NCBI GenBank assembly: GCA_947647615.1
Contig: CANSKS010000028.1
Span: 1-35,945 of the forward strand
Direction of reading: 5' to 3'
From: an uncultured Neglectibacter sp.
Lineage (GTDB): Bacteria > Bacillota > Clostridia > Oscillospirales > Acutalibacteraceae
Length of the DNA stretch: 35,945 bases
In this document: positions 1 to 35,945 of the stretch, piece after piece
Position numbering within the stretch: the stretch's first letter is position 1
Layout of the letters: every line of letters starts with the position of its first letter
Made by a program: the position numbers and the translations under genes
The notes under the pieces: generated by a model
Told to the model about the DNA's origin: nothing
The model's input: only the letters and a program-made list of their open reading frames with translations
The model's database searches: none

Positions 1-158
1 ATTTTTCACATAGGCAGTACCGGTTACCAGCCCCATTATTATAATGTATGAAATCTGCCATTTTGTCAATAGAAAATCCCTCTTTTTTGCAGAAATTTTT
101 GTGGAACTACAATACAGCTTCGCTTCTTTTCCCACTTCCATACTTTATCAGAAAAAGC

Positions 159-186
159 TTGCAAAAAAAGAACGGCCGGGTATAAT
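159..186 (+). promoter_or_regulatory. Sigma-A promoter ahead of a putative small RNA
   Basis: TTGCAA at 159-164 and TATAAT at 181-186 are separated by 16 bp. No convincing plus-strand gene follows; a compact hairpin starts about 10 bases after the -10 box. Confidence 0.5.
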
Positions 187-192
187 AGCCCT

Positions 193-268
193 ATTCCATA
201 TAAACCAGATTGCCGAACTTTGTTCGGCGGGCCCTCCAGCCTTCCGGTTTTATATGGATATTTTTTTG
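193..268 (+). ncRNA. Putative small structured RNA with built-in terminator
   Basis: An outer stem pairs CCATATAAACC (196-206) with GGTTTTATATGG (246-257). It encloses a perfect 7-bp hairpin, GCCGAAC/GTTCGGC (212-218 and 222-228). A run of seven T follows the outer stem. A promoter lies immediately upstream. Promoter, structured body and terminal T-run together suggest a transcript of about 70-75 nt. It does not match SRP RNA, 6S RNA or tmRNA by eye, so no family is assigned. Confidence 0.35.
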
Positions 269-313
269 CCCATCGGTATCATCCCCCTTTTATGGCCAAT
301 TTGCAGAACTGTA

Positions 314-430
314 TCAGCAGTCGATCCAATAAGGATCCACCCAATCCCCTTTTGTGGCGTTCCAGCGGCGGTATTGTTTTTTGCCGCAATAGGCTCGGGC
401 TTTGATTTCGATTACATCAGAAAACGGCAT
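314..430 (-). CDS. Possible 38-residue small protein
   Basis: A minus-strand reading frame starts at an ATG at 430-428 and ends with TGA at 316-314. The peptide is rich in charged and aromatic residues and includes CGKKQYRRW and GDWVDPYW. An AGGAA sequence lies about 10 bases upstream of the ATG. The composition is more protein-like than the overlapping plus-strand frames, but I do not recognise a family and the frame is short. It would be the only coding content in the first 500 bases. Confidence 0.25.
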   Translation of the reverse strand: MPFSDVIEIKARAYCGKKQYRRWNATKGDWVDPYWIDC

Positions 431-488
431 AATGCCATTTTCCTGATTTCAGGAAGATGGTTAATCTTCCCCTTATCCCTGTTCTTCT

Positions 489-539
489 AAAAAGCCGTAG
501 CTTTCCTTCACCGGGGAAAGCTACGGCTTTTTATTTTTT
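489..539. terminator. Bidirectional intrinsic terminator
   Basis: An 18-bp stem, AAAAAGCCGTAGCTTTCC with its complement (489-506 and 515-532), is followed by T-rich sequence to 539. On the minus strand the poly-A arm gives a T-run. The TAG stop of the adjacent minus-strand permease gene (521-523) lies inside the right arm. Confidence 0.85.
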
Positions 540-901
540 GGGGCCTCCTTTTTAAAAAACAGTTCCCGAAAGCCTACAAAAAGCAGAAACAGCCCAAAAA
601 ACCGCCGCAACAGGGTGACATCCAGCCCGGCAGCCAGAACGGAGGCCAGGACACAGGCGGGAACTCCGGCAGCGATGCACAAAAGAGCGGCCTTTTTTTC
701 TACAAGCCCATGTTTCCTATGGTAAAAAAGGGCGGGCAGAGCACAGCAGATAAAATAGGCCAAGTTTACGCCGCCGGCCTGGAACTGGTTCATGCCGGAG
801 ACCAAGGTGAGCCAAAGCAGCAGCAGGGTACCGCCCCCAATGCCAAATCCGGAAAGCACTCCGGTGCCAAGCCCTACGAGCAGAGGCCAAATCCAACTCA
901 T
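521..901 (-). CDS. TauE/SafE-family permease, half-size subunit B
   Basis: This 126-residue membrane protein resembles one repeat of the TauE/SafE (DUF81) family, which exports sulfite, sulfonates or other small anions. Its N-terminal part carries the glycine-rich GLGTGVLSGFGIGGG segment typical of the family's repeats, followed by about three more hydrophobic segments and a basic Lys-rich tail. A usual TauE protein is about 250 residues with two such repeats, so this is half size. Its ATG overlaps the TGA of the upstream half-gene (ATGA, 4 bp), implying translational coupling and probable hetero-oligomer formation. The stop codon lies within the terminator stem. The substrate cannot be told from sequence. 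Confidence 0.8.
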   Translation of the reverse strand: MSWIWPLLVGLGTGVLSGFGIGGGTLLLLWLTLVSGMNQFQAGGVNLAYFICCALPALFYHRKHGLVEKKAALLCIAAGVPACVLASVLAAGLDVTLLRRFFGLFLLFVGFRELFFKKEAPKNKKP

Positions 902-1257
902 AAGCCCAACACCGCCCTAACGCCGCCATATAGAATAAAGATTCCGAATACCCGCCGCAAAAGGGTGAGCGATACCTTTTGAAACACCAGGCCGGAAAGC
1001 ACCCCTCCCAGAGCGCCTCCCACAAGGTAGGGCCATGCCGCAGAAAGCTCCAGTGCGCCCTTCATCCAGTATATCAGGGCGGAGACCAGGGAAAGGGGCA
1101 GGATCACGGAAACCGAAGTGGCAAAGGCTTTCCGCTGTTCCAGCTTGCCCCAGCGGGTGAGCAGGGGCACCAGGAAAAGCCCGCCTCCCGAGCCAAACAG
1201 CCCGTTGGCAAGGCCTCCTAAAGCGCCGGTTACGGCGAATTTCCAGTTTTGCTTCAC
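898..1257 (-). CDS. TauE/SafE-family permease, half-size subunit A
   Basis: This 119-residue hydrophobic protein contains the motif GALGGLANGLFGSGGG near its N-terminus, characteristic of a TauE/SafE repeat, with about four membrane segments. It is the first gene of a two-gene unit; the second half-permease overlaps it by 4 bp. The start is taken as GTG at 1257 because GGGAGG stands about 8 bases upstream; the nearby ATG in that leader is in another frame. The pair together equals one full-length TauE/SafE exporter. Paired half-size TauE genes are known in Firmicutes, so this is more likely the native arrangement than a broken gene, because the junction is a clean ATGA overlap. Confidence 0.8.
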   Translation of the reverse strand: MKQNWKFAVTGALGGLANGLFGSGGGLFLVPLLTRWGKLEQRKAFATSVSVILPLSLVSALIYWMKGALELSAAWPYLVGGALGGVLSGLVFQKVSLTLLRRVFGIFILYGGVRAVLGL

Positions 1258-1358
1258 AAGGCATACCTCCCTTTTCGGGAAACCGGTTTTGCGGCCTGCC
1301 CAAAAGGCAGGTTTCCGGCGGCCGGCTCTAAAACCTAGTATGCCGCGAAAGACGGGCT

Positions 1359-2035
1359 TTATGAAAGGCAGATCTTTACCGGCTGGTCAATTGTCATAGA
1401 CCGGGGTGTCACCAGGCAATCCATAGCCAAAAGCGAGACTCCTTCCCGGGCCGCTTCTTCCAAGGCTTTGGCAAACTCCGGGTGGGTGGCCGTGTTGGGT
1501 GAAAAACGGGTTGGGCCCTTCATTTGTACCACAAAAAGCAGCCCGGCGCGATAGCCCAACTTTAGACAGGCACATAATTCCTTCACATGTTTTACGCCCC
1601 GTTCCGTGGGGGCGTCGGGGAAGAGGGCAGTGCCATCCTGCTCTAGAGTGACACCCTTTACCTCCCAAACCAGCGTTCTGTTTCGCTTTCTATGTAAAAA
1701 TCGAACCGGGAATTTCCGAATTTAGTTTCCGGCCGCAATAAGCGGAGCCCCGGGAACAGGTTGGGGAAAAATTCCGCGGCGGCCTTGTTGGGGGCCTGGC
1801 TGTCCATATTGATGAGCAGCGGGCCCTTTTCCACGGCCACCAGGTCATACTTGGTTTTCCGCCCGAGATTTTCGCTTTCTTCCAAATAGACCTTAGCCCC
1901 TTCCGTAAGCAGTTCCCTGCACCGGCCGGTATTTTTTACATGACACACGCAAAGCCCCTCCGCCATTTCCACATGGGCAAGGAACCGGTTGGGCCGGGCT
2001 CGAAAAATCCCTTCTCTAATGTGACGGTAAGTCAT
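1359..2035 (-). pseudogene. sfsA: sfsA, interrupted by a single-base frameshift
   Basis: SfsA family proteins (sugar fermentation stimulation protein, a nucleic-acid-binding/nuclease-like protein) are about 225-235 residues. The N-terminal part begins MTYRHIREGIFRARPNRFLA at an ATG at 2035 with AGGAGGG about 13 bases upstream, and runs through SRFDFYIESE before an early TAG/TAA. The C-terminal part continues in another frame with WEVKGVTLEQ, FPDAPTERGVKHV, FVVQMKG and FSPNTATHPEFA, to a TAA at 1361-1359. The span of 677 bases is one base short of an in-frame 225-residue gene, so a one-base deletion near 1680-1692 explains it. All conserved blocks on both sides are intact, so the lesion is recent or is a sequencing or assembly error. 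Its start overlaps the end of the upstream membrane-protein gene by 20 bp, so the two form an operon. Confidence 0.85.
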
Positions 2036-2801
2036 GACGGGTTTTTCCCTCCTTTTGAGAATGAAAATTGCGCCAAAGGCACAGGCATCCTGAAAAAAGA
2101 AAATGCTGAAGCATCCATATGGCCCAGCAAAGGACGGCCATGGCAAAAAGGTAGCCAGGGCCGGAAATTTTTTGTAAGGGCTCTAAAATGCTGCCTGCGG
2201 GGGCCCGGGACAGAAACAGGTAATTGCTGCCCAACGCCCGGTTCACAAAAAAGGCGGCCGCAGCAATGCCCGAAAGCCACAAAAAACAGGGGAGCGTTTG
2301 GCGAAGCCTCGGACGAAAGCCGTCTAAAACCAGAAACAAGGGTACAAGCAACAGGAAAAAGTGTAGGAAAAGGAAAATCAGGTAATAGATGTTCCAAAAA
2401 GGGTAGGCCGTTTCCCCAGGGGTGACTAAGGCGAACAGGGCTCCGGGCAATCCCAGCCACCAGCACAGGGCAGGCAGCGGTCCTTTTGCTTTTTGGGGCA
2501 GGAACACCGCCAAGAATTCCAGAAAAACCATGACATCGCACAGGTGGAAAGGCAGGTAGAGGGTTGGCGTGAAAACTCCGGAAGTCCCGTAAAGGGTCAG
2601 GCGAAGGAACAGCAGAACCAGGTTGGCGGCAGAAATCCCCCGCAAAAGCTTTTGCCGCAGGTTCGGGGCGGCTCGGCAAAACAAGACAGCGGCCACGCAG
2701 GCCAAAACCGCCGCCCCCAAAAGCCAGCATAGATGGACCGGGCTGAAGATGGGCACACCTGCCGTACCGGGGGGCAGCTGTTCCTGGGCAGCCCAAAACA
2801 T
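2016..2801 (-). CDS. YwaF-like (TIGR02206) integral membrane protein
   Basis: The protein has about 261 residues and seven or so hydrophobic segments, in the pattern of the YwaF/TIGR02206 family of Bacillus and clostridia. The segments YLPFHLCDVMVFLEFLAVFL and LALVTPGETAYPFWNIYYL include the His and Pro positions common in that family. Its function is unknown. The ATG at 2801 is preferred to an in-frame TTG seven codons upstream because AAAGGAGAT stands 6-7 bases before it. A promoter (TTGATA-17-TATACT) lies about 110 bases upstream, and the 3' end overlaps sfsA, so both are probably co-transcribed. Confidence 0.7.
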   Translation of the reverse strand: MFWAAQEQLPPGTAGVPIFSPVHLCWLLGAAVLACVAAVLFCRAAPNLRQKLLRGISAANLVLLFLRLTLYGTSGVFTPTLYLPFHLCDVMVFLEFLAVFLPQKAKGPLPALCWWLGLPGALFALVTPGETAYPFWNIYYLIFLFLHFFLLLVPLFLVLDGFRPRLRQTLPCFLWLSGIAAAAFFVNRALGSNYLFLSRAPAGSILEPLQKISGPGYLFAMAVLCWAIWMLQHFLFSGCLCLWRNFHSQKEGKTRHDLPSH

Positions 2802-2909
2802 AGGCAAATCTCCTTTCCCCAAGGGGCCGGGCCCCTTGAAACTGTTTTTTTCGAGGCCAAAAGCAACCCGGCGGCCTCCCCTACCACAAAATAGAAAGAA
2901 GTGGGTATC

Positions 2910-2938
2910 AGTATACCCGTTTTTTACTAAAATATCAA
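2910..2938 (-). promoter_or_regulatory. Promoter for the ywaF-like/sfsA operon
   Basis: On the minus strand TTGATA (2938-2933), 17 bp, then TATACT (2915-2910). It reads toward the membrane-protein gene. Confidence 0.6.
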
Positions 2939-3154
2939 TTTTCGTCCTTCCCGGCGCCAGGAAAGAGCTATAAAGATATCATCGCCGGGGGAATAAGCTC
3001 TCTTAAGCGAGAGAGGCAGTTTTTCCTGTTTCCCGCCATAATTCTCGGGAAACACCAGGGAAAGGGTGCTTTTCTCTTGTGTGAGGCTATCAAACCGGAA
3101 CAATACGATTTTATCTGTTCAAAAAGATGGCTTCGAATTTTTGCTCTGGTGCTA

Positions 3155-3184
3155 TTGACTTGTCTGCCGGTGGTCTGTTATCAT
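3155..3184 (+). promoter_or_regulatory. Promoter for the GH5 gene
   Basis: TTGACT (3155-3160), 18 bp, TATCAT (3179-3184). The predicted transcript start is near 3191, just ahead of the purine-rich ribosome site at 3212-3222. This makes the upstream GTG-initiated frame at 3077 unlikely to be a gene. Confidence 0.5.
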
Positions 3185-3228
3185 AATATTGTAAAAGCTA
3201 ACCAAAATATAAGAGAGAGGGGAATGTT

Positions 3229-4968
3229 GTGGTTACAAGAGCATGCTATTCCAACGAAAGAGTAAAAGGCTTCCTACACACCCAGGGCCGTAAAATGGTA
3301 AACGGAGAAGGTCAGCAGGTAGTGCTTCGAGGATGGGGTATGGGAAACTGGGATAACCCGGAAGGGTTTATGATCGGTTGCGCCAGTGAGTTTGGCCTAT
3401 CTTTTGGCTATGCTCCCATGGGACGAATAGACAGGGGCCGCTCCTTGGAACAGATCGTTCGGGAGACCTGCGGCAGCAAGTACCTCAGTACCTTCTGGGA
3501 TCGCTGGCACCGGGCGTGGCTGGGGGAACAGGATATTGCCCTGCTGGCCCGGCGGGGGTACAATTCGGTGCGTCTTCCCATACGGGCCTGCAGCTTTTTA
3601 AAGGAAGAACCCGGCATAGAATGGGATGAAACGGCTTTTCGGATGTTGGAAGATGTACTTGGCTGGTGCGAAAAATACCGGGTTTATGCCATTATCGACC
3701 TGCACGCCGCCACTGCGGGCCAAAGCTGCCTGCCCTGTGACGACGGAGTAGATAACTCCCCCCACTTCTTCCTGGACGAAGAAGCCATGGAACGGATGTA
3801 CCTTTTGATGGAGGAATTCGCCCGCCGGTTCCGGGACAGGTGGATCGTGGGCGGCTACGATTGCATAAACGAGCCTCTTTCCGTAACGCCCCGCATGTTT
3901 GAGCTGTTGCCGAAGCTTCGGGAGTTCTATTCAGAAATGGTACGGCGCTTCCGCCAGTTCGACCAAAACCACATGATATTGCTCAACGGCACGCAGTTTT
4001 CTTCCCGAGTGGAAGTGTTTGACCGGGACTATGACCCCCAGTGCCACAACTGGGCCATTGCCATCCACGCCTATGCCATGGTGAGCCCCGAGCTCTCTTC
4101 CCTTTCCGAGGCTTTGCAAAAATGCGAGGAATGGAATGTCCCTCTCTGGATGGGGGAAACCGGCAGCGAAAAGGAATACCATTGGCAAACCACGATGTAT
4201 GAACTGTTGGCAGAAAGAGATGCCGGGTTTAACATTTGGAGCTTCAAGGTGTGCGGGGAAGGTACCGGGGCCTGCAGCATGCTGCATTTTGCCCCGCCGG
4301 AGGATTGGCAGCTTATTGTAGATTACGCCCTGCATGGCGGTCCAAAGCCCTCTTATGAGCGGGCGCAGAAAATCTTCGACGCTTACCTGGAATGCGCGAA
4401 GTTTGAAAACTGCCGGGAAGACCTTAGCTACCATGCCTATTTCCAGCGGGAGGGGAACTTCGAAATCCCTGCTATTGGGTACAATGACCTGCCCGCCGAA
4501 GGCCGCTTAGGTAAGGCCGTGCTGCCCAGCGCCTCGGGCTACCGGCTGGAGGACAAGTTCCAGATCGTCTACGAGCAGGGATTTGCCCCGCCTGCGGGCA
4601 TGCCCGGGCAGCCTGTTCAGGACCATCTGCGGGAGCACATGCGCTTGCGGCTCACGCCGGGTGAATATGTCTCTTATACGATCCGAGAACCGGGAAGCTA
4701 CGAGGTGAGTATCTCTTACTGTGCCGAAGCTCCCTGCCGGGTGAAGCTTTCCGGAGGGGCCGGAGTCCTTTGGGAAGGCATTTTGCCTGCTGCCCCGGAA
4801 ACGCCTGCCCGGCCGGAAGAAAAGCATCCGCTTTTCCCGAAGGAGCCTGCCCCCAATTCCCTGCAGAGATTTGCCTTCGGAAAAACCCGGGGAGAACAGC
4901 TTTTAAAGCTGGAGGTGTTGGAAGGCGCCGCCGAGTTCGGCATTCTCTTTTTCCGAGCGGAGGCTTGA
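3229..4968 (+). CDS. Glycoside hydrolase family 5 protein (cellulase-like fold)
   Basis: This 579-residue protein has a GH5 (beta/alpha)8 domain over about residues 15-400. N-terminal LRGWGMGNWDNPEG, then RRGYNSVRLPI (residues 108-118), IIDLHAA (155-161), the acid/base motif CINEPL with Glu215, and the nucleophile segment WMGETGS with Glu310 match clan GH-A retaining enzymes. From about residue 430 a beta-rich tail resembles a carbohydrate-binding or accessory sandwich domain. There is no signal peptide, so it probably acts in the cytoplasm on imported oligosaccharides, by hydrolysis of beta-linked glycans; the exact substrate is not deducible. The start is GTG at 3229, 6 bases after AGAGAGGGG; there is no better in-frame ATG before the conserved KGFLHTQG. 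No clear terminator follows. Confidence 0.85.
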   Translation: MVTRACYSNERVKGFLHTQGRKMVNGEGQQVVLRGWGMGNWDNPEGFMIGCASEFGLSFGYAPMGRIDRGRSLEQIVRETCGSKYLSTFWDRWHRAWLGEQDIALLARRGYNSVRLPIRACSFLKEEPGIEWDETAFRMLEDVLGWCEKYRVYAIIDLHAATAGQSCLPCDDGVDNSPHFFLDEEAMERMYLLMEEFARRFRDRWIVGGYDCINEPLSVTPRMFELLPKLREFYSEMVRRFRQFDQNHMILLNGTQFSSRVEVFDRDYDPQCHNWAIAIHAYAMVSPELSSLSEALQKCEEWNVPLWMGETGSEKEYHWQTTMYELLAERDAGFNIWSFKVCGEGTGACSMLHFAPPEDWQLIVDYALHGGPKPSYERAQKIFDAYLECAKFENCREDLSYHAYFQREGNFEIPAIGYNDLPAEGRLGKAVLPSASGYRLEDKFQIVYEQGFAPPAGMPGQPVQDHLREHMRLRLTPGEYVSYTIREPGSYEVSISYCAEAPCRVKLSGGAGVLWEGILPAAPETPARPEEKHPLFPKEPAPNSLQRFAFGKTRGEQLLKLEVLEGAAEFGILFFRAEA

Positions 4969-5090
4969 AAGAGTTGGTACAAAAAGTCTGTTGCAAGAGG
5001 CTGTTGGAAAGGGACGTCTGTTGTCTGGTGCGGCCATTTTTGTGTAAAACGCGCAGTGTACAGCGGGCATACTTTCGTGGATTCCGTCCT

Positions 5091-5119
5091 TTGAAAGTTC
5101 AGAAAATTCATGATAAAAT
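5091..5119 (+). promoter_or_regulatory. Promoter for the small protein/CarD-like pair
   Basis: TTGAAA (5091-5096), 17 bp, TAAAAT (5114-5119), about 35 bases before the first start codon. Confidence 0.5.
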
Positions 5120-5153
5120 AATAATGTATTAAAGGAAACGGAGGACCATGATC

Positions 5154-5393
5154 ATGAAACGCATCAAGGCAGCCTGTTTGGAGCAGACCATTCACTTCCA
5201 ACTGAAGGACGGAGTCCCCTCGGAGCTGGCAAAGCGGGAGATCCGGCAGGAATATGAATCCTACAGGGCACAGATGGACCGGAACAGAGTACGGTACAAG
5301 ATTATGGAGGAAGCCGAACAGCCCGACGGCTCCCTGATCATCAAGATCAAAAAGCAAAACAACGCTCAGCCTGTAGGCAGCTACCTGGATTGA
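5154..5393 (+). CDS. Conserved-looking small protein of unknown function
   Basis: This 79-residue, strongly charged soluble protein begins MKRIKAACLEQTIHFQLKDG. The central part (KREIRQEYESYRAQMDRNRV) is predicted helical, and the end carries a beta-like segment rich in Ile and Lys. Start choice: GGAGG at 5140-5144 is 9 bases from the ATG at 5154 and only 3 from the ATG at 5148, so 5154 is preferred. I do not recognise a named family. The stop (TGA 5391-5393) overlaps an in-frame TTG of the next gene and lies 5 bases before its ATG, so it is almost certainly translated together with the CarD-like gene. Confidence 0.7.
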   Translation: MKRIKAACLEQTIHFQLKDGVPSELAKREIRQEYESYRAQMDRNRVRYKIMEEAEQPDGSLIIKIKKQNNAQPVGSYLD

Positions 5394-5398
5394 ATGCC

Positions 5399-5911
5399 AT
5401 GTATGGGATTGGAACGTTGGTCCTGTACGACAGGAGCGGTGTCTACAAAATCGAAGGAGTGGGGACGCCGCCGGTTCGAGGGGCTGCCGGCGATTATTAC
5501 AAGCTGTGCGCCGTGTTTTCTAGCAGTCACGAGGTTATTTACACCCTGGTGGACGGGACCTCGCCCATGCGCCTCTTAATCACCAGTGGGGAAGCTCTTC
5601 GTTATTTGGAGCTGTTTGTGAAATTGGAGCCTCCGGCGTTTTGCTCCGGTAAACTAATAGATTTAGCCGCCCATTACCGCGATATGCTTGCCTCCCGAAA
5701 GGTGGAGGACTGTCTGCTCTTAATCAAAGAAATCTATGTTCGGCAGCAAGAACTGGCCCAGCGGAAGAGAAGGCCGGGCCAGGTGGATACGCAGTATCTG
5801 AAACTGGCGGAAAAATTGGTTTGCGAAGAATTTGCTGTTGCATTAAATACCACTCCGGACCTGATTCGGGAACGCCTTTACGCGTCCATGGAGCGCCGGG
5901 TCATCGCTTAA
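5399..5911 (+). CDS. CarD/CdnL-like transcription regulator
   Basis: The 170-residue protein starts MYGIGTLVLYDRSGVYKIEG, a match to the CarD_CdnL_TRCF RNA-polymerase-interacting domain (a Tudor-like beta barrel over about residues 1-60). The helical remainder includes a HYRDMLASRKVEDCLLLIKE region and an Arg/Lys-rich stretch, as in CarD proteins that bind RNA polymerase beta and stabilise the open complex. The length fits CarD. ATG at 5399 is chosen because the conserved domain begins there; a TTG at 5390 that overlaps the upstream stop is possible. There is no strong ribosome site, which is consistent with coupling to the preceding gene. A terminator follows. Confidence 0.8.
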   Translation: MYGIGTLVLYDRSGVYKIEGVGTPPVRGAAGDYYKLCAVFSSSHEVIYTLVDGTSPMRLLITSGEALRYLELFVKLEPPAFCSGKLIDLAAHYRDMLASRKVEDCLLLIKEIYVRQQELAQRKRRPGQVDTQYLKLAEKLVCEEFAVALNTTPDLIRERLYASMERRVIA

Positions 5912-5919
5912 AACAAAAG

Positions 5920-5964
5920 AAAGCTACAGATTTCCGGTTTTACGGAGGAATCTGTAGCTTTTTT
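5920..5964. terminator. Bidirectional terminator between converging genes
   Basis: AAAGCTACAGATT pairs with ATCTGTAGCTTT (5920-5932 and 5950-5961), followed by six T on the plus strand and a T-rich run on the minus strand. It serves the CarD-like gene and the converging c-di-GMP gene. Confidence 0.8.
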
Positions 5965-6025
5965 CCATTGCAAGGGCGGGTTTTTGGGGGCATAGGGGAA
6001 TTCCATTTTGCACTGTGGCGAAATT

Positions 6026-8464
6026 TTAGCTCCACATTTCAACCGTGCCTTGGATTTTCTTAGCCTTATGCAGCATTTCGTCTGCTTCTTTCAAAAGTAC
6101 ATCGGGAATATCCGGGCCGACAGCGCCGCCAATGCTAACCGTAACATGCTGCCCCTCTTCCATGCCTTCTATGGAGAGGGCGGAGATGTCGCCGCATATC
6201 TTTTTGAGTTTTGCCTCAAAAGCGTCTGCGGCAATAGATGCACATATTATCACAAATTCATCTCCGTCGTATCGCATTAGCACATCTGGCATTTGAATCT
6301 CTTCGCCAATCACTTCTGTGACATGTACAAGAACACGGTCCCCAATTGCACGGCCATATTTATCGTTGATCCCCCTGAAATTATCTACATTGACGATTGC
6401 TAAAGCGCAAAGGTTTCTCATAGGCTTGATTTTTGCCTTATAATAGCGCCGGTTGAACACATTGGTGAGAGGGTCAAGATAAAAATTCTTGTTTAAATCG
6501 GCGATAGAATTGCCTGAGAAATTTTCCCCGTTTTTGTCGACCATTACGTCATCCGTAATACGGGTCAGCATTTCCAGTACGAGCGGAGTGCCGTTAACCT
6601 TAATATATTGGGAAATAACGTGTAACACTTCGTTATCGAAAAATACGATCTTCGAAAATTTTTTCTGGAACTTCAGACATTTGCTAGAGGTACAGTTGGC
6701 ACACCTTCGATCTTGGTTCCAAAGTTCATAGCAATGGTGGTCGCCTTTTGAGAGTTTCCCGCTGCTGTCAAGATCGACCACCATTTGGTCGGAGGGGTCA
6801 ACCAGTCGGACATTGTATACCATAAATTTAAGGGCGTTGATCAACTGCCAGGCGCTCCTGCCGGTCATCGCGTTGCCGATAGGGAAGAATTCTTCCCTTT
6901 TGCCTGAGACCGAAATTTCGCTGGTTCCGCTGTTCATGGGAATTAGTCTGCCCGCAACTTCCGCATAATTGCTGGTGTCGGCAGAGTCCCAGATGGTTTG
7001 CATCACACACCGGTACCGCTGGGGTGTTTTCCCAGGCGGGCTCAGCAAAATTTCTTCTTTCACGAGGGGCTGTTCGTTTGTGGCCGACATGAGCTTGTCT
7101 CTCAGGTGTTCTGTCATATGGCGGTCATATCCTTCATAGGAAACCAAGTCTTTATCAAGTTCAATGATAGATTTATCTATCCCCAAAATTTCTCTGATGG
7201 CCTTGTTAAGATGAAGAACAGGGGGAGATACAGTATAATAAAATGCGGCGTAGGACTCGTTAAAAAAGAACTTTGAACGCAGGCGTTCCTGTTTCAGGGT
7301 CTGCATGATTTTGTTGGAAGAAAACAATCCATTTTCATGGGAATGCGCCAGAACGTCTGCAACCAGAAGCTGGTTGGAAACCGCGCTGTCCCCAATGATG
7401 TCTTTGGAAACAGAGGAGGGGTCTTTGAGTTTCTCTAATATTCCGGAAAGGCAGTCCAGCAGCAAAGGGTTAAACACCCCGCACTGCCCGTTCAGGATCA
7501 TCTGCATCGCCTGCTCGGGGGAATAGGGCGGCTTGTAGCACCGTTTGCTGGTAAGCGCATCGTACACGTCGGCAATAGACACCACCTGCGCCGCTATGGG
7601 GATTTCGTCTGCCTTCAGCCCGTCAGGATAACCGCGGCCGTCATACCGCTCGTGGTGCCAGCGGCAAATTTCATATGCTATCTTAATGAGCGGGTCGGCG
7701 TTCTCTTTATGCAGCAGCGGTTCCACCATATTGGCGCCTGCCATAGCGTGTCCTTTGATTACCTGAAACTCTTCGTCTGTAAGCTTGCCCGGCTTATTCA
7801 AAATCTCTTCGGGAACAGACATCTTTCCAATGTCATGCAGAGAAGACGCGGTGACAATCTGAGACAGCTCCTCTTTTGACAAAGGGTACCGGTCGGTTGT
7901 TTTCGTCAACTTTTGGAGTAACATTCTGGTAATGTGCCGGATATTCTGGACATGCGCTCCGCTCTCGCCGTTGCGGGTTTCAACAATATGAGAAAGAATG
8001 GAGACCATGGCCTCGCTGCTTTCTTTTTCCTTAATGACTTCATCTACCAGCGCGTTTGACAGTTCCCGCTGTTTGCTGGAAAGTGCGATGGTATTGGCGA
8101 TCCGGTGGCAGACAACTCTTTCGTCATATGGCCGCCGTATTAGATCACTGGCCCCTAAATGATAAGACATTTCAATATTTTCCGGAGTATATTCCGAAGA
8201 GATCATAATTACGGGAACCAAGTCCAGCCATCCGCACTCCTTCATGACCTTGAGAAGCTCAAAGCCATCCATATGAGGCATTACAATGTCTAGCAGCACC
8301 AGAGAAAATTCCTCTACACGTTCCTGTAAGATCATCATAGCCTGTTTCCCATCGCACGCTTCTTCAACAAGATAATCTCTTGCTAGCATACTTGTCATTA
8401 CCAAACGGTTGAGCCTTGAATCATCGACAATCAGGAGCTTATACTTCTTTTCCATTTCCAACAT
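6026..8464 (-). CDS. Response regulator with HD-GYP, Cys-rich PAS-like and GGDEF domains (c-di-GMP turnover)
   Basis: The order over 812 residues is as follows. A receiver domain (about 8-125) has acidic pair Asp14-Asp15 and phosphoacceptor Asp59, with Arg111-Pro where Lys-Pro is usual. An HD-GYP c-di-GMP phosphodiesterase domain (about 150-350) has His210-Asp211 and HHERYDGRGYPDG at 270-282. A middle region contains two PAS-like segments; the second has the Cys cluster HHCYELWNQDRRCANC...KC, which could bind a metal or Fe-S cluster. A C-terminal GGDEF domain has DGDEF at 733-737 and no RxxD inhibitory site (QMPD at that place). The protein could therefore both make and degrade c-di-GMP. The start at 8464 has GGAGG 8-10 bases upstream. 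No histidine kinase gene is adjacent. Its leader runs into the invertible segment at 8592-8862, whose promoter faces away in this orientation. Confidence 0.92.
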   Translation of the reverse strand: MLEMEKKYKLLIVDDSRLNRLVMTSMLARDYLVEEACDGKQAMMILQERVEEFSLVLLDIVMPHMDGFELLKVMKECGWLDLVPVIMISSEYTPENIEMSYHLGASDLIRRPYDERVVCHRIANTIALSSKQRELSNALVDEVIKEKESSEAMVSILSHIVETRNGESGAHVQNIRHITRMLLQKLTKTTDRYPLSKEELSQIVTASSLHDIGKMSVPEEILNKPGKLTDEEFQVIKGHAMAGANMVEPLLHKENADPLIKIAYEICRWHHERYDGRGYPDGLKADEIPIAAQVVSIADVYDALTSKRCYKPPYSPEQAMQMILNGQCGVFNPLLLDCLSGILEKLKDPSSVSKDIIGDSAVSNQLLVADVLAHSHENGLFSSNKIMQTLKQERLRSKFFFNESYAAFYYTVSPPVLHLNKAIREILGIDKSIIELDKDLVSYEGYDRHMTEHLRDKLMSATNEQPLVKEEILLSPPGKTPQRYRCVMQTIWDSADTSNYAEVAGRLIPMNSGTSEISVSGKREEFFPIGNAMTGRSAWQLINALKFMVYNVRLVDPSDQMVVDLDSSGKLSKGDHHCYELWNQDRRCANCTSSKCLKFQKKFSKIVFFDNEVLHVISQYIKVNGTPLVLEMLTRITDDVMVDKNGENFSGNSIADLNKNFYLDPLTNVFNRRYYKAKIKPMRNLCALAIVNVDNFRGINDKYGRAIGDRVLVHVTEVIGEEIQMPDVLMRYDGDEFVIICASIAADAFEAKLKKICGDISALSIEGMEEGQHVTVSIGGAVGPDIPDVLLKEADEMLHKAKKIQGTVEMWS

Positions 8465-8591
8465 TGCGGTTTCCTCCAGGATTCTAAACTAGTCTTGTAG
8501 CTTTGTGTCTCTGTATTTCCCAGGGTAGGCTTAATTTTTTGCTGTGGCGGATATGGTTTTTTGGAATGTTCTGCCGCTACGACCCGCTTCC

Positions 8592-8623
8592 TTCGAAAAC
8601 GCACAGAATTTATCTTATGTTTC
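8592..8623 (-). repeat. Left inverted repeat of the invertible promoter segment (IR-L)
   Basis: These 32 bases are the exact reverse complement of 8831-8862. The match stops at both ends, so the repeat is exactly 32 bp. It lies 128 bases upstream of the start codon of the c-di-GMP gene. Confidence 0.95.
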
Positions 8624-8708
8624 CACTATTCAAGAGCTGGGAGAAAATAATACTATAAAAGAAACCTTTTTGGGGGCCAGCGGCCAATATACAGACGCAA
8701 AAAAGTAA

Positions 8709-8734
8709 GGCCGGAAAAAGCCAGTTTTTCGGCC
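8709..8734 (-). terminator. Terminator inside the invertible segment, pointing left
   Basis: GGCCGGAAAAA (8709-8719) pairs with TTTTTCGGCC (8725-8734) with one bulged G and a 5-base loop. On the minus strand it is followed by TTACTTTTTT; on the plus strand no T-run follows. In this orientation it would stop leftward transcription from the recombinase side before the c-di-GMP gene. Confidence 0.65.
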
Positions 8735-8768
8735 CATGCTTTTCTTGCATATTTATTCATATAGTTTC

Positions 8769-8798
8769 TTGCAATTTTCAAGGTGGTTGTGCTATAAT
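8769..8798 (+). promoter_or_regulatory. Invertible promoter P1
   Basis: TTGCAA (8769-8774), 18 bp, TATAAT (8793-8798), preceded by TGC, which makes an extended -10 element. It is the strongest promoter-like sequence in the switch and points right, toward the 3' end of the recombinase gene. There is no sense gene downstream in this orientation. Confidence 0.75.
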
Positions 8799-8830
8799 AA
8801 GCAAAGTTTTTTCAAAAAAATATTCGCACA

Positions 8831-8862
8831 GAAACATAAGATAAATTCTGTGCGTTTTCGAA
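8831..8862 (+). repeat. Right inverted repeat of the invertible segment (IR-R)
   Basis: A perfect 32-bp partner of 8592-8623. It includes the right arm of a symmetric site: CGCACAGAA (8825-8833), a 12-bp centre, and TTCTGTGCG (8846-8854). This is the arm-centre-arm form expected of a tyrosine recombinase core site. Confidence 0.95.
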
Positions 8863-8870
8863 ATATTTTC

Positions 8871-8899
8871 TTGTATCTTTGGGCTGGTTATGCTACAAT
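8871..8899 (+). promoter_or_regulatory. Promoter P2, a diverged duplicate of P1
   Basis: TTGTAT (8871-8876), 17 bp, TACAAT (8894-8899), again preceded by TGC. The block from about 8866 to 8956 aligns with 8762-8855, so promoter and site were duplicated together. It lies outside the IR-L/IR-R pair and points right, antisense to the recombinase gene. Confidence 0.6.
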
Positions 8900-8928
8900 A
8901 AATAAAATTTTAGAGTAAAAGCAGTCGT

Positions 8929-8956
8929 ACAGAAACATAAGATAAATTCTGTTGCG
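8929..8956 (+). repeat. Third, imperfect copy of the recombination site (IR3)
   Basis: 24 bases (8929-8952) match the IR-R region exactly, starting at ACAGAAACATAAG. An inserted T then breaks the outer TTCTGTGCG arm. It has the same direction as IR-R and is inverted relative to IR-L. It ends at the recombinase stop codon (8957-8959). Confidence 0.85.
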
Positions 8957-9802
8957 CTAACTCACTAGTTTCATCCGGTCTAAGCAGCGGATATGTTCTG
9001 CTCCGGTGGTCATGAGGTAGATGCGGGTGGTATTGATGGAACTGTGCCCCAGTACATCGGCTAGCTTTACGATATCCCGGGTGGAGCGGTAAAAAGCGGT
9101 GGCAAATAGATGGCGCAGGTTGTGGGGGAATATTTTAGAAGGCTTTACTCCGGCCTCTTTATAAAGGGACTTCATGGCCCTCCAAATTTGAAAGCGGCTA
9201 AGTGGTTTCCTGTCTTCGGCGCAGAAGATTGCGCCGGAGACGATTTTTTGTTTTTGGGCATATTTTCGCAGCTTTCGGGCCAACTTTCCCGGAAAAAGGA
9301 TAGTGCGTATTTTCCCTTTAAGGGCTACATCTGCCCGGCCAATGGCAACGGCCTCTACGGTGATATAGCGCAGCTCAGACACGCGGATGCCGGTGCCACA
9401 AATAGCTTCCATCGCCAGGGCAAGCCATTCTCTGCCCAAAGACCGGGCCGTTTCCACCAAGCGTTGGTACTCGGGTAGGGTTAGCTCCCGTGACGATTCC
9501 CGGAACGCCAACCGCTGTACTTTCAGAAACTTTACCCGGTATTCTTCCCAACCCAAAAAGCGGAACAAACCGTTTACTGCAGATAGCTTGGTGTTGACGG
9601 TGGCGGAGGTCTGCCCTTGGTCTGAAAGGAAGATTTTATATTGAGTTACGGCCTCCTTTGTAACCGGCTTGCCGTCCAGCCACCTGGCAAAGGCCTGGAC
9701 ATCCCGCAGATATTTCTCTACAGTGGCGTCGGCGCGTTCTCCAGTGCGGAGATAGGTAGCGTAATTGTCCATCTGTGTGCGTGTCAGTGTGCGGTTTTCC
9801 AT
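8957..9802 (-). CDS. Tyrosine recombinase, probable switch invertase
   Basis: This 281-residue protein has an N-terminal SAM-like DNA-binding domain (about 5-90; ATVEKYLRDVQAFARWL) and a C-terminal catalytic domain. Arg140 (TGIRVSELR), probable Lys164, His227-x-x-Arg230 (HNLRHLFAT), His253 (LGHSS) and nucleophile Tyr262 complete the integrase/XerD-type active site. The start at 9802 has AAGGAGG about 6 bases upstream. It is shorter than most phage integrases, and no phage or integrative-element genes surround it. The gene's end touches a copy of the repeat it presumably recognises, so its most likely target is the adjacent promoter segment. P1 and P2 read antisense into its 3' end in the current orientation. 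Confidence 0.9.
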   Translation of the reverse strand: MENRTLTRTQMDNYATYLRTGERADATVEKYLRDVQAFARWLDGKPVTKEAVTQYKIFLSDQGQTSATVNTKLSAVNGLFRFLGWEEYRVKFLKVQRLAFRESSRELTLPEYQRLVETARSLGREWLALAMEAICGTGIRVSELRYITVEAVAIGRADVALKGKIRTILFPGKLARKLRKYAQKQKIVSGAIFCAEDRKPLSRFQIWRAMKSLYKEAGVKPSKIFPHNLRHLFATAFYRSTRDIVKLADVLGHSSINTTRIYLMTTGAEHIRCLDRMKLVS

Positions 9803-9835
9803 AATGCGCCTCCTTGAAAAAGCGATGGGGTAATT

Positions 9836-10069
9836 TTACCGTTTCCTTGTTATGGCGCACTCATGTTTGTTGTGAAAACACCGCAGAAATATCTCCATTT
9901 CTCGGACCTGTGTACCGGAGGCATGGGCTTTTCCTATACCTCCGGTCACGTTTAGGTAACCGTTGTGTTTTACAAAGGGGGAAACGTGCTTCTCCCCGTA
10001 ACGGTTTGTGTTATGCGAAAAACAGAGACGCCGTTCAACAGAAGTGCCTGAGATTTCTTTTTTAGTCAC
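9836..10069 (-). CDS. Possible 77-residue protein, or structured RNA leader
   Basis: A GTG-initiated minus-strand frame overlaps the end of the preceding small gene and stays open for 77 codons. I recognise no family and see no ribosome site, so translation would depend on coupling. The same DNA contains stem-loops: ACCGGAGG/CCTCCGGT (9914-9921 and 9939-9946) and AACCGTT/AACGGTT (9958-9964 and 10000-10006). Either the stretch is a small gene between the GlgX unit and the recombinase, or it is a structured leader of the recombinase mRNA. I cannot decide between the two. Confidence 0.25.
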   Translation of the reverse strand: MTKKEISGTSVERRLCFSHNTNRYGEKHVSPFVKHNGYLNVTGGIGKAHASGTQVREMEIFLRCFHNKHECAITRKR

Positions 10070-10319
10070 AATATCGGGCTTCTACCAAATGACGTCCGTC
10101 GTAAATGCAAAAGCCCAAAACATGGATTTCCAGGCCTTCCCGGAAAGTCTCCACATTGCCGGGCCCCCCTACCATGGTGTGCCACTTGGTGACTTGGTAT
10201 AAGAGGGCCCGATATTCCACCGTGCCGCCGTCTTTATAGATCTGCCTTACCGGAACCAGACACAACAAAAATGACAGCGCGGCAATAAGCCATAAAATAG
10301 ATTTTTTCCTTTTTTTCAT
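10062..10319 (-). CDS. Small single-pass membrane or secreted protein
   Basis: 85 residues: a basic start (MKKRKKS), a hydrophobic segment (about 8-24) serving as signal anchor, then a short extracytoplasmic domain with KDGGTVEYRALLYQVTKWH. Similar short proteins with a 'DGGTVEY-ALLY-V-KWH' block are common in clostridia and are uncharacterised (recalled, not searched). The ribosome site AAGGAGG is well placed before the ATG at 10319. The gene follows glgX by 45 bp on the same strand and may share its transcript, but no functional link is evident. Confidence 0.75.
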   Translation of the reverse strand: MKKRKKSILWLIAALSFLLCLVPVRQIYKDGGTVEYRALLYQVTKWHTMVGGPGNVETFREGLEIHVLGFCIYDGRHLVEARYCD

Positions 10320-10364
10320 GTCTGTTCCTCCTTACATCCCGGGAGATAGGCCCTGCCGGCAAAG

Positions 10365-12491
10365 CTATTTTCCCACAAACACCATGACGCTTCTGGGCCG
10401 GATGGTCGCTTGGTTGCCGGAAAGAGGGAAAGCTTTTTGTTCCGCTTCCCAAGTGTCGACTTCTTTCACCCAATACATAGTGGATGGCAGGTCAGGCAAA
10501 CGAATCGTGAGCTCTCCCCAATAGGAATTGGCAGCTACATAAACCGCCTGAGGGCCAGTTTCCCGCTCCCAGCCGCTGAACATAACGCCCACATATCGCT
10601 CGTGTTCACTAAAGGGCTGGTGATGCCAGGGTTCCACACCGTGGAAGCTAATATCGGGGAAGCCATAGGCCCCCTCGCTGGTTTTGGCGCGCAGTACCCG
10701 GTGTGCCTTGCGGAATTGGATCATAAACTGGAAAAAGCCGAACATGTCTTGGTTCTCTTCCAGCTGCGCCCAGTTGAGCCAAGAGATCTGGTTATCTTGG
10801 CAATAGGCGTTGTTGTTCCCAAACTGGGTATTCGCGAATTCATCTCCTGCCAGGAACATGGGCACGCCCCGGCTGCACATGAGCAGGGCAAAGGCATTGC
10901 GGCACATCCGGCGCCGCAGGGCGTCAACCTCCGGGTCGTCCGTCGCCCCTTCGGTGCCGCAATTCCAGCTGTTGTTGTCGTCGGAGCCGTCTGTGTTGTT
11001 CCAGCCGTTCTTTTCGTTGTGCTTCTGGTTGTAGGAAAACAGATCCCACAGGGTAAAACCGTCATGGCAGGTGATGAAGTTTACCGAGGCGTTGGTGCGG
11101 CTTTGATCTTCGTAGATGTCTTTGGAGCCGGCCATGCGAAGGGCGGCGGCCTGGGCCATGCCGGGATCCCCCTTTAAAAAGCGGCGCATGTCATCCCGGT
11201 AACGGCCGTTCCATTCCGCCCACCGGTTCCAAGAGGGGAAGGTGCCCACTTGGTAGAGCCCCCCCGCATCCCAGGCTTCGGCAATGAGCTTGACGTTGCC
11301 TAAAATGGGGTCAAAGGCCAGAGCCTGCAACAGGGGCGGAACGCTCATAGGGGCGCCGTCTTCATTGCGTCCCAAAATGGAGGCCAGGTCAAAACGGAAG
11401 CCGTCTATACGGTAGGTGGTCACCCAGTAGCGCAGGCAGTCTAAAATCATTTGCCGCACAATGGGGTGGTTGCAGTTCATGGTGTTGCCGCAACCGCTGA
11501 AGTTGTAGTAATAGCCTTCGGGAGTGAGCAGGTAGTAAATGTTGTTATCGAATCCCTTGAAAGAAAAGAAGGGTCCCTGCTCGTTGCCTTCGGCGGTGTG
11601 GTTGAATACCACGTCTAAATAAACTTCGATCCCTCGTTCGTTACAGGCCCGAATCAGGTGCTTCAGCTCATTGCCTTCCCGGTTATATTCCTTACTGGAG
11701 GTGTAGCTGGTGTTGGGGGCAAAAAAGCTCACCGTGTTGTAACCCCAGTAGTTGTAAAGAGGCTGGCCGTCTATCTCCCGGTAATCCTGCATTTCGTCGA
11801 ATTCGAAAATGGGCATCAGTTCAATGGCGTTTACGCCCAGGCTTTCCAGGTAGTCCAGCTTTTCCATAATGCCCGCAAAAGTCCCCGGGTGCTGTACGCC
11901 GGAGGAAGAGTCTTTGGTAAAACCCCGCACGTGCATCTCATAGATAATAAGGTCTTCCATAGGAATCAAGGGCTGGGGCATAGCTTCCCAGTCAAAATCG
12001 TCTTTTACAACCCTGGCCTTGTAGTGCTGCCCTCGGGGAGAATCATAACCCCATTGGCTTTGTCCAGCCACTGCCCTGGCGTAGGGGTCTAACAGGTAGC
12101 GGCTTTTGTCGAAGATCAGTCCGTTTTGCGGGTCGTAGGGGCCGTCTACCCGGTAAGCATATTCAAAATCTTCAATGTTCAGCTTAAATACAATCATAGA
12201 GTACACATTGCCGATGCGGTAATGATTTGGGAAGGGGAGCACCGCATAAGGCTCCTGTTCGGCGCGGTGGAACAAGAGCAGCTCAATGGCGGTGGCCCCG
12301 TGGGAATGTACGGTGAAGTTGACGCCGCCGGGAATGGCGGTAGCCCCGTTGATCTCGTAAAAGCCGGGGCGCACGTCGAACCCGGCAATCTGGCCCAGCG
12401 GGACCAGGTGAATAGAACGGGGAAGGGCCAGTTGGCCGCTTGAGGCGGGGGAGGTCACAGGTGTTGGAAATAACGAAGGGTTGCTTGACAT
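10365..12491 (-). CDS. glgX: Glycogen debranching enzyme (GlgX/isoamylase type, GH13)
   Basis: The 708-residue protein hydrolyses alpha-1,6 branches in glycogen or related alpha-glucans in the cytoplasm. An N-terminal early-set/CBM48 domain (about 40-150; FTVHSHGATAIELLLFH) precedes the GH13 barrel. Conserved regions are present: DVVFNHTAEG, the nucleophile in DGFRFDLAS, the general acid in IAEAWDAGG, and FITCHDGFTLWD. The C-terminal beta domain is intact and the length is typical of the GlgX/TreX group. There is no signal peptide. The start at 12491 has AGGAGG 8-10 bases upstream. It reads divergently from a TetR gene; a promoter on the minus strand lies at 12607-12634. Confidence 0.92.
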   Translation of the reverse strand: MSSNPSLFPTPVTSPASSGQLALPRSIHLVPLGQIAGFDVRPGFYEINGATAIPGGVNFTVHSHGATAIELLLFHRAEQEPYAVLPFPNHYRIGNVYSMIVFKLNIEDFEYAYRVDGPYDPQNGLIFDKSRYLLDPYARAVAGQSQWGYDSPRGQHYKARVVKDDFDWEAMPQPLIPMEDLIIYEMHVRGFTKDSSSGVQHPGTFAGIMEKLDYLESLGVNAIELMPIFEFDEMQDYREIDGQPLYNYWGYNTVSFFAPNTSYTSSKEYNREGNELKHLIRACNERGIEVYLDVVFNHTAEGNEQGPFFSFKGFDNNIYYLLTPEGYYYNFSGCGNTMNCNHPIVRQMILDCLRYWVTTYRIDGFRFDLASILGRNEDGAPMSVPPLLQALAFDPILGNVKLIAEAWDAGGLYQVGTFPSWNRWAEWNGRYRDDMRRFLKGDPGMAQAAALRMAGSKDIYEDQSRTNASVNFITCHDGFTLWDLFSYNQKHNEKNGWNNTDGSDDNNSWNCGTEGATDDPEVDALRRRMCRNAFALLMCSRGVPMFLAGDEFANTQFGNNNAYCQDNQISWLNWAQLEENQDMFGFFQFMIQFRKAHRVLRAKTSEGAYGFPDISFHGVEPWHHQPFSEHERYVGVMFSGWERETGPQAVYVAANSYWGELTIRLPDLPSTMYWVKEVDTWEAEQKAFPLSGNQATIRPRSVMVFVGK

Positions 12492-12606
12492 AAAAGCTGC
12501 CTCCTATTCTATGAAAAATAAAGGCCGGAGCCTTTTGCGGGTCTGGAAAAGGCCATACGCGGCATGGTTGTGGTGGGGGATCGTAAGCCTATACCAGCTT
12601 TCCAAT

Positions 12607-12634
12607 ATTATAACATTTTTCTTGTGGAAAGCAA
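12607..12634 (-). promoter_or_regulatory. Promoter for glgX
   Basis: On the minus strand TTGCTT (12634-12629), 16 bp, TATAAT (12612-12607). Confidence 0.55.
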
Positions 12635-12693
12635 TGGATTTTTTATTTCTTCCGACGGTCCGTAAAAAACTCGCTGTCCCAGGAGAAAAGAAC

Positions 12694-12723
12694 TTGCGAA
12701 GGCTCTGCACGGCACAGTATAAT
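12694..12723 (+). promoter_or_regulatory. Promoter for the first TetR gene
   Basis: TTGCGA (12694-12699), 18 bp, TATAAT (12718-12723), about 40 bases before the start codon. No clear palindrome overlaps it. Confidence 0.5.
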
Positions 12724-12764
12724 AGGGAAAACTGGTTTCCAAAAGCTAGAAGGGGGAAAGGGAT

Positions 12765-13322
12765 GTGCGGCAGACTACGAAAGAGGCGATTTCCGAGGCA
12801 TTTTGCGCTCTTCTTTCAAAACGGACCATTGATAAAATCACGGTGAAAGATATTGTAGCGGAATGCGGTGTGAACCGCCAGACCTTTTATTACCATTTCA
12901 GAGATATTTACGACTTGATGGAATGGACCTTAGCCCATAACATCGGGGACTTCATGGCACAGAATCTTACGGAAAAAGCAGAATGGCAGGAGAAGATCGC
13001 CTTGCTCTTTCACTTTTTCTATTTGAATCGAATACTGATCCTCCATGGTTATGACGCCACAAACCGTATGCAGTACGAAAGGACGGCGGCAAAATGGATT
13101 GCCCCTTTCATTGAAGAGCGGATCGATCTTTACCCCCAGGCGAAAAAAGTCCCGAAAGAGAAAAAAGAGTTTATTTGCAGAGTGTATACCCGGGGCTATT
13201 CCAGCCTTTTTCTGGAATGGGTGGAGCAGGGGATGCCCGACGAAAACCGGGTGAATTTGGAGGATTATTTTACCATTATGGAAGGAAGCGTAGGCTCTGC
13301 TCTGGAGCGGTTTCAGCGGTGA
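12765..13322 (+). CDS. TetR/AcrR-family transcriptional regulator
   Basis: This 185-residue protein has an N-terminal TetR HTH (about 1-50; ITVKDIVAECGVNRQTFYYHFRDIYDL) and a helical ligand/dimer domain typical of the DhaS-like clostridial group. The start is GTG at 12765, preceded by AAGGGGGAAAGGG; the ATG two bases earlier is out of frame. It diverges from glgX and precedes the radical SAM gene, but a terminator and a fresh promoter separate it from the latter. Its target and inducer are unknown; either neighbour is possible. Confidence 0.88.
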   Translation: MRQTTKEAISEAFCALLSKRTIDKITVKDIVAECGVNRQTFYYHFRDIYDLMEWTLAHNIGDFMAQNLTEKAEWQEKIALLFHFFYLNRILILHGYDATNRMQYERTAAKWIAPFIEERIDLYPQAKKVPKEKKEFICRVYTRGYSSLFLEWVEQGMPDENRVNLEDYFTIMEGSVGSALERFQR

Positions 13323-13386
13323 CTCCTCCCGGCTCCCCGGGCTGGGAACTGCCCTACAAAATCCCCTTTCCGTCTAAATTTTTATC

Positions 13387-13430
13387 AAAAAGCCGCCCAT
13401 GTCTAAAAACAGGACACAGGCGGCTTTTTG
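13387..13430 (+). terminator. Terminator after the first TetR gene
   Basis: AAAAAGCCGCC (13387-13397) pairs with GGCGGCTTTTT (13419-13429), ending in five T. Confidence 0.85.
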
Positions 13431-13434
13431 TCGG

Positions 13435-13463
13435 TTGTTGTCGAAGGCTTTCGCAGTTATGAT
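13435..13463 (+). promoter_or_regulatory. Promoter for the radical SAM gene
   Basis: TTGTTG (13435-13440), 17 bp, TATGAT (13458-13463). Confidence 0.4.
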
Positions 13464-13538
13464 AAGAGCAACGAATAAAAAAGATAACGGCGGCGGCACA
13501 GGAAATGGGCTGTCCCCAATGTCAGGAGGAATTTCGGT

Positions 13539-14927
13539 ATGGATGCATCCAACAAAGTTGTTCGCTACGGTTTAAAAAGAGCTTTTGGCTACATGGAAAA
13601 AGACCCGGAAGAAAACCTGCCTAAGTTGATGGATTGGGTAGACCGCTTCGCGCCGGAAGGGGAAAGAGGATTCCCTGTGCAGCGGGCCGCTTTCCGCCGG
13701 GTGATAGAAGACCCGGGCTGCAATATGCACAAGCTGATGATGCGCATCTTTACAGAGACCGACCAGGAGGTTTTAAAGACCGTTTTTGAAAATTTCATTC
13801 TCAACGGAAACCTGCTGGGCTGGCCAAAGCAAGAGGAGCTGAAGGAAAAATATGGGTGCAATATCCCCTGGGCCATTTTGTTGGATCCCACCTCGGCCTG
13901 TAACCTGCACTGTACCGGCTGCTGGGCCGCGGAATACGGTGACCGTTTGAACCTTACTTTTGATGAGATCGATTCCATTATCACCCAGGGCAAAGAGCTG
14001 GGCGTTTACATTTACATTTATACCGGCGGCGAACCGCTGGTGAGAAAGCGGGACCTGATCGCCCTTTGCCGCAAGCATCACGATTGCCAGTTTTTGGCCT
14101 TTACCAACGCCACCTTGATCGACGAGGAATTTGCCGGGGAGATGCTCAGCGTGAAAAACTTTATACCGGCCATCAGTGTGGAGGGCTTCGAAGAGGCCAC
14201 AGACGCCAGGCGGGGGAAGGGCACCTACCAAAAAGTGGTAAAGGCTATGAAGCTGTTAAAGGAGCTTCGGCTTCCCTTTGGGATCAGCTGCTGTTATACC
14301 AGCCAGAATTTAGACTCCATTAGCAGCGACGAGTATTTTGACCAAATGATCCGCTGGGGGGCTTCCTTTGTGTGGTACTTCCATTACATGCCGGTGGGGA
14401 ACGATGCTGCCCCCGAATTGCTTCCCACGCCGGAGCAGCGGGAGTTTATGTACCATAAAATCCGCCAGGTACGGGAAGAAAAGCCCATATTTGCCATGGA
14501 TTTTCAAAATGACGGCGAGTATGTGGGAGGGTGCATCGCCGGGGGACGCCGGTATTTTCATATCAATGCCAACGGCGATTGTGACCCCTGCGTGTTTATC
14601 CATTACTCCAACGCCAACATCCGTCAAATGAGCCTGCTGGATGTGCTGCATTCTCCCATCTTTATGGCCTACCATGATGGGCAGCCCTTCCATGAGAACC
14701 ACCTGCGCCCCTGTCCTATGTTGGAAAACCCGGAAAGGCTGCAGGAGATGGTGCGGGCCACCGGAGCCCATTCTACAGATTTGCAGTCGCCGGAAACGGC
14801 AGAACATCTCTGCGAAAAATGCCGGGCTTACGCCGAAAATTGGGCACCCACCGCGGAAAGACTGTGGAACAAAACTTGGGACTGTAAAGCGGAGGACGAA
14901 AGGTTTGGCCCCAAAAGGGCAGGTTAA
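13539..14927 (+). CDS. Radical SAM protein with SPASM-like C-terminus
   Basis: In this 462-residue protein the cluster motif CNLHCTGC (Cys121, Cys125, Cys128) ligates the SAM-binding 4Fe-4S cluster, followed by the IYTGGEPL motif that contacts SAM. The C-terminal part has GGCIAGGRRYFHINANGDCDPC and a later CEKC, in the pattern of SPASM or twitch domains that bind auxiliary clusters. An N-terminal helical region of about 105 residues precedes the barrel. No precursor peptide gene or partner enzyme is adjacent, so the substrate is unknown; maturases of peptides and other SPASM enzymes are candidates. The start has AGGAGG 9-10 bases upstream. It is a single-gene unit bounded by its own promoter and terminator. 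Confidence 0.88.
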   Translation: MDASNKVVRYGLKRAFGYMEKDPEENLPKLMDWVDRFAPEGERGFPVQRAAFRRVIEDPGCNMHKLMMRIFTETDQEVLKTVFENFILNGNLLGWPKQEELKEKYGCNIPWAILLDPTSACNLHCTGCWAAEYGDRLNLTFDEIDSIITQGKELGVYIYIYTGGEPLVRKRDLIALCRKHHDCQFLAFTNATLIDEEFAGEMLSVKNFIPAISVEGFEEATDARRGKGTYQKVVKAMKLLKELRLPFGISCCYTSQNLDSISSDEYFDQMIRWGASFVWYFHYMPVGNDAAPELLPTPEQREFMYHKIRQVREEKPIFAMDFQNDGEYVGGCIAGGRRYFHINANGDCDPCVFIHYSNANIRQMSLLDVLHSPIFMAYHDGQPFHENHLRPCPMLENPERLQEMVRATGAHSTDLQSPETAEHLCEKCRAYAENWAPTAERLWNKTWDCKAEDERFGPKRAG

Positions 14928-14933
14928 TAAGGG

Positions 14934-14969
14934 ACAGCCATGCGGCTTTCACCGCATGGCTGTTTTTTT
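14934..14969 (+). terminator. Terminator after the radical SAM gene
   Basis: A perfect 12-bp stem, ACAGCCATGCGG with its complement (14934-14945 and 14952-14963), runs into a T-run to 14969. Confidence 0.9.
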
Positions 14970-14980
14970 GTTCTCCCCTC

Positions 14981-15009
14981 TTGACAAAAAAGGCAGAAGG
15001 GAATAGAAT
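14981..15009 (+). promoter_or_regulatory. Promoter of the TetR/ABC exporter operon
   Basis: TTGACA (14981-14986), 17 bp, TAGAAT (15004-15009). A long palindromic operator begins at the last base of the -10 box. Confidence 0.75.
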
Positions 15010-15042
15010 AAGAAACATAAGTTGCGCAACTTATGTTTCTTA
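15009..15042. promoter_or_regulatory. 34-bp perfect palindromic operator, probable TetR site
   Basis: The half-site TAAGAAACATAAGTTGC (15009-15025) is followed directly by its exact complement to 15042. It covers the transcript start immediately 3' of the -10 box, and the TetR gene starts 20 bases later. This is a classical autorepression geometry. Confidence 0.8.
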
Positions 15043-15062
15043 AAAGAAAGGGGGTGTTGTCC

Positions 15063-15641
15063 GTGGCGCCTAAATTCAAATTTACCCGGGAAGAAATTAT
15101 TCAGGCAGCGCTGGAACTCACCCGAGAGAAAGGGAGTTCAGCCCTGACAGCCCGGGGAGTGGCGGGAAAGCTGGGTTCTTCCCCAAAGCCCATTTTTGGA
15201 CTTTTCCAAAGTATGGAAGAGCTGCAGCAGGAGGTGCTGGCCGCCGCCTCAGCCACATATCAAAGCTACATAGAGGCGGAGATAAAAGAGCGGAGGTTTC
15301 CGGCCTATAAATCCAGCGGTATGGCCTACATCCGCTTTGCCAAGGAAGAAAGGGAACTGTTCAAGCTGCTCTTTATGCGGGACCGTTCCCAGGAGGCCGT
15401 AACCGACGGCAAGGAAGAGCTCAGGCCCCTGCTGAAGCTCATTCAAGAAAGCACCGGGCTCAGCGAGGAACAAGCCTTTCTCTTTCATGTGGAAATGTGG
15501 ATTTATGTTCACGGAATTGCCACCATGTTGGTGACAAATTACCTGGATTGGGATATGGAGTTTATAAGCCAAGTTCTGACAGATGCCTATGTAGGGCTGA
15601 AATACCGGTATTGCACAGAGGAAGGAAAGGCTCAGCTATAA
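15063..15641 (+). CDS. TetR-family repressor (WHG-domain type) of the ABC exporter operon
   Basis: About 192 residues from the GTG at 15063 (VAPKFKFTREEIIQAALELT). The HTH spans about residues 25-50 (ALTARGVAGKLGSSPKPIFGLF). The C-terminal domain, with YIRFAKEERELFKLLFMRD and FHVEMWIYVHGIATML, fits the WHG/TetR_C_33 type. AAGGGGG lies 9-10 bases before this GTG; an in-frame ATG at 15033 lies inside the operator and lacks a ribosome site. It almost certainly binds the adjacent palindrome and controls itself plus the downstream ABC pair. The inducer is probably a substrate of the pump. Confidence 0.9.
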   Translation: MAPKFKFTREEIIQAALELTREKGSSALTARGVAGKLGSSPKPIFGLFQSMEELQQEVLAAASATYQSYIEAEIKERRFPAYKSSGMAYIRFAKEERELFKLLFMRDRSQEAVTDGKEELRPLLKLIQESTGLSEEQAFLFHVEMWIYVHGIATMLVTNYLDWDMEFISQVLTDAYVGLKYRYCTEEGKAQL

Positions 15642-15714
15642 TTACCGGGTTTCGCACTGCCTAAAATTCAAGGAGAAAGGATGCTTTTGCCTGGCAAAAG
15701 CTGTGGCCGTTGTC

Positions 15715-16434
15715 ATGGAAGCCATTCGAGTTTCAGGACTTACCAAAAAATACAAAGATTGTACCGCCGTAGACCGGTTGGACCTTACGGTGGAGCAGGG
15801 GGAGCTGTTTGGCCTGCTGGGAGTAAATGGCGCCGGGAAAACTACCACCATCAAAATGCTTTCCTGCCTGGCGAAGCCCCAGGAGGGAGACGCCTTTCTA
15901 ATGGGACACAGCATTGTAACAGACCCTGCCGGGGTGAAAAAAATTATTGGGGTATCGCCCCAGGAAACCGCCGTTGCCCCAAATTTGACGGTAGAAGAGA
16001 ATTTGCTGCTGATGTGTGGGCTCCACGGTTTTTCCAAAGAAAAAAGGGAAAAGCAAATGGCCAGGTTTTCCCAGCAATTGGGCCTTTCCCAGGTGCTTCG
16101 AAAAAGGGCAATAAAACTTTCCGGAGGCTGGCAGCGCAGGTTGAGCATTGCTATGGCACTTGTGGGAGAACCGGAGATTCTATTTCTTGACGAGCCCACC
16201 TTGGGCCTGGATGTATTGGCGCGAAGCGAATTGTGGGATGTGATCCGGGCCCTGAAGGGGAAGCTCACCATGATGCTCACCACCCATTATATGGAGGAGG
16301 CGGAAGCCCTTTGCGACCGTGTCGGTATTATGAAAAACGGCAGGCTTTTGGCCCTGGGCACCGTGGAGGAGTTGAAGGAGCAAACCGGAGCGCAAAGGCT
16401 GGAGGAGGCCTTCATCACCTTGGTAAAGGTTTGA
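15715..16434 (+). CDS. ABC transporter ATP-binding protein
   Basis: A 239-residue ATPase of the drug/antibiotic exporter (DrrA/CcmA-like) type. Walker A is GVNGAGKTT, the signature is LSGGWQRR (Trp-Gln in place of the commoner Gln-Gln), Walker B is ILFLDEPT, followed by LDVLAR and the switch His in LTTHYMEEAE. ATG at 15715 begins the conserved MEAIRVSGLTKKY; a GTG four codons upstream is possible. The only good ribosome site (AAGGAG, 15670-15675) lies before an out-of-frame ATG at 15681, so initiation here is unusual. It pairs with the permease downstream. Confidence 0.9.
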   Translation: MEAIRVSGLTKKYKDCTAVDRLDLTVEQGELFGLLGVNGAGKTTTIKMLSCLAKPQEGDAFLMGHSIVTDPAGVKKIIGVSPQETAVAPNLTVEENLLLMCGLHGFSKEKREKQMARFSQQLGLSQVLRKRAIKLSGGWQRRLSIAMALVGEPEILFLDEPTLGLDVLARSELWDVIRALKGKLTMMLTTHYMEEAEALCDRVGIMKNGRLLALGTVEELKEQTGAQRLEEAFITLVKV

Positions 16435-16498
16435 GCTCTGCCGGTTTTAGGTTCCCCTTGGGGAGCCCGACCTTGATGAGAAGAGAAGGGATTTCATT

Positions 16499-17227
16499 AT
16501 GAAAACATGGGCTCTTTCCAAACGTGTCGCAAAGGAGATTCTGCGTGACCCTCTCACTGTGGGTTTTGGCGTGGGGTTTCCGGTGATACTGCTGTTCTTG
16601 TTAAGCGCTATTCAGGCCAATATTCCCGTAGATCTTTTTGCCATAGAAACCCTTGCCCCCGGCATGGCGGTGTTTGGTTTTTCTTTTGTTACCCTGTTTT
16701 CCGCCACTCTGCTGGCCAAGGACAGGGAAAGTGCTTTTTTGCAAAGGCTTTACACCATGCCCCTTCGGGCAACAGATTTCATTATAAGCTATACACTGCC
16801 CATTCTGCCCATTGCCCTTGCCCAAAGCCTGGTGTGCTATTTGGCCGCAGTGCTGTTGGGGCTGCCCGTGACGGTCTCTCTTTTGGCGGCCGTTTTGTTC
16901 CTGCTGCCTGCAGCGTTGCTCTTTACCGCCTTTGGCCTGCTTTTTGGAAGTGTACTCACGGTAAAACAGGCAGGGGGAATTTGCGGCGCTTTGTTCACCA
17001 ATCTCACCGCGTGGCTTTCCGGCATATGGTTCGATTTAGAACTGGTAGGCGGCGTCTTCCAAAAAACCGCGGACCTTTTGCCCTTTGTGCATGCCGTAGA
17101 GCTGGAGCGGGCTGTGTTGAAAGGGAATTATGCAGCGGCTTTTCCACATTTTTGGTGGGTAACCGCCTATGCAGCTGTTGTCTTCCTGTTGGCGGTGTAT
17201 CTTTTCTTGCGTCAAATGAAAAAATGA
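16499..17227 (+). CDS. ABC-2 type exporter permease
   Basis: This 242-residue membrane protein has a cytoplasmic N-terminus and about six transmembrane helices, the layout of ABC-2 permeases. The segment AKDRESAFLQRLYTMPLRATDF after the second helix is the usual ABC-2 coupling region, and the final helix ends in RQMKK. It starts 64 bases after the ATPase gene with AGAAGGG ahead of the ATG. Together with the ATPase it should form an efflux pump under control of the TetR protein encoded first in the operon. The substrate (drug, lipid or peptide) is not evident. Confidence 0.88.
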   Translation: MKTWALSKRVAKEILRDPLTVGFGVGFPVILLFLLSAIQANIPVDLFAIETLAPGMAVFGFSFVTLFSATLLAKDRESAFLQRLYTMPLRATDFIISYTLPILPIALAQSLVCYLAAVLLGLPVTVSLLAAVLFLLPAALLFTAFGLLFGSVLTVKQAGGICGALFTNLTAWLSGIWFDLELVGGVFQKTADLLPFVHAVELERAVLKGNYAAAFPHFWWVTAYAAVVFLLAVYLFLRQMKK

Positions 17228-17327
17228 GGGCTCGATTGTACCGGAATAAAGGGGGAAATTTATACCGGAGACGGCTTTTTTTAAGTTGTTTCACGGGTGA
17301 AAAATTTTTTCATCGGCGAAAAATCTA

Positions 17328-17356
17328 TTGACAAACCAAATAAATAGGATTAATAT
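17328..17356 (+). promoter_or_regulatory. Promoter for the sugar importer operon
   Basis: TTGACA (17328-17333), 17 bp, TAATAT (17351-17356). The transcript would start near 17363, at the base of a large leader structure. Confidence 0.7.
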
Positions 17357-17364
17357 AGTGACAA

Positions 17365-17473
17365 TGAACAACGAAAATCAGAAAAGGACATATGTCCTTT
17401 TCTATTCTGCATTTTTGCAGAATAGAAAAGCTTCTGTTCGAGCAACCCCGTTTCAAAAGTTTTTTGTTGTTCA
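17365..17473 (+). promoter_or_regulatory. Structured 5' leader of the sugar-binding protein gene
   Basis: A long-range stem joins TGAACAACGAAAA (17365-17377) to TTTTTGTTGTTCA (17461-17473), with one G-U pair. Inside it are a 24-bp palindrome (17380-17403) and a 13-bp hairpin, TTTTCTATTCTGC with its complement (17398-17410 and 17417-17429). These two share 17398-17403 and cannot both be fully formed. The outer stem ends about 17 bases before AAGGAGG. It matches no riboswitch that I recognise. Confidence 0.5.
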
Positions 17474-17505
17474 AGGTAAAACATATTTAAGGAGGAAATA
17501 AAATC

Positions 17506-18879
17506 ATGAGCAAGAAAGTACTTGCGTTGTTGCTGGCGATGGTCCTCGTCTTCAGTATGGCGGCATGTGGCGGCAACAATGAAAGCAGCACTGCCAGCAA
17601 AACTGAAGGCAGCAAAACCGAAAGCACCGGCGGCGACAAGAGCAGCGAGGCCGGCACCAGCGAGGCCGGCACCAGCGAGACCGGCGCTACCGGCGACTAC
17701 GATTACTACAGCGATTATCCCCAGGATATTTCCGGTGAAATTGAGTTCTACCAGCAGAAGCCCGAAATTGAAGATTACATGTACGATGTGATCGATGAGT
17801 TCCAGGCGCTGTACCCCAACATCACTGTCACTCAGAACGTGCAGAACGACGCGGCTTCCAACCTGCAGACCCGGGCTGCCGCCGGCGACTTCACCGATGT
17901 GTGGCTGTATTGGCCCACCGACATGGTTTGGCAGTCCTTCTATGAGGAAGGCAAGCTGATGGACGTTTCCGACCAGCCCTATATTAAGACCTCTGCGGAA
18001 TCTGTACAGGCCCTGTTTGAGCGCGACGGCAAATACTACGGCGTACCGGAAGCCAACAATGCTGCTGGTATTATTGCCAATGTAGGCATGTTTGAAGAAA
18101 ACGGTATTGCCCTTCCCGAAGATTGGGATTCCTTCATTGCCGCCTGCGACGCCTTTAAAGAAAAGGGCATCACTCCTATTGGCCTCACTTTGAAGGACGG
18201 TGCCGACTGCGCCCGTAACATCCTCTTGGGCGACTATGTGCCCGGCGACGAGGTAAAGGCTGTTTCTGCCGGCGAAAAAAAGCTTTCCGAAACCGACTTC
18301 CCCAAGTCTGTAGACGACCTGACCAAGATTTACAGCTATGCCAACGATAAGGCCATTTCTTCCGATTACAATACCGGCTTGACCGATTTTGCCAACGGCG
18401 AATCTGCCATGTTTATTTCCGGCAACTGGACCTTTGCCTCTATTCGCGGCATTAACCCCGATATCAAAATTGAGCAATTCCCGCTGCCCTCTTCCAGCGG
18501 CAGAGGCTATGTGTGTTCCGGTGTTGACGTAGGCTATACCATCGGCGCCGATACCCAGTATCCCGAAGCCTGCAACGCTTTCGTAAACTTCCTGGTAAGC
18601 AAGCCACAGGCTGAAAAATATTGCAACAAGGATGCTGCTATCCCCGCCATTAAAGATATCACTGTTACCGATACCACCGCTGCCAGAATGATCGAAAAGG
18701 TCGCCAAGGGCGAATCCTTCAACTGGCCCAACCACTTCTTCCCCGCCGGCGGTGCCGAGCAGCTGGCCAACCAGGCTTCCACTCAGTTCTATATGGATTT
18801 GGTAGAGCTGGGTGAAGAGCAGGCCAAGGCCAACTATATTGCCCAGATGGACGGCATCATGGATGGTTCCATCAAGTAA
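17506..18879 (+). CDS. Sugar ABC transporter substrate-binding lipoprotein (CUT1 type)
   Basis: This 457-residue protein starts with a lipoprotein signal (MSKKVLALLLAMVLVFSMAAC, lipobox SMAAC), then a low-complexity Ser/Glu/Thr/Gly tether containing repeated AGTSE units (about 40-65), and the binding domain. Segments such as NDAASNLQTRAAAGDFTDVWLYW and FANGESAMFISGNWTFA are typical of CUT1 solute-binding proteins (SBP_bac_1/8 group), which bind oligosaccharides outside the membrane. AAGGAGG is well placed before the ATG. Two permease genes follow and no ATPase gene is present; a shared MsiK/UgpC-type ATPase encoded elsewhere is usual for such systems. The particular sugar is not predictable. 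Confidence 0.92.
   Translation: MSKKVLALLLAMVLVFSMAACGGNNESSTASKTEGSKTESTGGDKSSEAGTSEAGTSETGATGDYDYYSDYPQDISGEIEFYQQKPEIEDYMYDVIDEFQALYPNITVTQNVQNDAASNLQTRAAAGDFTDVWLYWPTDMVWQSFYEEGKLMDVSDQPYIKTSAESVQALFERDGKYYGVPEANNAAGIIANVGMFEENGIALPEDWDSFIAACDAFKEKGITPIGLTLKDGADCARNILLGDYVPGDEVKAVSAGEKKLSETDFPKSVDDLTKIYSYANDKAISSDYNTGLTDFANGESAMFISGNWTFASIRGINPDIKIEQFPLPSSSGRGYVCSGVDVGYTIGADTQYPEACNAFVNFLVSKPQAEKYCNKDAAIPAIKDITVTDTTAARMIEKVAKGESFNWPNHFFPAGGAEQLANQASTQFYMDLVELGEEQAKANYIAQMDGIMDGSIK
17647..17688 (+). repeat. Short in-frame tandem repeat in the lipoprotein tether
   Basis: The 15-bp unit GAGGCCGGCACCAGC occurs twice in tandem (17647-17676), followed by a partial third copy. It encodes repeated EAGTS in the flexible linker and could vary in copy number by slippage. 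Confidence 0.7.
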
Positions 18880-18913
18880 ATAATTTCACTGAAACATTGC
18901 GGTCATAACGAAT

Positions 18914-18952
18914 GGGGCAGGAGGAGCTGGTTCTCCGCCTGCCCCTGTGTTT
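18914..18952 (+). terminator. Strong intercistronic hairpin after the binding-protein gene
   Basis: GGGGCAGG (18914-18921) pairs with CCTGCCCC (18938-18945), with an inner GGAG/CTCC. Only a weak T-rich run follows. Such hairpins commonly attenuate or stabilise so that the binding protein is made in excess over the permeases. Confidence 0.5.
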
Positions 18953-19005
18953 TATGGTCGAGGCTTGCAGGTTCTCATACTTTCATAAATTAGGGAGGAA
19001 CATGT

Positions 19006-19899
19006 ATGACCTCTGGAAACGGCAAAACCCACAAGTTCAATTCTTGGAAAGTAGTGCCCTACCTGGTGGTAGCCCCCTGCCTTGTGATCTATTTGGTGTT
19101 TTTCTACATAGCGGCAGTGCAGGGCGCAACCTTTAGCTTTACCGATTGGAACGGCATTTCCGCCGTGAAAAATTACATTGGCTTTGGAAACTACGTAGAC
19201 GCTTTTAATTCGGAATACCTTCGGATGACCCTGAAATTCACGGTGATCTTCGCCCTAATGGTGCTGGTGCTCACCAACGTGCTGGGTCTGTTCTTGGCGG
19301 TGCTTTTGGATAAAAAAATCCGTGGAGTGAACTTCTTCCGCGGCGTGTATTTCTTCCCGGCCGTTATGTCCACTCTGACCATCGCTTACATTTTTAACCA
19401 GATCGATTACCGCCTCATCACCCTGTTGGGCGATACCATTGGCAACAGCACCCTTTCGGCAGGATTGTTTTCTTCGGCCACCTGGGCACCGTACCTGGTG
19501 GGCCTAACCCAGGTGTGGCAGTCGTTCCCCATCACTATGGTCATCTTTTTGGCGGGCCTCCAAGGCGTGCCGGAAGATATTCTGGAAGCGGCCCGTATTG
19601 ACGGCGCCAGCAGCAGGCAGATCTTCTGGCGGGTAAAAATGCCCATGATCGTGCCCTCTTTGATGATCAACCTGGTGAACAATACAAAAACCGGCATCAC
19701 CGCTTTTGATATTGTAATGGGTACCACGGCAGGCGGTCCCGGCGGCGCCACTTATTCCTTTGCCATGTACATGTATATCAAATACAGTAAGCAGGAGGTG
19801 GGCTATGCCTGCGCCATCGCCATGATTATGGCAATTATCTTTGGCGTCATTGCCACCCTGCAAATCATTTACATGCGGTCGAAAGAGGTGGAGTTATAA
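19006..19899 (+). CDS. Sugar ABC transporter permease (MalF/UgpA-like)
   Basis: This 297-residue protein has six predicted transmembrane helices. The cytoplasmic EAA loop, EAARIDGASSRQIFWRVKMP, is the docking site for the ATPase. The start is ATG at 19006, after GGGAGGAA (18993-19000); an ATG four bases earlier is in another frame. It is the middle gene of the importer operon; its TAA shares one base with the ATG of the next permease. It would form the heterodimeric channel of a CUT1 system with that protein. Confidence 0.93.
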   Translation: MTSGNGKTHKFNSWKVVPYLVVAPCLVIYLVFFYIAAVQGATFSFTDWNGISAVKNYIGFGNYVDAFNSEYLRMTLKFTVIFALMVLVLTNVLGLFLAVLLDKKIRGVNFFRGVYFFPAVMSTLTIAYIFNQIDYRLITLLGDTIGNSTLSAGLFSSATWAPYLVGLTQVWQSFPITMVIFLAGLQGVPEDILEAARIDGASSRQIFWRVKMPMIVPSLMINLVNNTKTGITAFDIVMGTTAGGPGGATYSFAMYMYIKYSKQEVGYACAIAMIMAIIFGVIATLQIIYMRSKEVEL

Positions 19900-20738
19900 T
19901 GGGCGGCGCACAAAGTAAAGGAAAACGATTCCTCAGCAAGTTTTGTATTTATTTCGTGTTAATTCTCACTTCTGTTATTGTGGTTTTCCCCTTCTACTTA
20001 ACAGTGCTTACGGCGTTCAAGCAGCCTGCTGACGCCCGCAACTTCATTTTGGCTCTTCCCAACGAATGGAAGCTCGATAACTTTGAGCAGGTTCTCACCA
20101 GGGGCGGCTATTGGGATGCTCTGGGAAATTCCGCTTTTGTCACCGTTCTGGCTACGGCCGGTACCATGGTGATCAACACCATTCTGGCTTACTTCCTGGG
20201 AAGAAACCAGCACATCAAGTTCTTTAACTTCGCTTATTACTTCTTCATCATCGGTATTTTCATTCCTTTTCAGGTGGTTATGATCCCCCTGGTAGTCATG
20301 GGCAAAACCTTTGGTATGTTAAACCTGCCGGGCTTGGTAGGTATGCACATAGCCCTTTCCTTCCCCACCAATGTATTCCTTATGACGGGTTTCGTAAAAG
20401 GGGTGCCCAGAGATGTGGATGAGGCCGCTATGATCGACGGATGCGGGCCCATCCGTGCTTTTTACCAGATCATCCTGCCCATGATGTCTCCCATTGTGGC
20501 CACCACTTTGGTGCTCACCGTTTTGGGGGTTTGGAACGATTTCACCCTGCCCCTGGTAATTTTGCAGAAAGAAAAGACGCTTCCGCTGTTTATTTACAAT
20601 TACCGTACGAAGTATATCACCAACTTTAACCTGGCTTTTGCCGCCTATACTTTGTCCATGATTCCGCCCATGATAGTATATTTGTTCTGCCAGAAATATA
20701 TCATCAAGGGCTTGGCTTCCGGCGCGGTGAAAGGATAA
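19899..20738 (+). CDS. Sugar ABC transporter permease (MalG/UgpE-like)
   Basis: This 279-residue protein has six transmembrane helices and the EAA-loop variant DEAAMIDGCGPIRAFYQIILP typical of MalG-type partners. The TAATG junction with the preceding gene implies coupled translation. It is the last gene of the importer operon and is followed by a hairpin terminator. Confidence 0.93.
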   Translation: MGGAQSKGKRFLSKFCIYFVLILTSVIVVFPFYLTVLTAFKQPADARNFILALPNEWKLDNFEQVLTRGGYWDALGNSAFVTVLATAGTMVINTILAYFLGRNQHIKFFNFAYYFFIIGIFIPFQVVMIPLVVMGKTFGMLNLPGLVGMHIALSFPTNVFLMTGFVKGVPRDVDEAAMIDGCGPIRAFYQIILPMMSPIVATTLVLTVLGVWNDFTLPLVILQKEKTLPLFIYNYRTKYITNFNLAFAAYTLSMIPPMIVYLFCQKYIIKGLASGAVKG

Positions 20739-20766
20739 GAGCAAGAAATACTTCTCGAAGAAACTT

Positions 20767-20795
20767 GAGGGCCATTTTTCATGGCCCTCGTTTTA
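20767..20795 (+). terminator. Terminator of the sugar importer operon
   Basis: GAGGGCCAT (20767-20775) pairs with ATGGCCCTC (20781-20789), with a 5-base loop and a short T-run. Confidence 0.7.
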
Positions 20796-20895
20796 TATGC
20801 GGCGGAACAGAGATTTTCCGGTTTTAATGGCACTTGCCCGTCAGAGGAAAAACCTGTTTCAGCTGTGGGAAGCTTTGGGAAAATGAATGTTTGAG

Positions 20896-20924
20896 TTGAC
20901 TTCCGGGAATATATGAAATACAAT
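20896..20924 (+). promoter_or_regulatory. Promoter for the FAD/rhodanese/sulfite reductase gene
   Basis: TTGACT (20896-20901), 17 bp, TACAAT (20919-20924). Confidence 0.6.
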
Positions 20925-20982
20925 AAATTTTAGGAATTTGCCGCGGGGCTGACTTTTCGCGGCTGCGAAAGGAATGAAAAAG

Positions 20983-23565
20983 ATGAGATTATTGGTCGTG
21001 GGCGGTGTGGCCGCCGGTACAAAGGCCGCCGCAAAATTTAAACGGGAAAATCGTTCGGCTCAGGTTACGCTGCTTTCCAAAAGCGAAGATATTTCCTATG
21101 CCGGATGCGGGCTTCCCTATTATGTGGGAGGCGCCATTCAGGACAGGGGCGAGCTTATTGTAAATACGCCTCAAAAATTTCAGGCCCTTACCGGCGTAGA
21201 GGTTTTGACCCGCCGGGAAGCGGTGAAGGTAGATCCGCAAAAAAAGCAGGTGGAGGCTAAAAATCTCTCTACCGGAGAAACCGAATGTTACGAATACGAC
21301 TCCCTGGTGTTGGCAGTAGGCGCTTCCCCTGTAGTGCCGCCGGTGGAAGGAGTTGACCTGCCCGGCGTTTTCCAGGTGCGCACACCGGAGGACGCAGTTT
21401 CCATGCGGGATTATTTAGACGCCAACCAGGTGAAGAAGGCTGTGGTGGTAGGCGGCGGATTTATCGGCCTGGAAATGGCAGAAAACCTTTTGGCAAAGGG
21501 GATTTCTCCCATTTTGGTGGAATTTACCTCCCAGGTCATGCCCGGCGTGCTGGACCCGGAAATGGCGGCTTATGTGAAACGTCAGCTGCAGTCTGCCGGG
21601 ATAAGAGTGCTTACCGGCACGAAGGCGGAGGCTGTTTTAGGCGATGGCAAGGTAGAAGGTGTGCGCACCACAGCCGGTACCCTTGCCTGCGGCGCGGTGA
21701 TTTTCTCGGTAGGCGTTCGGCCCAATACGGGATTCCTGGAAGGTTCCGGCCTGCAAATGGAGCGTGGCGCCATTGTGGTAGATGAAAAGCTGCGCACCAG
21801 CCTTTCGGATATTTATGCCGCGGGCGATTGCGTTTTGGTGAAAAACAGACTTACGGGGAAATCCCAATGGTCGCCCATGGGTTCTTCCGCCAATTTAGAG
21901 GGCCGCACCCTTTCCCAGGCCTTGGCAGGGGAAGAAAAAAGTTTCCCCGGCGTGCTTGGTACGGCGGTGGCCAGACTGCCCGGCCTGAATTGCGGGAAAA
22001 CAGGCCTTACCGAACGGGCCGCGAAAGAGGCAGGCTACGATGTGGAAACCCTGGTGATGGTCACCGATGACAAGGCCCATTATTACCCCGATTCTTCCTA
22101 TTTCATTTTGAAGCTTATTGCAGATAAATCCAGCCGGGCTCTGCTGGGCGTGCAGGTGTTGGGCCCCGGTGCGGTAGATAAGCTTGTAGACCTGGGCGTG
22201 CTGGGCATTTCCATGGGAGCGAAGCTTTCCGATTACGAGAATTTGGACTTGGCCTATGCGCCGCCCTTTTCTACGGCGATCCATCCCTTCGTACAGGCGG
22301 TGTATGTGCTGGAGAACAAGCTGGATGGAGTGTTGGACAGCATGACGCCCGCCCAATATGCTGCCGGTGCCGCCGAGGATTACCAGGTGCTGGATGTGAA
22401 CCAGCAGCCCACCATTCGGGGCGCGAAATTTATTGACCTGGCTTCTGTCAACGGACCCATAGAAGGATTGGGGAAAGATGCCAAGCTGCTGTTGGTGTGC
22501 GCAAGGGGCAAGCGAGCCTATTTCCTCCAGAACCGCTTGAAGAGTTTTGGCTATACCAACACCCTGGTGTTGGAAGGCGCCACCTTCTTCAATGAAGTGC
22601 GGGTGAAATTGGCCGGGGCCTCTGTACCGCCGGAGGAGGTCACCCGGGTGAAGGGGCTGGGCTTCCTTTGGGATAAGCGGACGCCCGATTGCTTTAATGG
22701 CCGGGTCATCACCAGAAACGGCAAGATCACCGCCGATGAAATGCGGGCTATCACAGAAGCCGCCGAGAAGTTTGGCAGCGGTGAAGTGGCTATGACTTCC
22801 CGCCTGACGCTGGAGATTCAGCATGTGCCCTTCGATAACATCGAGCCCCTCCGGGCTTACCTGCAGGAGGCGGGCCTGGAAACCGGCGGTACCGGTTCCA
22901 AAGTACGCCCGGTAGTTTCCTGCAAGGGCACTACCTGCCAGTATGGTTTGATCGATACCTTCGCCCTTTCGGAAGAAATTCACGAACGCTTCTTCCACGG
23001 GTACGCCGGTGTGAAGCTGCCCCATAAGTTTAAGATCGCGGTGGGAGGCTGCCCCAATAACTGTGTAAAACCCGATTTGAACGACCTGGGAGTCATCGGT
23101 CAAAAAGTGCCGGTGATCGACCTGGAAAAGTGCCGGGGCTGCAAGGTATGTCAGGTGGAAAAGGCCTGCCCCATTCAGGTTCCCATGTTAAAAGAGGGGA
23201 AGGTGGTCATAGACGATGCGGCCTGTAACCATTGCGGGCGCTGTGTAGGAAAATGCCCCTTCAAAGCCGTAGAAGATTTTGCGCCCGGCTACCGGGTGTA
23301 TATTGGCGGCCGCTGGGGGAAGAAAATGGCCCACGGACGGTACCTGGATAAGATTTTTACCAGTAAAGAAGAGGTGCTGGATGTCATTGAAAAGGCTATC
23401 CTCCTGTTCCGGGAACAGGGCATTACCGGGGAACGCTTTGCAGATACCATTGCCCGTCTAGGGTTTGAAAATGTACAGGAGCAGCTGCTTTCCAACGAGC
23501 TGCTGTCCCGAAAAGAGGAGAACCTTTCGGCCCAAAAGCACTTAAAGGGCGGGGCTACCTGCTGA
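20983..23565 (+). CDS. CoA-disulfide reductase-rhodanese-sulfite reductase-ferredoxin fusion protein
   Basis: About 860 residues; numbering here counts from the ATG at 20974. A pyridine-nucleotide-disulfide oxidoreductase module (1-450) has the FAD motif VVGGVAAG, the redox Cys44 in SYAGCGLPYYVGG, an NAD motif VVVGGGFIGLEMAE and a dimerisation domain. A rhodanese domain (about 470-550) has active Cys508 (LLVCARGKRAYF). A sulfite/nitrite reductase-like module (about 555-715) has cluster/siroheme ligands Cys649, Cys654, Cys692 and Cys696. Two 4Fe-4S ferredoxin motifs (Cys719-731 and Cys750-760) follow. It probably channels NAD(P)H electrons to sulfur species such as polysulfide, persulfide or sulfite in the cytoplasm. 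ATG at 20983 fits the AAAGG spacing better than 20974. Confidence 0.88.
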   Translation: MRLLVVGGVAAGTKAAAKFKRENRSAQVTLLSKSEDISYAGCGLPYYVGGAIQDRGELIVNTPQKFQALTGVEVLTRREAVKVDPQKKQVEAKNLSTGETECYEYDSLVLAVGASPVVPPVEGVDLPGVFQVRTPEDAVSMRDYLDANQVKKAVVVGGGFIGLEMAENLLAKGISPILVEFTSQVMPGVLDPEMAAYVKRQLQSAGIRVLTGTKAEAVLGDGKVEGVRTTAGTLACGAVIFSVGVRPNTGFLEGSGLQMERGAIVVDEKLRTSLSDIYAAGDCVLVKNRLTGKSQWSPMGSSANLEGRTLSQALAGEEKSFPGVLGTAVARLPGLNCGKTGLTERAAKEAGYDVETLVMVTDDKAHYYPDSSYFILKLIADKSSRALLGVQVLGPGAVDKLVDLGVLGISMGAKLSDYENLDLAYAPPFSTAIHPFVQAVYVLENKLDGVLDSMTPAQYAAGAAEDYQVLDVNQQPTIRGAKFIDLASVNGPIEGLGKDAKLLLVCARGKRAYFLQNRLKSFGYTNTLVLEGATFFNEVRVKLAGASVPPEEVTRVKGLGFLWDKRTPDCFNGRVITRNGKITADEMRAITEAAEKFGSGEVAMTSRLTLEIQHVPFDNIEPLRAYLQEAGLETGGTGSKVRPVVSCKGTTCQYGLIDTFALSEEIHERFFHGYAGVKLPHKFKIAVGGCPNNCVKPDLNDLGVIGQKVPVIDLEKCRGCKVCQVEKACPIQVPMLKEGKVVIDDAACNHCGRCVGKCPFKAVEDFAPGYRVYIGGRWGKKMAHGRYLDKIFTSKEEVLDVIEKAILLFREQGITGERFADTIARLGFENVQEQLLSNELLSRKEENLSAQKHLKGGATC

Positions 23566-23577
23566 CCAAAAATAGAA

Positions 23578-23613
23578 GAAACGAGCCTGCCGCGGCAGGC
23601 TCGTTTCTTTTTT
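23578..23613 (+). terminator. Terminator after the fusion oxidoreductase
   Basis: A perfect 14-bp stem, GAAACGAGCCTGCC with its complement (23578-23591 and 23594-23607), is followed by six T. Confidence 0.9.
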
Positions 23614-24045
23614 GGCAGCGGGCTCAAGCCCCGCTTCTGTCTACGAAATTTGCCTGCGGCAAATTTTATTGCGGGAAGCTCCCCAAAAGCTTGGGGTTCA
23701 AAAGGGGCGAAGCCCCTTTCACAAAGAAAAAAATAAAAACGCAAACGGCAGGAGCTTTCAAAAAAGGCAGAAACCATTCCTTGCGTAACGAATAAGCCGG
23801 GAAAAAGCAACCCGCCCCGGTTCGTCGATTTCGCGCAAAGCTAGCTCTAACAGCCTCTTGGCCTCGCTATTGCGCGAAGGGATTTAAAAACTGACGTTTT
23901 TAAAATTCCTTTTTGGGGCTGCCGCCCCAAGCCCTGCTTTGGCAAATTTTATTGCGGGAAGCTTTCCCTTTCAAATTCATATTTTTGGCCCAGAAAATTT
24001 TTTAAAAACTTTGTAGGAAATTGCAAAGAAATTTTTGAAGTTCTA
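23614..24045. repeat. Repeat- and hairpin-rich intergenic stretch without a gene
   Basis: I see no supportable coding sequence. A 23-bp sequence beginning GGCAAATTTTATTGCGGG occurs twice in direct orientation (23658-23680 and 23941-23963). Between the copies are several self-complementary pieces, including GGGGC/GCCCC motifs and TTCGCGCAA/TTGCGCGAA, which are about 40 bases apart. It may be a dispersed palindromic element, decayed mobile DNA, or an unannotated RNA. Confidence 0.5.
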
Positions 24046-24054
24046 TGCTATAAT
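24046..24054 (+). promoter_or_regulatory. Extended -10 promoter for the first MATE gene
   Basis: TGCTATAAT at 24046-24054. No good -35 box lies at 16-18 bp; a TTGCAA stands 22 bp upstream, which is too far to count. Confidence 0.5.
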
Positions 24055-24111
24055 AAAAAAATATGAAAAAATGGATTACTAATTTTTGAAGAAAAGGAGA
24101 AAAGAGTACTT

Positions 24112-25572
24112 ATGGCAGACAAGTCAAAAGGGAAGCTTTCTGTTATAGCAGGAAAGCTCTCTGCATTGTTCGGTTCCCAGGACATGACTGTGGGAAGCCC
24201 CAGTGCCAATTTGGTCAAGTTTTCGGTTCCGCTGCTAATCGGCAATTTGGCGCAGCAGCTGTACAGTACGGTAGATTCTATTGTGGTGGGGAATTATGTG
24301 GGCGACAGCGCCCTGGCGGCTATTGGGGCCAGCGGGCCCATTCTCAATTTGTTGCTGGTGCTTTTTATGGGGATCTCCGTGGGTGCCAGTATTATGACCT
24401 CCCAGTATTACGGTGCCAGGGAAACAGAAAAGCTTTCCGAAACGGTGGGCACCACTATCACCGCCACATTGATCTCATCCGTTTTTATTATGGTGGTGGG
24501 ACCCTTGGTGGCCCCGTGGATGATCAACCTGTTGGATACCCCTCTCACTGTGCGGGCTATGGCTTCCGATTATCTGGTTATCCTATTCGTTGGAATTATT
24601 GGTTCCGCCTATTACAACATTATTTCCGGTGTCCTGCGGGGCCTGGGCGATTCTATTATGCCCCTTCTCTTTTTGCTGGTGGCTTGCGGCCTGAATATCG
24701 GCCTGGACATCTGGTTTGTGGCGGGCCTGCAAATGGGTGTGGCCGGGGCCGCTTGGGCGACCATCCTCTCCCAGGCCATCTCCGGAGCACTGTGCCTTCT
24801 GAAGCTTTGTACCATGCGGGATTTGTTCACTGTGCGGCTTCGGCACCTGTGGCCAAAGAAAGCCCTTTTGGGCCAGTTGGTCCGCCTGGGCCTGCCCAGC
24901 GGTCTCACCCAGGCCATTTTTTCTCTGGCCATGCTCATCGTCCAAGGCCTCACCAACAGTTTTGGTGAGGCGGTGCTGGCGGCCAACACCGTGGTCATGC
25001 GGGTGGACGGCTTTGCCATGATGCCCAACTTTACCTTTGGCACGGCCATGTCTACCTTTGCCGGGCAGAACATTGGCGCCAATCGTGTCGACCGGGTGGA
25101 AAAGGGAACAAAAGACGGCTTGAAGCTGGGGGTAATCGTATCGGTGGTGCTGGTAGCCCTTATCCTGCTCTTTGGCCGCCATCTGGTACATGCTTTTACC
25201 TCTACTCCAGAGGTCATTGAACTGGGCCAGCGGATGCTCTTTACCCTTTCCATAGGCTATGTGGCCATGGCTGTGACCCAAATCCTTTCCGGTGTGATGC
25301 GTGGCGCCGGCGATACTATGACCCCCATGTGGATCTCCATTATCACTACGGTGGTTATCCGCATGCCCATTGCCTATGGCATGGAGTGGCTTACCCGGCC
25401 GGCGAATGGGGAAATGGGCTCCGGCGCGCCGGACTGCCTGTTTGTTTCTTTGATGATCTCGTGGGTATTGGGGGCTGTGATCACCGCGGTAGCCTACCGT
25501 ATGGGCAGGTGGAAGAAGCGCTCTATTGTCAACAGGGAAGAGGAACCGGCCTCTCAAACGCAGCCGGAATAA
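24112..25572 (+). CDS. MATE-family efflux transporter
   Basis: 486 residues with about 12 transmembrane helices in two homologous halves. VPLLIGNLAQQLYSTVDSIVVGNYVG near residues 42-67 and the second-half equivalent (LPSGLTQAIFSLAMLIVQGLTNSFG) are diagnostic of MATE exporters, which use Na+ or H+ gradients to expel cationic drugs or metabolites. It has a roughly 35-residue hydrophilic N-terminal extension. AAGGAG is placed about 12 bases before the ATG. It is not closely similar to the second MATE in this window (31722-33122), so the two are not a recent duplication. Confidence 0.92.
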   Translation: MADKSKGKLSVIAGKLSALFGSQDMTVGSPSANLVKFSVPLLIGNLAQQLYSTVDSIVVGNYVGDSALAAIGASGPILNLLLVLFMGISVGASIMTSQYYGARETEKLSETVGTTITATLISSVFIMVVGPLVAPWMINLLDTPLTVRAMASDYLVILFVGIIGSAYYNIISGVLRGLGDSIMPLLFLLVACGLNIGLDIWFVAGLQMGVAGAAWATILSQAISGALCLLKLCTMRDLFTVRLRHLWPKKALLGQLVRLGLPSGLTQAIFSLAMLIVQGLTNSFGEAVLAANTVVMRVDGFAMMPNFTFGTAMSTFAGQNIGANRVDRVEKGTKDGLKLGVIVSVVLVALILLFGRHLVHAFTSTPEVIELGQRMLFTLSIGYVAMAVTQILSGVMRGAGDTMTPMWISIITTVVIRMPIAYGMEWLTRPANGEMGSGAPDCLFVSLMISWVLGAVITAVAYRMGRWKKRSIVNREEEPASQTQPE

Positions 25573-25683
25573 AGGTTATTATAGAGGAACCGGAGCGTCA
25601 ATCACACGTTTATCCCTGCCGAAATGCGGGTTGTGGGGGATAAGTGCGTTATCACGTCATTTCACGTTTCACGAAAGGATAAG

Positions 25684-26592
25684 ATGGTGAAAAACGCCTT
25701 TCCGGGTAGGGCTCCACAAATACGGTTGGGCTGTTATGTAGGAGGCATGATTGTGGGTGTTTTGGGAAGTTTGATCCTCACCACTGCCCTGGCAGGAGTG
25801 GCCGGAACAGGGTTGGGGGGGCTGGTGGGCGCGCTGTTCCGGAAAGATTCCAACAGAACGGTAAGCCTGCTTCTGAGCTTTGCCGGCGGCGTCATGGTGA
25901 GCATGGTGTGCTTTGAGTTGATAGGAGAGGCTTTGGAAACCGGGGCCCATGTGGCTTTGGTGGCTTTCGCGATTTTAATTGGTATGGCAGTTGTTTTCGC
26001 GCTGAACTACCTGATAGATCAAAAGGCCAATAAGGAAGTCCCCCATGTAGATAAAGACCATCCCCGCACGGCGGATGGCCTGGACGAGCTGATCCACAGT
26101 GACCATTTGGAGCAGCACTATAAAAGCCAGGACAGCAAGCTTTCCCTGTTTGTGGCTGGTGTGGTAATGGCCGGGGCCATTGCGCTGCACAATGTGCCGG
26201 AGGGTATGACCATCGGCGCCGCTTATGTGGGCGGAAGTAGCACTGTGGACGGCACAGCGATGGTACTGGCCCTTCTTATTGGCCTGCACAATGTGCCGGA
26301 AGGTATGGCGGTATCGGTGCCCTTGATCAGCGGCGGAATGGGAAAAGGGAAAGCGGTAGTGATTACAGCCCTTAGCGGGGCTCCCACCATTTTAGGAGCC
26401 CTTTTCGGCTATTGGCTGGGGGATATTAGCGCGATGGGCTTAGCGCTTAGCCTGGGATTTGCCAGCGGGGCTATGCTCTATGTGGTGTTCGGGGAAATTT
26501 TGCCCCAGGCCATTTTGCTTTATCGCAGCAAGCTGCCTGCCTTTTTTACCATATTGGGAATTTTGGCGGGAATGTTCCTCATCTTTCTATAA
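25684..26592 (+). CDS. ZIP-family metal transporter (GufA-like)
   Basis: About 302 residues with eight hydrophobic segments. The two HNVPEG motifs (IALHNVPEGMTIG and IGLHNVPEGMAVS) form the binuclear metal site of ZIP zinc/iron importers; the His/Asp-rich loop (DKDHP...IHSDHLEQHYK) between helices 3 and 4 is the usual variable metal-binding loop. The start is ATG at 25684, directly after GAAAGGATAAG; an upstream in-frame ATG at 25624 lacks a ribosome site. It follows the MATE gene by about 110 bases and may share its transcript; a terminator follows. Confidence 0.9.
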   Translation: MVKNAFPGRAPQIRLGCYVGGMIVGVLGSLILTTALAGVAGTGLGGLVGALFRKDSNRTVSLLLSFAGGVMVSMVCFELIGEALETGAHVALVAFAILIGMAVVFALNYLIDQKANKEVPHVDKDHPRTADGLDELIHSDHLEQHYKSQDSKLSLFVAGVVMAGAIALHNVPEGMTIGAAYVGGSSTVDGTAMVLALLIGLHNVPEGMAVSVPLISGGMGKGKAVVITALSGAPTILGALFGYWLGDISAMGLALSLGFASGAMLYVVFGEILPQAILLYRSKLPAFFTILGILAGMFLIFL

Positions 26593-26608
26593 AGTGGTCA
26601 TAAATACG

Positions 26609-26641
26609 ATACCGGGCCCTAAAACGGGTCCGGTATTTTAC
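26609..26641 (+). terminator. Terminator after the ZIP gene
   Basis: ATACCGGGCCC pairs with GGGTCCGGTAT (26609-26619 and 26626-26636), followed by T-rich sequence. Confidence 0.75.
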
Positions 26642-26672
26642 TTTTTATAAAAGTCAAGGCCGCTAAAGAGAG

Positions 26673-26689
26673 GGAGGCGGCACGCCTCC
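26673..26689 (-). terminator. Possible terminator of the MerR gene
   Basis: GGAGGCG/CGCCTCC form a 7-bp stem with a 3-base loop, 70 bases after the merR-like gene. The T-run on the minus strand is short and interrupted. Confidence 0.3.
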
Positions 26690-26758
26690 TTTCCTATAGA
26701 TGCAAATAACCTTTTGGAAAAGGCGGGCCGAAGGCCTTAAAGGAACAGGGAAAAAGCC

Positions 26759-27136
26759 TTAGGAAATTTCTTTTTTCCGTTCCGTCACAAAGGCGGAATA
26801 CCACTGGATTTTACTTTCTATTTTGCAAAGGTGTTTTCTTAGTACTCCAATCTCTTCCAGCACATGGTCCCGGTGCAGGGTGAAAATTTCCAGGCGCTGG
26901 TCCAGGGTGGAATCGCCTTCCCGGACCAGTTCAAAGTAACGTTTAATATCCTTTAAGGGCATGCCGGTACTTTTTAGGCACATGGCCATTTCCAGTTGGC
27001 CCATGTCTTCTTCTGTGTAAAACCGAATACCGCCTTCTGTGCGCTGGGGGTTTACAATGCCCTCCTTTTCGTAAAACCGCAAAGTGTGGGGCTCTATGCC
27101 GAATCGCTGGGCAGCTTGGGAAATACTGTAGGTCAT
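26759..27136 (-). CDS. MerR-family transcriptional regulator
   Basis: The 125-residue protein has the MerR winged HTH at its N-terminus (YSISQAAQRFGIEPHTLRFYEKEGIVNPQRTEGGIRFYTEED) followed by a helical dimerisation arm (about 75-115). There are no Cys pairs typical of metal sensors in the C-terminal region, so it resembles the organic-ligand or stress-responding MerR group. No obvious target gene is divergent or co-transcribed, so autoregulation or a distant target is likely. It has its own promoter on the minus strand and a GGGGAGGAG ribosome site. Confidence 0.88.
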   Translation of the reverse strand: MTYSISQAAQRFGIEPHTLRFYEKEGIVNPQRTEGGIRFYTEEDMGQLEMAMCLKSTGMPLKDIKRYFELVREGDSTLDQRLEIFTLHRDHVLEEIGVLRKHLCKIESKIQWYSAFVTERKKEIS

Positions 27137-27212
27137 AAAAAGCTCCTCCCCATTATTTTTACCGTGCTACACCGCCGAGGCCTAAGTCCTCCAGAGGTGT
27201 AATTTTAAGTAA

Positions 27213-27241
27213 AGTTTAACTTTTGGAGAGCGTTTTGTCAA
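27213..27241 (-). promoter_or_regulatory. Promoter for the MerR gene
   Basis: On the minus strand TTGACA (27241-27236), 17 bp, TAAACT (27218-27213). The spacing is normal, not the 19 bp typical of MerR-activated targets. Confidence 0.55.
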
Positions 27242-27273
27242 GAAAGGGCGTGAAAATCCACTGCCTGCGCTGG

Positions 27274-27753
27274 CTACATGCAAACTTCGTCCCGGCGCAG
27301 CGAACCAAGGTACACCGGTTCCTTGCTGCCCAAAACCTCTCTTACTCGCCCTCGAAGCTGGACGGGAACCAACTGCAGGCCTTCTGCCTCCTGGGGAGAA
27401 AACCAGGAACTGCCAGTCTGCTGAAAATCCAGTTCGCTGACATCTTCTCGAACTGTGCCCGGGATAGCTTCCACCACAAAAATGTGCATGGTGCGGTGGC
27501 AGTATTCCGGGAACCTGGCCCGCATAGACGGGTTAGTAAAAATTTCTTCTGCCAGTGCCGCAAAGCGCAGAGGACGCACCGAAAACCCGGTTTCCTCCCG
27601 GACCTCTCGAATTACCGCTTCTTCCATAGTTTCATAAGGATGCTGGCCGCCCCCGGGAAGATCGTAATACAGCTCTCCGACGGAAGTGAGGTGGCTGTTG
27701 AGCAGGAGTTTCCCGTCAAGGAGAAGCAGAGCCTTCGCAGAGTTTCGGATCAT
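27274..27753 (-). CDS. Nudix hydrolase
   Basis: About 159 residues from the ATG at 27753 (MIRNSAKALLLLDGKLLLN), which has AAAGGAGAT upstream; an in-frame start 15 codons earlier falls in the terminator stem. A complete Nudix box, GGQHPYETMEEAVIREVREETGF (Gx5Ex7REUxEExGU), with its Glu residues coordinates Mg2+ for hydrolysis of a nucleoside diphosphate linked to another group. The substrate is not predictable. Single gene after a terminator. Confidence 0.88.
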   Translation of the reverse strand: MIRNSAKALLLLDGKLLLNSHLTSVGELYYDLPGGGQHPYETMEEAVIREVREETGFSVRPLRFAALAEEIFTNPSMRARFPEYCHRTMHIFVVEAIPGTVREDVSELDFQQTGSSWFSPQEAEGLQLVPVQLRGRVREVLGSKEPVYLGSLRRDEVCM

Positions 27754-27782
27754 GATAGATCTCCTTTCTAAAAGTAGAAAAA

Positions 27783-27834
27783 CAGGCGGAACCCTCAAGG
27801 CCTAGCCAAGAGGGAACCGCCTGCCCGTTTTTTA
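27783..27834 (-). terminator. Bidirectional hairpin terminator ahead of the Nudix gene
   Basis: CAGGCGG...CCCTC pairs with GAGGG...CCGCCTG (27783-27796 and 27810-27823), with a small internal loop. T-runs flank it on both strands. It probably ends the upstream minus-strand unit. Confidence 0.7.
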
Positions 27835-27961
27835 TAAGGGCTTCGAGCCCGGATTCATGAAGCGTTAGCGCAAAGCAAAAAATAGCAGATCACGGCCACA
27901 GCTCCGGCAGAAGCGACAGATTGGAGTAGCTGAGCCAAGTGCGTATGCGCTCTGTGGCTTC

Positions 27962-28825
27962 TTACTTGTCTCCTCCAAAAGCGGCCTGGCTGTTGTTGGG
28001 GCTGGACCGCTTTTCTAAATCGGGAAAGCGGTGCTCCAGAGCGGCCATGGAGATTTCAATATCCTCTTCGGCTTCCTCGGCACTAAAGGCTCCCACGGTA
28101 ACCATGTCTATGGGCCGGATGGCATTCCAGGAGAAGGTAAGGCCCACATAGGGGGAGCAGCGGCCGGCAGCCATAGATTTAATGGTCATGACAGGCTTTT
28201 TGGCGTTGTTGATAATAGAACCCACCGTCTCAATTTCTACCTGCATCAGGAAACCCATACAGTTGTAAATTTGGATGTAGGTTTCTACGTCATAGCCGTT
28301 TTGGTCGGAATAGACGATGAGCTCTGGCATGTGGGCGGAAAGCCCGGGGATCAGCCCGGCATCGCGGATCATCTTGGTGTAATCTTCCAAGCGGGTGATT
28401 TGGGCCAGATTTTTGTTCACCAACTGCTCCGCGGAGGAATGATGAATCAAACAGAACTTAGAGCCCCGGTCTGCGCAAGCTTGTATGGTGGCCTGGGCTT
28501 CCTTCCGGCCCTCCGGCGTGTTGTCCACATTGATAATGGGGGTATCTACCATAATAATTTCATGGCCGGTCTTTTGTTCGGTATCTTTTACGGCCCGAAC
28601 CAGCTCGGGGGAATTCCCGAAGGGGGCCATGATGGTGTCCACTCCATGACTCAAATAAGCTTCCAGAACAGGTTTGAATTTTTCGGCGCTGTCGTACCGG
28701 CGCTTAATCATTTCGTCGGCGGAAAGGCTGGTGTGGCTGTAGCCTAAAAGCCAGTTGGAACCAATAATCATGCGGGACAGGGAAATCCCGCCTACCATGG
28801 TGCGGGGGAATGCTTTCATTGCCAT
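27962..28825 (-). CDS. Conserved protein of unknown function, probable TIM-barrel
   Basis: About 287 residues from the ATG at 28825 (MAMKAFPRTMVGGISLSRMIIG), which has AAGGAG upstream. Alternating beta/alpha segments (DTIMAPFGN, EIIMVDTPI, KFCLIHHSS, GLIPGLSAH, PVMTIKSMAAGR) suggest an aldolase-like or xylose-isomerase-like barrel. It has several His, Asp and Glu residues at strand ends (HHSS, SAHMPE, EIETVG), but I cannot name a catalytic set. I recognise similar proteins only as hypothetical. It lies downstream of the CE15-like esterase but has its own promoter at 28891-28919. A sugar-related role is a guess from context. Confidence 0.75.
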   Translation of the reverse strand: MAMKAFPRTMVGGISLSRMIIGSNWLLGYSHTSLSADEMIKRRYDSAEKFKPVLEAYLSHGVDTIMAPFGNSPELVRAVKDTEQKTGHEIIMVDTPIINVDNTPEGRKEAQATIQACADRGSKFCLIHHSSAEQLVNKNLAQITRLEDYTKMIRDAGLIPGLSAHMPELIVYSDQNGYDVETYIQIYNCMGFLMQVEIETVGSIINNAKKPVMTIKSMAAGRCSPYVGLTFSWNAIRPIDMVTVGAFSAEEAEEDIEISMAALEHRFPDLEKRSSPNNSQAAFGGDK

Positions 28826-28890
28826 ACAACTCCTTATCATAAAAATAGGTGTTAAAAGGGCGATGCTCACGCCTCTTTTGCTATGAATTC

Positions 28891-28919
28891 ATTAGAACAG
28901 AAAGCGCCGGAAAAGTCAA
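28891..28919 (-). promoter_or_regulatory. Promoter for the barrel-like protein gene
   Basis: On the minus strand TTGACT (28919-28914), 17 bp, TCTAAT (28896-28891). Confidence 0.5.
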
Positions 28920-28966
28920 GGGCAATTTTTTGCTTTTTTCTTTTTAGGAGATGCCTTCAAAAAAGG

Positions 28967-30019
28967 TTAGTTCCGGTGCGCCTTTAAAAAAGCCATAAAC
29001 TGCTGCCAATCTTGGCGGCTCAAATAGTGGCAGCCGGCCCTCAGATGATAGCCGATCGCTCCGGCGTGATAGCCTTTATTTAAAACCGGAGCCTCTGTTT
29101 CCGCCATAAGGCCTTGCTTGCCATAAAGCTCATAAACTGGAGAAGCCAGCCGGCAGCTCAGGAATTCTGCGGCAGGATCGGCCCAAATATCTTCCTGGGC
29201 ATCGCAGATATAAAGCTTTCGAGGCGCAATTAGAGCCAGAAGAAAATGCTGGTCAAAAGGCAGCTCCTCTTCTTTCCCGGCATATTTCCGGTAATTTTCG
29301 CAGAACCAGAAGGGGAAGACCCGGGTAATATCGGCGATGCGCTCCCCTTGTTTCCCCCGAGTGACAGCGCCGCCGCTGCAGCCGGATTCGTTGGCGATCA
29401 CAAAGGCAAAGCGTTCATCCCAAGCGCCCGCCAAAAGCGCGGTTTTCCCTAACCGGGAATGGCCTACCACCGCCACGTTTTCCTGGTCAATCTCTTCTCT
29501 TTGAGCCATGTGATCCCGCACCCGAAGAGCGGCCCAAGCCCAAAGGGCCAGCTTTCCCGGAGGCTCCGGGAACAAGGCGGCGAGCCCGCTGGAAAAATCG
29601 CCGTTATCTTTTGTCACGTCCTCATAACCAAAGGAAAATACGGCGAAGCCTCCGTCAATAATCTCTTCGGTAGGCATGTAAAAATCCGGTACCTGATTCC
29701 GGAAGTTCAGGTGCAAAAAGGCCATAGAAGGTGTTGCCGTCTGGGGGATTACCCCAAAAAAGGGAAAGGAAAAGGAATGATCTTTCACCCACACGGTAGC
29801 TTCCCATTTTTCGTACACCGCTTTTCCGGCGCAGCAATCGGTTTGCCGGTCTAAAAGCTTAAACTCGGTTCTTTCGGGCGGGGCGGGCAAAAAACCATAT
29901 TCCTCGCGGCTAAGAAGGGAAAGCAGCCGTTCCCGATTGGCCTCCCAGGCTTCCGGGGAAGTAATGGCGGTGCCGGAAATATCTTGCAGCACCTGGGGAA
30001 TGTTAGCGGCATCCAACAT
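28967..30019 (-). CDS. Alpha/beta-hydrolase, CE15 glucuronoyl-esterase-like
   Basis: 350 residues. The nucleophile elbow VVGHSRLGKTALLAGAWDERFAFVIANESG is the bacterial CE15 pattern (G-x-S-R-x-G-K), and the C-terminal IGYHLRAGCHYLSRQDW supplies the catalytic His. CE15 enzymes cleave ester bonds between glucuronic acid of xylan and lignin alcohols; related members act on other uronate esters. No signal peptide is present, so the protein is probably cytoplasmic and its substrate would be an imported small ester rather than polymeric lignocellulose. The start at 30019 has AGGAGGAG. It lies 29 bases after nagB on the same strand. Confidence 0.8.
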   Translation of the reverse strand: MLDAANIPQVLQDISGTAITSPEAWEANRERLLSLLSREEYGFLPAPPERTEFKLLDRQTDCCAGKAVYEKWEATVWVKDHSFSFPFFGVIPQTATPSMAFLHLNFRNQVPDFYMPTEEIIDGGFAVFSFGYEDVTKDNGDFSSGLAALFPEPPGKLALWAWAALRVRDHMAQREEIDQENVAVVGHSRLGKTALLAGAWDERFAFVIANESGCSGGAVTRGKQGERIADITRVFPFWFCENYRKYAGKEEELPFDQHFLLALIAPRKLYICDAQEDIWADPAAEFLSCRLASPVYELYGKQGLMAETEAPVLNKGYHAGAIGYHLRAGCHYLSRQDWQQFMAFLKAHRN

Positions 30020-30048
30020 AAAAACTCCTCCTGTTCGAAACTTGGGGT

Positions 30049-30759
30049 TTAGGAACGCTTACAGGTGATCACCGTCACATCCCGGTGCAGCTGCAGCACG
30101 GAGGCCGGAACTTGGGGGGTCACCTTGCCAAAGAGGGAACGCTCAATAATCTCTTTCTTTTCTTCCCCGGCAATCAAGAGAATTTTACCGGCCTTTAAAA
30201 TGGTGCCGATCCCCATGGTAATAGCCGTAGTGGGCACATCCTCCCGGCGGGAGAACAGTCTGGAGTTGGCCGTGATGGTGCTTTCCGTAAGCTGTACCTG
30301 GTGCACGTCCCGGGGGAAATCGCTGCAGGGCTCGTTAAAGCCAATATGGCCGTTGTGGCCAATGCCCAAAAGCTGCAAATCTACCCCTCCCAGGCCTTCG
30401 ATGAGAGCCTCATAGCGCCGGCTTTCTTCTTCCAGGTCCGGGGCCATGCCGTTGGGGAGGTGGGTGTTCTCTTTTCGAATATTGATGCGGCTGAACAAAT
30501 GTTGGTCCATAAAATAGCGGTAGCTCTGGGGATTCTCCGGGGCAAGGCCACAGTATTCATCCAGGTTCACCGTGCGCACCTGAGAAAAATCCAACAGGCC
30601 GTTTTGGCAGTTTTTACTCAATTCCTCATAGGCCCCTATGGGGGAAGAGCCGGTGGCAAGTCCCAGTACGCAGTTGGGCTTTAGCAAGACCTGAGCGCCA
30701 AGAATGCCCGCGGCCAGCACGCTCATCTCCTGGTAACTGCCGGTTTCCAAAATCCTCAT
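30049..30759 (-). CDS. nagB: Glucosamine-6-phosphate deaminase
   Basis: The 236-residue protein converts glucosamine-6-phosphate to fructose-6-phosphate and ammonia in the cytoplasm, in amino-sugar catabolism. Diagnostic motifs: LGLATGSSPIGAYEEL (phosphate loop), RTVNLDEY with the catalytic Asp, GIGHNGHIGFNEP with the ring-opening His, and TAITMGIGTI. It lacks the long allosteric C-terminus of the E. coli enzyme, as is usual for Firmicutes NagB. No nagA is in the window. It lies between an EamA permease gene and the CE15-like gene, all on the same strand with short gaps. Confidence 0.95.
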   Translation of the reverse strand: MRILETGSYQEMSVLAAGILGAQVLLKPNCVLGLATGSSPIGAYEELSKNCQNGLLDFSQVRTVNLDEYCGLAPENPQSYRYFMDQHLFSRINIRKENTHLPNGMAPDLEEESRRYEALIEGLGGVDLQLLGIGHNGHIGFNEPCSDFPRDVHQVQLTESTITANSRLFSRREDVPTTAITMGIGTILKAGKILLIAGEEKKEIIERSLFGKVTPQVPASVLQLHRDVTVITCKRS

Positions 30760-30829
30760 AAAATACCTTCTTTCTTTGCTTTAAAAAATATATGTCAAGC
30801 GGCAGAAAGACGATGGGACATCTTTCCCG

Positions 30830-31735
30830 CTAGCCTGTCTTTTTTCGAGACGGCAGTTGAGCTAGCACCACTGCCGCGAAGACCAAACAGCAGCCCAAAA
30901 GCTCCTTGGGCGCCAGCGCTTCGTTTTTTAAAGCCCAACCGGCCAGAGCCGCGAAGACCGATTCTAAACTCAGAATCAAGGAGGCCACCGTAGGGCTGGC
31001 CTTGCGTTGGCCCAAAATTTGCAGTGTGTAGCCCACCCCGCTGGAAAGTACGCCGGTGTAAAGCAGTGGCAGCCAGGCGGCAAAAATGGAGGGAAGCCGG
31101 GGCTTTTCCCAAATCAGTGCGAAGACCAGGGAAAGCACAGCGCTTACGAAAAATTGAATCCAGGAAAGCATGACGCCGTCTACCCGGGGAGAAATCTTGT
31201 CTACTACCAGAATGTGAAAGGAAAAAAGTACTGCGCAGGCAATGACAAGGGCGTCGCCGCCGGAAACAGAAAAGCCTTCCTTTACGCTTAAGAGGTACAC
31301 ACCCAAAAGAGATAGCACCACGCCCAACCACACTTTTACCCCGGGAAGCCGTCCAAGAAAGATGCCCAAAAGAGGCACAATGACAATATAAAGCGCTGTG
31401 AGAAACCCGGCCTTGCCCGCAGTGGTATACTGTATGCCCACCTGCTGCAGCAGACTGGCCGCACACAAAAACAGGCCGCAAAGAACGCCGCCACCCAAAA
31501 GCAGCTTTTTGTTTTCCGGCGCAGGGACATCACCTTCTCCCGGCTTTTTAAGACGGCGGGAAAGGAAGAGTACCGGCAGTAAGGCGATGCAGGCAATGAA
31601 ATTGCGGACAGCGTTGAAGGTACAGGGGCCCACGTGCTCCATACCGGCGCTTTGGGCCACAAAGGCCACGCCCCAGATCATGGCACAAAGGGCCAGCATG
31701 CCGCTGCCCTTCAGATGTTCTTTACGATTTTGCAT
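30830..31735 (-). CDS. EamA/DMT-superfamily transporter
   Basis: 301 residues with ten predicted transmembrane helices in two EamA repeats (GSGMLALCAMIWGVAFVAQS and the second starting GDALVIACAVLFSFHILVVD). Such permeases export amino acids, nucleotides or other metabolites; the substrate is unknown. The gene starts inside the end of the upstream MATE gene (14-bp overlap), so the two are co-transcribed and may be co-translated. The last helix is followed by a basic tail. Confidence 0.9.
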   Translation of the reverse strand: MQNRKEHLKGSGMLALCAMIWGVAFVAQSAGMEHVGPCTFNAVRNFIACIALLPVLFLSRRLKKPGEGDVPAPENKKLLLGGGVLCGLFLCAASLLQQVGIQYTTAGKAGFLTALYIVIVPLLGIFLGRLPGVKVWLGVVLSLLGVYLLSVKEGFSVSGGDALVIACAVLFSFHILVVDKISPRVDGVMLSWIQFFVSAVLSLVFALIWEKPRLPSIFAAWLPLLYTGVLSSGVGYTLQILGQRKASPTVASLILSLESVFAALAGWALKNEALAPKELLGCCLVFAAVVLAQLPSRKKTG

Positions 31736-33122
31736 GGACCAACTCGCCTTCCTTTTCTGGCCCTTCCTCCGAATTCCTGGTCAGGTTCTTCATCCAGTTA
31801 AAGCTATTGATTTTTACCACGGCTACAAAGCATTTCAAAATTTGGTCGCATTTCAGGCAGGCGAATACCACCCAGGCAGGAGCACCCAGCCACATGGCGA
31901 TCAGCGCGGAAGGAATTACCACGCCAAAGACGAAAATAGTGTCGTTTTTAAAGACAAAAGAAATATCCCCGCCGGATTTCACCAGCCCAAAGAGACAGGC
32001 GGCCTGGTAGCAGGTACCCACGATGGTGACGGAAATCACGTTGATAAACTGTCGGGAAAGGGCCAGAGCTTCTGAGCTGGCTTCGGGGAAGCAGGCGAGG
32101 AAGAAGTCTCTGGAAAGCAGCACAATAGCGCCAGATATGAGGCCAACCATGAGAAAAATGACCTGTACGGTTTTGGCGTACTCCTTCATTTTTTCGTATT
32201 TCCCGGCTCCCACGGTTTTGCCGGTAATGATGCCTACCGCAGAGGAAAGGCCGTTCATCCACACATAAATCAGGTTATGCAGGGTGCCGGTGATGCTGGT
32301 AGCGGAAAGCACCGCGGCGCCGTAGCTGCCCATGATTTTGGAGTTGGCCAGCATGTTCACCGACCATACCACTTGGCCGCCGATCACCGGCAAACCGTAA
32401 CGGAGAAAATCTTTTAAAAGGGTACGGTCTGTCCGCAATAAGTCCCGAAATTGCAGCTTTAACTTTTTGTCTAAAAAGAACACATAAAAGACACCGGCCG
32501 CCGCCTCCAGCACGCGGGAGATCAAGGTGGCCAGGGCAGCGCCCCGTACCCCCATGGCAGGCAGGCCCAGCTTGCCGAAAATAAGGATGTAATTCAGAGA
32601 AACGTTGACCACCAGCGCCATAATGGAAATGTACATGCCCATACGGGCTGTTTCCACGCTGCGCATAGAGGCGATCATTACCTGAGAAAGGCTGAAAAAC
32701 AGGTAGGTTGCGCCCACAATGCGCAGATATTCCGCCCCTTCCCGTATGGTGCCCGAATCGCTGGTAAAAAGGCCGATGATAGGCCCGGGAAAAGCCACGG
32801 CCAACGCCGACATCACAAACCCCACCGCCAGGGCCAGCTTCACGCCGATAGATACCACCTTCCGGATGCTGGCGGTATCTTTTTTTCCCCAATACTGGGC
32901 GGCCAAAATTAGAATAGCGCCCTCAATGCCGCCGATGAACATTTGCAGTACCGTTTGCAGCTGGTTCCCCAAATAAACGCCGGAAATGGCGTTATCTCCC
33001 AAAGAACCGATCATCATATTATCTGCGAAACCCACAGCAAAGGTAATCAGGTTTTGCAGGGAAATGGGAATTGCCAGAGTAAAAAGATTGCGGTAAAAAG
33101 ACCGCTCCCGTGTCATGACCAT
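31722..33122 (-). CDS. MATE-family efflux transporter
   Basis: 466 residues, about 12 transmembrane helices, with the MATE motif IPISLQNLITFAVGFADNMMIGSLGDNAISG near the N-terminus and a matching second half (GLPVIGGQVVWSVNMLANSKIMG). The start is ATG at 33122 with GGGGAGGATG upstream; a second ATG two codons on is possible. It overlaps the EamA gene at its 3' end, forming a two-exporter operon with a promoter at 33175-33203. Confidence 0.92.
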   Translation of the reverse strand: MVMTRERSFYRNLFTLAIPISLQNLITFAVGFADNMMIGSLGDNAISGVYLGNQLQTVLQMFIGGIEGAILILAAQYWGKKDTASIRKVVSIGVKLALAVGFVMSALAVAFPGPIIGLFTSDSGTIREGAEYLRIVGATYLFFSLSQVMIASMRSVETARMGMYISIMALVVNVSLNYILIFGKLGLPAMGVRGAALATLISRVLEAAAGVFYVFFLDKKLKLQFRDLLRTDRTLLKDFLRYGLPVIGGQVVWSVNMLANSKIMGSYGAAVLSATSITGTLHNLIYVWMNGLSSAVGIITGKTVGAGKYEKMKEYAKTVQVIFLMVGLISGAIVLLSRDFFLACFPEASSEALALSRQFINVISVTIVGTCYQAACLFGLVKSGGDISFVFKNDTIFVFGVVIPSALIAMWLGAPAWVVFACLKCDQILKCFVAVVKINSFNWMKNLTRNSEEGPEKEGELVHAKS

Positions 33123-33174
33123 TAAAAAAGCATCCTCCCCGCGCCGGCAACCGGCACTGTTAATTGTCCGTTTG

Positions 33175-33203
33175 ATTATACTATACCGGGCCTGACAAGT
33201 AAA
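33175..33203 (-). promoter_or_regulatory. Promoter for the MATE/EamA operon
   Basis: On the minus strand TTTACT (33203-33198), 17 bp, TATAAT (33180-33175). Confidence 0.5.
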
Positions 33204-33252
33204 GCCTTATTCCCACAAAAAAGGCCTTTCTCCAAAAGGCGGAAGGCGTTGC

Positions 33253-33284
33253 AAAAAAAGAGAGCCGGGTTTTAACGGCTCTCT
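33253..33284 (-). terminator. Terminator of the binding-lipoprotein gene
   Basis: A 9-bp stem, AGAGAGCCG/CGGCTCTCT (33259-33267 and 33276-33284), is followed on the minus strand by seven T. Confidence 0.9.
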
Positions 33285-33299
33285 GGAAACATAGAAGTT

Positions 33300-34592
33300 T
33301 TACGGGTTTTCGGGTTCCGGAGTGGGACTGGCTTCCGGGGAAGAGGAGGACGTTTCCCCCTTCTTTACAGCCTTTTCCGAAAACAGGAGGCTTTGAGTTC
33401 GCTGGTCTGCCACACCGGTTTCCGGTAAGCCGTTGGCCAGCTGGAATTCCTGGAGGCATCCGGCGGTGTATTCTCCAAAATGGCCATCGTATTCGATGTC
33501 CAAATAGCCCAGCTCTTCCAGGCGCTGCTGAATTTTCAGCACGTCCTCGCCGGAATCCCCTTCCGAAAGCTGGGGGTAAGAAACCAGGTCTTCTTCGCTG
33601 CCGCTGGAAGGGGAAGCGGAAGGCGTCTGAGAGGACCCTTCTTCGCCGGGAAGGGAAACGGTAGTGGAGCTTTCTTCCAGCAGCTGGGGGAAGGTAAAGG
33701 CGCTGATCTCATAAGCCGCCTGAATGACGGTACGGCCCTGCCAGGCCATGTAGCTGGCATCCATTTCCAGCACGCGGCCGTTTTTCACTGCTTGAAGCTT
33801 GGAAAAGTTGGAATCCTTTTCCATCTCTGCTTTCAAGCCGGGCACACAGAAGATCACGTTAGGGTTGGCGATGCGAAGGGATTCGAAATCGTAATAGCCG
33901 CCGGTATGGCTGTAAAAAGCGTTGGTGACCCCGGCAGAAGACAAAATGGTATTACCAAACATGTCTCCGGTTACGGCGTTGCCCTCCAGATTATAGAGAT
34001 AACAGGCGGTGACTACCTTTTCCTTGGGAACAATACGGTTGATATCGTCCAGCACGCTGAAAATTTCTTGGGCTCGGCTGATCCCCGCGTCATAACCGGG
34101 GCCGCCTCCGGCAAAAGCGGAAGCCACCTGAGAATAGAGCCGTTCAAAATCGCTGCGGCCGGTGGCGGGACTAATGGCCAGCATGGTGATGTTTGCGCCG
34201 GAAAGGGCAGTGGCCATGGCATTGTCAAAGCTTTCCGCCAAGACCAGGTCGGGGCCCACATCCAGCACGGCCTGAGGGTCGTTTTCCGGAATCTTTTGCA
34301 GGGCGCCCAGGCTTTCCTGGGTACAGGACTCCGTGCCGGCGGCCAGCTGGGTTTCATAACCCAGAGCCAGCACCACATCTGCTAAGCTTGGGGAAAGCAC
34401 TACGGCCTTTTGAGGTCTGGCCGGAACGGTGACGTCGCCGATCTTTACCGGGAATTCCCCGACGGCCGCCACACCGGAAGCCACATTGGAGAATCCCTTG
34501 CACCCCGTAAGGGCCAAAACCAAAGAGGCCGCGCAAAGCAAGGGACACAAAGTGCGGAAAATGGCGCTTTGTCTGTTCTTCATAAGCATCAT
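33300..34592 (-). CDS. Siderophore/cobalamin-type binding lipoprotein fused to a peptidoglycan-binding domain
   Basis: 430 residues. A lipoprotein signal ends in LALTGCKG (lipid Cys31). A periplasmic-binding domain of the BtuF/FhuD type (PF01497; about 45-300) shows PQKAVVLSPSLADVVLALGYE, VGPDLVLAESFDNA and PNVIFCVPG. A Ser/Pro/Glu linker leads to a peptidoglycan-binding-1 domain (about 345-410; LSEGDSGEDVLKIQQRLEELGYL, YDGHFGEYTAGCLQEFQ) and a Ser/Pro tail. The fusion would tether a metal-chelate or corrinoid receptor to the wall. No permease or ATPase gene is adjacent. The start is at 34592, or the Met three codons later. Regulation may involve the repeats at 34634-34660. Confidence 0.85.
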   Translation of the reverse strand: MMLMKNRQSAIFRTLCPLLCAASLVLALTGCKGFSNVASGVAAVGEFPVKIGDVTVPARPQKAVVLSPSLADVVLALGYETQLAAGTESCTQESLGALQKIPENDPQAVLDVGPDLVLAESFDNAMATALSGANITMLAISPATGRSDFERLYSQVASAFAGGGPGYDAGISRAQEIFSVLDDINRIVPKEKVVTACYLYNLEGNAVTGDMFGNTILSSAGVTNAFYSHTGGYYDFESLRIANPNVIFCVPGLKAEMEKDSNFSKLQAVKNGRVLEMDASYMAWQGRTVIQAAYEISAFTFPQLLEESSTTVSLPGEEGSSQTPSASPSSGSEEDLVSYPQLSEGDSGEDVLKIQQRLEELGYLDIEYDGHFGEYTAGCLQEFQLANGLPETGVADQRTQSLLFSEKAVKKGETSSSSPEASPTPEPENP

Positions 34593-34633
34593 ACACTCAC
34601 TTTCTTTTCAGCAGGGCCAAATAGAACGAGAAA

Positions 34634-34660
34634 CGCGCGAAAATACTAGAAAATACGCGC
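34634..34660. promoter_or_regulatory. Paired direct repeats inside a palindrome upstream of the binding lipoprotein gene
   Basis: GAAAATAC occurs twice (34639-34646 and 34649-34656), separated by two bases and flanked by CGCGCG and CGCGC. It lies between the promoter and the start codon. This could be an operator; it does not match a Fur box. Confidence 0.35.
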
Positions 34661-34679
34661 AAATTCAAATATACCTTTT

Positions 34680-34709
34680 ATTTTACCCTCATTTTGCCCA
34701 TTGTGTCAA
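34680..34709 (-). promoter_or_regulatory. Promoter for the binding-lipoprotein gene
   Basis: On the minus strand TTGACA (34709-34704), 18 bp, TAAAAT (34685-34680). Confidence 0.6.
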
Positions 34710-34751
34710 CCTTTTTGCAAAAACCTGCCCCTTTCCTTTTGCGGTCCGGGT

Positions 34752-35777
34752 TTACAGCGAAACCCTTCCGGCCAAGATGTTTTCGTAATCCTCCAAATTC
34801 TGTTTTAACAGGGTGGGAGTGTCCAGCCCGTAAGGGCATTTCTTTTTGCACTGGCCACATTCCAGGCAATCGTTTACTTTCCGCATCATCTGTTGGCTTT
34901 CCTCGGTAAGCCAGGAGGCCGAGGGGCTGCGGCGGATCAGCTGGGACATACGGGCGCACTGGTTGATCACAATGCCGGCGGGGCAGGGCATGCAGTAGCC
35001 GCAGGCCCGGCAGAAGTTACCAATGAGCTCGGCCCGGTCCTTTTCCACCACAGCCTTGAGCTCCCCCTCTAAAACAGGCGGGTTTTCCTGGTAACTCAAA
35101 AACTCGTCCAGCTCCTTTTCCCGCTGGACGCCCCAAATGGGCAATGCGTTTTCGAATTGGTCCAGCCAGGCATAGGCCGCGGCGGAATTGGTGATAAGCC
35201 CGCCGGAAAGGCCCTTCATGCAAATAAAGCCCACATCCTTTTCCTTGCACAAGGCCACAAGGTCAATATCCCGCTGAGTGGCCAGGTAGCAGAAGGGGAA
35301 CTGCAGGGTGTCGTAAAGGCCGGAGTTTACAGCCTCTTCCGCCACATGGGGCCGGTGGTTGGTAATGCCGATAAAGCGGATTTTCCCCTGCTTTTTCGCT
35401 TCCAGCATGGCTTCATACAAGCCGGAGCCGTCTCCCGGCTTAGGGCAAAAGGCGGGGTTGTGGAACTGGTAAATATCGATATAATCTGTTTTCAGCAAGG
35501 CAAGGCTGGTTTCCAGGTCCTTCCAAAAGCCCTCTGCGGTGGTAGAGGGGGTCTTGGTGGCAATGGTGATATGCTGCCGCACATCGCTGAGGGCAAGGCC
35601 CATTTTTTCTTCGCTGTCGGTGTAAGACCGGGCTGTGTCGAAAAAGGTGATGCCCCCATGGTAAGCCTTTTTCAAAAGCATGCCCGCATATTCGGTGGAA
35701 ACCCGTTGAATGGGCAGCGCCCCAAAGGCGTTTTTGCCGCTGGCAATGCCTGTCCTTCCCAAAGTGACCTGCTTCAT
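34752..35777 (-). CDS. Aldo/keto reductase with C-terminal 4Fe-4S ferredoxin domain
   Basis: 341 residues. The AKR barrel shows FFDTARSYTDSEEKMG (catalytic Asp and Tyr), ITIATKT (Lys) and DIYQFHNP (His), so the reductase tetrad is present. The C-terminal region has a CRACGYCMPCPAGI segment and CLECGQCKKKCPYGL, typical of the Fe-S-containing AKR subgroup common in anaerobic Firmicutes. It probably uses ferredoxin-type electron transfer along with or instead of NADPH. The substrate is unknown. The start at 35777 has AAGGAATG upstream. Single gene with its own promoter. Confidence 0.9.
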   Translation of the reverse strand: MKQVTLGRTGIASGKNAFGALPIQRVSTEYAGMLLKKAYHGGITFFDTARSYTDSEEKMGLALSDVRQHITIATKTPSTTAEGFWKDLETSLALLKTDYIDIYQFHNPAFCPKPGDGSGLYEAMLEAKKQGKIRFIGITNHRPHVAEEAVNSGLYDTLQFPFCYLATQRDIDLVALCKEKDVGFICMKGLSGGLITNSAAAYAWLDQFENALPIWGVQREKELDEFLSYQENPPVLEGELKAVVEKDRAELIGNFCRACGYCMPCPAGIVINQCARMSQLIRRSPSASWLTEESQQMMRKVNDCLECGQCKKKCPYGLDTPTLLKQNLEDYENILAGRVSL

Positions 35778-35860
35778 AAAATCATTCCTTCCCGTTTGAA
35801 TCTTTTTCCAAAGTCCCGGCCTTGGCCGGTTTCTTTGTGTTTGTGCCTGTTCTTTTATTT

Positions 35861-35890
35861 ATCATACTACGAAAACAGGAAAGGGAGCAA
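35861..35890 (-). promoter_or_regulatory. Promoter for the aldo/keto reductase gene
   Basis: On the minus strand TTGCTC (35890-35885), 18 bp, TATGAT (35866-35861). Confidence 0.45.
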
Positions 35891-35945
35891 GTGAAATTTT
35901 TGTGATTTTTTGCCCACGCAGGCCGGAAATAAGTGGACAGTTTGA

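Follow-up and report, generated by a model that had tools for sequence, protein, structure and literature searches.

The window, that is, the whole stretch of 35,945 nucleotides of uncultured Neglectibacter sp. DNA that was analysed, contains a perfect inverted repeat with arms at 8592-8623 and 8831-8862. As the initial annotation had claimed, the arms are 32 nt long, 100% complementary and separated by a loop of 207 nt. No inverted repeat listed for the window is longer than this one, whose score of 32 compares with a maximum of 14 across 88 shuffled stretches. The repeat lies between two genes on the minus strand, one for an 812-aa protein with REC, HD-GYP and GGDEF domains (6026-8464) and the other for a 281-aa tyrosine recombinase (8957-9802), which does adjoin the repeat as had been stated. 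The enclosed 207 bp contain no open reading frame of at least 80 aa, and an Rfam search of the window returned no matches.

The gene-side arm, S1 (8592-8623, minus strand), and the recombinase-side arm, S2 (8831-8862, plus strand), both score 18.7 against the site motif of the recombinase family described below. A third site, S3 (8932-8952, plus strand), was overlooked in the initial annotation. It is a direct repeat of S2, located 101 bp from it and directly after the recombinase gene, and it matches the 21-bp core of the arms with 0 mismatches (motif score 17.7). When up to three mismatches were allowed, the core site was found three times in the whole 2.8-Mb assembly (94.8% complete), always at the switch locus. 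The reversed pattern of the core, used as a control, gave no matches in the assembly, and the 21-bp site gave none in the viral contigs scanned. Outside the core, the 11 bp of S2 at 8852-8862 are the same as the gene-side flank of S1 (8592-8602), and the inner flank of S2 is similar to that of S3; these likenesses are possibly the footprint of an earlier rearrangement or recombination among the three sites. Elsewhere in the window, a perfect 17-bp palindrome at 15009-15042 contains GAAACATAAG, a stretch also present in the switch sites, and overlaps the position (15033) at which a TetR-like gene is predicted to start. This sharing is perhaps due to chance.

The extended -10 promoter reported within the loop is present at 8769-8798 (plus strand). 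This promoter, p1, has the form TTGCAA-18-TATAAT with TG before the -10 element (TTGCAA-18-TGC.TATAAT), and it points at the recombinase gene, which is the OFF orientation. A consensus scan of 8440-9000 found this one promoter against a shuffle mean of 1.8; consequently, p1 is not significant by the scan alone. Promoter scoring and alignment to p1 revealed a candidate second promoter, p2 (8871-8899, plus strand; TTGTAT-17-TGC.TACAAT), between S2 and S3. It is absent from the consensus-scan output and from the initial annotation and, judged purely as a promoter, is only moderately convincing, with 19 of 300 shuffles scoring equally high. None of 500 shuffles aligned as well as the p1 and p2 stretches do. 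With a shift of exactly 101 bp, the two promoter-side stretches are identical at 43 of 71 bases; the other shifts tried gave 18.7 on average and never more than 30. In addition, S2 starts 33 bp past the end of the p1 -10 element, and S3 likewise starts 33 bp past that of p2. The alignment and the equal spacing thus indicate that promoter plus site were duplicated together, and the arrangement is, as read from the sequence, a diverged tandem duplication with a period of 101 bp.

Behind p1 lies a terminator-like hairpin (8709-8734) with a T-rich tail on both strands. The consensus scan lists it on the plus strand only (one found, shuffle mean 0.7), and the family-wide terminator scoring scored it in both directions. 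The leader from S1 to the start codon of the 812-aa protein gene (8465-8591, minus strand) has a GGAGG ribosome-binding site, noted by eye. No fixed promoter above chance was found in this leader, where the best score of 6.6 was equalled by 29.5% of shuffles.

Recombinase and target gene

The product of 8957-9802 is Xer-like and carries a Phage_integrase domain, according to Pfam and NCBIfam profiles. Its reading frame is open and contains the invariant residues of its family: R140, K162, K164, H227, R230, H253 and Y262 are invariant in a 13-member alignment and presumably have catalytic roles. Xer profiles are its best NCBIfam matches, and the nearest solved structures by profile are 4a8e, 1a0p and 5hxy; however, it falls short of each Xer equivalog cut-off listed (XerA 138 against 220, XerD 114 against 329.6, XerC 105.5 against 335.15). 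Its sites form an inverted local pair, unlike dif, the site of Xer recombinases. In E. coli, the fim switch consists of a promoter that a tyrosine recombinase inverts between short flanking repeats. The present locus would resemble it in these respects, but its recombinase scores far below the curated cut-offs of the tyrosine-type DNA invertase subfamilies (27.5 against 221; 25 against 222), whose profiles presumably cover FimB/FimE. The enzyme is presumed to be a dedicated invertase. Eleven of 29 genus genomes contain relatives with 49-67% identity, the genome under study being counted through a second copy on contig C51 (66%). This copy belongs to a second switch of the family in the same genome (G000:C51, 7917-8215; L044), which has a different site sequence and a promoter in the OFF orientation.

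In the target protein, Pfam recognizes REC (residues 11-122), HD-GYP/HD_5 (158-324) and GGDEF (662-804). The PAS domain that had also been proposed has no Pfam match at E 1e-3. The HD and HHERYDGRGYP motifs are intact, whereas the GGDEF signature reads DGDEF; compared by eye with L163, a protein of this genome in which GGEEF is intact, the domain has VNVD for FDID and GR for GH. If these motifs carry the meanings that they are assumed to have here, the intact HD-GYP and the degenerate GGDEF make the target probably a c-di-GMP phosphodiesterase. The earlier description of a c-di-GMP turnover protein therefore stands as far as a c-di-GMP enzyme is concerned, with degradation as the better reading.

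The c-di-GMP system of this genome looks small. There are two GGDEF matches, one PilZ match, five flagellin-domain matches, three HD_5 matches (one within a 117-aa frame) and one partial EAL match, which by eye is of the EAL-HDOD type without an EAL motif. A REC-GGDEF gene with GGEEF (G000:C4:30234-31474) is the only GGDEF gene whose motif is intact, and the single PilZ match is found nearby. A gene on contig C20 encodes a REC-HD-GYP relative of the target with 43% identity and no GGDEF match. Relatives of the target with 41-47% identity (E 1e-60) were found in 19 of 29 genus genomes, the own genome being counted via C20. Most of them match about residues 4-518, and two match only about the first 340; judged by place and by eye, none adjoins a recombinase of the switch family. 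A search for c-di-GMP-I riboswitches gave none in the genome and is uninformative, because the control genomes likewise gave none.

The module across the recombinase family

Loci encoding relatives of the recombinase were taken from the genus genomes and from the best 80 of at least 577 relatives on genome contigs (577 of 594 listed stretches encode one). The titles of these 80 name Oscillospiraceae, Lachnospiraceae and other Clostridia. Three genus loci were excluded: L058, a contig-end fragment; L059, with 29% identity; and L060, with a partial recombinase. Of the 98 loci entered, 10 with less than 250 bp downstream were dropped, which left 88, including the window and one duplicate (L049, from G005:C56, and L140 agree at 100% over 3,330 bp and so represent a single locus; neither has the repeat). 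An inverted repeat scoring at least 12 follows the recombinase gene in 76 of the 88 loci, and the median score of all 88 is 17. The same score was reached by 2 of 88 dinucleotide shuffles and by 4 of 85 stretches upstream of the gene, three loci with less than 250 bp upstream having scored 0 and been left out of the denominator. No repeat over the threshold was found in L049, L052, L054, L068, L075, L078, L084, L101, L120, L123, L129 and L140. The median loop length of the 76 loci is 234.5 bp. Site sequences differ between loci, yet they share the dyad motif GACAAAAT-CAAT-ATTTTGTC, against which the three sites of the window score 17.7 to 18.7.

With approximate consensus promoter weights and shuffles that preserve base composition only, as also for the hairpins, the best promoter score reached at least 10 in 72 of 76 segments, compared with 31 of 76 shuffled ones. 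The best promoter points to the recombinase (OFF) in 51 segments and to the downstream gene (ON) in 14, and its direction is unclear in 11. In the 14 ON loci, 33-69 bp separate the start of the -10 element from the gene-side loop end. Among the 65 segments with a clear promoter direction, a terminator-like hairpin scoring at least 10 runs against that direction in 48 and with it in 29; none of the 65 shuffled segments had one. Inversion is visible between two relatives: in Acetatifactor L103 and L126, the genes for the recombinase (84% identity) and the target (92%) keep a collinear arrangement, whereas the segment has the opposite orientation (88-90%). Similarly, L090 and L091, two loci of one Oscillibacter MAG, differ in their targets, and their segments are homologous (82%) but oppositely oriented.

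A third site was found by scan in 9 of the 76 loci (more than 1 kb away in L046 and L051), and additionally by eye in L136. Eight intervals between neighbouring sites were scored for promoters with 300 shuffles each. An inter-site promoter stands above chance in L069 (1 of 300 shuffles equally high), L127 (0 of 300) and L136 (4 of 300), is marginal in the window (19 of 300) and is unconvincing in L137 (42), L055 (79), L095 (182) and L100 (195). Because L069 and L127, and less clearly L136, also have such a promoter, selection may have favoured the layout in which a promoter lies between duplicated sites.

The target of each switch was chosen by rule as the longest codirectional reading frame starting within 900 bp, a rule whose picks in L053 and L097 look like wrong frames. 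Sequence clustering of the 88 picked genes gave 21 second recombinases, 15 proteins of the L063 type, 15 signal-peptide-like proteins and further small groups; Pfam was run on 10 other targets and on that of the window. Most proteins of the third of these groups have signal-peptide-like starts, by eye, and SLH is confirmed in one of its members, L119; five further targets are of a Cys-rich repeat type, also by eye. The gene at L119:6072-8135 has SLH and Beta-lactamase-family domains and is preceded by a segment without a clear promoter direction. GGDEF-type similarity was found in four targets (the window, L098, L131 and L133). L098 (EAL and GGDEF) and L133 (GGDEF) are clear c-di-GMP genes, both in the ON orientation, and L131 has a BTAD domain and a GGDEF match below the cut-off.

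The cluster of 15 small proteins (L043, L044, L045, L063, L064, L065, L070, L074, L079, L091, L093, L095, L117, L125 and L134), to which the target of the second switch of the genome (L044) belongs, has a Cys-containing part. One member, L063, was tested and gave a weak AP2 match below the cut-off; some switches of the family may therefore control DNA-binding regulators. A second tyrosine recombinase is the target in 21 of the 88 loci (one a duplicate), for example L048, L049, L051, L052, L080, L081, L099 and L112. In the five genus loci measured, these enzymes are 25-33% identical to the window recombinase. A second recombinase would be made mainly in the ON state, and it could act as a partner or impose a bias on the switch. 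A cascade, in which each second recombinase would have its own inverton, was rejected as a rule, because a repeat follows the gene in only 1 (L051) of the 19 examined; 20 of the 21 members of the cluster had been entered, L140 being omitted as a duplicate, and one was open-ended.

Interpretation and rival explanations

The initial annotation had proposed an invertible promoter with an adjacent recombinase, the gene at 6026-8464 as its target and the OFF state in the window. The comparative evidence supports this proposal: the repeat is conserved in 76 of 88 loci, the promoter occurs in either orientation, the segment is inverted between L103 and L126, and the leader has no fixed promoter. Very probably, then, the locus is a phase-variable promoter inverted by a recombinase of its own; it would control the REC-HD-GYP-GGDEF gene and is OFF in the window. 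From the sites, promoter-like sequences, hairpin and gene order that are present, their conservation and the one inversion between relatives, we infer inversion at the window locus, the pairs of sites that react, the activity of promoter and enzyme, and the phenotype.

It is very improbable that an integrative element left the repeats behind as remnants of its attachment sites and that the recombinase is an ordinary integrase. The Phage_integrase domain and the resemblance of the S2/S3 direct repeat to the att sites of an excisable segment would suit such an origin, but the layout conserved in 76 of 88 loci is an inverted pair enclosing a promoter, and the 207 bp enclosed in the window have no reading frame of 80 aa or more. 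There is a small chance that the locus is a former switch now locked OFF, with inactive sites or recombinase and a target that is silent or driven from elsewhere. The one assembly of the species shows one orientation of the segment, and the excess of OFF over ON loci in the family (51 against 14 of 76) could reflect locked or rarely flipping loci. However, no mismatch interrupts the 32 bp of the arms, S3 retains an identical 21-bp core, and the recombinase is open with the invariant residues of its family.

Equally improbable is the view that the segment mainly controls the recombinase, with p1 and p2 running antisense into its gene and any effect on the target being secondary. Both promoters face the 3' end of the recombinase gene with no terminator-like hairpin listed between, and the 51 OFF loci have the same promoter direction. 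By contrast, the spacing of 33-69 bp from the -10 element to the gene-side loop end in the 14 ON loci and a hairpin placed where the target would be insulated argue for target control, with which feedback on the recombinase can coexist.

Under the preferred reading of a promoter switch for the target gene, the recombinase would recombine the short dyad sites directly after its own gene. Inversion between S1 and S2 would turn p1 from the recombinase gene (OFF) to the REC-HD-GYP-GGDEF gene (ON), inversion between S1 and S3 would turn p1 and p2 together toward the target, and recombination between S2 and S3 would delete p2. The hairpin behind p1 would block transcription arriving from the recombinase side from reaching the target in either orientation; OFF is therefore probably tight. 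Since the target is likely a phosphodiesterase, ON cells would be expected to contain less c-di-GMP and, through the PilZ protein and the flagella, to have motility or attachment altered in one direction or the other. A tentative extension, somewhat less probable than its negation, is a multi-position switch with the states OFF, p1 only, p1 plus p2, and p2 only, reached by successive inversions, and with S2-S3 deletion as a permanent change. Such a switch would let the cell adjust the amount of one phosphodiesterase in graded, heritable steps within a small c-di-GMP system.

Known systems and significance

PsrA of S. pneumoniae serves a different kind of locus. It is a tyrosine recombinase, and the available part of its paper uses the phrase "three inverted repeats" (PMC7096588). 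A c-di-GMP switch as such is not unprecedented, because pdcB and pdcC of C. difficile are, in the available text of their report, phase-varied c-di-GMP phosphodiesterases (PMC9286219). As predicted here, the invertible promoter lies upstream of a c-di-GMP phosphodiesterase gene. According to the same text, c-di-GMP and motility depend on the orientation in which the pdcB switch is locked, and the locked-ON mutant has less c-di-GMP, swims less and moves more on surfaces (PMC9286219); a simple motility prediction consequently does not carry over. That text states that the recombinase of the pdcB switch was not identified (PMC9286219), whereas here the recombinase gene adjoins the switch. The switch of the window also differs from pdcB and pdcC in having three sites and two promoters. 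Seven C. difficile sites are described in the part of another report that was available, which places the recombinase beside the switch in most characterized systems (PMC5903667); one C. difficile target there is a GGDEF+EAL protein, in contrast to the HD-GYP target here.

Another close known system is inverton group 139, of which, in the available text, 32 of 33 members come from Clostridia and which is tied to invertase group 35 (PMC11892184). Orientation changes of this group were seen there in reads, including those of Intestinimonas butyriciproducens, the source of L087. The group resembles the present family in having a tyrosine recombinase near the inverton and in its host class, Clostridia, and two of its examples have loops of 227 and 205 bp, calculated from their coordinates, compared with the median of 234.5 bp here (PMC11892184). 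The family is probably inverton group 139/invertase group 35, with which loop length and host class agree. The terms "c-di-GMP" and "GGDEF" do not occur in the main text of that paper as far as it was available (PMC11892184).

Phase-varied c-di-GMP phosphodiesterases are thus already known from C. difficile, and an inverton group that probably corresponds to the present family appeared in print in 2025, as far as the available parts of these sources go. An HD-GYP target beside its own recombinase and a three-site, two-promoter layout are apparently new; among the matches listed, none describes an HD-GYP gene as the target of a switch or a promoter switch built from two promoters and three sites, which is weak evidence of absence.

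If the proposed reading is true, a second messenger for motility and attachment would be heritable and bistable in a gut bacterium. Because the c-di-GMP system of the genome looks small, a single switch could have consequences that are easy to discern. At the level of the family, the results point to recombinase-plus-promoter modules in gut Clostridia whose targets are predictable from the gene after the repeat and comprise surface proteins, possible DNA-binding regulators, other recombinases and c-di-GMP enzymes. The three-site form would provide a simple test case for graded promoter invertons.
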